Below are positions 1 to 64,000 of a stretch of 64,000 bases of DNA, one piece after another; within the stretch, counting starts at the first letter, position 1; the number at the start of each line of letters is the position of its first letter. This DNA is from Scytolyngbya sp. HA4215-MV1 (GTDB lineage Bacteria; Cyanobacteriota; Cyanobacteriia; Leptolyngbyales; Leptolyngbyaceae). The position numbers and the translations under genes were made by a program. The notes beneath the pieces are model-generated. The model saw nothing but the letters and a program-made list of their open reading frames with translations. It ran no database searches and was not told the DNA's origin. The stretch covers positions 428,401 to 492,400 of the forward strand of contig JAHHIA010000002.1 in assembly GCA_019359045.1 (NCBI GenBank), given 5' to 3'.

Positions 1-118
1 TAATGCTTCTTTCATCATACGAAACTGTCGGTCTTAACAAAAGTTAAAATCTTGAAAACTTTTTCTCATTTTTCATTCATCTGAATGATTGGACTCATGA
101 GTGAACTTGAAAGATTAG

Positions 119-165
119 GCGGAAGAGATTGGGCTTTAGCTACCCTCAAGTCCAATCTCTTCCGC
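119..165 (-). terminator. Hairpin downstream of the SLH gene
   Basis: A perfect 14-bp inverted repeat (arms 119-132 and 152-165, 19-base loop) lies 25 bases past the stop of the minus-strand SLH gene. No strong T-run follows, so it could be a weak terminator or a 3'-end stabiliser. Confidence 0.55.
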
Positions 166-189
166 AATCATCTAAACCACGGGGAACGG

Positions 190-2334
190 TTAGAACGAAA
201 TGATATAGGGAGAGTTAATGACCGAAACTCGTGACTGCGTTGCCAACGCTTGATAGACCATGGAAGCGACTTCGGCGCGGGTTGCTGATCGCGCCGGATC
301 AAGCAGTTGGGGTGAAGGATAACCCGTCACGATTTTATTTTGAGTTGCGGTGGCTACTTCGTCCTGTGCATAGTCGGGAATCGTAGTGCGATCGCGGTAG
401 ACATTCAAAAGACTTAAACTACCTCCCGTTAAACCCAAGCCATTGACTAGAGAGAGAATCACCTGTGCCCGTAGAATGTTGTCACCTGGTTTAAAAGTGT
501 TGTCTGGAAAACCGGAAATAAACCCGCCCTGGTATGCCTGTTCAATGACTGATTTTGCCCAAAAATTTGCTGGGACATCAGAAAAGCTGGGCAAACTTCG
601 TTTGGGTTGAGGATTAAATGCTTGCACAATCAAAGCCGCGTATTGTGCTCGATTCATCAACGAATCAGGCTGGAAGCTGCCATCCTCAAAGCCGCGAATC
701 AGGCTCTGGCTGGCTAGCCCCAAAATGAAATTGCTTGCCCAATGCCCAGTGATGTCTGTAAAGGTCGGTGATGACGTGTTACCGGGTTCCACAATATAAG
801 GCGAGACAATGGCAGGGACTTTGCCATCGGCAACGAGTGCCTGGTAGACCAGTGCAGTCACTTCGGCACGGGTGATGTCCCGCATTGGCTCAAGCTGATT
901 AACAACGGGATAGTTGACAACCATTCGCCGTTGGGTAGCAGTTGCAATCGAGTTAGTGGCATAACTGGGAATCTGTGCCCGATCGCCATAAGCCATTAAA
1001 GAGTTAGGGGTGCCTCCACTGAGGCTGAGTCCACTTACCAGGGAGACGATCGCCTGAACCCGAGTCAAATTTTGGTTGGGGCGAAACGTGCTATCGGGAA
1101 AACCACTGACGAAGCCCATCTGATCAGCTTTAGCGATCGCAGCATACGCCCAAAAGGTTTGGGGCACATCTGAGAAAGCCGTACCCGGACGCTTGGCAGG
1201 TAAGTTAAAGGTCTTTGCTAGCAAAGCAGCATATTGAGCGCGGTTAATCGCCGCCTCTGGCTGAAAGGAACCATCAGGTAGACCGCTCACCAATCCCTTA
1301 TCTGCCAGGGTAGCAATAAAGGCTTCTGCCCAATGACCGCCCGTATCCGTAAAACCTCCAGGTCGAGGGGTTGGGATTGGGGTTGGGATTGGGGTGGGTG
1401 TGGGTGTGGGTGTGGGTGTGGGTGTCGGCGTGGGGGTTGGCGTCGGCAAATCAATGCCAATAAACTCAATCTGCCCCTGTACCTTCATCGGATTGAGCTG
1501 ATTGCCTGCTGAGATCAAGGCGCGGGCGGTGGCATTTTGTAAATCAAACTCAGCATTGTCTCGAAAAATGTTGCCACCGGGATCTTGCTGATTACCCAGG
1601 TCTGGAAAGGCTTGATTGGTAACGACAACCCCCTGGCTAGTATTTTTTTCGACGACATTATTTCGCAACACGGGACGCACATTATCTGACAAGACAATGC
1701 CCGATCGATTCTCAAAGATGCGGTTATCTGCCAGTAAGGGGGCAGCATCGTTATTCAACGCGATGCCATAGCCAGTTTGCTGGCACACATTGCGACGAAA
1801 TTCCCCTTTCGAGTTGCGGACGATCGTTATGCCACTGGCAGCATTCTGAAAAAAGACATTGTCCACCACAATGGGATTAGCGGTTCCGGTGGTGAAAATG
1901 CCTTCTCGCTTGCAGTTGACAAACGTATTATTGGCGATCGTCGGAGTGGTAGACTCAACCCAAATGCCTGTGCCGCGAATCTCTGCATTGGTAACGGTGA
2001 CCCCTCGCACCTGTGCGTTGCTTTCAGGGCGAATCGTCACATTTTGTCCAGCAAAGGTTGGGCTGAGAAACCGACCACTGCCCTGAATGAGAATGCCATT
2101 ACCTTTAGTGGCTTCATTGCCTAGCAAAATCACGCCAGATGGGATGGTCAGGGGAAAGATTTCACCACTCGTTGTATTGTAGGTTCCTGCAACTAATTGG
2201 ATCGTTCCGCCCGCTCTTACTTGTTGCAGTGCACGGGTAATGGTTTTGAAGGGGGCAGATTGGTTACCGATAGCAGCATCATTGCCGCTCACCGGATTTA
2301 CATACAACGGAGTAGAGGGCGTTGATTGAACCAT
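190..2334 (-). CDS. DUF1565 beta-helix protein with six SLH domains
   Basis: A 714-residue protein. Residues about 9-292 look like a right-handed parallel beta-helix of the DUF1565 type, with many NN-x-hydrophobic turns. Residues 297-325 are a (TP)n linker encoded by a GT-rich repeat near 1362-1446. The rest holds six SLH-like units arranged as two triplets (about 328-520 and 527-705); each triplet contains GHWA, a DVPxxFWA segment and a YxDRxxIP segment, which indicates internal duplication. SLH domains in cyanobacteria usually bind peptidoglycan or its linked polymer, so an envelope location is likely. I see no classical signal peptide after the start at 2334; the first residues run directly into the beta-helix. 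Function is unknown beyond a probable surface or carbohydrate-binding role. Confidence 0.85.
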   Translation of the reverse strand: MVQSTPSTPLYVNPVSGNDAAIGNQSAPFKTITRALQQVRAGGTIQLVAGTYNTTSGEIFPLTIPSGVILLGNEATKGNGILIQGSGRFLSPTFAGQNVTIRPESNAQVRGVTVTNAEIRGTGIWVESTTPTIANNTFVNCKREGIFTTGTANPIVVDNVFFQNAASGITIVRNSKGEFRRNVCQQTGYGIALNNDAAPLLADNRIFENRSGIVLSDNVRPVLRNNVVEKNTSQGVVVTNQAFPDLGNQQDPGGNIFRDNAEFDLQNATARALISAGNQLNPMKVQGQIEFIGIDLPTPTPTPTPTPTPTPTPTPIPTPIPTPRPGGFTDTGGHWAEAFIATLADKGLVSGLPDGSFQPEAAINRAQYAALLAKTFNLPAKRPGTAFSDVPQTFWAYAAIAKADQMGFVSGFPDSTFRPNQNLTRVQAIVSLVSGLSLSGGTPNSLMAYGDRAQIPSYATNSIATATQRRMVVNYPVVNQLEPMRDITRAEVTALVYQALVADGKVPAIVSPYIVEPGNTSSPTFTDITGHWASNFILGLASQSLIRGFEDGSFQPDSLMNRAQYAALIVQAFNPQPKRSLPSFSDVPANFWAKSVIEQAYQGGFISGFPDNTFKPGDNILRAQVILSLVNGLGLTGGSLSLLNVYRDRTTIPDYAQDEVATATQNKIVTGYPSPQLLDPARSATRAEVASMVYQALATQSRVSVINSPYIISF

Positions 2335-2646
2335 AATCTTTGTTTATTGTTGAAAAATGGGAAAATGTTCTCGCGATCTCAGGTCTTAATTTTTGTCCAG
2401 CCTAGCCGATCGTCTTCCAGAATCCATTCGTTTTAGCATCTATGAGAAAATGGCAATTTTACGCTTTTCTCGCCTATTTCGCGATAGAAGTGCCAAACTG
2501 AAATTAGAGACTTAATAGCGACAATTTTTTGAGTGTATTCAACCTAAGCTAGTTGGGAACGAGACACAATAAGCGTGAAGACTTTGTCACGCGAACCTCA
2601 GTTGACTCAGTAGAAAAAGCTGGCACTGCTGAATTCACTAAATTCT
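2335..2646. other. Divergent intergenic region
   Basis: These 312 bases separate two diverging genes and should contain both promoters. It includes AT-rich stretches, but I could not assign a promoter, operator or RNA gene. Confidence 0.4.
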
Positions 2647-3243
2647 ATGATTGAGATTTTAGCCGCGCTTTCCGCTTCTGGTGCAGCGGGAATGCGGATT
2701 GCTCTACCACTGCTCTTAATTGGCTTGCTGAGTGGCGACAATCTCTGGTCGAGGGTGCCGATTCTCTCTCAGATCCCTCCCCCGATCGTCTTGGGTGTTT
2801 TGATGAGTTGGTCGCTGACGGAGATTTTTTTCTCCAAAGATCGATTGGGGCAGCGGATTCTGCAAATCGTTCAGCTGGTCTTTAGTCCGATCGTGGGCGG
2901 CATCATGGGGACTGCTGTTGCCCGCATTACTGGCTTGGCTGCTTGGCTGACCACTCTAATTGGCATCGTCGGTGGACTACTCGCCCTTGTCTTACAGCTG
3001 GTGCAGGTAGGTTGGTTTTTTCGCTTACGAGGATTACCCCTCTGGGTCATTTTTGCCCAAGATGCACTCTGCATTTCGCTAGTCTTATTTGCGTTTGATG
3101 CTCCTCAGCAAGGGGGCATCATTGCCCTCCTATTGTTGTGGTTGGCAATTCGTAGTTCCAAAGATTGGCATCGCTGGTATGTACAGCAAGCTAGTCGGGG
3201 TGATCGTCACAATCCCCGGCAGCATAAACAAGATCCAGATTGA
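2647..3243 (+). CDS. DUF4126 family membrane protein
   Basis: A 198-residue, strongly hydrophobic protein with about five predicted membrane spans. It begins with a small-residue segment (ALSASGAAGMRIALPLLLIG), which is characteristic of the DUF4126 family, and the cytoplasmic-looking tail is basic and polar. The family has no established biochemical function. It converges on hemH with only 29 bases between the two stop codons, so the two genes probably share a termination region. The ATG at 2647 fits the family N-terminus. Confidence 0.7.
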   Translation: MIEILAALSASGAAGMRIALPLLLIGLLSGDNLWSRVPILSQIPPPIVLGVLMSWSLTEIFFSKDRLGQRILQIVQLVFSPIVGGIMGTAVARITGLAAWLTTLIGIVGGLLALVLQLVQVGWFFRLRGLPLWVIFAQDALCISLVLFAFDAPQQGGIIALLLLWLAIRSSKDWHRWYVQQASRGDRHNPRQHKQDPD

Positions 3244-3272
3244 GTCTTCAGGAACGAGCGTTGGGGAATTGA

Positions 3273-4442
3273 TTACAGCAGCCCGATCGCGTGTAAGGGT
3301 CCCTGTCCCATCAAGATTTCGAGCAACACGGCAAGAATCCCCAACATTGCTAGACGACCATTCCACACCTCAGCAGAAATGGTCATTCCCCATTCCCACC
3401 GTTCTTGGGGGTAAAGTTTAAATTTCTCCTCATTGGGGCGAGTAACCTGTGAAAATTTCTGACTCGGGGAATTGAGCGCCTCTACCACCAGATTGGCAAG
3501 ATCCTCAATAAAAATTGGATGGGTATTTAGAGCTGGGACTCTCTGGAAACGCTCAATGCCTACTTCTTCAGCGACTTCTCGATACTCAATATCAATTTCT
3601 TGAAGCGTTTCGATATGTTCTGAAACAAAACTAATGGGTACGACCACAAGTTCTTGCACGCCTTGTTCGGCTAGTGTATGGATCGCATCTTCGGTATAGG
3701 GCTGGAGCCATTCCACGGGACCCACCCGACTTTGATACGCCAGGGTGTAGGCATTAGGACGTTTTAGCGTGTGCATGATCAGTTCAACACACTGTTCAAT
3801 TTCGTACTGATACGGATCGCCAAATTCTTCCACATAGCTGACTGGAACACCATGAGCACTGAAGAAAATATGAGCATGGTCAGGATCAGGACATTGATCC
3901 AACTCTTGTGCAATTAACTGAGCCATTGCCTGCAAATAGCCAGGACGATCGTACCAAGAAGGCACAACCGTATAATCAACGGCACGTAAAGCAACATCTT
4001 CTTGCCACAACTTTTCTAATAGGCGAAAACTGGAGCCACTGGTACTGATGGAAAACTGGGGGTACAACGGTAGGATGACGAGGCGTTCGATCCGATCACG
4101 CTTAATACAAGCGATCGCCTCTTCAGTAAAAGGATGCCAGTAGCGCATGGCGATGTAAACGCTAGTCTCTGTTTCACCTTTTTGGTGCAGTTCTGACTGT
4201 AAAGCCTGCGCTTGCTCTTCAGTAATGCGCCGCAGCGGGGACCCTCCGCCAATTTGTTGGTAGTTGTCTTGTGACTTGCGCGCCCGTAATGTAGAGATAA
4301 ACCAGGCAAGCGGTTTTTGCAGCCAGGGAAATGGCAAGCGAATAATCTCTGGATCGGAAAATAAGTTAAACAAGAAGGGACGCACGTCCTCCGGTTGATC
4401 CGGACCCCCTAAGTTAAGCAAAAGAACACCAACACGCCCCAT
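3273..4442 (-). CDS. hemH: Ferrochelatase with C-terminal CAB-type membrane segment
   Basis: A 389-residue protein that inserts Fe2+ into protoporphyrin IX to make heme. The N-terminus ([20 protein letters not shown]) and the [10 protein letters not shown] active-site motif with its catalytic His are diagnostic of ferrochelatase. Unlike enterobacterial enzymes, it ends with a linker and a hydrophobic segment containing [19 protein letters not shown]. This is the chlorophyll a/b-binding-like motif found on cyanobacterial and plastid ferrochelatases and known to affect dimerisation and heme/chlorophyll balance. It therefore probably associates with thylakoid membranes. The gene is transcribed away from the recombinase gene across a 276-base divergent region. 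Confidence 0.97.
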
Positions 4443-4718
4443 AGTGCTTACGACTTCCCCAGTGCTTCATGTTTGTAACCGATTTTAACAATGTTTTTAG
4501 AAAATCCGTTGGGTCGGCTTGGAAAAAAGTCGTGTATTTTCCGTGGCAAAAGTGGCGATTCTTAACCACGCAAACCTCGATTGCTGCAGCGCTTTTGAGA
4601 TCTTCGCATCTCTTCATCTCTGTTACATCTGCCTCATGGCAGAAGAGCTAAAGTAAGGAAATCTATACATAGTTCTTGTAATTAGTTCATATTTTTTAAT
4701 CATTTGACTAAATCTGTT

Positions 4719-5912
4719 ATGACTGATGCTGAGCAACCCATTGACCTGAAGATTGAGCAAACGAACCAGCGGCTGAAGATGGCTCAGATGGGGCTTCAGG
4801 TTGAGCGACGCGGACAAAAATTGAATCTGAGAGGAACGCTCCCTCCTCGTCCTGATGGCGATCGTTTGCGTCCCTATCAGCAGCGAATTAGCTTGGGCTT
4901 ACCTGCTACCACTGCTGGATTAAAACAGATCGAACAACAAGCCAAAATTATTGCGGCACAACTGATTCAAAATACATTTGATTGGCGTGACTATCTCGAC
5001 CCGAGCAAGGGGGGCAATCTCAACGCTGCGACCCTACCTGAAAAAATCCAGGCATTTGAACGGCACTTTCTGGCTCAACCCCGTCGCGCCAGTCATCCTG
5101 CATCTGCCAGAACCACCTGGGAAACTGCCTATGCGCCTTATCTCAGAAAGTTGCAGACGATCGCCCAAACCCATCCCAATCTCACGCTGGTAGAAGCGAT
5201 CTACGCCACCTTACGATCGACCGACCCCAGTTCTCGCAGTCGTCAAGTCTGTTGCACCGCAATGGGTGCCCTGGCAGACTTTCTGGAACTCGCCTTACCG
5301 CAAGAACTCAAAAACTTTTGGGGGAGTTACAGCCCCAACCACACTCAATCTCGTAATTTACCCAGCGACGAACTGATTGTCCAAACCTATACCCAAATTC
5401 CTAACCTTGCCTGGCGTTTTGTTTATGGTGTCATGGCAGCTTATGGCTTACGCAATCACGAAGTCTTTTTTTGTGACTACTCTGCCTTGCTGTCAGGATG
5501 CAAGGATGCCACTGTACAAGTCTTGAGTACTACTAAAACGGGCAGTCACGAAGTCTGGCCCTTTTATCCAGAATGGGTTGAGCAATTTCAGTTACGCAAT
5601 ATTTGTTTGCCTTCTTTGAATACCGACTTGAGTCAAACTACCTTGCAACGAGTTGGGCAGCAGGTTACACTTCAGTTTCGCCGCTATCAACTTCCTTTTT
5701 CGCCCTACGATCTCCGTCATGCCTGGGCAGTTCGTACTATCCACTTTGGGCTACCCGATACCGTCGCCGCCCGTATGATGGGACATTCTGTCGCGATTCA
5801 TACTCGTACCTATCATCAGTGGATCACGCGTCGCGATCAACAACAAGCCGTGGAAACGGCGCTGAGTAAAAGTCAGTTGGTGGCGCCTAGCGTGAGTAGG
5901 GAGGAGCGTTAG
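4719..5912 (+). CDS. Tyrosine recombinase / site-specific integrase
   Basis: A 397-residue protein counted from the ATG at 4719; a TTG at 4704 is an alternative start. The C-terminal half carries the tyrosine-recombinase signature: an Arg in YGLRNHE, then LRHAWAVR (HxxR-like box with Arg), MGHS, and the nucleophile Tyr in TRTYHQW. The N-terminal half resembles a SAM-like DNA-binding core domain with basic helices. The TAG stop abuts the ATG of the downstream methyltransferase. Neighbours are housekeeping genes, and I found no flanking direct repeats, tRNA or phage genes. It therefore does not look like part of an integrated element and may be a resident chromosomal recombinase. Its target site is unknown. 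Confidence 0.85.
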   Translation: MTDAEQPIDLKIEQTNQRLKMAQMGLQVERRGQKLNLRGTLPPRPDGDRLRPYQQRISLGLPATTAGLKQIEQQAKIIAAQLIQNTFDWRDYLDPSKGGNLNAATLPEKIQAFERHFLAQPRRASHPASARTTWETAYAPYLRKLQTIAQTHPNLTLVEAIYATLRSTDPSSRSRQVCCTAMGALADFLELALPQELKNFWGSYSPNHTQSRNLPSDELIVQTYTQIPNLAWRFVYGVMAAYGLRNHEVFFCDYSALLSGCKDATVQVLSTTKTGSHEVWPFYPEWVEQFQLRNICLPSLNTDLSQTTLQRVGQQVTLQFRRYQLPFSPYDLRHAWAVRTIHFGLPDTVAARMMGHSVAIHTRTYHQWITRRDQQQAVETALSKSQLVAPSVSREER

Positions 5913-6566
5913 ATGGCAACGATTCTACGAGACTGGAGCTATCGATATCAGTGGCTATACGACAGCATTTCTCGTCTGGCAGCCATCAGTGTAGGTGGTG
6001 AGGCGCGCTTTCGGCAATTGGCGCTACAGGGGGTGACGATCGCCCCAGAGACCAAGGTTTTGGATTTGTGTTGTGGGAGTGGACAGTCAACCCAGTTTTT
6101 GGTGGTGCGATCTCAGCATGTCACGGGGTTGGATGCTTCGCCGCGATCGCTTAAACGGGCAAAGCAGAATGTACCGCAAGCCGAGTATGTAGAGTCTTTT
6201 GCGGAATCAATGCCCTTTACCCATGCTCAGTTTGACCTGGTCCATACCAGTGCGGCTCTGCACGAAATGGAAGCCGCGCAACTCCACCAGATTCTTTGCG
6301 AGGTCTATCGCGTTTTGAAACCGGGTGGGGTTTTCACGCTGGTGGATTTCCACCAACCGACCAACCCTCTGTTTGTGCCGGGAATCTCCCTATTTCTGCT
6401 GTTGTTTGAAACCGAGACAGCCTGGGCACTGATTCAAACGGATTTACCGAAACTATTGACGGATTTGGGCTTTGAATTGCAACAACAGCGGCTTTATGCG
6501 GGTGGCAGCTTGCAAGTGATTCAGGTTAAAAAACCGCTTTTAGCAGAGAATCCCACTCCAATATAA
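5913..6566 (+). CDS. Class I SAM-dependent methyltransferase
   Basis: A 217-residue type-11 methyltransferase. Motif I is VLDLCCGSGQ, followed by an acidic strand end (VTGLDASP) and the post-motif region EVYRVLKPGGVFTLVDFH, typical of UbiE/BioC-like small-molecule methyltransferases. The ATG at 5913 follows the recombinase stop with no gap. A GGAGG-like ribosome-binding site lies inside the end of the recombinase gene, so translation is probably coupled. A hydrophobic segment near residues 150-165 suggests a lipid or quinone substrate, but the substrate cannot be read from the sequence. Confidence 0.85.
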   Translation: MATILRDWSYRYQWLYDSISRLAAISVGGEARFRQLALQGVTIAPETKVLDLCCGSGQSTQFLVVRSQHVTGLDASPRSLKRAKQNVPQAEYVESFAESMPFTHAQFDLVHTSAALHEMEAAQLHQILCEVYRVLKPGGVFTLVDFHQPTNPLFVPGISLFLLLFETETAWALIQTDLPKLLTDLGFELQQQRLYAGGSLQVIQVKKPLLAENPTPI

Positions 6567-6586
6567 AGAGGAAAAGCCTTGCATCC

Positions 6587-7273
6587 CTACTCATTGAACC
6601 CGCCAAAACGATACCCTTTGCGATAGACGGTATGGATCAAGATAGCCTCTCCCTCGGCTTCAATTTTGCGGCGCAGGAGGCGGATCTGGGCAGCGAGGGC
6701 ATTGCTGATGGGTTTGTCGCCATCCCCCCAGAGATGTTGCTGAATCTGTTCGTGGGTCAATAGTTGACCAGGATGACTCATCAAATATTCCAACAGTTGG
6801 CTTTCTTTGTCAGAAAGTTCGATCGTTCTGCCTTGTCGGTAAGCCAATTGGTCTTGCGGATCAAGTTCCAGATCTGCCACTCGCAAGCGTTGAGTTGCGG
6901 GAATTTCGCGGTTAGGGGGACGACGTAACAATGCCCGCACCCGTGCCAACAGTTCTCGCAATTCAAAGGGTTTGACGAGATAATCGTCGGCTCCAGCATC
7001 TAACCCTTCCACTCGATCGTCCAGTGTATCTTTGGCAGTGAGAAATAGAACAGGGGTTGTGTTGCCTCTCGATCGCAGCTGTTGACAGATTTCCAGCCCA
7101 GATTGTTGCGGCAGCATCCAATCTAGGATCAACAAGTCATAGTCACTCTGAATTGCTAGTTCGTGACCTCTGTCGCCATCAAACGCGACATCCACCTGAT
7201 ACCCCTCACGGGTCAGGACCCGACTCAGCGGATCGGTGAGTTCCGCTTCATCATCCACCAGGAGAATCTTCAT
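6587..7273 (-). CDS. rppA: OmpR-family response regulator, RppA-like
   Basis: A 228-residue two-domain regulator. The receiver domain (about 1-120) has the acidic pair after KILLVDDE, the phospho-acceptor Asp in LLILDWMLP and the Lys in LVKPFE. The C-terminal winged helix (about 130-225) contains LSDKESQLLEYLM and ends with VYRKGYRF, typical of OmpR/PhoB DNA-binding domains. The N-terminus (ELTDPLSRVLTREGYQVDVA) closely resembles cyanobacterial RppA, which responds to the plastoquinone redox state or nickel in model strains. That assignment rests on recalled similarity. No histidine kinase is adjacent, whereas RppA is often next to its partner RppB. It converges on the methyltransferase gene with a 20-base gap. 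Confidence 0.8.
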   Translation of the reverse strand: MKILLVDDEAELTDPLSRVLTREGYQVDVAFDGDRGHELAIQSDYDLLILDWMLPQQSGLEICQQLRSRGNTTPVLFLTAKDTLDDRVEGLDAGADDYLVKPFELRELLARVRALLRRPPNREIPATQRLRVADLELDPQDQLAYRQGRTIELSDKESQLLEYLMSHPGQLLTHEQIQQHLWGDGDKPISNALAAQIRLLRRKIEAEGEAILIHTVYRKGYRFGGFNE

Positions 7274-7659
7274 GCCAAAAGTTACAAGTTATAGGGTATG
7301 AGTGATGAGGGCGTATTGGCAAAGTTGGCAAAGCTTACCAAAAACCTTGGCTAGCGCCGCCAAAAATGAGAACCAAAAGTGAATCAGTTTTGTTTTCCAG
7401 GTCGCCCCTTTTAGAGGGTGTTTGAAAAGGTGCTAGCTGTGATGTTGAGCACTCAGAGATCCCCCACTTTAAAAAGGGGAATCAGCCTCAAAGTCCTCCT
7501 TATTGTTTGGCGAATCCTCTCCACAGGAGATAAGGAGATTTAAGGGGGATCATGTTGGTTGGTACTTACGAAAGGACTTTTAAAACATCTTCTTCTCTAT
7601 TCAAGACTGAAACTGAAACCTCAAACGTTAAACCTTCTTCTATCCTCTCAATCTTTCCT
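7274..7659. other. Intergenic region with MITE-like remnant
   Basis: This gap between the response regulator and hisG should carry both promoters. Its right part is occupied by the repeat at 7458-7551. A TGTTTGAAAA segment near 7418-7427 resembles the ends of common cyanobacterial insertion sequences. An in-frame ATG at 7552, at the edge of the repeat, would add 36 low-complexity residues to HisG and is probably not used. Confidence 0.45.
7458..7551. repeat. MITE-like element with GATCCCCC ends
   Basis: A 94-base segment bounded by an inverted terminal repeat (GATCCCCC at 7458-7465, GGGGGATC at 7544-7551). The arms stay partly complementary further in (CTTTAAA-like against TTTAAG), and a run of A and G lies inside. 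This pattern is widespread as a short non-coding dispersed element in cyanobacteria. No transposase is present. Confidence 0.55.
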
Positions 7660-8301
7660 ATGATCACTGTCGCGTTACCCAAAGGTTCCCTACTCAAAGA
7701 CAGCATCCGTTTATTGCAATCAGTAGGGCTAGACTTTAGCCTCTTTCTCGACCCGGCAAATCGCCAGTTGCAAATCTGGAATCCGGAGCAAACCGCCAAG
7801 GCATTGCTAGTGAGAAATTCGGATGTTCCTGTTTATGTGGAGTATGGGCAAGCCCAGTTGGGAATTGTGGGGTATGACGTGTTGCGGGAGAAAAAGCCCC
7901 AGGTTGCCCATTTGATGGATTTGGGATTTGGCCAGTGTCGGATGTCGGTGGCGGTGAAGCAAGCAAGTTCTTACCGATCGGTTTTAGATTTGCCCGTACA
8001 TGGGCGGATTGCTTCCAAGTTTGTCAACTGTGCGCATGACTATTTTCGAGAGCTGGACTTGCAAGTCGAAATTGTGCCACTCTATGGCTCGGTAGAACTG
8101 GGTCCCATTACGGGCATGTCAGAAGCGATCGTCGATCTTGTGGCAACTGGCAAAACACTGCAGGAAAATGGCTTAATCGAAATTGAGGTGCTGTTTAAGA
8201 GTACGGCGCGTCTGATTGCTCATCCGCTCAGTTACCGCTTGAATACTGATAATTTGCACGACTTAGTGGATCAGTTGCGATCGGCTACAGTGCTTGCCTG
8301 A
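7660..8301 (+). CDS. hisG: ATP phosphoribosyltransferase, short form
   Basis: HisG catalyses the first step of histidine synthesis, joining ATP and PRPP to give phosphoribosyl-ATP. From the ATG at 7660 the protein has 213 residues. It starts with the strongly conserved [15 protein letters not shown], which is why I prefer this start to the ATG at 7552. The PRPP-binding loop is seen in [18 protein letters not shown]. Length and lack of the C-terminal regulatory ACT-like domain mark it as the short form, which requires the HisZ partner; no hisZ is in the window. The gene stands alone, as is common for scattered cyanobacterial his genes. Confidence 0.95.
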
Positions 8302-8457
8302 AGCTTACTCTATTGAGAAAATGCGGAGAAGAAGATACGGAGAGAGGGATGTGGAATGCTGGAGAGTAGGAGTGTAGGAGTGAAGGGGTAAAGGGGGTTG
8401 AGTGATGAACTGTGAGTCCATCCCCCTCGTCGCTTGATCTCATTCCCTAATGCCTCT

Positions 8458-8778
8458 TCACCTGCTATACAGCGAAGATTGATATAAAATTTGCTCCTGA
8501 TGCGTTAAAAGAGTGCAATCGGAGCGAGGATATGCTACGCAGGTGACGGTATAGCCCGCCTCTACTTCCGGGGAACGCAGGAAGCGCTGTTCAGTTTGGT
8601 CGATCGCGCCGTTGATGAGTTTGGCAACACAGACAGAGCATTCGCCCTGTTTGCAACCCGACGGGAGTCGAATGCCATGGTCTTCGGCAATATCCAGAAT
8701 GTACTGGTCGGCTGGCACGGGAATTGTCTGATCGAGGTCGATCGCAGGATTCACCAGGCGGACTTGGTAGACTTCCAT
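8458..8778 (-). CDS. Plant-type [2Fe-2S] ferredoxin
   Basis: A 106-residue ferredoxin. The cluster ligands are Cys42, Cys47, Cys50 and Cys80, in the pattern SGCKQGECSVC followed by TVTCVAYP. The fold matches plant-type electron-transfer ferredoxins. The N-terminus and the C-terminal tail differ from PetF, the main photosynthetic ferredoxin, so this is one of the minor low-abundance paralogues whose partners vary (nitrogen, sulfur or P450 enzymes). No partner gene is adjacent. A polypurine-rich stretch lies downstream at about 8330-8400. Confidence 0.9.
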   Translation of the reverse strand: MEVYQVRLVNPAIDLDQTIPVPADQYILDIAEDHGIRLPSGCKQGECSVCVAKLINGAIDQTEQRFLRSPEVEAGYTVTCVAYPRSDCTLLTHQEQILYQSSLYSR

Positions 8779-9038
8779 CGCTGAAATACTGACTAAAGGG
8801 GGTGAAATCGGTTATTCTCGCTGCAAGAGCATGTCACACAGGATACCTCCATGAATATCCGCGAAATTCAGAAAGAGACTAGTTTTTTACAAAGCCATCC
8901 TGCCATTATGGGGGCTGGAAAGGTCTGAATTCGGACGCTGAATGGCTGTTCAATAAATTTGTATATACTCGGAGCAAAATTCGTTAAAACTCGTCTGCTT
9001 TTTATAAGGCATCTTTATATTCTGTGAGGAGAAGCTGA

Positions 9039-10580
9039 ATGCAAGTGTCATCTCGTTCTTCTAAGGCTGTTTATCCTTTCCTTCTGATGATGGGAGCAGT
9101 TTCGGCAAATTTATTCCTTTCGACAGTCACTTGGGGGCAAACGCCCCTGTCAATGGGATCTGCTGCGAGGGAACAAGCGCTTCAGTTTCATGAGACTCAA
9201 CCTGTGGCGATCGATCCGCAAACTGGGGCGGGCTTGGGTCTGGGTGCGGCGCAGTCTCTAGCGGATGCACTCGAAAACAAAACTCCAGCTAACCCAGGGG
9301 AAACGCTGGAGCGCCCTCCCCAGTTGACACAGGTTCCTATTTCTACTCGTGCCAGCGATTTACTGGCTCAGGAATTCCCGACGCCTTCCACCACCGAACC
9401 GACCTCGCCTCCGCCTGAAAGCCCTTCGGAGCCAACCTCGACAACGCCTGCTGTGCAACCCCGGAAGGGATTTTCAATTCATCCCGGTTCTGGAATTGTT
9501 GCTCCCAGCGCACTCCAGGGCGTTACTCGCCCCAGAACAGTGCTCAACGGCTCTCATTATGATTCGGGTTTTTCTGTCACTGGGAATGCTCGTCTGTGGG
9601 TTGGCGAAAATCAAAGTTTTCTGTTGGATGCGATCGGGGGAGACAACATTCTGGGGCTAGATTTGAGCTACATTTACGCAACCCAATCGCCGCGTGAGGG
9701 GTTTGCAATCAACGCTTTTACTCAGCGTTCTGAGTCTCCAGCATTTCAAAATGGCGATCGTGATGTCGATCTGCCTAATGGCGATACTCCCTTGCTACAT
9801 CGTCTAGGCGGTGGGATTGAGTATTTTCGTCCTTTAGGAAAAAAACTTGACGCAGCCTTAGGCATCAATTATCAACGAGTGTCTGTGCGCGATTCATTAT
9901 TTACGTCGGATGTCTTTCGGGTTGATGAATTGGGCAATCGGTTGACTGAAAGCAGGGATGGGCAAGATGACTTGTTGACTGTGAACCTGGCAGCAGTATA
10001 TGACACTTCCGATGATTACATTGAGCCAACCCAAGGCTCTCGCATTCGCTTGGGTGCAGACCAGGCAATCCCCGTGGGCAATGCCAGTATTAGTTTTACG
10101 CGGTTGAGCGGTAGTGTTTCCCAATTCATTCCTCTGAATCTATTTGGGTTTACTGCCGGTCCACGGACGCTGGCTCTCAACTTTCAGGCAGGAACCATCA
10201 TAGGAGATGTGCCCCCCTACGAAGCTTATAACTTGGGGGGAAGCGAGTCGGTACGGGGCTATAGCAAGGGGGAAGTTGGCTCTGGAAGCAGTTTTATTCA
10301 AGCTACAGCTGAGTATCGGTTCCCCATCTTTTCTTTTGCTGTGAAAGAAAGAAAAATTGATGTTGGGGGCGTTTTGTTTGTGGACTATGCCACTGACCTA
10401 GGGACTGCAGATGAAGTCACGGGGAACCCAGCAGAAGCACGGGATAAACCAGGAGATGGTCTGGGTTTTGGGGCGGGCTTGCGGGCACGCACCCCGATCG
10501 GACTGCTCCGGTTAGAGTTTGCGTTGAATGACAATGGCGATAGTGAAGTGCATTTTGTTTTAGGCGGCGATCGTTTTTAG
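9039..10580 (+). CDS. POTRA-less Omp85 family outer-membrane barrel protein
   Basis: A 513-residue protein with a signal peptide (basic start, hydrophobic core, likely cleavage after TVTWG). A disordered Pro/Thr/Ser-rich region covers about 90-140, then a beta-barrel of about 340 residues. The segment YNLGGSESVRGYSKGEVGSG contains the G-G-x-x-x-VRGY signature of the Omp85 loop-6 motif, and the chain ends in Phe (GGDRF), the usual outer-membrane barrel terminal signal. BamA and TamA carry POTRA repeats before the barrel; none are recognisable here. Possible roles are outer-membrane transport or envelope biogenesis; the substrate is unknown. A GGAG-type ribosome-binding site precedes the ATG. 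Confidence 0.8.
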   Translation: MQVSSRSSKAVYPFLLMMGAVSANLFLSTVTWGQTPLSMGSAAREQALQFHETQPVAIDPQTGAGLGLGAAQSLADALENKTPANPGETLERPPQLTQVPISTRASDLLAQEFPTPSTTEPTSPPPESPSEPTSTTPAVQPRKGFSIHPGSGIVAPSALQGVTRPRTVLNGSHYDSGFSVTGNARLWVGENQSFLLDAIGGDNILGLDLSYIYATQSPREGFAINAFTQRSESPAFQNGDRDVDLPNGDTPLLHRLGGGIEYFRPLGKKLDAALGINYQRVSVRDSLFTSDVFRVDELGNRLTESRDGQDDLLTVNLAAVYDTSDDYIEPTQGSRIRLGADQAIPVGNASISFTRLSGSVSQFIPLNLFGFTAGPRTLALNFQAGTIIGDVPPYEAYNLGGSESVRGYSKGEVGSGSSFIQATAEYRFPIFSFAVKERKIDVGGVLFVDYATDLGTADEVTGNPAEARDKPGDGLGFGAGLRARTPIGLLRLEFALNDNGDSEVHFVLGGDRF

Positions 10581-10751
10581 AGCGTGGGTGCAGATTTCTG
10601 ACAACACCCCACTGAGCGCGATTTAATTGGTGAGCTTGGCAGGAATAAGGGGTCAGGAGACAGCGTTCTTCTGACTCCTCAATTCTCCAGGTACATCTCC
10701 AAGCCAAAATGGTATTACAATGCAAAACGTCCTATTGCTTGACCCATCCCC

Positions 10752-11039
10752 ATGTCTGACCCCCTCTCGCCTGAAGTCAGCGATCGCATCTGCAAACACA
10801 TGAATGACGACCATGCCGATGCCATCCTGCTCTATGCCAAAGTGTTTGGTGGTTCCGAAACTGCGTCTGCCGCCAAAATGCAGTCGATCGATCCCCAAGG
10901 GATGAATTTGTTGGCTCAGGTGAATGGTGAAACTGTGCCCCTCCGCATCGCCTTTGACCATGACCTGCAAGACTCAGAAGATGCCCATCAAACCTTAATT
11001 GCCATGGTGAGACAAGGGCGCACCCAATCCGCTAATTGA
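10752..11039 (+). CDS. DUF2470 domain protein
   Basis: A 95-residue protein that is essentially one DUF2470 domain, with the conserved ICKHMNDDHADAILLYAKVF segment. The same domain forms the C-terminal part of HugZ-type heme-degrading enzymes and of GluTR-binding protein in plants. The standalone cyanobacterial form may bind heme or a protein partner in tetrapyrrole metabolism; that is inference from the family. The stop lies only two bases from the stop of the convergent photoreceptor kinase gene. Confidence 0.85.
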   Translation: MSDPLSPEVSDRICKHMNDDHADAILLYAKVFGGSETASAAKMQSIDPQGMNLLAQVNGETVPLRIAFDHDLQDSEDAHQTLIAMVRQGRTQSAN

Positions 11040-11041
11040 AG

Positions 11042-13867
11042 TTATCGCACCCGCAACATGGTCGGCAACTCGATTAAAAACTCGGTGCCTTTGCCCGGTT
11101 GAGAAATGCACCTAAAAATACCATGGTGCTTATCCACCACAATTTGATAGCTGATGGATAATCCTAAGCCGGTTCCATGCCCGATCGCTTTGGTGGTAAA
11201 AAACGGATCAAAGATCTTTGCCTGAACGGTTTCTGAAATTCCTGGACCATTGTCTCGAAACCGGATCTTAATTAACCCTGGCTTGGGCGCTTCCGTCAGG
11301 ATATGGATAGTCGGTGCCTGCACTTCACAGGAAGGGGCAGGGACAGGTTTTGTCAAGTGCTGTTTTTGGGCTGCGATCGCCTTTTTCGTCTTTTCTTCTA
11401 AGGCATCAATTGCATTGCAGAGCACATTCATAAAGACCTGATTGAGTTGCCCTGCAAAGCATTCCACCAGCGGCAGTTTCCCATAATTTTTCACGACTTC
11501 AATGCCTGGAAAATCACCTCTTGCCTTCAGTCGATGCTGCAAAATCATCAGCGTACTATCAATCCCTTCGTGAATATCTACCTGTTTCATGGCGGCATGA
11601 TCCAACCGAGAAAAGTTGCGAAGTGATAGCACAATTTGGCGAATCCGATCTGCTCCAACCTTCATTGAACCGAGCATACTGGGCAAATCGGTGATCAAAA
11701 AATCTAAATCAATTTCTTGAATCTTGTCACAAATGGCCGGAGTGGGGTTGGGATAGTGTTGTTGATAAAGTTTCAATAAAGCCAACAGATCGTGAGTATA
11801 TTCCGTTGCGTGGTTCAGGTTGCCGTAGATAAAGTTCACGGGATTGTTGATTTCATGGGCAACCCCTGCAACGAGTTGCCCCAACCCGGACATCTTCTCG
11901 TTCTGAATCAGACTGGTCTGGGTTTGTTGCAAGTCTCGCAGCGTATGAGACAGTTGTCGTGCTTGCTGTTGGGTCTGATAGAGCAACTCCGCTTGCTGAA
12001 TTGCAACCCCCAGTTGAATGGCAATTTGGGTCGCAAATTCAATATCTGCCGGTTCCCAATCGCGATGCATATCACATTGGTGAATGCAAAGTAATCCCCA
12101 TAAATCTTTGCCTTTGAGCAGGGGCACCACGAGATTGGCTTTGATCTGAAACTGAGCCAACACCTCAATATGGCAGGGACTCAGTCCGGCACTGTGAATA
12201 TTATTGACCGCTTGAATCCGTCCAGATTGGTAGTGAGCGGCATATTGCTCACCAAAGCAATGATCATGAATTTTAACTGCCAGCACGGAGTCATAGTCTG
12301 GCAAGACATCTTCAGCAATGAATTCACCATCATCAAAGTTGGATTCGGGATAGAACTGAAAAACCCCTACCCGATCGGCATTGAGCAGGTGCCGTACTTC
12401 GGTGGCAGTTGTCTGGAAAATGGTGTTGAGATCTAAAGACGCACGGATTGCACTGACCACCATGGATAGAGACTTGCGACGCTCGGCAAATTGGCTGAGT
12501 TGTTGCGATTGCGCGATCGCTTGAGAAAGCGTCTTTTCCAATTGGGCGGTGCGTTCTTGTACCTGTTGCTCCAGGTTGGCATTGAGAATTTGCACCCGCT
12601 GAAATAATTGGTATTGCTGAATCGCCATCGAGCAGTGGTGCCGTAGTGTTTGGGCAAGCTCGATTTCGGTATGGCTCCACGGATTCAGTTGCCCTTTTTT
12701 CAATTCTCGCCATTCCTTAAAAGACTGACGAGGGCGCAACTGTCGCTGATCAGGATCAAACTCACCTGCCCATTGGATTTCTCTTTCAACCTCATCTCGA
12801 AAAATACTGAGGTAACCCAAAAATTGCTGCCGATAGCGCAAAGACCATACCATTAGCCCCCGGACGAGTGTGCTCTGAAAATTAAAATTTTGTAGTAAAA
12901 CAGGAGCTTCGCCATACAAATCTGTGAAGGTCCAAAGATTACAGCCAGGAGCAGCGTTGGGACTAGCTTTAAGCGAGGATTGCCAAATCGGCTGAACTTC
13001 AATGGGAGAATTTTCGGATCTATCCAATCGAGTGACGGATTGTCCGCAGGTGTAGAGCTGGGTCGGTTGCGCAGGATCATTGACAAATAAGCAAAGCCGG
13101 CCACCTGAGCCGTTAAAGATACTGACGATTTCTTCAAGAATTGCTTGAAAATTGAGGGCAACTTCAGCATGGAGCAGGCTATTGACCTGGTTGACCAATA
13201 ATTCTCGTCGGGCTTTTTCTTGGGCTTGGATATGCAATTCAGCTTGCGCGATCGCAACTGCTATATGGTCTGCAATCAACTGCACGACCTGTAACTCAGT
13301 TTCAGTCATCAAGCGAGGTTGGGAATGATGCACCACAAACAAGCCCCAAAGACGCTCTTGTCGCAAAATAGGTACAACTAAGGAAGCCTGTACTCCCATT
13401 GCCGTCAAATATTCAACGTGGCAAGGATCAACCGGGCGTTGCAAAAGGTCTACCAGGGGTTGTTGCTGGACTTCTTCTACGGTGAGCGTTCTGGTCGATG
13501 GCATCGCTTCTAAAGGACTGAACAAAATCGTTTGTTCAGCGACATTGACGATCGTCCGCATCTTTGCCTTGACAAATAATTCGCGCGCATAAGGTGGAAT
13601 ATCATCGGCTGGAAACCTAAGTCCAAGTAAGGTTGGCAAGCGATCGTCCAAAATCGATTCAGCCACGACTTCACCACTGGCATCGACATCAAATCGGTAA
13701 ACCTTGACGCGATCGACTGCCAAAAAAGCACGGATTTCAGCAGCAGCAGTACTTAAAATTTCGGTCAATTCTAGCGATCGCTGTACCCGATCTACCATGC
13801 GATGGAGCAAGGCAATTTGATCTCGGCTCAGCTGAGACTTTTCTTGATCAAATTTAGAAAAAATCAT
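11042..13867 (-). CDS. Hybrid phytochrome / cyanobacteriochrome sensor histidine kinase
   Basis: A 941-residue kinase from the ATG at 13867 (a TTG at 13894 adds nine residues). Numbering from the ATG: GAF1 (about 30-215) has the phytochrome motif FPADDIPPYARELF (DIP at 89-91) and a Cys-His pair (Cys149) in DPCHVEYLTAMGV, the canonical bilin attachment site. Next comes a PHY domain (about 235-420) with tongue motifs IQWAG (366-368) and PRQSF (379-383). There is no N-terminal PAS domain, so it is of the knotless (Cph2-like) type. A coiled coil leads to GAF3 (about 470-630), which has both DHCF (Cys537) and SPCHIEVL (Cys565), matching the DXCF two-cysteine cyanobacteriochromes. The output is a HisKA-type domain with His671 in GVAHEINNP and an HATPase with DNGPGI and GHGTGLGLS. 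No response regulator is adjacent. Confidence 0.85.
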   Translation of the reverse strand: MIFSKFDQEKSQLSRDQIALLHRMVDRVQRSLELTEILSTAAAEIRAFLAVDRVKVYRFDVDASGEVVAESILDDRLPTLLGLRFPADDIPPYARELFVKAKMRTIVNVAEQTILFSPLEAMPSTRTLTVEEVQQQPLVDLLQRPVDPCHVEYLTAMGVQASLVVPILRQERLWGLFVVHHSQPRLMTETELQVVQLIADHIAVAIAQAELHIQAQEKARRELLVNQVNSLLHAEVALNFQAILEEIVSIFNGSGGRLCLFVNDPAQPTQLYTCGQSVTRLDRSENSPIEVQPIWQSSLKASPNAAPGCNLWTFTDLYGEAPVLLQNFNFQSTLVRGLMVWSLRYRQQFLGYLSIFRDEVEREIQWAGEFDPDQRQLRPRQSFKEWRELKKGQLNPWSHTEIELAQTLRHHCSMAIQQYQLFQRVQILNANLEQQVQERTAQLEKTLSQAIAQSQQLSQFAERRKSLSMVVSAIRASLDLNTIFQTTATEVRHLLNADRVGVFQFYPESNFDDGEFIAEDVLPDYDSVLAVKIHDHCFGEQYAAHYQSGRIQAVNNIHSAGLSPCHIEVLAQFQIKANLVVPLLKGKDLWGLLCIHQCDMHRDWEPADIEFATQIAIQLGVAIQQAELLYQTQQQARQLSHTLRDLQQTQTSLIQNEKMSGLGQLVAGVAHEINNPVNFIYGNLNHATEYTHDLLALLKLYQQHYPNPTPAICDKIQEIDLDFLITDLPSMLGSMKVGADRIRQIVLSLRNFSRLDHAAMKQVDIHEGIDSTLMILQHRLKARGDFPGIEVVKNYGKLPLVECFAGQLNQVFMNVLCNAIDALEEKTKKAIAAQKQHLTKPVPAPSCEVQAPTIHILTEAPKPGLIKIRFRDNGPGISETVQAKIFDPFFTTKAIGHGTGLGLSISYQIVVDKHHGIFRCISQPGKGTEFLIELPTMLRVR

Positions 13868-14297
13868 GTTTTTTATTGATTTAAGCTTTGTCAAGCCAGA
13901 AAAGACGCAAAATAATGAATATTTTGTGATCTTTTGGTTCAGAATTACCTCCGTAGAAACATGGGTTTCCGTTTGGCTTAGGGATAGTGAAACTACCTGA
14001 CAAAATCACTGAAATTAAGCAATCAAAATAAAATACAGCTGCGCTTGAAAAAACGGGTCACCGTGTTCGGATGATCATAATCTCTTTTTAATCGCCCCAA
14101 AAACGCTTGAATTTTTCTCAAAAATTGCCAAGTTTTGGTAAAAATCCTTTCAACAAAGAAGTTAGTCAATGTTTGGCAATCAGAAGCGTTCCCAATGAGT
14201 TAACTTTGAGTAGCCCGATCGTGCCAAGGCAATTATCACGAGATTGATCAACCCAATTGATCAACCCAAAAGTTATTGATCAGCAAGAACGTAACGG
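13868..14297. other. Divergent intergenic region, photoreceptor kinase / DUF4129 operon
   Basis: These 430 AT-rich bases should hold both promoters. The only clear structure is the 13-base tandem repeat at 14243-14268. No RNA gene was recognised. Confidence 0.4.
14243..14268. promoter_or_regulatory. 13-base tandem repeat with TTGATCAA palindromes
   Basis: The unit ATTGATCAACCCA occurs twice head to tail (14243-14255 and 14256-14268). A further TTGATCAG-like half site follows at about 14275. Each unit holds the palindrome TTGATCAA. It lies 30 bases before the first gene of the operon, so it may be an operator; no cognate regulator is known. Confidence 0.4.
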
Positions 14298-14894
14298 ATG
14301 CTTTCAGGTTCCTTTGAGAGAAACAATCCCCAGTGGCAACTCCAGCAACTAGGACGCCAAATCGGAGAATGGATCGAGCTTCAATTCTCCAAGTTAGCCC
14401 CCAAAAATGAGTCTGGTTTACCCCAATGGCAAATCCCCTCAGAATTTTGGGAAGTTCTTTTTAAGGTATGCGTTCTATTGATGGTGCTCACTTTAATTTG
14501 GCAAGTGGCACGTCTTTTGTCCCCTTACCTCAAACAGTTAGAGCATCGAGTAAAATCTAAGGCTTTTAATCAAGCAACCGAACCTGCTTTACCCCCCAGC
14601 CTGACCAACTGGCTGCGTCGAGCTAGAGATCAGCAGCGCCAGGGCAACTATCGAGAAGCCTGTCGAGCACTCTATATGGCAATGTTGCAGCGATTGCATG
14701 ACACTCAACAGGTGCTGCATCAGCCTAGCCGTACCGATGGCGAGTATCGGCAAGTTGTGCAAACCTTGCCCAAGGCTCAGGCCTGTCAGTTGCTCATTAA
14801 TACCCATGAGCAGGTGTGGTTTGGCGATAGCGCTTCATCCGCTGAAATCTTTGATCTTTGCCAAAAAGCTTATCGGGAGATAGATCAGTCATGA
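14298..14894 (+). CDS. DUF4129 domain membrane protein
   Basis: A 198-residue protein with one membrane span (about 50-72) followed by a cytoplasmic DUF4129 domain. The domain shows the family pattern RQGNYREACRALYMAMLQRL. DUF4129 proteins are almost always encoded with MoxR ATPases and DUF58/vWA proteins, as here, and the set is thought to act as a chaperone-like or envelope stress module. This is the first gene of a four-gene plus-strand operon. Its TGA overlaps the ATG of the next gene (ATGA at 14891-14894). Confidence 0.8.
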   Translation: MLSGSFERNNPQWQLQQLGRQIGEWIELQFSKLAPKNESGLPQWQIPSEFWEVLFKVCVLLMVLTLIWQVARLLSPYLKQLEHRVKSKAFNQATEPALPPSLTNWLRRARDQQRQGNYREACRALYMAMLQRLHDTQQVLHQPSRTDGEYRQVVQTLPKAQACQLLINTHEQVWFGDSASSAEIFDLCQKAYREIDQS

Positions 14895-16042
14895 GGTGGT
14901 CCGATCGACGACTCTGGTTTATCAGCATCTTCTTGCTTGGTCTCCTTGGGTTGACCCTGGCGATCGCTCCCAATAGCCAGCAGAGCAGTGGCTCAACCTA
15001 TAGCCGTGATCCGGATGGTTATGGTGCCTGGTATGCCTATATGGAACAGCGGGGCAATCCGATAAAACGCTGGCAAAAACCTGCCGATCAGCTACTTAAC
15101 CCCAGGCAAGCAGCTTCATCCCAGTCTGCCACCCTGCTCCAGATCCATAGCAAACCTACCCGAGGATTCTTTGACGAAGAATGGGTTAAACAGGGGAATA
15201 CCCTGATCATGCTCGGTGTGCACAACCCAGTCACCGAAGCGAATTTTATTACGGTGCAAAAAAGTCCGGTAGGTGATGTGCAGATTGCCACAAGACGCCG
15301 ATATCCCACCTATCTCAATGGACAGCCACCTACTCAACCTACCGACAATCAACTCTCCAATGAGACTACGTTATTAGGCGATCGCTTTGGTGCGATCGTC
15401 TGGCAAAAAAAGGTTGGCAAAGGGCAAGTTATCCTTTGTACTACTCCCTTTCTGGCTGCCAATGCCTATCAAGGAGCGCCAGGCAATTTTAAGTTTTTGG
15501 CAGAACTGGTGACCCAAGCACACAACCCTATCTGGGTCGATGAATATCTGCACGGTTACAAAGATCCGCAAGACATCAAACAAGAAACTGCGAACAACTG
15601 GTTTATTTATCTAGCAAAAACTCCCCTTCTCCCGCTTTTCTTCCAGGCAGTGATTTTGTTAACCATCCTAATCTGGGCGCAAAATCATCGCTTTGGACAA
15701 GCCCAATCTATCGTTGTACCCAAAATCGATAACAGCATGGCTTACATTCAGGCGCTTGCCAGCGTGCTTCACAAAGCTCAGAGTAGCGAATTTGCTCTTG
15801 CCATGATTGGCAAAGAAGAACAGCTTCAGATTCAAGCTGCCTTGGGCTTAGGGCGATCGCAACTTGAACCGGAAACATTGCTTCAAGCCTGGACGACCCA
15901 AACCGATCGCCCTGCTGAAGAGTTATACCAGGCTTTGCTGCAATACACCCAACCTTCTAACCCCCCCAAACGCATGAGCGATCAAGAATTATTAATCTGG
16001 ATGGCAAACCTGCGTAACCTACGGCAGCATCTGCCCAAATAG
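14891..16042 (+). CDS. DUF4350 domain membrane protein
   Basis: A 383-residue protein from the ATG at 14891, chosen because it makes a 4-base ATGA overlap with the preceding gene; an upstream in-frame ATG at 14858 would lie deep in that gene. It has an N-terminal membrane span, an extracytoplasmic DUF4350 region (SRDPDGYGAWYAYMEQRGNP), a second span at about 245-265 and a helical C-terminal domain. The DUF4350 fold is related to glutamine-amidotransferase-like domains. Its role in the MoxR module is unknown. Confidence 0.8.
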   Translation: MRWSDRRLWFISIFLLGLLGLTLAIAPNSQQSSGSTYSRDPDGYGAWYAYMEQRGNPIKRWQKPADQLLNPRQAASSQSATLLQIHSKPTRGFFDEEWVKQGNTLIMLGVHNPVTEANFITVQKSPVGDVQIATRRRYPTYLNGQPPTQPTDNQLSNETTLLGDRFGAIVWQKKVGKGQVILCTTPFLAANAYQGAPGNFKFLAELVTQAHNPIWVDEYLHGYKDPQDIKQETANNWFIYLAKTPLLPLFFQAVILLTILIWAQNHRFGQAQSIVVPKIDNSMAYIQALASVLHKAQSSEFALAMIGKEEQLQIQAALGLGRSQLEPETLLQAWTTQTDRPAEELYQALLQYTQPSNPPKRMSDQELLIWMANLRNLRQHLPK

Positions 16043-16086
16043 GGATAATGGGGGATTAAGTTTCAGGAGTCAAAGAGCAACTTAAG

Positions 16087-16200
16087 CCTCCCCTTTCTCC
16101 CTTAACCTCTCGTCTTCTTCTCTCCTTTACTCCTCTACCTCTCTACTCTTTTTTACTCCTCTACCTCTCTATTCTTTTCCCCTTTCCCCCCTTTTCCCTT
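16087..16200. repeat. Polypyrimidine tract with 20-base direct repeat
   Basis: This 114-base stretch between the DUF4350 and moxR genes is about 90% C or T on the plus strand. Two identical 20-base copies occur at 16126-16145 and 16152-16171 with a 26-base period. It occupies the untranslated leader of moxR, and no obvious ribosome-binding site is present in it. Confidence 0.6.
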
Positions 16201-16217
16201 GTTCCAAATTCATCATC

Positions 16218-17168
16218 ATGTCCGAACTCAGCCCCATCTTCGCCCGTCTTAGCCAAGCCCTCAACCAGCTAGTGGTCGGGCAAGCCGATTTGGTTCAGCA
16301 ACTCTTGGTGGCAATGCTCTCTAGCGGGCATGTCATTCTAGAAGGTGTTCCCGGTACTGGGAAGACCTTACTCATCAAGGTTCTATCGCAGTTAGTCCGA
16401 GCCGATTTTCGACGGATTCAGTTGACCCCGGATGTCTTGCCATCGGATATTTTAGGCACCAATATTTTTGATCTCAATACCCGGAGCTTTAGCCTCAAAA
16501 AGGGACCTGTCTTTACTCAGGTGTTGCTGGCAGATGAAATCAATCGCACTCCGCCTAAAACCCAGGCAGCTCTATTAGAAGCGATGGAGGAGCAGCAAGT
16601 CACGCTAGATGGAGAAAGTCTGCGTTTATCTGAGCTCTTTTGGGTGGTTGCTACCCAAAACTCGTTGGAATTTGAGGGCACCTATCCTTTACCCGAAGCC
16701 CAACTGGATCGGTTCTTGTTCAAATTATTGGTGGGGTATCCAGATGCAGCGGCAGAAAAGCAAATGTTGCTTAACAGTCAAGCAGGATTTCAGCCCCGCA
16801 GGTTAGAACTCACCAAATTGAAACCGATTGCTACCGTGGAGCAGATCTTGCAGGCTCAACAAGCTGTGCGAGCAATCGCTGTCGCTGGACCGATTCTGGA
16901 TTATCTGCTGGCGCTCGTCCAGCGCACCCGTCAACATCCCGATCTCGTCCTTGGCGCTTCTCCTCGTTCAGCGGTTGCCTGGCTCCAAGCGAGCAAAGCC
17001 AACGCCTGGCTCAACGATCGCACCTTCGTGACTCCGGATGACCTCAAAGCGATTGCCTTCCCGCTGCTGTGCCACCGTCTCATTCTTCGTCCTGAAGCCC
17101 AACTTGACGGACTCGGCATCAAAGATGTGATCAGTGGATTACTCAATCAAGTTCCCGTGCCTCGATAA
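16218..17168 (+). CDS. MoxR family AAA+ ATPase
   Basis: A 316-residue AAA+ ATPase. Walker A is GVPGTGKT, Walker B is LLADEINRTPP with the adjacent KTQAALLEAMEEQQV segment typical of MoxR, and sensor 1 is VVATQNS. MoxR proteins act as chaperone-like ATPases that work with vWA/DUF58 partners in maturation of enzymes or envelope complexes. It lies between the DUF4350 gene (175-base gap filled by a pyrimidine tract) and the DUF58 gene, which starts 13 bases after its stop. The client protein is not identifiable here. Confidence 0.93.
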   Translation: MSELSPIFARLSQALNQLVVGQADLVQQLLVAMLSSGHVILEGVPGTGKTLLIKVLSQLVRADFRRIQLTPDVLPSDILGTNIFDLNTRSFSLKKGPVFTQVLLADEINRTPPKTQAALLEAMEEQQVTLDGESLRLSELFWVVATQNSLEFEGTYPLPEAQLDRFLFKLLVGYPDAAAEKQMLLNSQAGFQPRRLELTKLKPIATVEQILQAQQAVRAIAVAGPILDYLLALVQRTRQHPDLVLGASPRSAVAWLQASKANAWLNDRTFVTPDDLKAIAFPLLCHRLILRPEAQLDGLGIKDVISGLLNQVPVPR

Positions 17169-17181
17169 GATACGTCTCTCC

Positions 17182-18501
17182 ATGCTTCCTTCCAAACGAA
17201 CCTACGCATTACTCATCTTGGGCGGCGTGATCGCCATTCTTCTCGCTAGTGTTTGGCAAGAAGACACTCGGCTGCAAGTTGCTATCAGCTTTTTGCTACT
17301 GTTTGATGGCATCCTCTTTGGTTTATTGATTGGCGATGGATGGCGTGGCAAGGCTCAGCGGGTAGAGGTTACCCGAAAGCCTTTGCAACGACTTTCGATC
17401 GGGCGAGAGAATCCGGTGGTGTTAACTATAAAATCGCGCCAGCAACCCACAGAAATTCTAATTCGAGATCACTACCCTGCGGAATTTGTTGCCTCTGCCT
17501 CTACCTTGCAGGCAACGATTCCCGCCAATAGCACCCAAGAAGTAAGCTACACCGTGAATCCTGCCAATCGAGGAGCGTTTACCTGGGGAGATTTGCATAT
17601 TCGTCAATTAACCCCCTGGCAACTGGGATGGTATGACTGGAAGATTGACCAAAAGCAGTCGGTGGCAGTGTATCCAGACCTAATTGGGTTGCGATCGCTT
17701 TCCATTCGGCTAACCTTGCAATCGACGGGAGCCATGAAACAAGCGCGTCGCATTGGTATGGGAACAGAATTTGCTGAGCTACGAGACTACAGCATGGGCG
17801 ATGATCCCCGCTTGATTGACTGGAAAGCAACTGCACGCCGCAATCGTCCCCTCTTACGAGTCTTGGAACCAGAGCAAGAACAAACCTTGATCATTTTGTT
17901 GGATCAGGGGCGACTAATGACTGCCAGAGTCAAAGGACTCACCCGCTTCGATTGGGGGCTAAACGCAACCCTCTCTCTGGCGCTCGCAGGGCTCAACCGA
18001 GGCGATCGAGTTGGCGTCGGCGTCTTCGATCGCCAAATTAACACCTGGATTCCACCTGAAAGAGGACAGCACCAGTTGTTTAAGCTCCTCGAACGCCTCA
18101 CCCCGCTGCAACCCGCTATCCTGGAACCGGACTATTTGGGTGCTGTAACCACCCTAGTCAACCAGCAAACTCGCCGTGCTCTCGTTGTTCTTATTACCGA
18201 CCTGGTGGATGTCACCGCATCCACCGAGTTACTTGCCGCTCTGGGTCGATTGACGCCACGCTATTTGCCTTTTTGTGTAACTTTGCGTGACCCCCAAATC
18301 GATCGCCAAGCGCACAACCAGACCGAAGCAATTGCCGCGACGTATGCCCGCGCAGTTGCCTTGGATTTGCTGGCACAACGACAAGTTGCCTTTGCCGATC
18401 TCAAACGCAAGGGTGTGCTAGTACTGGATGCACCCGCCAACCAAATCACCGAACAATTGGTCGATCGCTACCTGCAACTCAAATCCCGCAGCCAACTGTG
18501 A
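17182..18501 (+). CDS. DUF58 domain protein
   Basis: A 439-residue protein from the ATG at 17182, preferred over an in-frame start at 17134 that would overlap moxR by 35 bases. Two N-terminal membrane spans (about 6-22 and 30-50) precede a beta-rich region. The DUF58 signature follows: ELRDYSMGDDPRLIDWKATA, then a vWA-like part with LIILLDQGR. DUF58 proteins pair with MoxR ATPases. The gene ends the operon, and a hairpin follows at 18521-18543. Confidence 0.9.
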   Translation: MLPSKRTYALLILGGVIAILLASVWQEDTRLQVAISFLLLFDGILFGLLIGDGWRGKAQRVEVTRKPLQRLSIGRENPVVLTIKSRQQPTEILIRDHYPAEFVASASTLQATIPANSTQEVSYTVNPANRGAFTWGDLHIRQLTPWQLGWYDWKIDQKQSVAVYPDLIGLRSLSIRLTLQSTGAMKQARRIGMGTEFAELRDYSMGDDPRLIDWKATARRNRPLLRVLEPEQEQTLIILLDQGRLMTARVKGLTRFDWGLNATLSLALAGLNRGDRVGVGVFDRQINTWIPPERGQHQLFKLLERLTPLQPAILEPDYLGAVTTLVNQQTRRALVVLITDLVDVTASTELLAALGRLTPRYLPFCVTLRDPQIDRQAHNQTEAIAATYARAVALDLLAQRQVAFADLKRKGVLVLDAPANQITEQLVDRYLQLKSRSQL

Positions 18502-19187
18502 CTCCACTTGAACAATAGAGAAAAAGGCAAGCGTAGCCTTTTTACCAATCCTCGATTGATAGCGAAGTCAGAGTCGCTAGGATATTTCAAAGGTGAAATC
18601 AAGCAGGAGCTTAAGCCTCTTGCTCTCACTAGAGGACTAGGGCATATAAGCCTCTCTTCACATAACCCTCAGTGTTATCCGCAATTCAGGGATCACTACA
18701 ATCGATAGTAAGCATTTATCCCAAATTCTGCGGATTACAGTTCAAGATTGCAACGATTAAACTGCGTCAATCAGGGCATTTAATACAAGTTCACATAAAG
18801 AGTTCTTTATACATATCATTCAAAACAAGGACTTGAAGAATCGTTATTTCTCCGTAATTTTTCTAGTTTGTTCGCCAAGTAGGGATAGGGGTAATTCTTG
18901 AAAAGAATTGGGGTTAGTCCCCTGCGCTGAACCTCTCTTCCTAACAATTCCTATTGCCTCAGACGATCACTTGCGATCGATGAGCTAAATGCGAGAAAAA
19001 TCTCTGAAAATAAGATTTTATCTCAATGGTGAAAGCAGATTTGAGTCTAGCTGCTTGCAGTGATCTCAAGCTTTTGAGGAATGATAAATAAAAACCCACA
19101 ATAAAGCGCCTAGCTGTAAATCTCCAATTTCAAGAGATTTCTCTTGCGAAATTCTTAAACTTCAGAGACCCCCAACATAGCAAGACC
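18502..19187. other. Intergenic region before the GGDEF-EAL regulator
   Basis: These 686 bases begin with a terminator hairpin. The remainder is AT-rich with several short open frames (for example 66 codons from 18508) that have no ribosome-binding site or familiar sequence. It should contain the promoter of the regulator at 19188. No RNA gene was recognised. Confidence 0.4.
18521..18543 (+). terminator. Rho-independent terminator after the MoxR operon
   Basis: Eight-base stem (AAAAAGGC at 18521-18528, GCCTTTTT at 18536-18543) with a 7-base loop, ending in a run of T, located 20 bases after the DUF58 stop. Confidence 0.65.
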
Positions 19188-20927
19188 ATGACCAAGATTC
19201 TTGTAATTGAAGACGATCGAGGCATTCGGACCATCATCCAAAAGATGCTGCAAGCAGAAGGATATGATGTGATCAGTGCGGTGGATGGTCGCCAAGGGGT
19301 AGAACAAGCAAAAGAACATGAGCCAGATTTAATCATCTGCGACATCATGATGCCAGAGTGCGATGGTCATGAAGTGCTGCAACAGTTGCGCCAAAACCCT
19401 TCTACTGCCATGATCTCGTTCATTTTTCTAAGTGCCAAATCAGAAAAAAATGATTTGCGCCAAGGCATGGAATTAGGCGCAGATGATTATCTCACGAAGC
19501 CGTTTTCGCGCGCCGAGTTACTGGGAGCCATCAGTGCGCGTTTGGCAAAAAGTACGAATATTACACAGCCCTACATCACTGAGATGAAGCGGGCGGCACA
19601 AAGCCTTGGACAAATTGCCTACCGCGATCCCCTCACCAATCTGCCGAACCGCATTCTGCTTTATACCCAACTGCAAACCGCACTCTCGTATGCGAAAAAA
19701 CACGAACAGATTGTTGCGGTTGTTTGTCTCAATCTCGATCGCTTCAAATCCATTAATGCAACGCTTGGACATGCGGCGGGAGACTTTCTACTGCAAACAA
19801 TGGCAAGCCGGTTACAGTCGATCGTCGAGGCTGAAGATACTGTTGCTCGGATTGGCGGAGATGAATTCTGCCTGATTTTGGTCAATCGGGCAAACCAAGC
19901 AGAAATTGAAACGATTACGCAGACGGTTTTTAAGGTATTGTCTGAACCTTATGAACTGAACGAACAAATCATCCATGTTCGTTTTAGCATGGGAATTGCC
20001 CTGTATCCACAAGCGGGGAGTACGCTGGAAAAACTGCTGAATCAGGCAGATATGGCAATGCGCCAAGCCAAAAAGCAGGCATGTGGCTTTCAGTTCTATG
20101 CCACTGAAATGAACTCCTTGATTGCTGAACGAGAATGGCTTGAAACCAATCTGAAACAGGCGCTGGCGCATGAAGAATTGCAACTGTTATACCAACCCCA
20201 AGTCAATCTGATCACGGGGCGCATTATTGGGGCTGAAGCGCTGTTGCGTTGGAATCACCCAGAACAAGGCGTGTTGGCACCCACCAAATTCTTGCCAATT
20301 GCCGAAGAAAATGACTTGATGGCACCGATCGGAGACTGGATTTTGCGAACTGCCTGTACGCAAGCAAAAGCATGGCAATCGGCTAATTTGATGCCCATTC
20401 GCATTGCAGTGAATCTCTCCCCCTACCAGTTCAAACAACCCACCTTGGTTGAAGATATCGCGCAGATTCTCTCAGAAACGGGAATCAGTGCCAATAGTCT
20501 AGTTTTGGAACTCACTGAAGCAGGCATTATGGAGGACATAGATACGACCACTACCACCTTGAATGCGTTGCAAGCCATTGGCGTAATGATTTCGATTGAT
20601 GATTTTGGCACCGGATATTTTTCTTTGGGTTGCCTGAAGCGCTTTTCGATCGATGCGTTGAAAATCGATCATTCCTTTATTAAAAATATTTTGACTGATC
20701 CCCAAGATGCTGCGATCGCAAAAGCCATCGTTGCTATGGCACAAAGCTTGCAGATGAAAGTGATTGCAGAAGGGGTAGAGACCGAAGACCAATATAATTT
20801 ACTACGCCAGAGTGGTTGTCATGCCAGTCAAGGCTATTTGTTTAGCCCACCGCTGCCTGCGGAAGAATTTGAGAAACTATTACACCAAGATAAACGGTTT
20901 CAAAGTAAGCAATTGACTTCTCTCTAG
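19188..20927 (+). CDS. Response regulator with GGDEF and EAL domains
   Basis: A 579-residue regulator of cyclic di-GMP. The receiver domain (1-120) has phospho-acceptor Asp52 (ICDIMMP) and Lys104 (LTKPFS). The diguanylate cyclase domain (about 145-305) keeps an intact GGDEF at 223-227, but the usual RxxD inhibitory site five residues upstream is absent (EAED there). The phosphodiesterase domain (about 315-570) keeps EAL at 350-352 and IDDFGTGY. Both catalytic motifs look intact, so the protein may make, break or switch c-di-GMP. No sensor kinase is adjacent. A link to the PilZ-containing cellulose synthase 10 kb away is only inference. Confidence 0.93.
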   Translation: MTKILVIEDDRGIRTIIQKMLQAEGYDVISAVDGRQGVEQAKEHEPDLIICDIMMPECDGHEVLQQLRQNPSTAMISFIFLSAKSEKNDLRQGMELGADDYLTKPFSRAELLGAISARLAKSTNITQPYITEMKRAAQSLGQIAYRDPLTNLPNRILLYTQLQTALSYAKKHEQIVAVVCLNLDRFKSINATLGHAAGDFLLQTMASRLQSIVEAEDTVARIGGDEFCLILVNRANQAEIETITQTVFKVLSEPYELNEQIIHVRFSMGIALYPQAGSTLEKLLNQADMAMRQAKKQACGFQFYATEMNSLIAEREWLETNLKQALAHEELQLLYQPQVNLITGRIIGAEALLRWNHPEQGVLAPTKFLPIAEENDLMAPIGDWILRTACTQAKAWQSANLMPIRIAVNLSPYQFKQPTLVEDIAQILSETGISANSLVLELTEAGIMEDIDTTTTTLNALQAIGVMISIDDFGTGYFSLGCLKRFSIDALKIDHSFIKNILTDPQDAAIAKAIVAMAQSLQMKVIAEGVETEDQYNLLRQSGCHASQGYLFSPPLPAEEFEKLLHQDKRFQSKQLTSL

Positions 20928-21026
20928 GAAAGACACCCACGCTGTTCGCATCATTTCATCCGCTTGAATCTACGCTGATCCTTTTCAGAGGATGCTGACC
21001 TAGAAAGATGCTAAAGAGCAACCGGA

Positions 21027-21968
21027 ATGCTCAAGGGAGTGGTATTTTTCAGAAAGCGAAAAGCTCACCCCCCGACAGCCTCAGTGACTCCACTCCGTAT
21101 CTCGTCTGAACTCAATTCACCCATCGGTTGGCAGGGCAAGCTCGATTTGGCGTTTGCTTACGCGCAGGAGAAAACATCTCTGGTACATTGCCAGGTTCAG
21201 GCACCACTCAAAGTTCAACGCCCTTTTTATCCAGAGGGCAACAGGGTTTGCCATAGTGTCATTTTGCACACGGCAGGTGGCATCGTTGGCGGCGATCGCC
21301 TCGCGCTCAATGTCACCCTCCAACCCCAAGCCCAGGTCTTGATTACAACCGCAGCTGCGGGGAAAATCTACCGCAGCAATGGCTTGCAAGCGCGACAAAC
21401 AACGTTCTTGGAGGTGTCTGCGGGCGCTTGCTTAGAGTGGTTGCCCCAAGAGACAATTGTCTTTAATCAGGCGATTTATCGCCAAGATCTGCGAATTGAG
21501 CTGGCTCCGGGCGCAACTTGGTTGGGCTGGGAAATCACGCGCCTGGGACGCAGTGCCCGAGGAGAGCGGTTTTTGCAAGGGCAGTGGCGATCTCATACCG
21601 AGGTCTGGCAACAGGGACATCCCCTCTGGATCGATCGGCAATGGTTGCAGGGCGGTGAACCATGGATGGATTCGCCTAATGGACTGGCAGGATGCCCAGT
21701 GATCGCCAGCCTTGCCTGGCTGGGGGCACCGATTTCACCGGAACTGCTCGAAAAAATTCGGCTGCTCTGGGATACTACGAATGAAACATCAGGTTTTGCT
21801 GACGGTAACGATGAAGCAGCCGTGACTCGTTTACAATCGGGTTTGCTCTGTCGCTATCGGGGCAACTCAACGCAGGTTGCCCGTCGCTGGTTAATTGCAG
21901 TTTGGCAACTCATCCGCCTGTCTTCTAGCAGACAAACTGCCTGCTTACCCGGAGTCTGGAGTTTATAA
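21027..21968 (+). CDS. ureD: Urease accessory protein UreD
   Basis: A 313-residue protein with a basic N-terminal extension before the family core. The core shows PFYPEGNRVCHSVILHTAGG, GGDRL and a WEITRLGRSARGE-like segment typical of UreD/UreH. UreD binds apo-urease and forms the UreDFG platform that delivers nickel. It is the first gene of the urease locus, 41 bases before ureA. The partners ureE, ureF and ureG are not in the window. Confidence 0.93.
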   Translation: MLKGVVFFRKRKAHPPTASVTPLRISSELNSPIGWQGKLDLAFAYAQEKTSLVHCQVQAPLKVQRPFYPEGNRVCHSVILHTAGGIVGGDRLALNVTLQPQAQVLITTAAAGKIYRSNGLQARQTTFLEVSAGACLEWLPQETIVFNQAIYRQDLRIELAPGATWLGWEITRLGRSARGERFLQGQWRSHTEVWQQGHPLWIDRQWLQGGEPWMDSPNGLAGCPVIASLAWLGAPISPELLEKIRLLWDTTNETSGFADGNDEAAVTRLQSGLLCRYRGNSTQVARRWLIAVWQLIRLSSSRQTACLPGVWSL

Positions 21969-22009
21969 TCTTAACCTTTAATTTTTGACTTGAATCTGAG
22001 GATGAACGG

Positions 22010-22312
22010 ATGCAACTCACGCCCCAAGAAAAAGACAAATTGCTCATTTTTACGGCTGCTTTATTGGCAGAACGCCGCAAAGATCGGGGATTAAAATTAA
22101 ACTATCCCGAAGCAGTGGCTTATATTTCGGCGGCAATTTTAGAAGGTGCGAGAGATGGACGCACGGTTTCCGAATTGATGAGTTACGGCACTACATTGCT
22201 AACTCGCAAGGATGTAATGGAAGGGATTCCCGAAATGATTCATGAAGTGCAAGTGGAAGCGACATTTCCGGATGGAACCAAGTTGGTCACTGTACATGAT
22301 CCCATTCGGTAA
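22010..22312 (+). CDS. ureA: Urease gamma subunit
   Basis: A 100-residue protein with the standard UreA sequence: [11 protein letters not shown] at the start, then [11 protein letters not shown] and a C-terminal [18 protein letters not shown]. Length matches the usual 100 residues of the separate gamma subunit. It forms part of the (UreABC)3 urease that hydrolyses urea to ammonia and carbamate in the cytoplasm. The stop is 43 bases before the start of ureB. Confidence 0.98.
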
Positions 22313-22355
22313 ATGGTCCATAATACAGGATTAATTGATTGCAGAGGAGGAAGAC

Positions 22356-22661
22356 ATGATTCCGGGTGAATTATTGATTGAGGATGGGGAAATTGAATTG
22401 AATCCAGGCAAAGAAACAGTTCAATGTAGGGTTGCCAATACTGGCGATCGTCCCATTCAAGTGGGATCTCATTTTCACTTTTATGAAGTGAATGCAGCCT
22501 TACAATTCGATCGCGAAGCTGTCCGCGGAATGCGTCTCGATATTCCGGCTGGAACTGCTGTTCGATTTGAGCCTGGTGATGAGAAAGAAGTGACTCTGGT
22601 TGCACTAGCAGGTAGTCGAGAAGTCTATGGACTCAATAACAAAATTAATGGGGCTTTGTGA
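22356..22661 (+). CDS. ureB: Urease beta subunit
   Basis: A 101-residue protein from the ATG at 22356. I chose this start because a strong GAGGAGG ribosome-binding site lies just upstream and MIPGELL is the conserved UreB start; a TTG at 22335 is an unlikely alternative. The characteristic segments [19 protein letters not shown] and [15 protein letters not shown] are present. In most bacteria ureC follows directly, but here a Coq4-like gene begins 32 bases after the stop. Confidence 0.98.
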
Positions 22662-22693
22662 ATGAATTAGACACCGAGTTGAAGGTGATATAG

Positions 22694-23347
22694 ATGGGGT
22701 TCAGAAGTCGGTGGCGATCTCAATTGGGTTTGCTGTTGGCGATGAGAGGAATGATAAAACTCCTGAAGGGATCAGATACGATTAATGCGATCTATGACAT
22801 TGAAGACGGGTTGAGGTATACCCGGTCAACCCAACTGGCGATCGCTTACGTCAAGTCCTTCCCCGAAGTTGCTCAAATTGTGCAAGAACGCTATCTTTCG
22901 CAGCCACCCAATTTAGAAGCTTTGCAACATTGTCCACCCCATTCTTTGGGTCATGGGTATGCGATTTACCTGGATAAAACAGGGTTTGATCCCAACTTTT
23001 ATCGCCGAATTTCAGTGGAGGATGATACCAGTTATGTGCTGTTACGAATGCGACAGACCCATGACCTCTGGCATGTTGTCACAGGTTTTGGCACCGATGG
23101 TTTAGGCGAGATGGAGTTAAAAGCGTTTGAATTGGCTCAGACTCGCAGGACTGTGGCTTTTGTGCTTTTTGGATTGTCTGTTTTGAATGGTATTTTCAAA
23201 TATCCTGAAGGGTTAGGAGTCTTCTTCGATCGCATTACAACTGCTTACAAATTAGGAAAACATGCTAAGCCATTGCTGGCGCAAAAATGGGAAGAATCCT
23301 GGGAAAAACCATTAGCCCAATGGCGATCGGAACTAGGTCTTGAATGA
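22694..23347 (+). CDS. Coq4 family protein
   Basis: A 217-residue protein resembling the ubiquinone-biosynthesis protein Coq4. It has the metal-site motif HDLWHVVTGFGTDGLGE (His123, Asp124, His127, Glu139), matching the HDxxH-x11-E signature. In eukaryotes Coq4 is needed for coenzyme Q assembly and has been linked to removal of the C1 carboxyl of the quinone ring. Cyanobacteria make plastoquinone, so a role in quinone ring chemistry is possible, but nothing in the sequence proves it. It sits inside the urease operon and its stop overlaps the next ATG by four bases (ATGA). Confidence 0.85.
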   Translation: MGFRSRWRSQLGLLLAMRGMIKLLKGSDTINAIYDIEDGLRYTRSTQLAIAYVKSFPEVAQIVQERYLSQPPNLEALQHCPPHSLGHGYAIYLDKTGFDPNFYRRISVEDDTSYVLLRMRQTHDLWHVVTGFGTDGLGEMELKAFELAQTRRTVAFVLFGLSVLNGIFKYPEGLGVFFDRITTAYKLGKHAKPLLAQKWEESWEKPLAQWRSELGLE

Positions 23348-24606
23348 CTTCGCTGATTCATCTCATTACAGTTCAACTCCACCATAAAATTATGAGTAAT
23401 TCCAATTACTCTGAAAAGAGCGAGGTTGGTCAGGTCTTCAAAGTCCTTGATTCTCTGAGTGAGAGTGCACAGGCTCGACAAACTGACGTCAGTTTATCTC
23501 AGTCTGAGCAACCACTTTTAGCCATATCCTCTTTGGGGAGATTTGGACGGTTTGGTAATCAACTTTTTCAATATGCTTTTCTAAAAATCTGTGCTAAACA
23601 AAGCGGAGCAATGGTAGAGTGCCCTGCTTGGATTGGTCAAACTTTATTTGGCTGTTCTGATCCAGAAATTGTTCATCGGTTGACTCCTGCGATCGAATCT
23701 CAATCTAATCAGGAATCTTTCTTTGATCTTCTTCCAGAATTTGTTCCTTATATTGAGAAGCTTGCCAATCAATCATCCTGCAAAATTGGGGCAGACGCAC
23801 TCAAGACAGGTGCTCAAAATGTTGATTTATGGGGATTTTTCCAGTTCCACACCCGCTTCTATTTGCCGCATAAAGAATACTTTCAATCCCTTTTTCTGCC
23901 GGTGGATGCTCTGAAAATTGTCCTGGATAACGGATTGAATTTTCTGAAAAGTCAAGGTAAGACTCTGGTTGCTATTCATTTAAGACAAGGAGATTTTGTC
24001 AAATTGCCACTCGCAGGATTTACTCTTATTACACCTGCTAGATGGTGGCGCGATTGGTTACGTACAATCTGGCACAAACTTGATGACCCAGTATTATTTA
24101 TTTGTAGCGATGAACTGGAAAAAGTTCTACCTGAATTTTCCGAATTTAAACCGATTACATGGAAGGATTTGCCAATTGAACTACCAGAACAGATGAAGAA
24201 CCAAAAAATCGAATTTTATATTGATTTCTTTGTATTAAGTAATTGTAATGTTCTCGGTATTAGTAATAGTATTTTCAGTTTTTCTGCAGCAATGTTAAAT
24301 AATCAATCTAAGTTGTTTATTCGTCCTCATTGGGATTTCTCAACAAAGTTTACAACTTTTGATCCCTGGAACAGTGAGCCGCTACTATATTTTGGTTCTC
24401 CTCAGCCTAAATTTTCTAAAAATCTGATAGATGCGTTGAAAACGACTCTTGCCACTCAAGGATTTTGGGCAATGTTGAAGTGTCTTTTTATTTACATTCC
24501 ACAAAGCTTACTCCGAAAATGGTCTGTTCGCATGTATTTGAAATATCAAGTTCAAGGCTTGATAGGCATGTGGAAAGTTTTTTCATCTTTGAAAATTTCT
24601 AGCTAA
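23344..24606 (+). CDS. GT11-like glycosyltransferase (alpha-1,2-fucosyltransferase family)
   Basis: A 420-residue protein with the family-11 motifs: GRFGNQLFQYAFLK near residue 60-75, a donor-binding VAIHLRQGDF and a C-terminal GISNSIFSFSAAML. Family members transfer fucose or related sugars from GDP-donors to the 2-position of galactose. Both donor and acceptor are uncertain here. The first 50 residues are polar and variable; the ATG at 23344 overlaps the coq4 stop, and a later ATG near 23395 is an alternative. Base composition is much more AT-rich than its neighbours, suggesting acquisition by transfer. Confidence 0.7.
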   Translation: MTSLIHLITVQLHHKIMSNSNYSEKSEVGQVFKVLDSLSESAQARQTDVSLSQSEQPLLAISSLGRFGRFGNQLFQYAFLKICAKQSGAMVECPAWIGQTLFGCSDPEIVHRLTPAIESQSNQESFFDLLPEFVPYIEKLANQSSCKIGADALKTGAQNVDLWGFFQFHTRFYLPHKEYFQSLFLPVDALKIVLDNGLNFLKSQGKTLVAIHLRQGDFVKLPLAGFTLITPARWWRDWLRTIWHKLDDPVLFICSDELEKVLPEFSEFKPITWKDLPIELPEQMKNQKIEFYIDFFVLSNCNVLGISNSIFSFSAAMLNNQSKLFIRPHWDFSTKFTTFDPWNSEPLLYFGSPQPKFSKNLIDALKTTLATQGFWAMLKCLFIYIPQSLLRKWSVRMYLKYQVQGLIGMWKVFSSLKISS

Positions 24607-25232
24607 TGATGTATAGCCTTTATGATTTTCTTCCTTCGGGTAATGGATACAAGGTGCGTTTGCTCTTGACCCAACGGGGCATCCCGTTTGAATTGATTGA
24701 GGTAGATATTTTGAAAGGTGAAACTCGCACACCGGAATTCTTAGCCAAAAATCCCAATGGGCGCATTCCGATACTGGAGATTGAGGCAGGGGTTTATCTG
24801 TCAGAATCCAATGCGATTTTAATTTATCTCAGCCAAGGGACTCCCTATCTACCAGACGATCGCCTGGAATATGCTCAGGTCATGCAATGGTTATTTTTTG
24901 AGCAATACAGCCACGAACCCTTCATTGCTACCTCTCGGTTCTGGCGTATGCATGGCATGACGGAACAAAAGCAACAGGCGCTAGAAGAAAAACAGGCACC
25001 GGGCTATGCGGCTTTGAGTGTGATGGAGCAGCGGTTGGCAACGCATCCATTTTTGGTGAGCGATCGCTATACGATCGCAGACATTGCCCTCTATGCCTAC
25101 ACCCACGTTGCCGATGAAGGAGGCTTCAGTTTGTCCAATTTTCCGGCGACTCAAGCCTGGATAGAGCGTATTCAGGCACAGCCCTATCACATTCCGATCA
25201 CTCAGTCACGGTTCGACTTGCCGCCTGGGTAA
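24606..25232 (+). CDS. Glutathione S-transferase family protein
   Basis: A 208-residue protein with the two GST domains. The thioredoxin-like N-terminal part starts MYSLYDFLPSGNGYKVRLLL, keeps the cis-Pro context NGRIPILEIE and SESNAILIYLS. The all-helical C-terminal domain carries DRYTIADIALYAYTHVADEGG, the N-capping box. The catalytic residue near the N-terminus appears to be Ser11, as in theta-like or beta-like bacterial GSTs. The start overlaps the preceding TAA by one base (TAATG), with a second ATG directly after. Confidence 0.9.
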   Translation: MMYSLYDFLPSGNGYKVRLLLTQRGIPFELIEVDILKGETRTPEFLAKNPNGRIPILEIEAGVYLSESNAILIYLSQGTPYLPDDRLEYAQVMQWLFFEQYSHEPFIATSRFWRMHGMTEQKQQALEEKQAPGYAALSVMEQRLATHPFLVSDRYTIADIALYAYTHVADEGGFSLSNFPATQAWIERIQAQPYHIPITQSRFDLPPG

Positions 25233-25259
25233 GCCCCCATTCCGATAACACATTCCTTA

Positions 25260-25310
25260 AATCATCCAATAACTTGAATCATCCAATAACTTGAATCATC
25301 CGATAAACAG
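25260..25310. repeat. 17-base tandem repeat, three units
   Basis: Two perfect copies of AATCATCCAATAACTTG (25260-25276, 25277-25293) are followed by a degenerate third copy (25294-25310). The array lies between the GST and methyltransferase genes, and the TTG at 25291 falls inside it. Confidence 0.75.
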
Positions 25311-25347
25311 TCTAAAGACAGTCCAACCAATTCCCCCCAGCAATCCG

Positions 25348-25968
25348 ATGGAAGAGCCAACAACCTCGCCAAGAACATTCCCCAATTGGGAGCAGTTGTA
25401 TCAAGAGAAATCCGTGGAAACCATGCCCTGGTTCAACCCAGATCTGGATGCCGATCTGGAGCAGGCACTGATTCCCCTGCAACTTCTTAGTGGTAAGGTG
25501 TTGGATTTGGGTACGGGACCCGGCACCCAGGCGATCGCCTTGGCAAAACGAGGATTTCAAGTGACTGCTACCGACCTGTCTGCCACAGCGATCCAACTCG
25601 CCCAGGAAAAAGCTCAGGCAGAAGGGTTCGCTATTACCTTCCGGCAAGATGATATTTTGAATAGTCATCTGGAACACACCTTCGACTTTGTGCTGGATCG
25701 AGGTGTATTTCATGTGTTTGCACCAGAACTCCGTTCCGATTACGTCACTGTGCTCAGCCGCTTAGTCAAACCGAGTGGGTATCTGTTCCTCAAATGCTTT
25801 AGCAGTCTGGAACCCGGTGAAGAGGGTCCCTATCGATTTACGCCAGAAGACATTCATGAGATTTTTGGCGATCGCTTCACTGTCCAATCCATAGAGCAAA
25901 CGGTATACCAGGGCACGCTTGACCCCTACCCTAGAGCTTTATTCTGCATTCTGCAACGCCAGTCATAA
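25348..25968 (+). CDS. Class I SAM-dependent methyltransferase
   Basis: A 206-residue methyltransferase from the ATG at 25348. A TTG at 25291 inside the tandem repeat would add 19 residues and is less likely. Motif I is VLDLGTGPGTQAIALA, followed by VTATDLSATAI and the aspartate-rich FDFVLDRGVFHV, features seen in thiopurine- and halide-type methyltransferases. The substrate is not defined. It lies between the GST gene and a strong hairpin before ureC, within the non-urease insert. Confidence 0.85.
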   Translation: MEEPTTSPRTFPNWEQLYQEKSVETMPWFNPDLDADLEQALIPLQLLSGKVLDLGTGPGTQAIALAKRGFQVTATDLSATAIQLAQEKAQAEGFAITFRQDDILNSHLEHTFDFVLDRGVFHVFAPELRSDYVTVLSRLVKPSGYLFLKCFSSLEPGEEGPYRFTPEDIHEIFGDRFTVQSIEQTVYQGTLDPYPRALFCILQRQS

Positions 25969-26007
25969 TATCCACGCCATCCAGTCTGTTCGGTAGTGTT
26001 TCAAAGT

Positions 26008-26062
26008 GTTGTTGGTATGTTTGAAAGCTTTGTTGAGCGAAGCTTTCAAACATACCAACAAC
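26008..26062. promoter_or_regulatory. 23-bp perfect inverted repeat upstream of ureC
   Basis: Arms 26008-26030 and 26040-26062 are exactly complementary over 23 bases, with a 9-base loop (TGTTGAGCG). No T-run follows, so it is not a textbook rho-independent terminator. It lies 52 bases before ureC and could be an attenuator, RNA-processing site or dispersed repeat. Confidence 0.75.
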
Positions 26063-26113
26063 CTGTCTAAAACATAACCAGTCTGTTCATTTTTCAGTGA
26101 TGAGGAAGTCCCG

Positions 26114-27823
26114 ATGAGTTATCGCATGAATCGCCGCACCTATGCGGAAACCTTTGGTCCTACGGTGGGCGATCGCGTCCGGCTGGCTGACACAGAACTA
26201 ATCATCGAAGTCGAACAGGACTACACCACCTATGGCGATGAGGTCAAATTTGGCGGTGGCAAAGTGATTCGCGAGGGCATGGGACAGTCACCGATTACCA
26301 ATGCGGCAGGGGCTGTAGATGCAGTGATTACCAATGCTCTGATCCTGGACTGGTGGGGCATTGTCAAAGCCGATGTGGGGATCAAGGACGGCAAAATTCA
26401 TGCCATTGGCAAAGCCGGTAATCCCCATATTCAAGACAACGTGAATATTGTGATTGGTCCTGGTACTGAGGCGATCGCGGGCGAAGGCATGATCTTAACC
26501 GCAGGTGGGATCGATACCCACATTCACTTCATTTGCCCCCAGCAAATTGAAGTGGCGATCGCCGCTGGGATCACGACGATGATTGGCGGCGGCACCGGCC
26601 CTGCTGCCGGCACCAACGCCACCACCTGCACCCCGGGTCCCTGGAACCTCTACCGCATGTTGCAGGCAGCCGATGCCTTTCCTATGAACCTGGGCTTTTT
26701 GGGCAAGGGCAACAGTGCCAAGCCCGAAGGGCTGATAGAACAGGTAGAAGCAGGTGCCATGGGGCTAAAACTGCATGAGGACTGGGGGACGACCCCAGCC
26801 GCGATCGATACTTGTCTCAGTGTTGCCGATGACTATGATGTGCAAGTCGCGATTCATACCGATACGCTGAACGAAGCCGGATTTGTGGAAGATACGATCG
26901 CGGCGTTCAAAAATCGAGTGATTCACACCTATCACACCGAAGGCGCCGGCGGAGGGCACGCTCCTGACATCATTAAAGTGTGTGGAGAAGCCAATGTGCT
27001 ACCGTCTTCCACCAACCCTACTCGTCCCTACACCCTCAATACCCTGGATGAGCACCTGGATATGTTGATGGTCTGTCACCATTTATCCCCCAGCATTCCC
27101 GAAGATGTGGCGTTTGCAGAGTCTCGCATTCGTCGAGAGACGATCGCCGCCGAAGATATTCTGCATGATCTAGGTGCCTTCAGTATGCTTTCGTCCGACT
27201 CACAGGCAATGGGACGGATTGGTGAGGTGATCATCCGCACCTGGCAAACCGGGCACAAGATGAAAGTGCAACGGGGATCGCTGACCGAAGACTCGGCTCG
27301 CAATGATAACTTCCGGGCAAAACGCTACATTGCCAAGTACACCATCAATCCCGCGATTACTCATGGGATCACTGAATATGTGGGGTCTGTGGAAGTCGGT
27401 AAGCTAGCAGATCTATGTCTGTGGCGACCTGCTATGTTTGGTGTCAAACCCGAAATCGTGATGAAAGGTGGCATGATTGCCTGGGCGCAGATGGGAGATG
27501 CCAATGCCAGCATTCCCACCCCCCAACCCGTCCACATGCGTCCTATGTTCGCCAGTTATGGCGGTGCGATTGCCCCCACCAGCTTGACCTTCCTGTCTCA
27601 AGCCGGTATCAAAAACGGCATCCCAGAGCAACTGAAGCTGCAAAAAACTGCCGTTGCCGTCTCTAACATCCGCCAACTGACCAAGCGCGAAATGAAGCTC
27701 AACGATGCCATGCCCCATATGGAAGTTGATCCCGAAACTTATGAGGTTCGGGCAGATGGTCAATTGCTAACCTGTGAACCTGCCACTGTTTTACCCATGG
27801 CACAGCGCTATTTCTTGTTTTAA
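26114..27823 (+). CDS. ureC: Urease alpha subunit
   Basis: The 569-residue catalytic subunit. Nickel ligands are visible in GGIDTHIHF (HxH) and [10 protein letters not shown] (the Lys that is carbamylated), with further His in [13 protein letters not shown] and [15 protein letters not shown]. The flap contains [12 protein letters not shown] (Cys-His), and the last ligand Asp is in [12 protein letters not shown]. All expected active-site residues are intact. A GAGGAAG ribosome-binding site precedes the ATG. It is separated from ureB by about 3.4 kb carrying four other genes. UreC needs UreDEFG for nickel insertion. Confidence 0.99.
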
Positions 27824-28351
27824 GCAACACTTGATTGACCTCATCCTATCGGTTGATCCATTCCCTCAGTTCGCTCTGGGACTGCAATCAACCGAGAGAT
27901 CGTCCTCAATAGAAATTAGAAAATTTGTGAGAGTGGTTTCTCTGAGCAACTGCTTTCACAAATTCGATAAGAGCATGGTCTTGCCTAACCAAGGTAAAGT
28001 TGTAGTGAGTTTGTTTTAGCGTACTATCATAGGGATAGATTCTGCACAACCGGAAGGGGAGCTATTTTTTAGCCCTGCGTTAGGTGATCGGAGCAGAAGC
28101 TTTGAGGCAGTTAAGTTCGCGATAGGAATCTTTAGTGGCGAAATCCCTCGCTGATAGGGTTGCTCTGGCCTCCTTGTCAATGGTGAATTGACGGTTGGAG
28201 AACCCAACAGCAGTTACTGTTTGTGAGCTGCAATGGTTCCATCTGAGTTGGGAAGAATTCGCTGAGTGGCTGCTTTGTCCTAAAATGCAAAGCGGATCAT
28301 AAGATATTCAACAAAACTTTTTAACGAGTAAGATAGCCAAGAGCGTTTGAT
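27824..28351. other. Intergenic region, ureC / Fur-family regulator
   Basis: These 528 bases contain a 9-base inverted repeat (27922-27930 with 27956-27964, flanking about 25 bases) and several short stem-forming segments near 28040-28210, but no tRNA, ribozyme or riboswitch I can identify. It presumably holds the regulator's promoter and could encode a small RNA. Confidence 0.35.
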
Positions 28352-28798
28352 ATGCAAAATGAAGTTATAGGCACTAAACCGATTCGATCGCTGGAAGATG
28401 CCCTGAATCGTTGTCAGAATTTGGGGATGCGTCTCAGTCGCCAGCGACGCTTCATTTTAGAATTGCTCTGGCAAGAGCAAGAACATTTATCTGCCCGCGA
28501 AATTTACGATCGTCTAAATCGGCAGGGCAGAGAAATTGGACATACTTCGGTTTATCAAAATCTGGAAGCCCTTTCAGACAAAGGAATTATTGAGTGTATT
28601 GAACGATCGGACGGTCGCTTGTATGGCAACATCAGTGACTCGCATAGCCATGTCAACTGTTTAGATACCCATCAAATCTTGGATGTCCATGTCGAGTTGC
28701 CTGAAGAATTGATTCGGTTTGTTGAAGCGCAGACGGGTGTCAAGATAACGGACTACCACGTGGACTTTTTTGGCTATCGCCTTCCTCAAGAGTCCTAA
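28352..28798 (+). CDS. Fur family regulator, PerR/FurC-like
   Basis: A 148-residue metal-dependent repressor. The winged-helix DNA-binding domain includes LSRQRRFILELLW, LSAREIYDRL and GHTSVYQNLEAL (recognition helix). The dimerisation domain contains the metal-ligand stretch DSHSHVNCLD and ends KITDYHVDFFGY. There is only one Cys after the domain boundary (Cys103) and no CxxC pair, so the usual structural zinc site of Fur is missing. Among cyanobacterial paralogues the sequence best resembles FurC/PerR, the peroxide-sensing repressor, but this is from memory and Zur or Fur cannot be fully excluded. A hairpin terminator lies after it. Confidence 0.85.
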   Translation: MQNEVIGTKPIRSLEDALNRCQNLGMRLSRQRRFILELLWQEQEHLSAREIYDRLNRQGREIGHTSVYQNLEALSDKGIIECIERSDGRLYGNISDSHSHVNCLDTHQILDVHVELPEELIRFVEAQTGVKITDYHVDFFGYRLPQES

Positions 28799-28871
28799 AA
28801 CCTCCCTCACCCATGGGTTAAGGACGCTGAACAACCTGAAATTTTCAATAATGTCCACTTTGATGCTGACA

Positions 28872-28911
28872 TTCAGACCTCCGAGGTTTTCAAAAACTTC
28901 GGAGGTCTGAA
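28872..28911. terminator. Bidirectional terminator hairpin
   Basis: Arms 28872-28889 and 28894-28911 pair over 18 bases with one mismatch and a 4-base loop. It lies between the convergent Fur-family and chlB genes and has A/T-rich stem ends on both sides. Similar sequences are dispersed in cyanobacterial genomes. Confidence 0.7.
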
Positions 28912-28936
28912 CTTACACCCGTAGCCCGCTGAGGGG

Positions 28937-30463
28937 CTAAGCTCCAACCGCTTCTTTCGCGGCATACATCACTTCGATCGTAATCTCGCTGAGATTGCGT
29001 TCACGCGCAAACTTCTCAGTGTTGCGCTTCACCTTGCCACGCACAAAACCAGGCACCTTGTTCAGTTCTGCCTGAGCTTCCTTATTCCAGGCAAGATCAG
29101 AATCGGCACTGATCCCTTTGGTGATCACTTCCTTGGTATCATGCCCACCGAAGATTTCTAACAGGTGGTCTTCCATGCCCAGAGTAAAGGAGTTGTAGAT
29201 CAGATCGACGATCTGGTTACTGCCTTCATAACCCAGGAAAGGCTTGTAGCCGATCGGGAAATTCTGGATATGGATTGGGGAAGAAATTACACCACAGGGA
29301 ATATCCAATCGCTTACCGACATGCCGCTCCATTTGAGTGCCAAAGATGGCAGAGGGTTCAATGCGGGCGATCGCATCGCCAATTTCAGCATTGTCGTCAC
29401 TGATCAGCACTTCATCGCAATATTCACTGACCTGTTCTCTAAACCAATCGGCATCGTACTTACAAAACGTACCTGCCATCACCACATGAATTCCCATTTC
29501 CCGCGCCAGAATTTTGGTCATGGCTGCTGCATGGGTATTGTCGCCAAACACGACTGCTTTTTTGCCAGTCAAGTTCTGGCAGTCGATTGAACGCGAGAAC
29601 CAGGCAGCTTGCGAAACATGCAGGGTTTGCTCATTAATGTAGGCTTCATAATCGACCGTTGCTCCTTGCTCATTCAAGATCTTTTGGATGGCGCGCAAGC
29701 AGCGAGCAGTTTCTACCACACCCATGGGGGTGATATCGACAAAGGGAGTGCCAAATTCTTCTTGGAGAAACTTAGCGGTCATCAATCCCAACTCCCGATA
29801 GGGCAAAAGATTGAACCAGGCTCTGGGCAAATTTTTCAAATGATTGACAGATGCCCCTTCTGGGATCACAGCATTTACTTCAATCCCCAAGTCTGCCATC
29901 AAGCGCTTCAGCTCAGTACAGTCGTGATTGCTGTGGAATCCCAGGGTAGACATACCAATAATGTTGACAGAAGGCTTTGCGGTTTTGCCTTCGGGCAACT
30001 CCCCTTTCTTACGGGCTTTTTCGATGTAGAACTGCACAATTTGTTGCAGAGTACGATCAGCGGCTTGCAGTTCGTTGTACCGATAGTGGTTCACATCTGC
30101 CAGCATCACATCCCCTTTGGCTTCCAATTGGGCGCGCTCGACAAAGTTGTGCAAATCTTCTTGCAGAATACTGGAGGTGCAGGTAGGCGTTAGCACAATG
30201 AGATCGGGCGACTCTTCCGCATCTTTTCGCGTGATATTATCGACCACTTTCTCCTGAGATCCTCGTGCCAGCACATTGCGATCGACCACACTGGTTGTGA
30301 CTGGGGTAAATTCCCGCTCACGCTCTAACATGGAGCGCATGACATTGAAATAATCGTCACCCAAAGGTGCATGCATGATCGCGTGAACGTTCTTAAAGGA
30401 ACTGGCGATCCGGAGTGTGCCAATGTGAGCAGGACCTGCATACATCCAGTAAGCCAATTTCAT
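28937..30463 (-). CDS. chlB: Light-independent protochlorophyllide reductase subunit B
   Basis: A 508-residue subunit of the dark-operative enzyme that reduces ring D of protochlorophyllide. ChlB with ChlN forms the nitrogenase-MoFe-like catalytic heterotetramer, fed by the ChlL Fe protein. The N-terminus [20 protein letters not shown], the [13 protein letters not shown] cluster-ligand region (Cys) and [13 protein letters not shown] are diagnostic. The C-terminal small helical domain ([20 protein letters not shown]) is also present. chlL and chlN are absent from the window; chlB is commonly separate in cyanobacteria. A GGAGAAG ribosome-binding site precedes the ATG. Confidence 0.99.
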
Positions 30464-30765
30464 AAGGTCTTCTCCAGAGTGAGTGTGGGGTACAAAGGAT
30501 GGGAATGAGGGCGGACTTTCTCAATTCCTGTAGCAATTTGTTATGCCAGTTGCTCTTGATTGTCGCAAACAGATCGGCTCTATGGATATTCGATTTGATA
30601 AGGCTTTCAAGATTAGGGAACAATAGACAAATAGCTTGAAGTGGCTAGTTTGATTAGGGTCATGCAAACAACTTCGTCACCTAGACCAGACTAAAAGCGA
30701 CATGATTTTTAATGCTTTTTAATGGCTATTTGCCGACTTTTACCCCAAACCAGTGTCCAACGATC
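30464..30765. other. Intergenic region upstream of chlB
   Basis: These 302 bases lie between the start of chlB and the end of the NTF2-like gene on the same strand, so they should hold the chlB promoter. No operator, riboswitch or RNA gene was recognised. Confidence 0.35.
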
Positions 30766-31158
30766 TTATTTCGTTTCGAGAGAGACTAGGAGTGCGTTAG
30801 GGTTCCAGTAACGGTAGAGGGTTTGGATTTTTCCGGCGTCATTGATGATAAACACATCGATCCCTTCAAACACGATCTCTCTTCCATCTTTGGCAATGCC
30901 GCGTCCTGTCCACTTCACGGCGGCTTCGTTACCCGCAATCGCGACGAAATCTTCGGCAAAGCCCACTCGTTCGAACAGATCCGCAATCCCTTCAAACATC
31001 TGGCGCTTTTCGTCAGAAGTGCAAAGAGGTGTACTGCCAACTGGGTCATAGCTGACAGCATCTTCTGCAAACGTATCTAACCAGGTGTCCACATCCAGAT
31101 GGCGAGTAGCTGAAAAATAGGTCTTGATAACGGTTTCGAGTGCTTCTGTGGATGCCAT
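30766..31158 (-). CDS. SnoaL/NTF2-like family protein
   Basis: A 130-residue cone-fold protein. The pattern of an N-terminal helix (ETVIKTYFSATRHLDVDTWL), the DAVSYDPVGSTP loop and paired beta-strands ending in QTLYRYWNP is typical of SnoaL-like or NTF2-like proteins, a family that covers isomerases, hydrolases and binding proteins. No catalytic residues can be assigned. It lies between chlB and bcsA on the same strand with gaps of about 220-300 bases, so co-transcription is doubtful. Confidence 0.75.
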   Translation of the reverse strand: MASTEALETVIKTYFSATRHLDVDTWLDTFAEDAVSYDPVGSTPLCTSDEKRQMFEGIADLFERVGFAEDFVAIAGNEAAVKWTGRGIAKDGREIVFEGIDVFIINDAGKIQTLYRYWNPNALLVSLETK

Positions 31159-31378
31159 GAGATCTACCCTGTTTCTAAAGCTTTTTCACTTAATCACATC
31201 TAGGAAAAGAGCGCTCAGGAGGCAAGCAAAATTAAACATTTAAAATTGATTTCTTCCCTCCCTCGTGAGAGAGAACGATCGTAAAAGATGGGCGGAAACC
31301 ATCGATTCTCAAAAAGCGAGAGATGCCCACATATTCATGATTTCACCGTTCATATTTGAGAGTGCTGAACATTCTGAC

Positions 31379-33955
31379 TTAACTGTTCAACAGATGTTGA
31401 ATTGCCTGCTTCTGCCGCTCTTGCAGGCGCTTGGGTAGGCGCAGTTCCACGACCACCCAGTTTGCATTGACATCGATAGGGGCGGGTTTTACCTCAACTG
31501 TGTCTACAAAAGCGAGCAAGCGATCGACCGATTCTGCCTCTGGGATTCCTCGAGGCAAACCTGCCAACTGTAAACCGACGATCGGTTTTTTGCGCTGCAT
31601 CACGTCCCAATTAGGCATAGCGGCTGCATCAATGACGGCGCACAAACTTTGACTTGCCGCTTCCACCACCCTTGCCGAATAGCGATGTCCTTCCCAAAAA
31701 AGCTCGATCGGGGTTTGTACTTGTTTTCGTACCTTGCTTCCCTGCATGGGTGAGGGTTCTGCAAAAGAGCGACTGAGACTGCCGAGAATAAACCGCAAAG
31801 ACTCCAGTGGATCATCGACCTGTTGGCGATTTTGGGAATACCACTCTTTCACATCTGAATAGAGCACGAGTGCAAGTGTATCCATCTGGGCTTGGGTTGG
31901 CTCTAGGAAATCAACAATCAGTAGGGTTTGTGTTTCATTCAGAGGAATTCCCCGCACCACTTGTGCAGTCAAAAAGGCACGAGCCCCGTAGTCACCGACC
32001 AATTCTAAATCCACAACATCTGGAATATTGGGCCAGGTGTTTAAAACAATGCGTGCTCCCGTCTCACTAATGTCAATCGTTTGCCCTTTCCAGGTTTTTT
32101 CCTGACTGTAAATCACGACAGGCAGTTCTCGATTGAGGCGATGGGCGCGTCGCAACTGTGGTTGTTCGTAAGCGACCAGCAAGGCTCCTAAGAGCAAAAA
32201 CAGATTAAAGCCACTCCATAAGGCATTGACCAAAACAGCTTCGTAGCTCTCTGGACTCAGAACCAACCAAAAAGGCACCACTATCAAAGAGGCAATGACT
32301 AACCCAGTCACAACGAGCAATGCGCGGGCAGATTCCCAGTCGAAACTGCGTTTGGTCACGGATAATCCTTTGTCCGTTACATTAAAACTGCCCATTTTCG
32401 GATTGATCAGTGCCATCAGGGTGACGGCAGCGGTGTAGAAAGAAAGTGCAAATTCAAACACCTCGTTCCAGAAAGAGAACCGCACCCGCTTAGATGTGAT
32501 GTAGTTGGTGTCCATAGACAGCACAATGTGCGGTAGGGCATACATCAAAATTTCAAGTCCCAAGCCTCGGATGGGATTGATGCCAAAGAGCAAAAAAAGC
32601 GGTGGAGCGATCGCATAGACAATGCGCGGCAACCCATAGAAAAAGCCAAACATGGCAGAAAAATAGCACAGTCGCTGTGGCACTGAGAGATTCAGCTTTC
32701 GACTAAATAGTGGATTCTCGATGCGCAGAATTTGTGCCATACCTCTTGCCCAGCGTACCTGCTGACCCACCAATGCCGAAAATTTTTCGGGAGCTAACCC
32801 GGCAACCATAATTCTGTCGTAGTAAACAGACTCGTAGCCCAGGGAATGCAACCGAAAAGAGGTGTGACAATCTTCGGTGACCGTTTCGACCGCAATACCG
32901 CCAATTTGCAAGACATGTTCTTTGCGAATCACTGCCGCAGAACCACAAAAGAAAGCTGCATTCCAGAAGTCGTTGCCCTTTTGCACAATTTTGTAAAACA
33001 ACTCATTACTCACGGGCACTCGCCCTTTAGTGAGCAAGTTGCGCTCAAACGGGTCGGGGTTGTAGAACCAGTGGGGAGTTTGCACTAGCATCACATTAGG
33101 ATTGTAGAAAAAGCCCACAGTTTCTTGCAGAAAATTTCGTACGGGAATGTGATCACAATCCAAAATCATGACTAAATCCCCACCTGTTCGTTTTAAGGCA
33201 GTATTGATGTTGCCAGCTTTGGCGTGATCGTTGTTATCTCGCGTTAGCATTGTGCAGCCCACTTCGTCACACATCCGCTGAAGTTCTTGTCGTCGTTCAG
33301 GATACTTGCGCCCATCATCTAGAACATAGACGTGCTTCTTCTCAGCGGGATAGTTGAGTGCGATCGCCGCCAGCGCAGTTTTGCGAACAATTTCGATATC
33401 TTCGTTATAAGTTGGAATATAAATATCCACCTTAAACCACTGATCTGGTGGGTAGGTATCTAGAGGAATGGGTTGACGGTCTTTGAGCTTTAATGTCTGA
33501 AAGTACGCCAGCATCAATCCCAGCACTGCATAGACCTCGGCGCAATAGAGCAAAAGGCAGAAAAAACTATTGATCCAACCATCAAAGTTGAGGGTATAGG
33601 CAGTGCGGTAGTAGAGGTAACGGAAGGTGGTGATGAGACTCAGCCACACCATAAAAAGATGTAAATATTCACTGGCAACCGGGTCATTTTGACGATTATC
33701 CAGACGGACAACTACCCAACCGATCGCGATTAAAAAGATTGCGACGAGAGTTTGCTGCCAAATTTTTAGGGGTGTGATGATGAGGGGGACGGCAAGCAAC
33801 AGCAAAAACAGCACCAGCCATAGCAGCTGCCCCTGTCCCCAACTCTGCAAGGCACGATCGAACCCGTTGGGAAGTGTATGAACCAACCAGTCACTCAGTC
33901 GTTGCCAGCGGTTACGGGGAGCAACAGCGCTAGGCTCGATCGCAGGATTGCTCAT
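31379..33955 (-). CDS. bcsA: Cellulose synthase catalytic subunit with PilZ domain
   Basis: An 858-residue inner-membrane processive family-2 glycosyltransferase. Membrane spans flank a cytoplasmic catalytic domain with VLDDG (213-215), LDCDHI (266-268), TED (360-362) and QQVRW (398-402), the D, DxD, TED and QxxRW signature of BcsA. A C-terminal PilZ domain shows the RxxxR region near 602-609 and DISETG (628-633), which bind c-di-GMP in characterised BcsA. It polymerises UDP-glucose into beta-1,4-glucan and threads it through the membrane. The ATG overlaps the bcsB stop by four bases. It is the last gene of the cellulose locus. Confidence 0.95.
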   Translation of the reverse strand: MSNPAIEPSAVAPRNRWQRLSDWLVHTLPNGFDRALQSWGQGQLLWLVLFLLLLAVPLIITPLKIWQQTLVAIFLIAIGWVVVRLDNRQNDPVASEYLHLFMVWLSLITTFRYLYYRTAYTLNFDGWINSFFCLLLYCAEVYAVLGLMLAYFQTLKLKDRQPIPLDTYPPDQWFKVDIYIPTYNEDIEIVRKTALAAIALNYPAEKKHVYVLDDGRKYPERRQELQRMCDEVGCTMLTRDNNDHAKAGNINTALKRTGGDLVMILDCDHIPVRNFLQETVGFFYNPNVMLVQTPHWFYNPDPFERNLLTKGRVPVSNELFYKIVQKGNDFWNAAFFCGSAAVIRKEHVLQIGGIAVETVTEDCHTSFRLHSLGYESVYYDRIMVAGLAPEKFSALVGQQVRWARGMAQILRIENPLFSRKLNLSVPQRLCYFSAMFGFFYGLPRIVYAIAPPLFLLFGINPIRGLGLEILMYALPHIVLSMDTNYITSKRVRFSFWNEVFEFALSFYTAAVTLMALINPKMGSFNVTDKGLSVTKRSFDWESARALLVVTGLVIASLIVVPFWLVLSPESYEAVLVNALWSGFNLFLLLGALLVAYEQPQLRRAHRLNRELPVVIYSQEKTWKGQTIDISETGARIVLNTWPNIPDVVDLELVGDYGARAFLTAQVVRGIPLNETQTLLIVDFLEPTQAQMDTLALVLYSDVKEWYSQNRQQVDDPLESLRFILGSLSRSFAEPSPMQGSKVRKQVQTPIELFWEGHRYSARVVEAASQSLCAVIDAAAMPNWDVMQRKKPIVGLQLAGLPRGIPEAESVDRLLAFVDTVEVKPAPIDVNANWVVVELRLPKRLQERQKQAIQHLLNS

Positions 33956-36483
33956 CGGGAATTTCCTTTAGGGTTTGTCACACGTTTCAGATAGAGCTGA
34001 ACGATGCCATAAAGCATCAGCGTCGAGAAGATAATTCCTGTTGGAAGTAAATACCAGTTTTCTTGCAAGAATCGAGAAATAGCACCTAGTGGAGAAGACT
34101 TCTCGATTCGCGTCTGGCGGTTCGCTTGCTGGAAAAAGCTCAGTGTATAGGCTTCTGGATCATAAGGTGAGGGATCGGGATCGGTCGTATTAATGAGAAC
34201 CGTGTCGTTCTTGAGTTGGAAAAATAATCCATCTTGCTGAAATAAGTAACGTACTTTGTCCAGTCCCGCATTGCTTTGGGCGGTAAGAATGAGCAGCACG
34301 CGATCGCGATTCCAAGGTGAGATGATAGCTTTGACAAGCCCCCCAGTATCGGGCAGCGTTTGGATCTGTACTTGATCCGATCGCCGCGTTAAAAATTGAT
34401 CGAGCTGAAAGCCACCCGTTTGAAACACTTCAGGAAAAGGAAAGCGCTCGCGGGTGCCAATGCCGATGAGTTGGGCGCTGTTGCGGACTTCTTCTGGAAT
34501 CGTGTCTCCTGAATACACTTGCAGTTTCACGGTTTCAGCCGCACTCAGCCGACCAAGCCGCTCACTCAACTGTAAGAGCGTCAGGACCTCTGCATTGGCA
34601 GGTTCACCCGGCAACACGATCGCTGTACTGGAAAGATCTTGAGGAGCTGTGAAGGGGTAGCCTGCCTGCAACAGTTTCAGATCTGGTAGTTGAACAGATT
34701 GATGGCGATTGAGGTTAAAGCTCGTGTCATTGTGTACAGTGCCCCAGAGTTGCTGATCGGTGAGTTTGCCGCAGGTACTCAATTCTCTAGGAATCAAATT
34801 AAAGGCAACCTGGAGTTTAGACGTAGGGGTAATGCGGTTCTCAGGAAAATTGATGTTGAGTGCGTCGTGCGTCGTGCCTTGTTCTGCAGTAAGTTGTTTG
34901 CCAGCGATCGGAGCGCCATCCAACCGCACTTCCAGGGTTGAAAGACGCGGGTTAATCTGCGGGCTATGGCTGTAATAAAGGGTCATGGAACTGCCGCGAT
35001 TGATCTGCTCATCGGGCAGGGCACGAAAATCGAATTCGATCGGAGGTGTGTACGATCCCCGAACCGTGACATCTTGCCAGGGTTGATTATCAGGCGCGCG
35101 CAAATCTTGGAGCTGGAATGAGTTCTTTTCGGGCAAATAGCGAGACCATTGGCGCGGGGGAGGAGGGGGTACATCGGTGACTTGGTCAACTAACACGGCT
35201 GAACCAATCCCCATCTGGCGTTGTTTGGGCTGCAACAAGAACTGGGTGGCTTTGGCAATTCCCTCTGCCCCGTTGCCGCTGATGACCAGGATCGGCACGT
35301 TGCCGTTTTGGGCGATCGTTAACATCAGCAAGCCAACGTCTTCAGGCAGGGGCAGACGGTTGCCATCCACCAGTTGGTTGTTGACGATCGCGTAAGGTAA
35401 CTTCAGCGATTTCAAATCAGGTTGGGAAAGCGGCGTACCGATGATGACCAATTTTTGGCTGGATCGGAGCTGGCTGAGTGACCGAATCGTCTGAGTTTCT
35501 AAAGGATGAAAATCGGCTAGCCGACCTAGTCCGGCGTGAAATCGCGCGGTCGTGGTGAGCCAGGCTGAATCGATTGACTTGGGTAAGAGATAAGTAATCG
35601 AGTTGGCGTCGAGGCTGAGATCATCGAAGAAGGGATACGGATAGCTGCTAAAGTCGAGCGGGATAGCCTTGGGCTGGAAGCCAAAAACGACTTTGGAATC
35701 GGGCAAAACTTCGGTCCACAGAGTTTGGTCACTGGGTGAGGGGCAGCCTTTATCGCTATTGTTTTGCTGCGCCACGATCGCCAATTCGTTATAGTTCTGA
35801 ATCAGGCTGGCAGGAATGTTGACTTCTAATTCACCAATCTGTGATTGCTTGCGATTGAGTGGCACACTGCCCACATTCGTCTTATTGACTTGAACTGTCA
35901 GGTTCGATCGACTTGCCAATAAAGCAGGTGAATGTTGATAGCGAATAAGCGCCTTGACCGTTTTCAGATGCCAGTTTTTGGGGCGGGTAAAGCCAATTCG
36001 GGCTTCGGCGTAAAGACCTTGCAAGTGTAAACGATTGCCTACAACAGGACTACGACTAAACTCCAGCACATACGGAATCAGTTTGGCATTGCTGGGGGTG
36101 GCAGGAGTTTGATTGGCGGGAGTGGCAACCGAAGGGGACGTTGAAGCAGTGCCTGGAGTGGCAGTGGTGGGCGCCGCTACATCAGGAACCGCAGGGGCAG
36201 GGGCAGGGGCAGGGGGAGGAGCAGGGCGATAAACTGGCGCAGGAGGCGGACTGGGAGGAGGAACAAATTGTCGGATCAGTTGATCTTCTTGTTTTTGAAT
36301 GCTGGAATCTGCCTGAGCCTGAATGATTTGAGCTTGGACGGGCTTGACCGGAAATTCAGTTTTTGTCTTGAGGTAAACCGAGATCCCCAAGCCTATAATC
36401 AGGGCGATGATGAAGCGGATCGATCGAGGCAGACAGACAACAATCGATCGCTTGCCAATTCGCTGACGGTTTGCGCCTTTCAT
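33952..36483 (-). CDS. bcsB: Cellulose synthase periplasmic subunit BcsB
   Basis: An 843-residue protein with an N-terminal membrane anchor (about 23-42), a Pro-rich stretch (about 75-110), and a large periplasmic beta-rich body. This body is duplicated (FSRSPVVGNRLHLQG and later FDFRALPDEQINRGSSMTLY units), as in the carbohydrate-binding/flavodoxin-like repeats of BcsB. A C-terminal membrane helix (about 815-835) anchors it beside BcsA. BcsB guides the nascent glucan across the periplasm. Its stop overlaps the bcsA start (ATGA). A 311-base AT-rich gap separates it from the GH8 gene upstream. Confidence 0.93.
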   Translation of the reverse strand: MKGANRQRIGKRSIVVCLPRSIRFIIALIIGLGISVYLKTKTEFPVKPVQAQIIQAQADSSIQKQEDQLIRQFVPPPSPPPAPVYRPAPPPAPAPAPAVPDVAAPTTATPGTASTSPSVATPANQTPATPSNAKLIPYVLEFSRSPVVGNRLHLQGLYAEARIGFTRPKNWHLKTVKALIRYQHSPALLASRSNLTVQVNKTNVGSVPLNRKQSQIGELEVNIPASLIQNYNELAIVAQQNNSDKGCPSPSDQTLWTEVLPDSKVVFGFQPKAIPLDFSSYPYPFFDDLSLDANSITYLLPKSIDSAWLTTTARFHAGLGRLADFHPLETQTIRSLSQLRSSQKLVIIGTPLSQPDLKSLKLPYAIVNNQLVDGNRLPLPEDVGLLMLTIAQNGNVPILVISGNGAEGIAKATQFLLQPKQRQMGIGSAVLVDQVTDVPPPPPRQWSRYLPEKNSFQLQDLRAPDNQPWQDVTVRGSYTPPIEFDFRALPDEQINRGSSMTLYYSHSPQINPRLSTLEVRLDGAPIAGKQLTAEQGTTHDALNINFPENRITPTSKLQVAFNLIPRELSTCGKLTDQQLWGTVHNDTSFNLNRHQSVQLPDLKLLQAGYPFTAPQDLSSTAIVLPGEPANAEVLTLLQLSERLGRLSAAETVKLQVYSGDTIPEEVRNSAQLIGIGTRERFPFPEVFQTGGFQLDQFLTRRSDQVQIQTLPDTGGLVKAIISPWNRDRVLLILTAQSNAGLDKVRYLFQQDGLFFQLKNDTVLINTTDPDPSPYDPEAYTLSFFQQANRQTRIEKSSPLGAISRFLQENWYLLPTGIIFSTLMLYGIVQLYLKRVTNPKGNSR

Positions 36484-36794
36484 GAAGCGATGATAGATAA
36501 ATAAAAAGCAAAGAAACTTTGAGGATGGTCTCTACTAAGTCAGTACGGTTTGGGCTTGAAAACTTCTTTCAATTTTTGCCACCTACGGGGGGTACTGAAA
36601 TCACTCTCATTAAACACTCTATTTTTCAATTCCTTAGAAGAAATCATTTCAACTAAAATTTTCAAGTTCGAGCGTTCATCAACCCTTCTTGTGATTCGTA
36701 GACTCCCAGCAATGTGTACAGTTAATCTCAATCTGCTTTGCAACCCTTTGCCAAGCATCTTAATAGATAAAAAACTCAATGGATAGTCTCAAAT
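36484..36794. other. AT-rich gap inside the cellulose locus
   Basis: These 311 bases between the GH8 and bcsB genes are visibly AT-rich. A 79-codon frame (36540-36779, minus) and one on the opposite strand are not supported by a ribosome-binding site or family resemblance. An internal promoter for bcsBA is plausible. Confidence 0.4.
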
Positions 36795-38114
36795 CTAATT
36801 GGCTACTTTAGGTTTCAGTAACGATGAAACTATGTCAGCAGGCATTAGCCCAAACCAAACCAGATTTTGGGTGTAGTAAGCCGAGTGATTATCCCAGAAA
36901 CCATTGTGATATTGGGGATCGAGTTTTTTCTGGCGAATTTGCTGCGCGATCACCGGGTCAAGTAACCGAAAGGCAAAGTACAGCATTCCATATTGCGAAG
37001 TTGCTTCATAGGCAGCCAGGGGATTCCCTTTGAGATCAATCCGTGCGGGGATTTTTTGTTGGGCTGTCCAAATTTGTCGAGGATAGCGCAAAGACTTTTG
37101 TAAAAATGCCCGTGCCCGGGGTTCCCGAAACCACTCCCAATCTGTGGCAACTCGCCACCAAATTCGATAGGCATCAAACCCATAATCACTGGTGCCGGGA
37201 TTGGAAACGGTGAGTGGTTGCACTGCCCCGGTGTTGAGATCGAGCAATAGCCAATCATTGGGGAGTCCCACCTTTGAGAGGGCAGCAGCTTTTTCTAACA
37301 CTTGATAGCTGCTGTCCACCAGACTGAGCCAGGCATGTTCTGAATCGACCTGAGCAAACAAGCGAAAACAGGCTGGGGAAAAATAGGACGGATTCAGTTG
37401 AAGGGTGGTTTGTTTTTGAAAGGCGATCGCGGGTCCAGGGAGCAAATAACGGTGCGATGGGACACCGCTGTTAGCGGTTGTCACAGTAGACAAATTCCAC
37501 AGGTCGCGCAGTTTAGTTTGGGCAAGGCGGAGGTAGGGTTGGTGCTGCCAGCGTCGGGCTGCCAAGATCAGGGCAGTGATGGCATCAATGTCAGCATCGC
37601 TAGCGAAGTTATTATCCAGAATCAGCCACTCATTCTGACTTTTTTTGCCCCAGTGCCATGCCCATAGACTATCCGTGGGGGTGCCGTTCGTTTGCCGTTT
37701 GAGATTGTTTTCTGCCCAACCCAAGACCCGATCAAAAGTGTCCCGGTCTCCGATCACCACGGCTCGTAGCATAGTGTAAGCCTGCCCTTCTGATGTAGAG
37801 CGATCGTTTGCTTCGCGATCGATGACGCGTCCATCAGCTTGGATAAACTGTTGCCGATAAGCAACCCAACTCTGCTGGAGCAATGCGCTTAATGCGCTTG
37901 CAGACGGTTTTGCTGAGGAGCTAACTGGAGAAGGGATAGCGAACCGTGGTGATTTGGCAGGGACGGTAGCTGGTGGGACAGAGGCAACAGGGGGAACTGA
38001 ACCAGAAGCGTCTTTGCCCCGGGGCATCACAGGCATCGCCTGACAACTCTCTAGCCCTGGCAAAGCCAGAAGACACAAAATGAGGCTGACCGATCGCCAG
38101 GTTGGGGTGCTCAT
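36795..38114 (-). CDS. Family-8 glycosyl hydrolase lipoprotein (BcsZ-like endoglucanase)
   Basis: A 439-residue cellulase. The N-terminus is a lipoprotein signal (LALPGLESC; Cys24 as lipid site), then a Pro/Ser linker (about 30-75). The GH8 domain has the general acid in STSEGQAYTML (Glu109), a substrate-cleft SLWAWHWG, and DNNFASDADID (Asp173/175) with the base region. In enteric systems periplasmic BcsZ trims or releases misassembled glucan and is required for normal cellulose output. A lipoprotein form differs from soluble BcsZ and would sit on a membrane facing the periplasm. It is encoded 39 bases after the TPR gene, consistent with one operon. Confidence 0.9.
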   Translation of the reverse strand: MSTPTWRSVSLILCLLALPGLESCQAMPVMPRGKDASGSVPPVASVPPATVPAKSPRFAIPSPVSSSAKPSASALSALLQQSWVAYRQQFIQADGRVIDREANDRSTSEGQAYTMLRAVVIGDRDTFDRVLGWAENNLKRQTNGTPTDSLWAWHWGKKSQNEWLILDNNFASDADIDAITALILAARRWQHQPYLRLAQTKLRDLWNLSTVTTANSGVPSHRYLLPGPAIAFQKQTTLQLNPSYFSPACFRLFAQVDSEHAWLSLVDSSYQVLEKAAALSKVGLPNDWLLLDLNTGAVQPLTVSNPGTSDYGFDAYRIWWRVATDWEWFREPRARAFLQKSLRYPRQIWTAQQKIPARIDLKGNPLAAYEATSQYGMLYFAFRLLDPVIAQQIRQKKLDPQYHNGFWDNHSAYYTQNLVWFGLMPADIVSSLLKPKVAN

Positions 38115-38153
38115 AAGGAAGGCGGGAAATCAGGAGAAAGGACGAGTTTCAGG

Positions 38154-40463
38154 TTAAAACCGTTCCCAGGTGGGTTGAAAGCCGCGCCGCTGCAAAAAGT
38201 CTTCTTCAATTTTGCGGCGACGCAGCGTGAGGTCGGGGGTGGCTGGGTTACCAAGCGAGGGCTGTTGCAGTTGGTCGATTTGGTTGATCGCTTCAATGGG
38301 GTAGTCTTGGGCAACTCTGACTTCCAGCAGCGATCGCTGAATACTGATGTCGTTGGGGTGAAATGCCAACGCCTGCCGATATAACTCTTCTGCCCGGTTA
38401 AATCGTCGTTGCTGAAAGTTGGTGTCTGCTAGCCCCACCAGCGCCTCTGAGTTACTAGGTTGCAAAGCTAGGGCTGATTGAAAAGAAAATTCTGCGAGTT
38501 TGAAGTCGGAGATCGTCAGTGCCAGCCGTCCCTGTAGAATCTGGGTTTCCGGCGTATTGAACCCCAGGGCCTGGTTGTGAGTGACCACTTGCAGAACGCG
38601 CGCCTTTGCCAGAATTAGGTCATGCTGAGCTAAAACCTGCACCAACCGCAATTGAATCGCGAGAGAACTCGGATCTTCTTCTGCTAAGTAGAGGTAGAGC
38701 GGTTCCAATCGCGGCAGGGGGGGCAATGCTCCGACTAACTGGAACAAAGCAGAGGGTGTATCCGTTGGCGGGTGACTCAACACCCAGGCATTGAGTAACG
38801 CTTCAGCTTCCGTGGCTGAAATGACTTTAGCAGAGTAAGCAATGCTGGCACGCGCCATTTGCAGTCGCAAATCTTGTGGATTCCGAAAAATTAATTGGTC
38901 GTAGAGCCTCAAGGCAGCCCCAGAGTTCCCCCGGGCTGCCTGCAAATCTGCTAATCCTGCGATCGCTCCTTCCAAAATGTCATTGTTGGTCGGGTTTGCC
39001 GTGATGATTGCCTCATATCGGCGGATAGCAGCATCTAGCTGACCTTCTCGTCGTTCAATTTCAGCCGCCAACAGTTGTGGACTGAGATCCCCAGCAGCAG
39101 CAGATGTAGCGGTATAGGCGGCCAACGCATTGCGAGCAGCGGTGAGTTGGTTTTGCTGCAGAAAAATTTGAGCCAGGCGGAAGTGGAGAAACGGTTCCGG
39201 GTTAGGAGTTTGCAATAAGGTTTGATAAATGGGTAAGAATTCTGGTTCTGGTTCAATCCTGACCATGCCTTGAGCGATCGCTCGTCTCTCCATAGGATCG
39301 GTCGGCAAATTTTGCAGCAGGACGCGCAGCCTTTCTCGCAGTTGCGATCGTGACAGATAACCTAGCTGTCGTTCTAGGGCTAGCCACTTTAATTGAATGC
39401 CGCGATCGTTCGGCTGTTGCTGTACCAGTTGGCGATAGAGTTGCAGTGCTAGTGGACGATCCGCAGGGGATGCGCTCAAAACATCGGCAACTTCTTGCAA
39501 GAGGACAGGGTTCGGGTTCGAAGATTGACTCAACGCCTGTCGATAGAGTTGAGTCGCTTCAGCATGCAAAGCGGCATTATTTTCCTTTTGTGAAATTTCG
39601 TTGAGGGTGCGGGCAAGGGGAAGCATTGCCTCTGAACGTCCCCGCAACTCATCTAATACCGCCAGTGCTCTTACACTTTGCTGGGTTGCCAAGTATGCCA
39701 GTGCCAGTTCGACCCGGAGTTGGGTATCGAATTCTTTGTCTGGAGATCGTATCGGCAACTGGGGTTCCAGTAAACTCAGAGCCGCTGCCGGATTACCCGT
39801 TTTTCTCAAGCTGTGGGCATAGGCAATTGCGGCGTAACCAGTGATTTTCTGTCCACTTTGCTGGTAAGCACGAAACAATGACAGGGCTTGAGCATCGTTG
39901 CCACTATTACTGTAAGTAGTTGCGGCTCCCAGCACAACTTCCAGTGCAGGATTGTGTTGCAGTAAAATCTGGTAGTCGGCGATCGCTTCGGCAAATCGCC
40001 CCTGATAACGGTAGAGTAGGGCTCGCTGTGCCAGCGCTTCGAGATCATTCGGTCGCAATTGTAATAACCGATCCAGGGCAGCGATCCCCCTGTTTTGCCA
40101 GTTTAGACGAAAGCCCCCCAACAATCCCACACTTTTTAAGGCTAATAAGTTATCGGGGTCAATTTTTAAGACTTGTTCATAGGTTTGCCAGGCATCTTCA
40201 TCTTGCCCTGCCCGTCGATAGGCGATCGCCAGCCCCAATCGCGCTTCTACAGACTGAGGATACTGCTGGACTGCCTGCTGAAATGCTTTGATTGCGTCCT
40301 TTACCCAGCCTCGCTTGAGCAATAAATAGCCCTGTTGAACTGCCGCAGGCACCTCCTGCACTTGAGCCATTGCAGGGGGTATCCTGTCCCCAATCACCGG
40401 TATCCCTAGCCATAGCCCCCCACAGACCGAAAAAATGACTATCTTCCAGGTGCCCCACTTCAC
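38154..40463 (-). CDS. Periplasmic TPR protein, BcsC-like scaffold without barrel
   Basis: A 769-residue protein starting at GTG (40463), the only start that includes the signal peptide (cleavage likely after PPAMA); the next Met lies in that peptide. A G-rich ribosome-binding site precedes it. Residues about 40-740 are successive TPR units (for example LGLAIAYRRAGQDEDAWQTY and GLADTNFQQRRFNRAEELY). In enteric BcsC such a TPR region is followed by a 16-strand outer-membrane barrel; here the chain ends at RGFQPTWERF with no barrel. The barrel is likely provided by the next gene upstream in the operon, 11 bases away. Confidence 0.8.
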   Translation of the reverse strand: MKWGTWKIVIFSVCGGLWLGIPVIGDRIPPAMAQVQEVPAAVQQGYLLLKRGWVKDAIKAFQQAVQQYPQSVEARLGLAIAYRRAGQDEDAWQTYEQVLKIDPDNLLALKSVGLLGGFRLNWQNRGIAALDRLLQLRPNDLEALAQRALLYRYQGRFAEAIADYQILLQHNPALEVVLGAATTYSNSGNDAQALSLFRAYQQSGQKITGYAAIAYAHSLRKTGNPAAALSLLEPQLPIRSPDKEFDTQLRVELALAYLATQQSVRALAVLDELRGRSEAMLPLARTLNEISQKENNAALHAEATQLYRQALSQSSNPNPVLLQEVADVLSASPADRPLALQLYRQLVQQQPNDRGIQLKWLALERQLGYLSRSQLRERLRVLLQNLPTDPMERRAIAQGMVRIEPEPEFLPIYQTLLQTPNPEPFLHFRLAQIFLQQNQLTAARNALAAYTATSAAAGDLSPQLLAAEIERREGQLDAAIRRYEAIITANPTNNDILEGAIAGLADLQAARGNSGAALRLYDQLIFRNPQDLRLQMARASIAYSAKVISATEAEALLNAWVLSHPPTDTPSALFQLVGALPPLPRLEPLYLYLAEEDPSSLAIQLRLVQVLAQHDLILAKARVLQVVTHNQALGFNTPETQILQGRLALTISDFKLAEFSFQSALALQPSNSEALVGLADTNFQQRRFNRAEELYRQALAFHPNDISIQRSLLEVRVAQDYPIEAINQIDQLQQPSLGNPATPDLTLRRRKIEEDFLQRRGFQPTWERF

Positions 40464-40474
40464 ACGCTTACCCC

Positions 40475-42772
40475 CTACTCTTTCAATCGCCGCACCAGGT
40501 CAAACTCCGTCTTCACTCGGACGCCCAAAATGGTCTCTGAAAAATTCTGAAGTTCTTGCAGCGAAAACCCCAGGCGTAAGTTGGGAAATAGGGCAACGTC
40601 ATAAAAAATTTCCAACACATCTGGAACCGCGTTGCCAGCCTGCTGACGCAAAGTATCGTTTGATAGGTTGCGCCCGTAAGCAATGCCCAGACGATCGTTT
40701 TTGGTCAGCACATCTAAAGCAGTAATGCCAAAGCTGTAAGTCTCTGCCGTCTGGTTAATAGTTAAGTTGTTGTAGCGCCCAAACCGCCCAAATAACCCAA
40801 GCTTGAGATCTGGAAAATAAACTTCGGCGTTCACTCCGTAAGCTTCTTCACGATCGTCGGGTAAAACGCCTGTCCGTCCAGCGCCTCGATCGAGTTGAAA
40901 GATTTCGGAAAAGCTACTTCGGGTGCCGCGATCCAGGTCAGTGGCATAGGTTCCTCTCAGGATAAAATTGCCCGAACGAACTCCTACCTCTCCGGCAAAC
41001 CCATTGAGACTAAAGTCGCTTAGGTTGCGGGCTGAAGAAAAAGCGATCGCCTTAACCTCGACATTGTCAGTAATGCTCCAATTGAGCAGTGCTCCCGGTC
41101 TTGAACTAATTCCGGTAGCAGCCAGTGCCGGATTGGTTTGAAAAATGGCGTTAAAGAAGTGAGTTGCCCCATCCTTGGCAAAGCTATTGCGGTCAAAATA
41201 AGAAGTCAGATCCAATTGCCCGACCATGAGTCTGAGGGTAGGCAAATTGGGGAGGGATGCTGCCAAATACAACTCGTTGACATTCACACCTTCCACTTGC
41301 GAATCAGTAAAGGCTTTGCCAGTCGTCAGGTCTACGGTTCCTGCTGCTAGCAAATTGGGCGTGAGGGGGTAGATGCCTGATATCCGCGCTCGTCCCGATT
41401 CATCTTCTCCTTGAAGCAGGTACACTCCCTGAAACCGCAATGCTGGTTGGGTTAAAGCTGTACTTTGAAGCAGCGTGTTGCCCCTCGCTGTGTTGCCCCT
41501 CGCTAGTCGGTTAGAAGGCTGGACGCTGGCAGCTGTCGCATTGGCAGATGGGGTGGGAATTGCTGGGTTAGGGATTGTCTGACCTGGTAGAAAAATTGGT
41601 GCATTCGTCGGTAACGGTGCACTTGCAGGCGAACTGATTTGCCCAGCCGCCCCGGTTGGATATCCTGGTGGAGGGAGATAAATACCTCCCATTGAAGATT
41701 GGACGATTGCCCCAGGCTGCATCGGTAAGCGATCGGGATAGGTGCTGATCTGCGGGGGTGCCCCATAGAAAATGATGCCAGGAGCAACCGTGCCACTGCC
41801 CGAAGGCTGGACATTTCCGATCGACGGTTGTAAAGGGATGTTCGTAGGATAAGCACCAGGCTGGAGAACACTAGGTGGATAAAGGGAATATCCACTTGCT
41901 TGAGGGAGTCCATAGAAAGGATAAGCAGGATAAGCTCCGATGGGATACCCCGTTCCGGCTGGGGCAGGCAAGGCAGGTAAGGGCGAACCATATCCTGAGG
42001 ACGGTAGACCCCCAGGATAAATCACATACACTACGATTCCAGGCTGAACGTATCCTCCTGTCTGCGCGTAAGGATAGGGTTGGGCATATCCGCCCGGTTG
42101 GACATACCCCCCTGGCTGAACGTATCCTCCAGGCGGAATATAGGGATAGACCGGAGAAACAGGATAAGAATTGGTAGGATAAGGCGGACTGGGTATGCTA
42201 CCCGGAGCAGGAATCATGCCTGATCCAGCCCCATAGTCAGAGGCATAGGACGGCACTGAAGGGGTTACATAAGGAGGCGTTTGTGGGGATATCGGCGGTA
42301 CAAGATTCGAAGGAAAAGCACTTCCCCCATTGCCAGGCGGGGGGGGAGTACCGGGTCCGCCAAGCTGAGGGGGAAAGGGTACAGGTACAACCAGTTGGGA
42401 CGTGACCGGAGAACTAGAGCACCCGATCGCAGTGCAAGTCAGTTGCACTGCAGATTCAGTCTGTGCCATCGCAGGCAAATTTACTGGCTCAATGTCATCT
42501 CTGTTCTGAATCGCTTTGGCAGAATTGGCAGATTGTGGCAATGCTGGTAAAGGGGCACCTGCGATCGGCGCAACCAACGTGGGAGAGGGAGCGGTTGAAG
42601 ACGCGGCAATGACATTCGATGCGGTTTCTTCAGCTGCGCCTCGAGCGGGCACCGCCCCAACAGGTTTACTTCCGATGAGACCCAGAAAACATAGGATAGA
42701 AGCGGCACCCAGGCAGTACCGACCTGAACTTAAACATCGGACTGAGAACAAGGCTGGAGCTAAATTCGGCAT
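40475..42772 (-). CDS. Outer-membrane beta-barrel protein with Pro/Gly/Tyr-rich domain
   Basis: A 765-residue protein from the ATG at 42772 (a TTG at 42793 adds seven). A signal peptide (about 20-45) is followed by a low-complexity region (about 120-430) rich in Pro, Gly, Tyr and Ser, including repeated PGGYVQ units. The last about 330 residues form alternating beta-strands (RFQGVYLLQGEDESGRARIS, GLFGRFGRYNNLTIN) ending in FDLVRRLKE, resembling OprB-like porin or exopolysaccharide-export barrels. I cannot name a family with certainty. It heads the cellulose operon, next to a BcsC-like TPR protein lacking a barrel, so a role as the glucan exit channel is a strong inference but unproven. Confidence 0.65.
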   Translation of the reverse strand: MPNLAPALFSVRCLSSGRYCLGAASILCFLGLIGSKPVGAVPARGAAEETASNVIAASSTAPSPTLVAPIAGAPLPALPQSANSAKAIQNRDDIEPVNLPAMAQTESAVQLTCTAIGCSSSPVTSQLVVPVPFPPQLGGPGTPPPPGNGGSAFPSNLVPPISPQTPPYVTPSVPSYASDYGAGSGMIPAPGSIPSPPYPTNSYPVSPVYPYIPPGGYVQPGGYVQPGGYAQPYPYAQTGGYVQPGIVVYVIYPGGLPSSGYGSPLPALPAPAGTGYPIGAYPAYPFYGLPQASGYSLYPPSVLQPGAYPTNIPLQPSIGNVQPSGSGTVAPGIIFYGAPPQISTYPDRLPMQPGAIVQSSMGGIYLPPPGYPTGAAGQISSPASAPLPTNAPIFLPGQTIPNPAIPTPSANATAASVQPSNRLARGNTARGNTLLQSTALTQPALRFQGVYLLQGEDESGRARISGIYPLTPNLLAAGTVDLTTGKAFTDSQVEGVNVNELYLAASLPNLPTLRLMVGQLDLTSYFDRNSFAKDGATHFFNAIFQTNPALAATGISSRPGALLNWSITDNVEVKAIAFSSARNLSDFSLNGFAGEVGVRSGNFILRGTYATDLDRGTRSSFSEIFQLDRGAGRTGVLPDDREEAYGVNAEVYFPDLKLGLFGRFGRYNNLTINQTAETYSFGITALDVLTKNDRLGIAYGRNLSNDTLRQQAGNAVPDVLEIFYDVALFPNLRLGFSLQELQNFSETILGVRVKTEFDLVRRLKE

Positions 42773-43169
42773 AATTGAAACGATTTTCCTCAATCCATTT
42801 TGATGCGTAAAACCGAATTAAACCGCATCGTCTGCTTTATTCTGCTTGGCTGACCTGATTGCGTTTAGAAGCGTTAAGATGCCCTTCGCGCCTATCTCAC
42901 AGTCCATTCGTTTAATGGCAAGTGTCATTCATTTTTTGTTTATTGAACGGATGAATGGTTTCAGTTCGATAATAGCCTTAGCATAATTGATTAAAAGGAC
43001 CCCCTCGCAGTTGGATATTTTAACCAGCTACAAGTGTTTCGCGATCGTTGAGTAAGTTACCTGTCTTGCCAGATCCTTCATTGAGAACAGTCCCTTGAAA
43101 AGCTTTGCCCTACGCTGCTCTTTTGCCTTTAGATTAAAGCAGAGTTTTCTTACCGCTTCCAACAGTGCA
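42773..43169. other. Divergent intergenic region upstream of the cellulose locus
   Basis: These 397 bases carry the promoter of the cellulose operon (minus) and of the hypothetical gene at 43170 (plus). An AT-rich patch lies at about 42920-42990. No specific operator was recognised. Confidence 0.4.
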
Positions 43170-43877
43170 ATGATGATGCAACGGCTTATCGGTTGGAGCC
43201 TATTGGTTGGGATCAATTCTGCCTGTAGTTTCAATCGTTCCACCCCGATCGCCATGTCTCTACAAGTGGAACCGACTGGCAGACCAGGCATCTATCAAGT
43301 CTCTGGCAGAACTAACCTGCCGGATCATAGCCGCCTCTCTGTGTTGGGGGTTCGCTACTGGCAACCTACAGCGAATTTTTCGCCCCTGCAACCTGCTAAT
43401 GCGAATTATGCGATTTTGGCAAGGGATCATGTGGCTGTGAACCAGGGACGATGGGAGACACGTCTCAACCTGTGGCAAATTGCCCCCGATGGACGCTATC
43501 AGGAGTCCTGGCAACTTCAGCATCTGATTTCTATGCGATCGGTAGAAGCCGCCAGTCAAGTTACATTTCTAGCCATTTTTGAATTAGAGCTTCAGCAACA
43601 ATCCATCACTCAACGGTTGAATCAGCAAGTTCTTACCCCGCCGCTGCTGCGCTTTACCTCATTGGGGCAACCCTATCTGCAAGTCAGCCAAACCTTGCCC
43701 ATTAGTCTACCGCTCGGCAAAACAACACCTCCGTCAATCGCAGCAGTTGACATCAATGGTGGCTGGGGCAACCGCTCAACCCTGGTCTCGGAACCGCGCT
43801 CTGGCACTGTAATGGTTTCTCCTCCTAAAGAGAAACAAACTAATGCCCCCTTGCCAACGGCTGCTTTTGTACGCTAA
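43170..43877 (+). CDS. Hypothetical exported protein
   Basis: A 235-residue protein from the first of three consecutive ATG codons (43170). The upstream in-frame ATG at 43095 would give a longer basic N-terminus. It starts with a hydrophobic segment ending in a Cys (LLVGINSACSF), resembling a lipoprotein or secreted signal, though the lipobox is not ideal. The mature part has beta-rich repeats and an acidic/Pro-rich end. I do not recognise a family. It diverges from the cellulose operon and may be an envelope component. Confidence 0.6.
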   Translation: MMMQRLIGWSLLVGINSACSFNRSTPIAMSLQVEPTGRPGIYQVSGRTNLPDHSRLSVLGVRYWQPTANFSPLQPANANYAILARDHVAVNQGRWETRLNLWQIAPDGRYQESWQLQHLISMRSVEAASQVTFLAIFELELQQQSITQRLNQQVLTPPLLRFTSLGQPYLQVSQTLPISLPLGKTTPPSIAAVDINGGWGNRSTLVSEPRSGTVMVSPPKEKQTNAPLPTAAFVR

Positions 43878-43923
43878 GTCTGTAATCCCTCTCCCAGAGC
43901 GGAAAAGGGATTTTGATCAGGTT

Positions 43924-43950
43924 CCCCTTCTCCCAAAACGGGAGAAGGGG
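43924..43950. terminator. Bidirectional terminator hairpin
   Basis: Perfect 11-base stem (43924-43934 with 43940-43950) and a 5-base loop (AAAAC), between the convergent genes at 43877 and 43992. The pattern CCCCTTCTCCC/GGGAGAAGGGG is also common as a dispersed element in cyanobacteria. Confidence 0.6.
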
Positions 43951-43991
43951 GTGGGGAATGAGGGCAAAGTTGGAAATTCTTGCTCCTGTGC

Positions 43992-45047
43992 TCAAGAAAC
44001 CAATGCTTTTTGTTGCTGCATCCAGTCAAGCTCCAGAACTTGCAGGCGATGATACAGTTGCTTGATCACACTGTTAGAACAGTCAACTTTCGAGAAATCC
44101 ATTTCATCTGCAAGCATTGGCTCTGCGGCAACGTGCAGTGAATTCTGCAAATCCTCAATTTGACTTGAGATTTGAATGATTTGGTTTTGCAACTCGTTCA
44201 TCCGCATCAGCATCTTGGTTCTGGTTGCAGTCGCTTGGCGATGATGAGTTGAGTAGCTAGTATAAGTCGGTAATACAGGACTGGAAGCCTTCTGCTCAAT
44301 CGGTTGCTCAGGTGATGGGAAGGACTGTGGTGCTGGCACAAATGCTGGGGTTGGTGGCTCTTGCGATCGCTGAGGTGCAGAAGAGGCAGCCACCTGCTCA
44401 CTTTGCAACATTGCCATCAAAGATTTCAACATCTCCAGTGAAAATTCAGTTGGTATGGAGGAGGGAGCAGCCACGGGGCTGGGTTGTACAGGTGCGGGAG
44501 ATACCAGAGCTTGCTCTAAATTGGGTGAGGTTGCGACGGATACGGCAGCGGTAACCTCATAAGGGGCGATCGGCTCAGGGAGCATAGCCGCCTGGGGGGA
44601 TACGGGCAGAACGGTTGGAGCAGGAGTTTCCGAAACTGATGCAACTGTATCGGCGAGTTTATCTGTGGCTTTAGGTTCTAAGAAAGCATTAAACCCAGTT
44701 GACGTGAGATAGGACTCCGACAGGCGAATGTCATCAATTAGAGTTGCTTTTTCTTTTAGCTCTTGCTGTAGCTCAAGTAGACGTGTCTCAATTTGAGTGG
44801 ACTTGTGTGCCGATCTTCGCCACTCTGAAACCGATAAACTAACAGCGCCTACCCCAAGACTAACCAGTCCAGCGATGCCGAGATAAGGGGTTGCAATGTC
44901 TTTCAACCGACCAGTAAAAATATTCTCTCTTTGAAATTCAATATTAACCGAGTTTGAGCCAAGCGCTGCCAATGGCAAGGTCAAACAAGAGAAGACCGCA
45001 CAAGACAATAGGGTAGATGGCAAAAAAGAACCTTTCATAGCACTCAA
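43992..45047 (-). CDS. Hypothetical membrane-anchored coiled-coil protein
   Basis: A 351-residue protein with an N-terminal signal or membrane segment and a second hydrophobic span (about 52-72). A short coiled coil follows (about 80-105, LLELQQELKEKATLIDD), then a long Pro/Ala/Ser-rich linker (about 125-275) and a helical C-terminus (RMNELQNQIIQISSQIEDL and a final helix). Such layouts are common in cyanobacterial envelope proteins of unknown role. I do not recognise a named family. Confidence 0.6.
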   Translation of the reverse strand: MSAMKGSFLPSTLLSCAVFSCLTLPLAALGSNSVNIEFQRENIFTGRLKDIATPYLGIAGLVSLGVGAVSLSVSEWRRSAHKSTQIETRLLELQQELKEKATLIDDIRLSESYLTSTGFNAFLEPKATDKLADTVASVSETPAPTVLPVSPQAAMLPEPIAPYEVTAAVSVATSPNLEQALVSPAPVQPSPVAAPSSIPTEFSLEMLKSLMAMLQSEQVAASSAPQRSQEPPTPAFVPAPQSFPSPEQPIEQKASSPVLPTYTSYSTHHRQATATRTKMLMRMNELQNQIIQISSQIEDLQNSLHVAAEPMLADEMDFSKVDCSNSVIKQLYHRLQVLELDWMQQQKALVS

Positions 45048-45357
45048 ATTTCGACTATTTTACTTACAAAGGAAATGCGTACGGATGGCATAGATCGCTT
45101 AGTAAGTCGTACTCAACGATCCACGTTCAGTCTGTCAAGAATCAGTTTGTCAAGGCGTTTATCCGTCTGAACATCAGACTACTGAAACTACCTAGTTGAA
45201 TCAACGCAGAACAGATAAAGATACCCCGTGGTTTAACCAAGATTGTGTGAAGCCTTGCGGTTGAATCATTGCTGGTGTCTTTTCGGATACTGGTAATGGT
45301 CTAGTTACTCATGAATCGTGTGGAACAAATTGACACAACCAATAGCGCAACGATTAA
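45048..45357. other. Intergenic region
   Basis: These 310 bases lie between two minus-strand genes. They should carry the promoter of the coiled-coil protein; I recognised no terminator, RNA gene or operator. Confidence 0.35.
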
Positions 45358-46023
45358 CTACGCCATCGCATTTAGTGTGCTGGACAACGGAGGCCGCAAA
45401 GCAAGATAGCAAGCTGTACCGAGGAGGGGAATGAGTGTCACTGCCCAAAAAATACGCCGATCGTCTATCCCCCTGCGTGCCATATCATCTCCCAGCAAGG
45501 TTGGGAACAGCAGACTGAGTAAGCAAAAGTCGAGACTCATGACATGAATGAATCGATCGTGCTGCCATTGCTGCACAAAATCTGCCCAGTTGCCCTGGGT
45601 CAAACCGTAAAAGATGAGACCCAGCGCACTGAGCAGTAATAAACTTCCTGTCCAGCGAGCATCCAGAACGTTGAGTAATGGGTTCTTTGTCCCAGAGAAT
45701 GTCGGATTGTCATCGCGCAATGCCAGATAGGGCACCACCGCAAATGCCCCCACGCCAAAAGCAGCAATTACAAACAGCCAGGCAGGTAGTTTTTGCCCAC
45801 GCCCATCAATCAACAGTAAACTGCCATACATCATAGGCAAAACGCCCATGATGTAGAACAACGCAATGACCAGGGGATTGATTCCCTGCCACTGTCTGAT
45901 CGAGAGGTTCTTGATTAACTCAAAGGTATTGGGCTGATTTGCGGGAGCCAGAAAAAAGGCGTAGACCGTAAAACAGAGCCAGAGTAGCCATAGCGCAATT
46001 TTTCTAATGATTGATGTAGACAT
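45358..46023 (-). CDS. Multi-spanning membrane protein, possibly DUF2834-type
   Basis: A 221-residue protein with about six membrane spans, starting LWLLWLCFTVYAFFLAP and ending with a helix before LRPPLSS. The second half contains LDARWTGSLLLLSALGLIFY and MSLDFCLLSLLFPTLLGDDMARR, which I associate with the cyanobacterial and plastid DUF2834-related proteins, but this is uncertain. No catalytic motif is visible. It is encoded on the same strand as, and 45 bases after, the small protein at 46069. Confidence 0.6.
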   Translation of the reverse strand: MSTSIIRKIALWLLWLCFTVYAFFLAPANQPNTFELIKNLSIRQWQGINPLVIALFYIMGVLPMMYGSLLLIDGRGQKLPAWLFVIAAFGVGAFAVVPYLALRDDNPTFSGTKNPLLNVLDARWTGSLLLLSALGLIFYGLTQGNWADFVQQWQHDRFIHVMSLDFCLLSLLFPTLLGDDMARRGIDDRRIFWAVTLIPLLGTACYLALRPPLSSTLNAMA

Positions 46024-46068
46024 AAAACTTCCCCAATATCAACAAACTCTGGCTTGGTCCGTTTTTAA

Positions 46069-46347
46069 TTAATCCACTCGCTCGAGTTGCCACAAAATCT
46101 GGTTGCCTTCGCGCCGAACCCGCGAAACCACCCAATTACGCCAGACCCAGTTATCTCCCCGACTAGTCACTGCGCTAGCATTGACATCCATCAAGTCTGC
46201 TAGTTCAGAACTGGTAATTAAGTAGCCTTTACTGGCAATTTCATCCGCGATTTGGAGGGTGTCGAGCAAGTCACGCAGTTGCTCAACTCGCAACTCGCGG
46301 GGCAAATTCTCGACTGCATCAGCTTGAAGAGGAAGGTTAGGGTCCAT
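46069..46347 (-). CDS. Small conserved hypothetical protein, winged-helix-like
   Basis: A 92-residue protein. The segment ASKGYLITSSELADLMDVNASAVTSRGD reads like a winged-helix or MerR-type helix-turn-helix, followed by WVWRNWVVSRVRREGNQILW as a possible beta-wing. It may be a small DNA-binding or adaptor protein. The gene lies upstream of the membrane protein at 45358 in the same direction, suggesting joint transcription. I do not recognise a named family. Confidence 0.55.
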   Translation of the reverse strand: MDPNLPLQADAVENLPRELRVEQLRDLLDTLQIADEIASKGYLITSSELADLMDVNASAVTSRGDNWVWRNWVVSRVRREGNQILWQLERVD

Positions 46348-46571
46348 CTTTAATTAACCGTCTCAAAACATTAAAGGAGCTCTCCGTAGTGAAAAACGGA
46401 GTTTAGTTAAGATGGTGCAACTAACTTCGTGAATTTTTACAAAATATTTAAGGTAAGACTTAATCCTTTACAAAAAAAACAAAAAATTATCAAAAACTCA
46501 CAAATCGCTTTGCTATCAGCAGCTGAGAAGGGATTTTTACTCAGAAGTGCTTTGTGAATCTTAATAAAATT

Positions 46572-47270
46572 TTAAGGCCTCTGCTGAAGTCGAGGTATCT
46601 TGCCTAGAGAAAAGGTGCGCGCGATCGCGTCACACCGCTCATTTCCTTCATCGCCAGCATGACCTCGCACATAACGCCATTGCACCCCTTTTGAGTTAAG
46701 AACATCGAGGGCTTCCCACAAGTCTTGATTCAAAACGGATTTACCAGTAGAGGTTTTCCATCCTTTTTTCTTCCAGCCATGAATCCACTTGGTGATCCCG
46801 TTTTTCAGGTATTCGCTGTCGGTGTAGAGTTCGATCGGCTCCGATTGTCCTGAGTCTGCCAGATATTGCAGCGCTGCAATGGCAGCTTGCATCTCCATGC
46901 GGTTGTTGGTCGTTTGAGCCTCACGCCCACCCATTTCATGAACGCTACCATCTAAAAAATAGACCACAGTGCCCCAGCCACCCGGTCCTGGGTTGCCAGA
47001 GCAAGCTCCATCTGTGTAAATGCGCTGAATCGTTTTCATCGTGTCCTGAGAGGAGACAGGCTCAATCCGTTTGGGGGCTGGCTGCTTTTCTGATGTGGAG
47101 GTGGATAAAAAATCGAGCGGGATGTTTAATTCTCGCAATTTTGCTTCCATCAAGTTGGCGCGATGACGCTCTTGTTCGAGTTGTTGCAATGCTTTGGCAA
47201 GTTGCTGTGCCAAAAGGGCGGTGTGTTGATCGGGTGTAGATGTGGAAGCGTGTCCCGTTTGAGTTGGCAT
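46572..47270 (-). CDS. rnhA: Ribonuclease HI with N-terminal extension
   Basis: A 232-residue RNase HI from the ATG at 47270 (an in-frame TTG at 47327 is less likely). The catalytic set is present: Asp in IYTDGACSGNPG, Glu in NNRMEMQAA, Asp in LYTDSEYL and Asp in GNERCDAIA. The basic handle KKKGWKTSTG is also seen. It cleaves RNA in RNA-DNA hybrids. About 75 residues precede the catalytic domain and include a predicted helix (LLAQQLAKALQQLEQERHRA); this extension is longer than in E. coli RNase HI and may bind partners or nucleic acid. Confidence 0.95.
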   Translation of the reverse strand: MPTQTGHASTSTPDQHTALLAQQLAKALQQLEQERHRANLMEAKLRELNIPLDFLSTSTSEKQPAPKRIEPVSSQDTMKTIQRIYTDGACSGNPGPGGWGTVVYFLDGSVHEMGGREAQTTNNRMEMQAAIAALQYLADSGQSEPIELYTDSEYLKNGITKWIHGWKKKGWKTSTGKSVLNQDLWEALDVLNSKGVQWRYVRGHAGDEGNERCDAIARTFSLGKIPRLQQRP

Positions 47271-47450
47271 AGGAGGTTCTGTAGAAAAAGAAGATCGAAA
47301 AAGAGGAGGTGGATAGATTGGGATCAATCAATTGCATCGTCTAGGATCTTGGAATTCTTTAATCCACCGGAGATTTAAAGATTGGGCAGTTCTTCGAACG
47401 CAGGCACACCTTGCTAAGGATCACAGATTAATTAAGGGGTAATTCTCGGC

Positions 47451-47521
47451 GTAGGGGCGTGGCATTCGGTAAGACGATCTCACATTGCCCTAGAAACCTT
47501 GACCCAATGCCGCGCCCGTAC
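47451..47521. repeat. Long imperfect hairpin, dispersed-repeat type
   Basis: Arms 47451-47466 and 47506-47521 pair at 14 of 16 positions around a 39-base loop. The arm pattern GTAGGGGCGTGGCATT is of a kind often seen many times in cyanobacterial intergenic regions, so it may be a MITE-like or REP-like repeat rather than a gene-specific regulator. Confidence 0.5.
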
Positions 47522-47570
47522 GGTAGAAATTCGGCGTTATTTAATCCATATTCCTAAGGAGACTATTAGC

Positions 47571-47603
47571 ATGATGCCTCTGTTCGCCCTGCTTGCTTGG
47601 TAG
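47571..47603 (+). CDS. Possible 10-residue leader peptide
   Basis: Ten codons (MMPLFALLAW) then TAG. A clear ribosome-binding site, AAGGAG at 47556-47561, lies nine bases before the ATG, better than that of dnaX itself. The frame sits 99 bases before dnaX on the same strand. It could be a leader peptide or chance; there is no independent support for translation. Confidence 0.3.
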   Translation: MMPLFALLAW

Positions 47604-47702
47604 GTATCTTAGCAAGATCGAGCAATTCAGATTATAGATGAGATAGTTCAGTTGTTCTTGTGAATGTCGCTTACGCTATAGGTAGGGAATTGTTGGAAAG
47701 CC

Positions 47703-49742
47703 ATGTCCTACGAACCGCTTCATCATAAATATCGTCCCCAAACTTTTGCTCAATTGGTGGGGCAGGAGGCGATCGCCACAACGCTGACCAGTGCCCTGCG
47801 ACAACAACGAATTGCGCCAGCTTATCTATTTACAGGTGCACGGGGTACAGGCAAGACCTCCAGTGCTCGGATTCTGGCAAAATCGCTAAACTGTCTCCAA
47901 AGTGAAGTGCCTACAGAACATCCCTGTGGGGTCTGTGAAGTTTGCCGCATGATTGCGCGGGGATCAGCATTGGATGTGATTGAGATTGATGCTGCCAGCA
48001 ACACGGGGGTTGACAACATTCGTGAGTTGATTGAGCGGGCGCAGTTTGCTCCGGTGCAGTGTCGCTACAAAGTTTATGTCATTGATGAAGTTCACATGCT
48101 GTCGAACGCGGCATTTAATGCGTTACTAAAAACGCTAGAAGAGCCGCCCGATCGCGTGGTTTTTGTCTTGGCAACCACCGATCCTCAAAAAGTATTACCG
48201 ACGATCATTTCTCGCTGTCAGCGGTTCGACTTCCGCCGCATTCCATTGGAAGCTTTGACGCAACACTTAGGCATGATCGCTCAAAAAGAAGCGATCGCCA
48301 TTTCTGAAGAGGCAATTACCCTGGTGGCACAGATCTCACAAGGTGGATTGCGTGATGCCGAAAGCTTGCTCGATCAGCTCAGCTTAATGCCAGGTGAAAT
48401 TGCGGTAGAACAAGTTTGGGATCTGGTAGGGGCAGTGCCTGAACGTGATTTGATGACGTTACTGGAAGCGATCGCCGACGACAACTCAACCGCAGTATTG
48501 GATCAGACCCGCCACTTACTCGATCGTGGACGAGAACCCTTGGGGGTATTACAAAATCTTGCCAGTTTCTACCGAGATTTGCTGATTGCCAAAACCACCC
48601 CCGATCGCAACGATTTGGTTGCTCTCACTCTACCTACCTGGGAGAAACTGTGTACCTTTGCCCAGCAGCTTGATATCCGGCTGATTTTGCTAAGTCAGCA
48701 ACATCTGCGTGGCAGCGAGGTGCAGATTAAAAATACGACTCAGCCCCGACTCTGGCTAGAGGTGACGTTGTTGGGGTTGTTGCCGTCGGCGATCGTCAGT
48801 GAGTCAGCAGGAGTCAGGAGTCAGGAGTCAGTCAATCGTCAACAGCCAACAGCTAACAGCCATACGGCAGGGGCAAAGCTCGATCGTGCTCAGCCAGCGA
48901 TGTCAGCCGTTCCCCAGGTAGCAGTCAGAGCTTCTCAGTCAGAGCCTGTGCCAGCCGAGATCGTCCCAGAGCCAACGCCTGAAGCCATTCCTCAACCATC
49001 CCACACTCCTGCCAACATTGAGCCTGCTACCACAGTCTCAACCGAAACTCCCAAGCCCGATGCAGAAACTGATCTGGTTGCCCTTTGGAAGCAAATTATT
49101 AAAAATACTCAGCCCCCTGGAACGCAAGCTTTACTCAGGCAGCAGGGACATTTGCTTGCATTTAATGGACGGGAAGCGCGGGTAGCAGTCAGCTCGCAAC
49201 CGCTGTTCAAAATGTTCCAGGAAAGACTCCCTAATGTCGAAGCCGCTTTTCTTAAAGTGTTTGAGCGCAAGGTGAAAGTGAGTCTGGAGGTTGCCAGTTT
49301 GCCTGCGCCGGCGGCAGCTAGTACCCAAGAAACCGATCCTGGCACTCCACCTTCCAGTTACGCTCCCCCATCTCTGCCCTCTAATGAAGACAATTCTGCC
49401 CGTTCTCAGCCGCCAACAAATCGCCCTTCGCCTAATCGGGTGGCTGAATCTACCCCAGACAACCACTTTGCTGCTTCTGCCAGTCCGGAACCCCAACTAG
49501 AGACTTCCTTACCACCCGTGCAAGGGTATTGGGAAGAGGACGAAGTGACACGGGCTGCTAAGCGTTTAGCAGAGTTTTTTGCGGGCAAGGTGGTGGATAT
49601 GGGAGAGGATGATTTGCCTGCCCGATCGCCAGAAGTGACTGCAGATTTGGAGTCGCGATCGGCTGCGGCTTCTCTGTGGACTGCTGCGCCATCGGAGGAA
49701 GATCTGGATGATGAGGATGACGACGATGATTTGCCTTTCTAA
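47703..49742 (+). CDS. dnaX: DNA polymerase III gamma/tau subunit
   Basis: The 679-residue clamp-loader subunit. The AAA+ domain has Walker A GARGTGKT (45-52), a zinc module with Cys64, Cys75, Cys78 and Cys81, and Walker B VIDEVHML. Sensor motif SRCQRFDFRRIP and domains II-III follow to about residue 360. A variable low-complexity linker (about 365-455) precedes a tau-like C-terminal region (AVSSQPLFKMFQERLPNVEAAF). The protein ends in an acidic tail DEDDDDDLPF. It lacks the intein found in some cyanobacterial dnaX genes. A hairpin terminator follows directly. Confidence 0.97.
   Translation: MSYEPLHHKYRPQTFAQLVGQEAIATTLTSALRQQRIAPAYLFTGARGTGKTSSARILAKSLNCLQSEVPTEHPCGVCEVCRMIARGSALDVIEIDAASNTGVDNIRELIERAQFAPVQCRYKVYVIDEVHMLSNAAFNALLKTLEEPPDRVVFVLATTDPQKVLPTIISRCQRFDFRRIPLEALTQHLGMIAQKEAIAISEEAITLVAQISQGGLRDAESLLDQLSLMPGEIAVEQVWDLVGAVPERDLMTLLEAIADDNSTAVLDQTRHLLDRGREPLGVLQNLASFYRDLLIAKTTPDRNDLVALTLPTWEKLCTFAQQLDIRLILLSQQHLRGSEVQIKNTTQPRLWLEVTLLGLLPSAIVSESAGVRSQESVNRQQPTANSHTAGAKLDRAQPAMSAVPQVAVRASQSEPVPAEIVPEPTPEAIPQPSHTPANIEPATTVSTETPKPDAETDLVALWKQIIKNTQPPGTQALLRQQGHLLAFNGREARVAVSSQPLFKMFQERLPNVEAAFLKVFERKVKVSLEVASLPAPAAASTQETDPGTPPSSYAPPSLPSNEDNSARSQPPTNRPSPNRVAESTPDNHFAASASPEPQLETSLPPVQGYWEEDEVTRAAKRLAEFFAGKVVDMGEDDLPARSPEVTADLESRSAAASLWTAAPSEEDLDDEDDDDDLPF
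48801..48862 (+). repeat. Intragenic repeat in the dnaX linker
   Basis: Short direct repeats (GAGTCAG and AACAGC units) occur in this stretch, which encodes the polar linker between clamp-loader and tau regions. The pattern resembles intergenic repeats of cyanobacteria and keeps the frame open. Confidence 0.6.
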
Positions 49743-49750
49743 GCAAATTA

Positions 49751-49778
49751 CGTAGAGGAACAAGTTCGTTCCTCTACG
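49751..49778 (+). terminator. dnaX terminator hairpin
   Basis: Perfect 11-base stem (49751-49761 with 49768-49778) and a 6-base loop, starting 8 bases after the dnaX stop and followed by CAATTCTT. Confidence 0.6.
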
Positions 49779-49917
49779 CAATTCTTAAGACCCATTGGAT
49801 AAGGTTAGGTTCTTTGACAAAGCATTTTTGCCGTGGGATCAGCCCATTGTTCTGAGTGAATTGTCTCAAATCCTGAGTTCAAATGCCTACCCACTTCAAG
49901 CCCTGCAAGGTGCAGAT

Positions 49918-51651
49918 TTACTTGATTACACTGCGGGCAACCAACGCCCCAACCACTTCCAAATGGAATCCCCAACCGACGGGTAAGTTATTGTCCCCAT
50001 CATTTTGTCCCAGATCCACATAAATGCGGGGCGGAACAAAATAGGTGCGATCGCCTGCACCGACCAGCATCTCATCCGCCTGATCCATCAGCCGATCCAT
50101 GGTTTTGTCAAACTCTTCATAAGAAGCAAAGGAGTGTTCCAGTTGTTCACTCACCAGGGCGATGTACGCTTTCACTCCCTGCACTTTGGGATCACTTGGG
50201 GGCAAGTCACCCAGACCGAGTTGTCCAATCAGTGCAGGTTCCATCCCCTTAAACAGTGCAGCTTGTGCCTTAGCTAGCTTGGTATCCCCAAACTGCTGGC
50301 GGGGCAACAGTGTCCGGAATGCCCGTCGAATCACTTGTGAAATTTTGAACGGTGGAAACGGCAAGCTATTAGGATCGACGGATTGACCATTCTTTGCCAA
50401 CAGTTCATTCAGAGGCAGCAAGTTCTCTGAAACCACAGGCATAGAAATATTGAGCGCTTTCAATTCTGGATTTCGGGTTTTGCGGCTGAGGGGATTATCT
50501 TCCCGACGGTTCTGACTATCGCGCATCGCCAAAATTTGTTTTGCCTTGGCTGCATCCCCATCCAAAACCTGGGTTAACCCCTTCAAATTAAAAGGATAGA
50601 TGGGTGTGTTCAGAGAAATGAACATGTATTCAGCGCAGTAAGTCATGTTCGCAGGATCTCTGAAGAAGGCAAGTGCCGTGGCATCTCCCAGATTGGCAAG
50701 TAGTGCATTTTTCAGCAGTGTTTTTAAGCGATTTCGATCGGTCACATGCACCGGATCGCCCCCGTTATAGTTGCTGGGGAATTGCAGCACTGTACTGAGC
50801 GCTGCCATCCAGTTAATGATGCTGTCAGTATATCCGCGTGCCTGTTTGGCAGTTACAAAGCTGGGAAATACCAGGCGGTGAGCAATCGCCACATACCCAT
50901 CCTTGCCATAGAGACCTCGATGATAATCTGCTGGTTCATTAAAGGTGCCGTAGGAAGGACGGATCTGCCCGTCAATTAAACGCTGAGCTGGCACCACTGC
51001 CCCAGAGTGGTGCCCTTCGTTTTTGATAAATCCTTCTGTGAATAGTTCTTGTCCCATGGTCTGGCGCAGGTCAAAGGGTGTGCCATAGCGCTCTTTATGC
51101 CATTGGTAGGTACAGATCAACAAGCCATCCCGTTCCAAAAACTTGGCAATATCCTTATGCCCAGATACCGATCGCCCTTTGGCATCCGTCACTTTTACCG
51201 CATCAGCGATGCCAATGAAACCTGGGACCTTGATCGTCTCCACCTCGATGGTGGAACTATCTTCCAAAATCACCGGCTTAATAAACAAGCGCTCGATCGC
51301 TTCCAGATCTTTGCCTGCCCAGTCACCCACTAAACGATTGAATTGTGTCAGATCAATTTCAGCAGGCGTTCGCAAAGGCACAGGACGAGAAGTAGGCATC
51401 GTTAACTCAGGAGATAGATTTTCAGAAACGGAACTCGATGAATCTAGCGCAGGTGTTGCCGGAGGCTGGGATGTAGCAGGCGGATGAGCAACCGGAGCAG
51501 AAGCAACCGGAGTTGAGGTAGCCGGAGCAGCGGCAACCAGAGGATTTGGAGCAGAATTGGGTGCGTGCGTCTGAGGAGGGGGAGTCGGTGTCGTGACGGT
51601 CTCCGAGGGGGTGGGGATCATCCAGGTAGACTGCTTTTCGTTCAGGGGCAT
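49918..51651 (-). CDS. Unrecognised 577-residue protein
   Basis: Start chosen at ATG 51651 because an AAGGAG ribosome-binding site lies nine bases upstream; an in-frame upstream start at 51696 is less likely. The first 90 residues are rich in Pro, Ala and Thr, without a signal peptide. The main body has a region with KVPGFIGIADAVKVTDAKG, conserved-looking aromatic segments (GTPFDLRQTMGQELF, CAEYMFISLNTPIYPFN) and a C-terminal WGFHLEVVGALVARSV. The order Cys...His recalls cysteine-hydrolase folds, but that is weak and I do not assign a function. It diverges from apcD across 289 bases. Confidence 0.7.
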   Translation of the reverse strand: MPLNEKQSTWMIPTPSETVTTPTPPPQTHAPNSAPNPLVAAAPATSTPVASAPVAHPPATSQPPATPALDSSSSVSENLSPELTMPTSRPVPLRTPAEIDLTQFNRLVGDWAGKDLEAIERLFIKPVILEDSSTIEVETIKVPGFIGIADAVKVTDAKGRSVSGHKDIAKFLERDGLLICTYQWHKERYGTPFDLRQTMGQELFTEGFIKNEGHHSGAVVPAQRLIDGQIRPSYGTFNEPADYHRGLYGKDGYVAIAHRLVFPSFVTAKQARGYTDSIINWMAALSTVLQFPSNYNGGDPVHVTDRNRLKTLLKNALLANLGDATALAFFRDPANMTYCAEYMFISLNTPIYPFNLKGLTQVLDGDAAKAKQILAMRDSQNRREDNPLSRKTRNPELKALNISMPVVSENLLPLNELLAKNGQSVDPNSLPFPPFKISQVIRRAFRTLLPRQQFGDTKLAKAQAALFKGMEPALIGQLGLGDLPPSDPKVQGVKAYIALVSEQLEHSFASYEEFDKTMDRLMDQADEMLVGAGDRTYFVPPRIYVDLGQNDGDNNLPVGWGFHLEVVGALVARSVIK

Positions 51652-51940
51652 TAACAGGAACTCCTTATTACAGGGTAAATACTGACAAAAGATCACATAG
51701 AATGCCGTGAATGGGCTTGTATCCTTGATTGCACGGCTGTCAGTACCTACCTACTTTGATCCCCACTTTCCGGATTTCTGGTTTTCTGATCAGGGGGTTA
51801 CCTGTGACAAAATGTTAAGCCTCAGATTTGTAAAGCTTGCAGTTCGGCTTATCTGGGATAATTCAAAGAGCACCAGGCTCTTTATTTGCGTGCCCTGGAG
51901 TCGTTAAACTAACAAATGAAACCTGAGATACTGCAATATC

Positions 51941-52426
51941 ATGAGTGTAGTTAGCCAAGTTATTCTTCAAGCCGACGACGAACTGCGTTATCCCAGCACC
52001 GGGGAATTGAAAAGCATTCAAGATTTTCTTCAAACAGGTGTCCGGCGCGCTCGCATCGCTGAAGCACTCGCTGAGAATGAAAGAAAAATTGTTCAAGAAG
52101 CCAGCAAACAACTCTGGCGCAAACGCCCAGATTTCATCTCTCCAGGTGGAAACGCCTATGGTGATCGTCAACGGTCTCTCTGTTTGCGGGACTATGGTTG
52201 GTATCTCCGTCTGATCACTTACGGGTTGCTGGCGGGCAGCCAAGAGCCGATTGAAACGATCGGTGTAATCGGAGCGCGAGAAATGTACAACGCGTTGGGC
52301 GTCCCCATGCCTGGCATGGCAGAAGCAATCCGTTGTCTGAAAGCTGCATCCCTAGAGCTTTTAGATGATAGCGATGCTGCTGAAGCTTCTCCTTACTTCG
52401 ATTATTTGATTCAAGCAATGTCCTAA
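51941..52426 (+). CDS. apcD: Allophycocyanin alpha-B subunit
   Basis: A 161-residue phycobiliprotein, a terminal energy emitter of the phycobilisome core that passes excitation mainly to photosystem I. The sequence [35 protein letters not shown] and [16 protein letters not shown] is diagnostic; Cys81 in that last segment is the phycocyanobilin attachment site. ApcD is distinguished from ApcA by its start and by the [17 protein letters not shown] region. It is monocistronic here, as is usual for apcD. The rest of the apc genes are not in the window. Confidence 0.98.
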
Positions 52427-52835
52427 GTTGTTAAGTCTTAGACAGTTAGTTTTTAGACAGTTTGGATTCAGATAAATGCCGGATAATACTTTTCCTCAGA
52501 GCTCCGCAAGCAAGTTCTGTTTGCCTTCATCTTTTAGTCATTTGTTGAAAATCGTTCGTCTAAGCTCAATTGTCTAGCGTCAATGATTTAAGAGTCCATA
52601 ACTCGCTCATTGTAAGTCTCAAATTACGGTTAGCGACTCGCAAACACTTCCCTATCGTCAGTAAAGGTCTTGGGTAATTTTGCCAGAACCTCGGCAGACG
52701 GTAGGGAAAATCTTTCTGGGCAAATACGTACGATAAGCATTCTTAATTTGAATTATTTGTTAATTTCTATTAAAACTTGTATCCGAACTGATAACGTGGA
52801 GGTGCGTACTAAACTTTTCGCTCCGAGTATTCCTT
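52427..52835. other. Intergenic region apcD / HAD gene
   Basis: These 409 bases contain no recognised gene. A 67-codon frame at 52670 has no support. The region should hold the apcD 3' end and the promoter of the HAD gene; no strong hairpin was noticed. Confidence 0.35.
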
Positions 52836-53636
52836 ATGACAGGCGCTCCAGCCTTCAATTTCCAACCTGTTGATAACCTTCGCGAACCTCCGTCCCTGCA
52901 TTCCCGTAGCCAATTAACGCTCTTTTGCGATTTTGACGGACCCATCATTGATGTCTCTGATCGCTACTACAACACCTATCAGTTCGGGTTAGAAAGTACT
53001 CAGGCACTCTATCAAAATCACTACGGAGTGACCCTACCGATTCAGGTCCTGTCCAAAGAACAGTTTTGGAATCTTAAACGGGATCATGTCTCAGATTGCG
53101 AAATTGCTACCCGCTCCGGCTTGCGACTAGAGCAAATTCAGTTTTTTTTGGGGCGTGTTCGGCAGTTGGTTAATCAATCAGAACTGCTCCAGCAAGATCA
53201 CCTGCAACCTTATGCGAGTTGGACCCTTCATCGACTTCATCGTTGCGGTGTTCGGTTAGCCCTTGTGACCCTACGCTGTCAGCGGCAGGCAACTCAGATT
53301 TTAGAAAGCCACGGGCTAGCCCATCTGTTCGGTCGCATCTGTGGTACTACCGACGAACATGCGGCTTATCAAAACTACGCCAGCCTCAAAGCAGAACTGT
53401 TGCAAAACCTTCTGTCGGATGGCTTCTACGATCCTACACAGGGATCAGCCTGGATGGTTGGCGATACGGAAGCTGATATTTTGGCAGGACAGGCAGTGGG
53501 AATCCCGACGATCGCCCTCACCTGTGGCATTCGCAGCCGATTTTATTTGAAAAAATTTAACCCCACCCACGTCTATAGCGACCTGAGAACTACCTCTTGT
53601 CATTTGCTGGAGTGTAGCCAACTGGCTCAAGTATAG
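52836..53636 (+). CDS. HAD superfamily hydrolase
   Basis: A 266-residue haloacid-dehalogenase-like phosphatase. Motif I is LFCDFDGPIIDV (the first Asp is the nucleophile), motif II lies in LALVTLRCQ, and motif IV is MVGDTEADILAGQAVG. A helical cap is inserted after motif I (about 50-130). These enzymes are usually phosphomonoesterases acting on small metabolites. Substrate is unknown. It converges on the YjbQ gene with a six-base gap. Confidence 0.85.
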   Translation: MTGAPAFNFQPVDNLREPPSLHSRSQLTLFCDFDGPIIDVSDRYYNTYQFGLESTQALYQNHYGVTLPIQVLSKEQFWNLKRDHVSDCEIATRSGLRLEQIQFFLGRVRQLVNQSELLQQDHLQPYASWTLHRLHRCGVRLALVTLRCQRQATQILESHGLAHLFGRICGTTDEHAAYQNYASLKAELLQNLLSDGFYDPTQGSAWMVGDTEADILAGQAVGIPTIALTCGIRSRFYLKKFNPTHVYSDLRTTSCHLLECSQLAQV

Positions 53637-53642
53637 GACGCG

Positions 53643-54059
53643 TTAATCCCCCATAACATGCACGACAAGTTCCCGTTGGTGGCTATGTTGGCGATGTTCC
53701 CAAATGTAAATACCTTGCCAGACTCCCAAAAGCAGCCGTCCCTGAGCGATCGGAATTTGCTCTGAAGTATGCGTTAGGGCAGTGCGGATGTGGGCGGGCA
53801 TATCATCGGGTCCTTCAGTACTGTGAATATAGTTTTCCCACTCCGGCACCAGTTTGGAGAAAAAGTTTTCCAGATCTTTCAATACACTCGGATCAGCATT
53901 TTCCTGAATCACTAGGCTAGCAGAGGTGTGGCGCAAGAATAGGCTGCACAGACCAGTTTGGATACCCGATTCTGCGACGATCGTCTGCACTTTAGACGTA
54001 ATCCGACTTAAAGATTTTCCAGTGGTCTGCAATTGCAGGATGCGCTGATAATGGGTCAT
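53643..54059 (-). CDS. YjbQ/UPF0047 family protein
   Basis: A 138-residue protein from the ATG at 54059, which gives the usual family length; an in-frame start at 54119 would overlap the next gene. The pattern LCSLFLRHTSASLVIQENADPSVLKDLENF and the C-terminal HRQHSHQRELVVHVMGD match the secondary thiamine-phosphate synthase-like YjbQ family. The E. coli homologue has weak thiamine-phosphate synthase activity, but the natural role is unsettled. Confidence 0.85.
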   Translation of the reverse strand: MTHYQRILQLQTTGKSLSRITSKVQTIVAESGIQTGLCSLFLRHTSASLVIQENADPSVLKDLENFFSKLVPEWENYIHSTEGPDDMPAHIRTALTHTSEQIPIAQGRLLLGVWQGIYIWEHRQHSHQRELVVHVMGD

Positions 54060-54079
54060 GGCAAGAGAGAAGAGAACAA

Positions 54080-54973
54080 TTACTTTGTAGCAATAAAAGT
54101 CACTGGAATCAGCGACCATTGTTGCAACCAGTGCAAGATATTTTTTTCTAGAAATCCATCGTCTTGCAATTGAGAAAGCATGGAGTAATACATCCTTTTT
54201 AAAGTGAATTGAAATCGCTTCATAGCAGTTTGTTCCCAGTTCGTCTGGCTCGCGGCTTGTTGTAAGCGTTTCTCATAATACCGAATACAGGCATGGGGCT
54301 TAATGACAATCTCTGAAAATCCTGCCGATCTCAACATTTCCAAATATTCGTAATAACGATAATTGTGCTCATTTCCACCATAATGTCCCATCTCTTCGGG
54401 ATGAGTTTTGAGCCGTTCGTAAAACCAGGCTTTGCTACGATAAAACTGCAAAATTGGCTCATTCATTAATAAGAGCTTGCTGCCTTTGGATAGACGCTGA
54501 TAACAGTGTTTTAAGGCAGCGATCGGATCATCACAGTGATGTAAGCTGGAATTAAAAATTACGCCATCAAAAGATTGCTGAATTTTATCAATCGATTCAG
54601 CATTACAGTTATAAATCTTCAGCGGTAACTGATATAAATTGGCTGCCATTTCCAATCGCTGACACAAATCGGGCGAAGGTTCCACCGCAGCTACCCGATG
54701 TCCCTGCATTGCCAAAAGAATGGAACTGCGACCACTTCCCACGCCAATATCTAGAATCTTCTGAGGCGTCGAAAAGTGCTGAATCTGCTGCTGAAATTCC
54801 AACCCATCCAATCCTGAAATAAACTCGTGGACATAGGTTTCAGGAGTTGGGTATTGTAAAACTTCTGCTTGATCCAAGAAATGAGCTGCTTCACAGCTTA
54901 GCCGAATTGCTTCAATTTCCTGTTGCAATGCCAGACTTTTGTCGTAATCGATATAAATAACTTCTGTCTTCAA
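54080..54973 (-). CDS. Class I SAM-dependent methyltransferase
   Basis: A 297-residue protein whose only reasonable start is TTG at 54973; no in-frame ATG occurs before motif I. Motif I is ILDIGVGSGRSSILLA, followed by VAAVEPSPDL, FDGVIFNSSLHHCDD and LSKGSKLLLMNEPI. The C-terminal region is aromatic and basic. It resembles bacterial O- or C-methyltransferases of unknown substrate, such as those acting on lipids or glycan intermediates. The YjbQ start lies 20 bases downstream of its stop on the same strand. Confidence 0.8.
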   Translation of the reverse strand: MKTEVIYIDYDKSLALQQEIEAIRLSCEAAHFLDQAEVLQYPTPETYVHEFISGLDGLEFQQQIQHFSTPQKILDIGVGSGRSSILLAMQGHRVAAVEPSPDLCQRLEMAANLYQLPLKIYNCNAESIDKIQQSFDGVIFNSSLHHCDDPIAALKHCYQRLSKGSKLLLMNEPILQFYRSKAWFYERLKTHPEEMGHYGGNEHNYRYYEYLEMLRSAGFSEIVIKPHACIRYYEKRLQQAASQTNWEQTAMKRFQFTLKRMYYSMLSQLQDDGFLEKNILHWLQQWSLIPVTFIATK

Positions 54974-55287
54974 GGTTCTTCTAATTCATCGTTCCCCAGA
55001 GTAACAATCCTCCCAGTATTTTGCCAATCGTTCGATGATGATTCGCGATTTCAGACTACTGTCCTTACCAAGGCTCCACTTGGGCACGCCTCAACGCGGC
55101 TCTGCCTCAACTCTGCTGATGGCTTGTACCTGGAGAAGCCTGGGCAGGTTCCCCAAGGCATGAGCACAACTTAGGAGATTTCTAGCAAACAAATTACCCG
55201 CTGTCTTCGACTCCGCTCAGCCAAGCTTTTGCCCCGAGCGAAGTCGAAGGGCAATGGCAGAGGGTACAATCTTCTCTGGAAATCTCC
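54974..55287. other. Intergenic region with inverted repeat
   Basis: These 314 bases between two minus-strand genes contain an imperfect hairpin of a common cyanobacterial dispersed type: arms 55205-55218 and 55236-55249 match at 13 of 14 positions. No gene is supported. Confidence 0.4.
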
Positions 55288-56202
55288 CTAACTGATTCCC
55301 AATTTTTGCAACACTGGGGCAGTCGAAACAATATGCCGATCGAGTCCAAGTTGTTGTGGACTGATACCCAATGCCAGCGCCACCAGTTGAGGCAAATGCA
55401 ACACCGGTAATCCCAAAGTTTTCCCGATCGCCTGCTCCACCTCTGGTTGGCGAGAATCAAGATTCAAATGGCATAAGGGACAGGGGGTTACCAGACAATC
55501 TGCTTCCTGGTCGATCGCTTCTTGAAGATGCTTGCCCGCCATCTGAAATGACTGCATCGTTGCATAACTAGAAAGGGGCCAGCCACAACACTGCATTCTG
55601 CCCTGGTAATAAATCGGCGTTGCGCCGACTGCCCGAAACACATTCTCCATTGATTCTGGCTGAAATGGATTGTCGTAAGGTAAGTGCTCTTGAGCGCGGA
55701 GCAAGTAACATCCGTAAAATGCTGCACACTTTAGCCCCGATAGCCGACGAGTTACCTTTTGTTGGAGTGCCTCTAACCCGTAATCACCCACCAACGCCCA
55801 GAGCAAATGCTTCACTTCGGTACTACCCCGATAGGGAGAGCAGCCTTCTTTCTGTAACAGTCCGTTGACTTGCTCAACATAGGCAGGTTTCATCACTTGG
55901 GCTTGTTTCAAACGCTCATCCACATGTCCTAACACCCCCTGACATGTGCTGCAATGCGTTAACAAAGGGAGCTGGAGTTCTTCTGCCAGGGCAATATTTC
56001 GCGCGTTCACTGTATCTTCGAGCAATTGCGAATCCTCTTTAAAGGTGCCCGACCCGCAGCAAGCTGCCTTTTTTAGCTCGATCAATTCAATTCCTAGTGC
56101 TTGGGTTAATGCCTGCGTAGAGAGGTAAAGCTCCCGGCAAGCTCCCTGCGCAACACAACCTGGAAAGTAGGCATATTTGAGATGAGACATAGGGATATAC
56201 AT
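55288..56202 (-). CDS. HdrB-like CCG-domain iron-sulfur protein
   Basis: A 304-residue protein with two cysteine-rich CCG domains. Domain 1 has Cys16, Cys22, the pair Cys48-Cys49 and Cys84/Cys87; domain 2 has Cys159, Cys165, the pair Cys205-Cys206 and Cys241/Cys244. This is the pattern of heterodisulfide reductase subunit B and of the SdhE-type anchor of type-E succinate:quinone reductases. In cyanobacteria such proteins may connect an iron-sulfur subunit to quinones, but no partner gene is adjacent. It diverges from acpP across a 165-base region. Confidence 0.85.
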   Translation of the reverse strand: MYIPMSHLKYAYFPGCVAQGACRELYLSTQALTQALGIELIELKKAACCGSGTFKEDSQLLEDTVNARNIALAEELQLPLLTHCSTCQGVLGHVDERLKQAQVMKPAYVEQVNGLLQKEGCSPYRGSTEVKHLLWALVGDYGLEALQQKVTRRLSGLKCAAFYGCYLLRAQEHLPYDNPFQPESMENVFRAVGATPIYYQGRMQCCGWPLSSYATMQSFQMAGKHLQEAIDQEADCLVTPCPLCHLNLDSRQPEVEQAIGKTLGLPVLHLPQLVALALGISPQQLGLDRHIVSTAPVLQKLGIS

Positions 56203-56367
56203 GCCAGTTTTGAAACAGACTATACTGTTCTCTTGGCGATCGCGATCTCAGATAAGATTAAGAAACGCTGAAAAATATCTTTGTCTCGGTTGGAGATTTA
56301 CTCTGCTTGAGGGATGAGAATTGGGAGCGTGGATTGCGTGTTGCGGCTGTATCAATTGAGGAAGCGT

Positions 56368-56619
56368 ATGAGCAAAGCAGACATTTTGGATAAAGTTCAG
56401 AAAATTGTGGCAGAACAACTCGGTGTGGAGGCAAGTGAAGTGACTCCACAAGCTAGCTTTGCCAATGACCTGGGTGCAGACTCTCTAGATACGGTTGAGC
56501 TGGTGATGGCGCTGGAAGAGGAATTCGACATCGAAATCCCGGATGAAGCCGCAGAAGAAATTGCAACCGTTCAGTCAGCAGTAGACTACATCAGCGATAA
56601 AGTGTCTGCATCTGCCTAA
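56368..56619 (+). CDS. acpP: Acyl carrier protein
   Basis: An 83-residue carrier of fatty-acyl chains. I chose the ATG at 56368, preceded by a GAGGAAG ribosome-binding site; an ATG at 56314 would add an atypical basic N-terminus. The phosphopantetheine serine is Ser39 in [18 protein letters not shown], and the acidic helices and [12 protein letters not shown] are typical. It lies 235 bases before fabF in the same direction, forming a fatty-acid synthesis pair. Confidence 0.98.
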
Positions 56620-56854
56620 CTGCCAACTTTGAGTTTTAGTTTTGGGTTCTGAGTGAATCGTTGGGCTTTAAAACGATCGGCTGGAGGGCATCGACTCAAA
56701 AGCGTTTGAGCAATGGACAGATCAGACTAGATCTTTCTAAGCCTAAAGTCTATTACGACAAACTTCGCTCGCATAAAGCTCAAAACTGGTCACACAGAAC
56801 TCAAAACTCGTAAATTATGCACTTTGAAGGGTGAGAGTCCCGCAGGGTTGACTC

Positions 56855-58111
56855 ATGACAAATTCTGTATTGAAACGTGTGGTTGTAACAGGAATTGGTG
56901 CCATAACACCAATCGGGAACACCGCACCCGAATATTGGGAAGGGTTGAGCAGTGGGCGTAATGGCATTGGTCTCATTACCCTATTTGATGCCTCGCGACA
57001 TGACTGCAAAATTGCTGGGGAAGTTAAAGGATTTGATCCGCTTGACTACATGGATCGTAAAGAAGCAAAACGGATGGATCGATTTGCTCAGTTTGCGATT
57101 GCTGCCAGCAAAGAAGCGATCGCGGATGCCAATTTTGAAATCAATGACCTGAATGCCGAACAGGTCGGCGTGATGATTGGCACCGGGGTGGGGGGCTTGA
57201 AAGTCATGGAAGACCAGCAGGAGATTTACCTCAGTCGGGGGCCCGATCGCTGTAGTCCTTTCATGGTACCGATGATGATTGCCAACATGGCAGCCGGTCT
57301 GGTGGCGATCCACACGGGTGCAAAGGGACCAAATTCTTGTGCGGTCACTGCCTGTGCTTCTGGGTCAAATGCGATCGGGGATGCTTTTCGATTTGTGCAA
57401 CGGGGCTACGCTCAGGCAATGATTTGCGGGGGCACCGAAGCAGCTGTGACGCCACTGTCGGTGGGAGGCTTTGCCGCAGCCCGGGCACTCTCGACCCGCA
57501 ACGATGATCCCACTCATGCTTCTCGCCCTTTTGATCAGGATCGAGATGGCTTTGTCATGGGTGAAGGTTGTGGGGTTCTGATTTTAGAAGAATTGGAACA
57601 TGCCTTGAGCCGGGGTGCCAAAATTTATGCCGAAATGGTTGGGTATGGCACCACTTGCGATGCGTATCACATGACTTCCCCCACCCCCGGTGGCGAAGGG
57701 GCAGCCCGCGCCATTCAATTGGCAATCAAGGATGGCGGCATCCTGCCAGAAGAGGTGAGCTATATCAACGCGCATGGCACCAGTACCCCCATGAACGATC
57801 CGACTGAAACCAAAGCGATTAAAAAAGCATTGGGTGAGAATGCGGCAAGCCAGGTTGCGATTAGTTCGACCAAGTCAATGACTGGGCATCTGTTGGGTGG
57901 TTCAGGGGGGATTGAGGCAGTAGCATCGGTATTGGCGATCGCCAACGATCGAATTCCTCCTACCATCAATCTGCAAAATCCCGATCCAGATTGCGATCTC
58001 GACTATGTTCCCAATCAAAGTCGATCGCAAACTGTTAACGTAGCCCTTTCCAATTCCTTTGGCTTTGGCGGACACAACGTTACACTGGCGTTCAAAAAGT
58101 ACGTTGATTAA
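56855..58111 (+). CDS. fabF: Beta-ketoacyl-ACP synthase II
   Basis: A 418-residue condensing enzyme that extends acyl-ACP by malonyl-ACP. The catalytic triad is visible: Cys167 in VTACASGSN, His in [11 protein letters not shown] (about 307) and His in [14 protein letters not shown] (about 344). GFGGHN near the C-terminus completes the thiolase fold. It follows acpP and ends before a clear terminator. Confidence 0.98.
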
Positions 58112-58157
58112 CTTCCGGTTAACGTCAGCAGAAGAAACCTATTTTTGGAAAAATATT

Positions 58158-58183
58158 AGGGGTGAGGCATTTCACCCCTTTTT
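58158..58183 (+). terminator. Rho-independent terminator after fabF
   Basis: Stem AGGGGTGA (58158-58165) with TCACCCCT (58172-58179), 6-base loop, followed by a T-run. It lies 46 bases after the fabF stop and close to the stop of the convergent gene at 58217. Confidence 0.85.
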
Positions 58184-58216
58184 GTTGGCGTTCACTAATT
58201 TCAGCGGCTTCTCCTA

Positions 58217-59542
58217 CTAGTTGAGATCGGTAATATCGTGCTGCTCATACCAATCTGCCCACAACTTTAAGGCAATAGAGGGATGTTCGCCGCTGACTTC
58301 GGGATTCTCGAAATCGTAGGCATTTAGCAAGCGCGTCAGAATGTTCCGCAACTCAGGGTGGAGATTCTTGGACTCACCCAGCGCAAATCTTGCCGATTCC
58401 ATGCTCGCGCGGGCATAGGCAAGCTCAGTCAGCATCCGTCGCGATGTGGGAGGGGATTTTTCGTGTTCTGCAATCGCAAGCAAGGTACGGATTGCGCTAT
58501 TAGCAATTTTGGGATCGGAATTGAGATAGCCTTTGGTTAACCCGGGTTCTTCTTTATCCAGAAAGGTAATGTAAGGAGACACTTCTTTAGAAGGCACCTC
58601 ACCCCAAGATCCCCAAACCAGTGCTGCCCACTTTTGAGCATTAAACTCATGACTGAATTTGGGTAAAACGACCCGTCTGCCAGTGCGCGAATCCACCGCA
58701 GGTTGACAGCGATATAGAAACCCGGCTAAGCGTTCTTTAATATCGTGCACTGATTCATCCACATTCATTCCCCGTAGCAAATCCCGTCGGTAGAACCAGG
58801 GTGCCAACCGCTGGAACATCCCATAGTCTGAATCCATGGGAAAAGTGGTCATATCATCGGGTGCCAGATAAATCAGATAGTTGGGATCAGCTGAATTGAG
58901 TTGAGTAATTTTATTGGGAATGCGCTGGATGGTCCGGAGATCACTGGCAAAGCGATCGTCGATCTGGGTGCAAACCAAGTGGTCAAGGTCGTGCCATTCA
59001 GGAATAGGATAGGGCACAAAGTAATTCACTAAAGGCTGATCGTAGTCGCCTTCGCGGATAGCTGGCACACAGCCAGGTTGGGTCACCATGGCATGACGAG
59101 CGATGCGATCGGCGGGTAAAACCTCCGGCTTAAGCGAACGAATAAACATAATCGTGCCAACGTTCAGGAGACCCACCCCCAAATTGCCCGCTTGCAATTT
59201 GCGCCACAAAAACTGGAAGTGTCTGGGATGCGCTTCTGCTAAGGGGGACATTCTTTGAGCATCTGCTTTAGAGCACAGCCTTCTGCCATTGAAATCGATG
59301 ATTGAAATTGCAATTTTTAGAAGGTCTTCTGCAGTTTCAATGGAGATATTAGGACAGGCTTGTAAGCCTTGGGGTCCTGCACTAAACAGATCTAGTGCAG
59401 AGAGCTTTAAGTGCTCTTTAAGAAACAGAATGACATTCTGGCGAATTTGACTTTTAATGAGATCGGCGAGTTGATCAATCCGTTCTGGATCACCCACGAT
59501 CGGGGAAGTCTGGATATCAGAGGGAATGTAGAAATTAGACAT
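58217..59542 (-). CDS. Unrecognised 441-residue protein
   Basis: A soluble protein with no signal peptide or membrane span. Segments include an N-terminal helical region (RIDQLADLIKSQIRQNVILFL), a middle part with PIPEWHDLDHLVCTQ and YLAPDDMTTFPMDSDYGMF, and a helical C-terminus with LLNAYDFENP. Nothing matches a family I know. It lies between fabF (convergent) and the long region before tkt. The body looks intact, so it is a real gene with unknown role. Confidence 0.7.
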   Translation of the reverse strand: MSNFYIPSDIQTSPIVGDPERIDQLADLIKSQIRQNVILFLKEHLKLSALDLFSAGPQGLQACPNISIETAEDLLKIAISIIDFNGRRLCSKADAQRMSPLAEAHPRHFQFLWRKLQAGNLGVGLLNVGTIMFIRSLKPEVLPADRIARHAMVTQPGCVPAIREGDYDQPLVNYFVPYPIPEWHDLDHLVCTQIDDRFASDLRTIQRIPNKITQLNSADPNYLIYLAPDDMTTFPMDSDYGMFQRLAPWFYRRDLLRGMNVDESVHDIKERLAGFLYRCQPAVDSRTGRRVVLPKFSHEFNAQKWAALVWGSWGEVPSKEVSPYITFLDKEEPGLTKGYLNSDPKIANSAIRTLLAIAEHEKSPPTSRRMLTELAYARASMESARFALGESKNLHPELRNILTRLLNAYDFENPEVSGEHPSIALKLWADWYEQHDITDLN

Positions 59543-60519
59543 TGAAATAGATACATTGAGTGCTTCAGAACCTACAAACTAATGGGTGAACCAATTCAAC
59601 TTAAACGCAGTATACGTAAGTGTCTTTTATGAAGTAACTGTAAAATTCACCGTATTCCTATTAATCTTTGATCACAAGCTATTCAGTATTTTTGCGGTGA
59701 TTATCACTTCTTACCGATTTAAAAAGCACAATTCAGGATCAAGAAAGTAGCCCAGTTAACAACAAGGGATACAGGAATTTTCCTGAATTTAGTCATTAAA
59801 TAGGCTTTGGAGAATACCGTTTATTGCATCAAACGTAACTAGCCAGAGCGATAGGGGCGACTCCAAACTCCTGTCTAGAGGAAAATACGGACGGTATCTA
59901 TGCAGACAAGGTCTTTGTAAAGGGGGCGATCGGGACGATAGCAGCGTCCATCTTTATTAGATCTGTATAATGAGAGCCTCATCATAGTGGAGAGCATAGA
60001 GCACTCCGAAATCGATGGCGATAATTAATGATGGCAAGGTCAAGCTGACGCAAAGACATCCAGAACGTGATCAGTGAGATAACAGAGCATTGCCTTTTGT
60101 GCGTGTTTGCCTCAGTTGGTCCCTTGGGAACTGTTGCGACTCATATTAAAGCTGGCGAGATCTTGCCCCCGTTCCTAACCACGAGTTTTCGCTCTCGATG
60201 TGTCATCGATGTGTCATCCTGGATGGGACCTTGGAGCACCCATCTTGTTCTCAGGGATTTATGCACATTTGGGACTTATATTAAGAGCACCATTGACTAT
60301 AGACTACTAGATGTAAACATTTAGAGTCTTGTGTCAGGGTCTCTCGCTTTTATTAGTGAGATTCCAAAAAAAACTGGCATTTGATAAGATTATCAAATAG
60401 GCATTATTGCTTACTCCCTATCATAATGGATATAGATAGGTGAGTTCGCTCTGGGACACTTCAGAGCGTCAATCTTTTAGTCCGTTGTCCCGTGCCCAAC
60501 CATCCTCTAGGAAGAAATC
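59543..60519. other. Long intergenic region upstream of transketolase
   Basis: At 977 bases, the longest gene-free stretch here. A TATAAT box at 59966-59971 may be a -10 element, but no good -35 is evident. The dyad at 60379-60398 and a 7-base hairpin (60447-60453 with 60462-60468) lie in the tkt leader. An 85-codon frame at 60067 is not supported. It may contain a small RNA. Confidence 0.4.
60379..60398. promoter_or_regulatory. 20-base dyad symmetry upstream of tkt
   Basis: ATTTGATAA, a 2-base centre (GA), then TTATCAAAT: a perfect 9-base inverted repeat 121 bases before the tkt ATG. Such a compact dyad looks like a dimeric repressor or activator site. The regulator is unknown. Confidence 0.5.
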
Positions 60520-62532
60520 ATGGCTGTCGCAACCCAATCCCTTGAAGAACTTTGCATCAACTCAATCCGTTTCCTGGCAATTGACGCTGTTGAGAAAGCC
60601 AAGTCCGGTCACCCAGGGTTGCCGATGGGAGCTGCTCCCATGGCGTTCGTGCTTTGGGATCGCTTCCTTCGAGTCAACCCCAAAAACCCGAAGTGGTTTA
60701 ATCGCGATCGCTTCGTCCTATCTGCGGGTCATGGTTGCATGTTGCAGTATGCGCTCATGTATCTGGCTGGTTTTGATAGTGTGACGATCGATGATATTAA
60801 GAGCTTTCGTCAGTGGGGTTCCAAAACTCCCGGTCACCCAGAAAATTTTGAAACGGAAGGGGTAGAGGTGACAACGGGTCCCCTCGGTCAGGGGATTGCT
60901 AACGCGGTTGGTTTAGCGATCGCCGAAGCTCACCTAGCCGCTAAATTTAATAAGCCCGGTCTGGATCTGGTAGAGCATTACACTTACGTCATTCTGGGCG
61001 ACGGTTGCAACATGGAAGGTATCTCGGGTGAAGCCTGTTCTCTAGCAGGGCACTTGGGCTTGGGTAAGTTGATTGCGCTCTACGACGACAACCATATTTC
61101 GATCGACGGCTCCACGGATGTTTCTTTTACAGAGGATGTCTCCAAGCGCTTTGAAGCCTATGGTTGGCATGTGCTGCATGTACCCGATGGCAATACTGAC
61201 TTAGATGCCATTGCGAAGGCGATCGAAGAAGCTAAAGCAGTGACCGATAAGCCGTCGATGATTAAGGTGACAACGACGATCGGCTACGGTTCTCCCAACA
61301 AAGCCAATACGGCAGGTGTGCATGGTGCAGCGCTCGGTGCTGATGAAATCAAACTGACTCGCGACAATCTAGGCTGGTCATACGAACCCTTTGTGGTTCC
61401 CGAAGATGCTTTGGCACATACCCGTAAAGCAGTGGAACGCGGTACCAGCTTGGAAGCAGAATGGAACGCGATCTGGGCACAGTACAAAACTAAGTATGCC
61501 GATGAAGCGGCTGAGTTTGAGCGTTTGATCACGGGCAAGTTGCCCACAGACTGGGATAAAGTGTTGCCTGTTTACACACCCGACGATAAGGCACTGGCAA
61601 CCCGAAAGCATTCCGAAAATTGCCTCAATGCCCTGGCAAAGGTATTGCCGGAGTTGATTGGAGGCTCGGCAGACTTGACCCACTCCAACCTGACCGAATT
61701 GAAGGGCTTTGGTGCCTTCAAGAAGGGTGCGTATGCCAACCGCAACATCTACTTTGGGGTTCGGGAACATGGCATGGGCGCGATCTGCAATGGTATTTCG
61801 CTGCACAACTCTGGGTTAATTCCCTACGGGGCAACTTTCCTTGTGTTTACTGACTACATGCGCGGCGCGATTCGACTATCGGCGCTTTCCCAAGCTGGGG
61901 TGATCTGGGTGATGACCCATGACTCAGTTCAATTGGGTGAAGATGGTCCCACACATCAGCCGATCGAAACCATTGCTTCGTTGCGGGCAATCCCTAACAT
62001 GACGGTGTTGCGTCCTGCAGATGGCACAGAAACCTCTGGGGCTTACAAAGTAGCAGTGGAGAATGCCAACCAGAAGAAACCCACGTTGCTAGCACTCTCT
62101 CGGTTGCCACAGCCTAACCTGGCTGGAACCTCGATCGAGGGTGTGACCAAGGGTGGCTACACCATCTCCGATAGCCAAGGTACGCCTGACTTGATCTTGA
62201 TTGGCACGGGGAGCGAATTGCAACTATGTGCCGCTGCGGCTGACCAACTGCGGAGCGAAGGCAAGAAAGTGCGAGTGGTTTCGTTTGTTTCGTGGGAGTT
62301 ATTTGAAGCACAAGATGCGGCGTATAAGGAGTCGGTGCTACCTAAGGCTGTGACGAAGCGCTTGGTAGTGGAAGCGGCTTCGAGCTTTGGCTGGTGCAAG
62401 TATGTCGGCGGCGAAGGTGATATTATCAGCATCGATCGCTTTGGTGCTTCGGCTCCGGGCAATGTGTGTCTAGAAAAGTTTGGCTACACTGTGGAGAATG
62501 TGTTGGCAAAAGCGAAGACGCTGTTGGGTTAA
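60520..62532 (+). CDS. tkt: Transketolase
   Basis: A 670-residue thiamine-diphosphate enzyme of the Calvin cycle and pentose phosphate pathway. The N-terminal [16 protein letters not shown] region, the ThDP/metal site [25 protein letters not shown] and the C-terminal domain [14 protein letters not shown] are diagnostic. It transfers two-carbon ketol units between sugar phosphates. A clear AGGAAG ribosome-binding site precedes the ATG. A hairpin terminator lies between it and cupS. Confidence 0.99.
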
Positions 62533-62708
62533 TTAGCTGATTGCTAGCGAATTGACTGCGAGTTCGTAAAATTGATGGGATGGTGGGATGAAGCGCGTTG
62601 CTGAGGTCTTGCCGTCCCATTGATTTGATGCATTGATTACTAACGAGAGAGAATTACCAAGCGTGTGACACTACATCCTGATTGACAGACTGGTTCTCTC
62701 CAAAAATT

Positions 62709-62739
62709 TCAGGAGGGCAGAAAACATCAGCCCTCCTGA
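62709..62739. terminator. Hairpin between tkt and cupS
   Basis: A perfect 10-base stem (62709-62718 with 62730-62739) and an 11-base loop. Read on the minus strand, a run of A/T ends in TTTTT, so it should terminate cupS transcripts; it may also act for tkt. Confidence 0.7.
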
Positions 62740-62783
62740 AGGGGTTCGATCGTTCTCTTTGAGAACGCATTCAGTATCCGGAA

Positions 62784-63185
62784 CTAGCCCATCAAAATCA
62801 CGTTGTCGATTATATGAATGACGCCGTTATCTGCTTCAATGTCGGCTGCAACTACGGTGGCATTTTTTACTTCAAACCCATCTTCTGTATTGACTCGAAT
62901 GGGTGACCCTTCGATCGAAGTGACCACGCCTAATTGCTCCAAATCAGCTTTCATTAACTTCCCTGACACGACATGAAAGGTCAGAATTCGAGTGAGCTGA
63001 GGCACATTTTGCACCAACGTTTGCACTGTTCCTGGAGGTAACTTAGCAAACGCCGCATCATTGGGCGCAAATACGGTAAAAGGACCGGGGCTTTTCAAAA
63101 CATCTACTAAACCAGCGACTTGCACAGCGGTGACTAGCGTTTGAAAGGAGCCTGCACCGACTGCAATATCAACGATATCTGCCAT
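62784..63185 (-). CDS. cupS: Fasciclin-domain protein CupS
   Basis: A 133-residue single fasciclin domain: [36 protein letters not shown] and a C-terminal [12 protein letters not shown]. Small cytoplasmic fasciclin proteins without a signal peptide occur in cyanobacteria as CupS, a component of the inducible NDH-1MS CO2-uptake complex. The identification is strengthened by its position 95 bases after the CupA-like gene on the same strand, as in known ndhF3-ndhD3-cupA-cupS operons. Another stand-alone fasciclin role is the alternative. Confidence 0.85.
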
Positions 63186-63280
63186 GAGTTTGTCCTTGAT
63201 GGGGAAGAAGTGTGTGGAGAAATGGGGGATGGGGAGATGGAGATAAATTTTACTCTCCTGACTCCCGATTCCCCCCCTAC

Positions 63281-64000
63281 TTACCGATAATCCTGCTTCT
63301 GAATATTCCGAAGTCTGGCTTCTGGACGTTTGAAGCGATCGAGTTGCGCTTCAAAGAAAGCGCGGTTGGCTTCCAAGTGTTTAGGGTTGGGATCATCCAG
63401 GGGATAGAGCAGCGCAGTTCTCAGGGCTTGAATGACGGCTGAGGTAACGCAGTACATCGATCTCTGGAAGCTAATTCCCAACTGGATCAGCGTGTCATCT
63501 TCCCCTCGACAATGTTTCTGGTAATACTCCACCAGATAAGGAGGCAAAAAGTGCAGCATATCCTGCATTAACAGGGTGGGAGGAATCCCAGCCGTACCGA
63601 CTGGAAACACATCAGCGTAAAGAATTCCAAAGTGAAAGTCTTTCTGATCTTCGGGGACCTGTTTCGCCTGAGCGTTGTAGGATTTGGTGCCTCGGAAGGG
63701 AGAAGTGCGGTAGAACACGGCTTCTACATAGGGGAGTGCCGCTTCGTAGAGCCACATGAAGCCTTTCGATTTGGGGATGATTTCGTAGCATTCACCCCGA
63801 ATATAAACGTGATGATAAATAGGACGACCTGCGATCGCAAAAATGCCATTTACCAGAAAGTTCATCGCTTCTGGAACGCTGGTCAGTTTCCCTTCATCAT
63901 ACAAATCCGACATTTCAAAAAACACAGGAGCCATAATTTCCCAGAACAACCCCAGATTGGCGTAGTAGGACATTTGGCGACATTGTTCTAGAAACATGTC
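63281..64000 (-). CDS. cupA: CO2 hydration protein CupA/ChpY, cut by window end
   Basis: At least 239 residues of the C-terminal part of a CO2 hydration protein; the frame stays open to the window edge, and full-length proteins exceed 370 residues. Recognisable segments are [38 protein letters not shown] and the C-terminal [20 protein letters not shown]. CupA and CupB are the hydration subunits of the two NDH-1 CO2-uptake complexes. Because cupS follows, CupA (the inducible form) is more likely than CupB. The protein acts on the cytoplasmic side of the thylakoid membrane. Confidence 0.88.

Follow-up and report, generated by a model that had tools for sequence, protein, structure and literature searches.

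Surveys of cellulose synthesis have described cyanobacteria as being without the BcsC_C domain and as rarely carrying BcsB, and they leave the crossing of cellulose through the outer membrane of these organisms unexplained (PMC4594306, PMC12430437). Thermosynechococcus is among the cyanobacteria that use the Xcs system, made up of XcsA, an HlyD-like XcsB, the endoglucanase XcsC and TolC (PMC12430437). A TPR protein that acts only as a scaffold, BcsK, is known from the type III Bcs systems of Agrobacterium and Shinella (PMC11470070, PMC9012009).

We analysed a 64,000-nucleotide stretch of the genome of Scytolyngbya sp. HA4215-MV1 (hereafter the window), in which an initial annotation had described five minus-strand genes in the order barrel protein, TPR protein, GH8 protein, BcsB and BcsA. 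ORF coordinates and domain scans bear out this order and its spacing: of the genes, here P, K, Z, B and A, P and K lie 11 bases apart, K and Z 39, and Z and B 311, while B and A overlap by 4 bases (Table 1; P, K, W and X are labels of this analysis). The companion claim, that the TPR protein has no barrel and the barrel protein no TPRs, agrees with domain scans and structure models. Domains, folds, the family of P, conserved gene order, co-occurrence and co-inheritance were all computed. In the open-access literature on OprB and the export of cyanobacterial cellulose, and on bcsB in Nostoc, we found no description of this layout.

Table 1 Features of the cellulose locus and its upstream flank (window coordinates).
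Feature	Position	Strand	Description
A (BcsA)	31379..33955	-	Cellulose synthase with PilZ c-di-GMP domain
B (BcsB)	33952..36483	-	PF03170; periplasmic co-polymerase with C-terminal membrane helix
Z (GH8 endoglucanase, BcsZ-like)	36795..38114	-	PF01270 and active-site motifs
K (TPR scaffold gene)	38154..40463	-	Secreted, no barrel; ORF call, domain scan, structure model
K conserved C-terminal tail	38157..38204	-	..FLQRRGFQPTWERF; consensus FLxRRGFQPxWERY
P (barrel gene)	40475..42793	-	Signal peptide, Pro/Gly-rich linker and 16-strand OprB-family outer-membrane barrel; ORF call
P OprB-type barrel domain	40478..41488	-	337 aa; PF04966; 16 strands predicted
P most conserved stretch	41123..41206	-	TSYFDRNSFAKDGATHFFN-FQTNPAL, between strands 5 and 6; alignment and model
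P low-complexity linker	41489..42688	-	Some 390 aa with 21% Pro and 3.6% charged residues; SLH domain absent
Alternative starts of P	42793 or 42772		TTG at 42793 gives 772 aa; 42772 (start in the initial annotation) gives 765 aa
W	43095..43877	+	Divergently transcribed lipoprotein, no known family; upstream of P
X	43992..45047	-	Membrane/coiled-coil protein with hydrophobic segments at its N terminus; no known family; upstream of P, on the operon's strand

The synthase core

BcsA reaches 706.9 bits with TIGR03030, for which the NCBIfam equivalog cut-off is 699.1 bits, and a domain scan finds its PilZ domain at 50.9. Its catalytic and c-di-GMP motifs are all present (DDG, DCD, TED, QQVRW, RRAHR and DISETG). 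BcsB matches PF03170 with 318 bits, and the GH8 protein, which retains its active-site motifs, matches PF01270 with 151 bits. The locus thus has the BcsA equivalog with PilZ and the BcsB by which a Bcs synthase is recognized and, at the level of sequence, the synthase core is intact.

The GH8 gene is missing from a number of related loci that keep both barrel and TPR genes (L062, L066, L067, L070, L071, L137, L148, L154 and others). We considered whether all GH8-less loci are monophyletic and rejected this, as the trees did not show it.

A response regulator that combines a GGDEF and an EAL domain (19188-20927, plus strand) is encoded some 10 kb away from bcs and may either supply or consume c-di-GMP. 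At 190-2334 on the minus strand the window encodes a protein with a DUF1565/beta-helix region and several SLH domains. The genome has at least two more GT2 genes that resemble cellulose synthase, of 759 aa (locus L284, 10476-12755) and 675 aa (L285 region, G000:C17). Near the former is an SLH-OprB porin gene (L284, 6518-8158), whose product is the nearest paralogue of P within this genome.

P is an OprB-family barrel

Full-length P returned no Pfam match and nothing useful from the PDB, because a low-complexity Pro/Gly-rich stretch makes up more than half of the protein. The length of this linker varies from 72 to 860 aa across 97 orthologues. When P was trimmed to its barrel domain before the Pfam scan a family assignment was obtained, with a score of 33.5 bits against PF04966 (gathering cut-off 22.9). 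PF04966 is also matched by 20 of 34 homologues, and all 34 barrel homologues scanned match only OprB or Porin_4 in Pfam; the alginate-export domain PF13372 is not among the Pfam matches at E values up to 1. Domain scans detected no TPR in P. Nor did they detect an SLH domain, whether in P or in eight homologues of full or nearly full length.

Structure prediction of the two proteins had been proposed with the initial annotation. AlphaFold2, run with 34 homologues, gives P a barrel of 16 strands (mean pLDDT 85). The solved structure nearest to this model is Pseudomonas putida OprB (Foldseek E value 4.5e-13); superposition on 4gey gives a Z score of 27.5 and an RMSD of 2.8 over 296 residues, and the next chain scores 22.7. 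BcsC was not among the matches listed for these fold searches, which by itself excludes nothing. In profile comparisons P aligns with nine OprB-type proteins of the same genome at 96% probability, while hhalign of the P barrel against E. coli BcsC gives 0.2%, that is, no detectable similarity. A profile search of the window's genome did not find BcsC_C (PF05420), and about a dozen other OprB matches are present in it. P belongs to the OprB carbohydrate-porin family.

OprB porins, whose family is named as carbohydrate-selective, normally serve sugar uptake and have narrow pores. Porins carry a constriction loop at the position that corresponds to the region between strands 5 and 6 of P. The model places the TSYFDRNSFAKDGATHFFN-FQTNPAL stretch at this position, and it may therefore act as such a loop.

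K is a TPR protein without a barrel

The domain scan of K detects TPR families only and no BcsC_C. The structure predicted for it is a solenoid, helical throughout and without any barrel (pLDDT 89), and an Ala-Met-Ala signal site is apparent by eye. Five residues of the C-terminal tail (L757, R760, G761, P764 and W766) are invariant in 33 orthologues, which makes the tail a candidate docking motif. Identification of K as BcsC or BcsK from TPR similarity was rejected, as such matches are generic for TPRs and not diagnostic.

Gene order and distribution

A survey of the five-gene order across cyanobacteria, also proposed with the initial annotation, found the order to be widely kept. We examined the neighbourhoods of 58 BcsB loci and of the best 80 of 189 barrel loci, all of which (the best 80) are cyanobacterial. 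The full order P-K-Z-B-A is present in 58 of these 80, and many of the others end at a contig edge. P is followed by K, or otherwise paired with it, in 77 of the best 80. The P-K junction is the tightest of the locus, with a median of -4 bases and 67 of 77 instances within 50 bases, and none of 140 related loci showed P and K fused into one gene. The layout is not a product of chance: it recurs in several cyanobacterial families.

Co-occurrence was assessed in 42 genomes of the window's family and in a sample of 386 genomes taken evenly across the phylum. BcsB is encoded by 28 of the 42 family genomes, and strong P orthologues (E<1e-50) are found in exactly those 28; weaker matches in the family (E above 1e-8) are other porins. 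In the phylum sample, 15 genomes have full-length BcsB, all from the window's class, and it is exactly these that have strong P orthologues (E<1e-120), with 0 of the 371 others. Besides the 15, one genome of another class has two divergent BcsB genes and five have weak partial BcsB matches. Two-sided Fisher tests of P-BcsB co-occurrence give p values of 2.7e-27 and 1.9e-11 with genomes treated as independent despite shared ancestry; because genomes of one lineage are not independent, these values overstate significance. Presence and absence alternate within several families: the positives come from at least 7 families, and relatives lacking bcsB are found in the same ones. BcsC_C scored above its cut-off in 2 of the 386 phylum-sample genomes. 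The genes have also been inherited together, as second copies of the locus, present in five genomes, form one clade with support 1.0 in each of the P, K, B and A trees.

A few loci depart from the common arrangement. These contain K-B-A (L147), B-A (L078), BcsB alone (L043) or P-K only (L258), or are decaying (L232); the genomes of L147, L078 and L043 each carry P elsewhere. In the decaying locus, from Nostoc indistinguendum (L232, 9383-15624), the TPR protein and BcsB are fused in one ORF, BcsA is broken in two and GH8 was not found.

Divergent BcsB-like genes were observed elsewhere as well. Two small-genome cyanobacteria (G124 and G216) have one of about 650 aa beside a GT2 of about 765 aa (L155, 9013-13291; L156, 6562-10878), with no relatives of P or K nearby; these pairs are possibly another synthase type. 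In a member of another class of the phylum (G382; L141, 8195-12936) there are two in tandem, and no BcsA relative was detected nearby.

Two further genes share the bcsB distribution

The initial annotation had treated the locus as a unit of five genes, and this should probably be revised to seven. W, for which a Pfam scan returned no family, has an invariant Cys at a lipobox-like position in the alignment. It is present in 28 of 28 bcsB genomes of the family and 0 of 14 others, and in 15 of 15 bcsB genomes of the phylum sample and 0 of 371 others, apart from one marginal match (E value 8e-4). X is found in 27 of 28 bcsB genomes of the family and 0 of 14 others; in a 273-genome phylum sample it has 10 matches, unlinked copies included, all in bcsB genomes. 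Linkage alone does not explain this pattern because several genomes carry W or X far from bcs: W is about 35 kb away in G015, and X more than 1.7 Mb away in G213. Since W and X share the phyletic pattern of bcsB even when unlinked, the system probably comprises seven genes, with W as a probable sixth and X as a probable seventh component. Both are probably dedicated partners in assembly or anchoring.

A model for export

We consider it likely that the locus encodes a complete c-di-GMP-regulated Bcs system in which P and K form the outer-membrane export module and P is the exit for the glucan. BcsA would polymerize and extrude the glucan, which BcsB would take over in the periplasm. K would serve as a periplasm-spanning scaffold that binds P, and the chain would leave through P, an OprB-family barrel that has lost the SLH anchor and has a Pro-rich periplasmic linker in its place. 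The GH8 enzyme would trim chains in the periplasm and be dispensable in some copies. Some observations count against this model: the most conserved part of P is at the constriction-loop position and OprB pores are narrow, a few copies of the locus (L147, L078 and L043) lack P, and the TPR match to BcsC is a generic one.

In the main alternative P would serve uptake, as a porin for cello-oligosaccharides that the GH8 enzyme or other organisms set free, and cellulose would exit elsewhere. The score above the OprB cut-off, the closest fold and the retained loop motif all accord with this. By the initial annotation's own test, its reading would fall if the barrel were a specific sugar or ion porin whose orthologues lie apart from bcsAB; the fold is indeed that of a sugar porin, but all strong orthologues are in bcsB genomes, and the distribution of P matches that of BcsB exactly. 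P is also kept where GH8 is absent and is translationally coupled to the K gene, there is no sugar importer among the neighbouring proteins scanned, and the genome already has its dozen or so other OprB matches while having no BcsC_C barrel. We therefore regard uptake as unlikely.

P might instead hold K in position, as an outer-membrane protein with a structural or anchoring role, the pore being a general one such as TolC, as proposed for Xcs. In the Thermosynechococcus Xcs model the TolC-type pore is encoded apart from the synthase genes (PMC12430437); the genome studied here has many general porins, and some bcs copies have no linked P. Against this stands the exact co-occurrence of P and BcsB, and no HlyD-type adaptor that could join BcsAB to TolC was found at the locus. 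We judge this explanation very unlikely.

An origin of P and K by the splitting of an ancestral BcsC, which the equal strand number reported for BcsC and the adjacency of the two genes could suggest, was rejected on the profile comparisons, the Pfam family of P and the gene order (barrel-TPR, the reverse of the TPR-barrel domain order of BcsC), and with no P-K fusion in 140 loci we give it almost no credence.

Replacement of BcsC by P and K together is thus the best reading, because the two are separate, are the most tightly coupled pair of the locus and co-occur with bcsAB, with no HlyD adaptor at the locus. At the genome level they accompany bcsAB without exception. Comparative genomics lends good support to the joint function initially proposed; the description of the pair as a split BcsC does not stand. 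As for the wider proposal, that this is a seven-gene type of cellulose secretion in which an OprB nutrient porin has been recruited as a dedicated, TPR-coupled export channel with W and X as partners, we find the prospects evenly balanced.

For cyanobacteria that carry BcsB, the analysis puts forward a specific candidate for the channel and another for the scaffold, together with two new candidate components, and makes the question of outer-membrane crossing directly testable. If P does conduct cellulose, a porin family of the import type would have been turned into a polymer exporter.

Comparison with known systems

The locus is a variant of the Bcs system and not a categorically new system. 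The initial annotation had called its layout distinct from both enteric Bcs and Xcs, and it does differ from both; a scaffold-only TPR protein was, however, already known in BcsK.

The type II system of E. coli (BcsA-BcsB-BcsZ-BcsC) resembles it in having BcsA with PilZ, BcsB, GH8, periplasmic TPRs and a 16-strand barrel. The TPRs and barrel that enteric BcsC holds in one polypeptide are here encoded by two separate ORFs, the barrel is OprB-type and not BcsC_C, and there are two extra unannotated genes. Among the locus proteins scanned there were no matches to BcsE, F, G, Q or R.

With Xcs the locus shares a cyanobacterial cellulose synthase with PilZ and an endoglucanase, but it has a true BcsB, and its putative export module is a TPR protein with a porin-type barrel. 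A domain scan of nine proteins encoded in and around the locus gave no match to HlyD, a further difference from Xcs.

The alginate proteins AlgK and AlgE likewise pair a separate TPR-type scaffold with an outer-membrane barrel for a synthase-dependent polysaccharide. K differs from AlgK in its classical TPRs and in not being a lipoprotein, and P is OprB-like with no match to PF13372. In barrel family and fold P resembles the cyanobacterial SLH-OprB porins of the SomA type, an ordinary example of which is the 546-aa protein of locus L284, but P lacks SLH, has the Pro-rich linker and is found only alongside bcsB.

In the type III Bcs systems, too, BcsC is replaced by a periplasmic scaffold that consists of TPRs alone (PMC11470070, PMC9012009), and by its architecture K is a scaffold of this kind. 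Those papers assign no outer-membrane pore, whereas at the present locus the TPR gene is coupled to one for a dedicated barrel of the OprB family.
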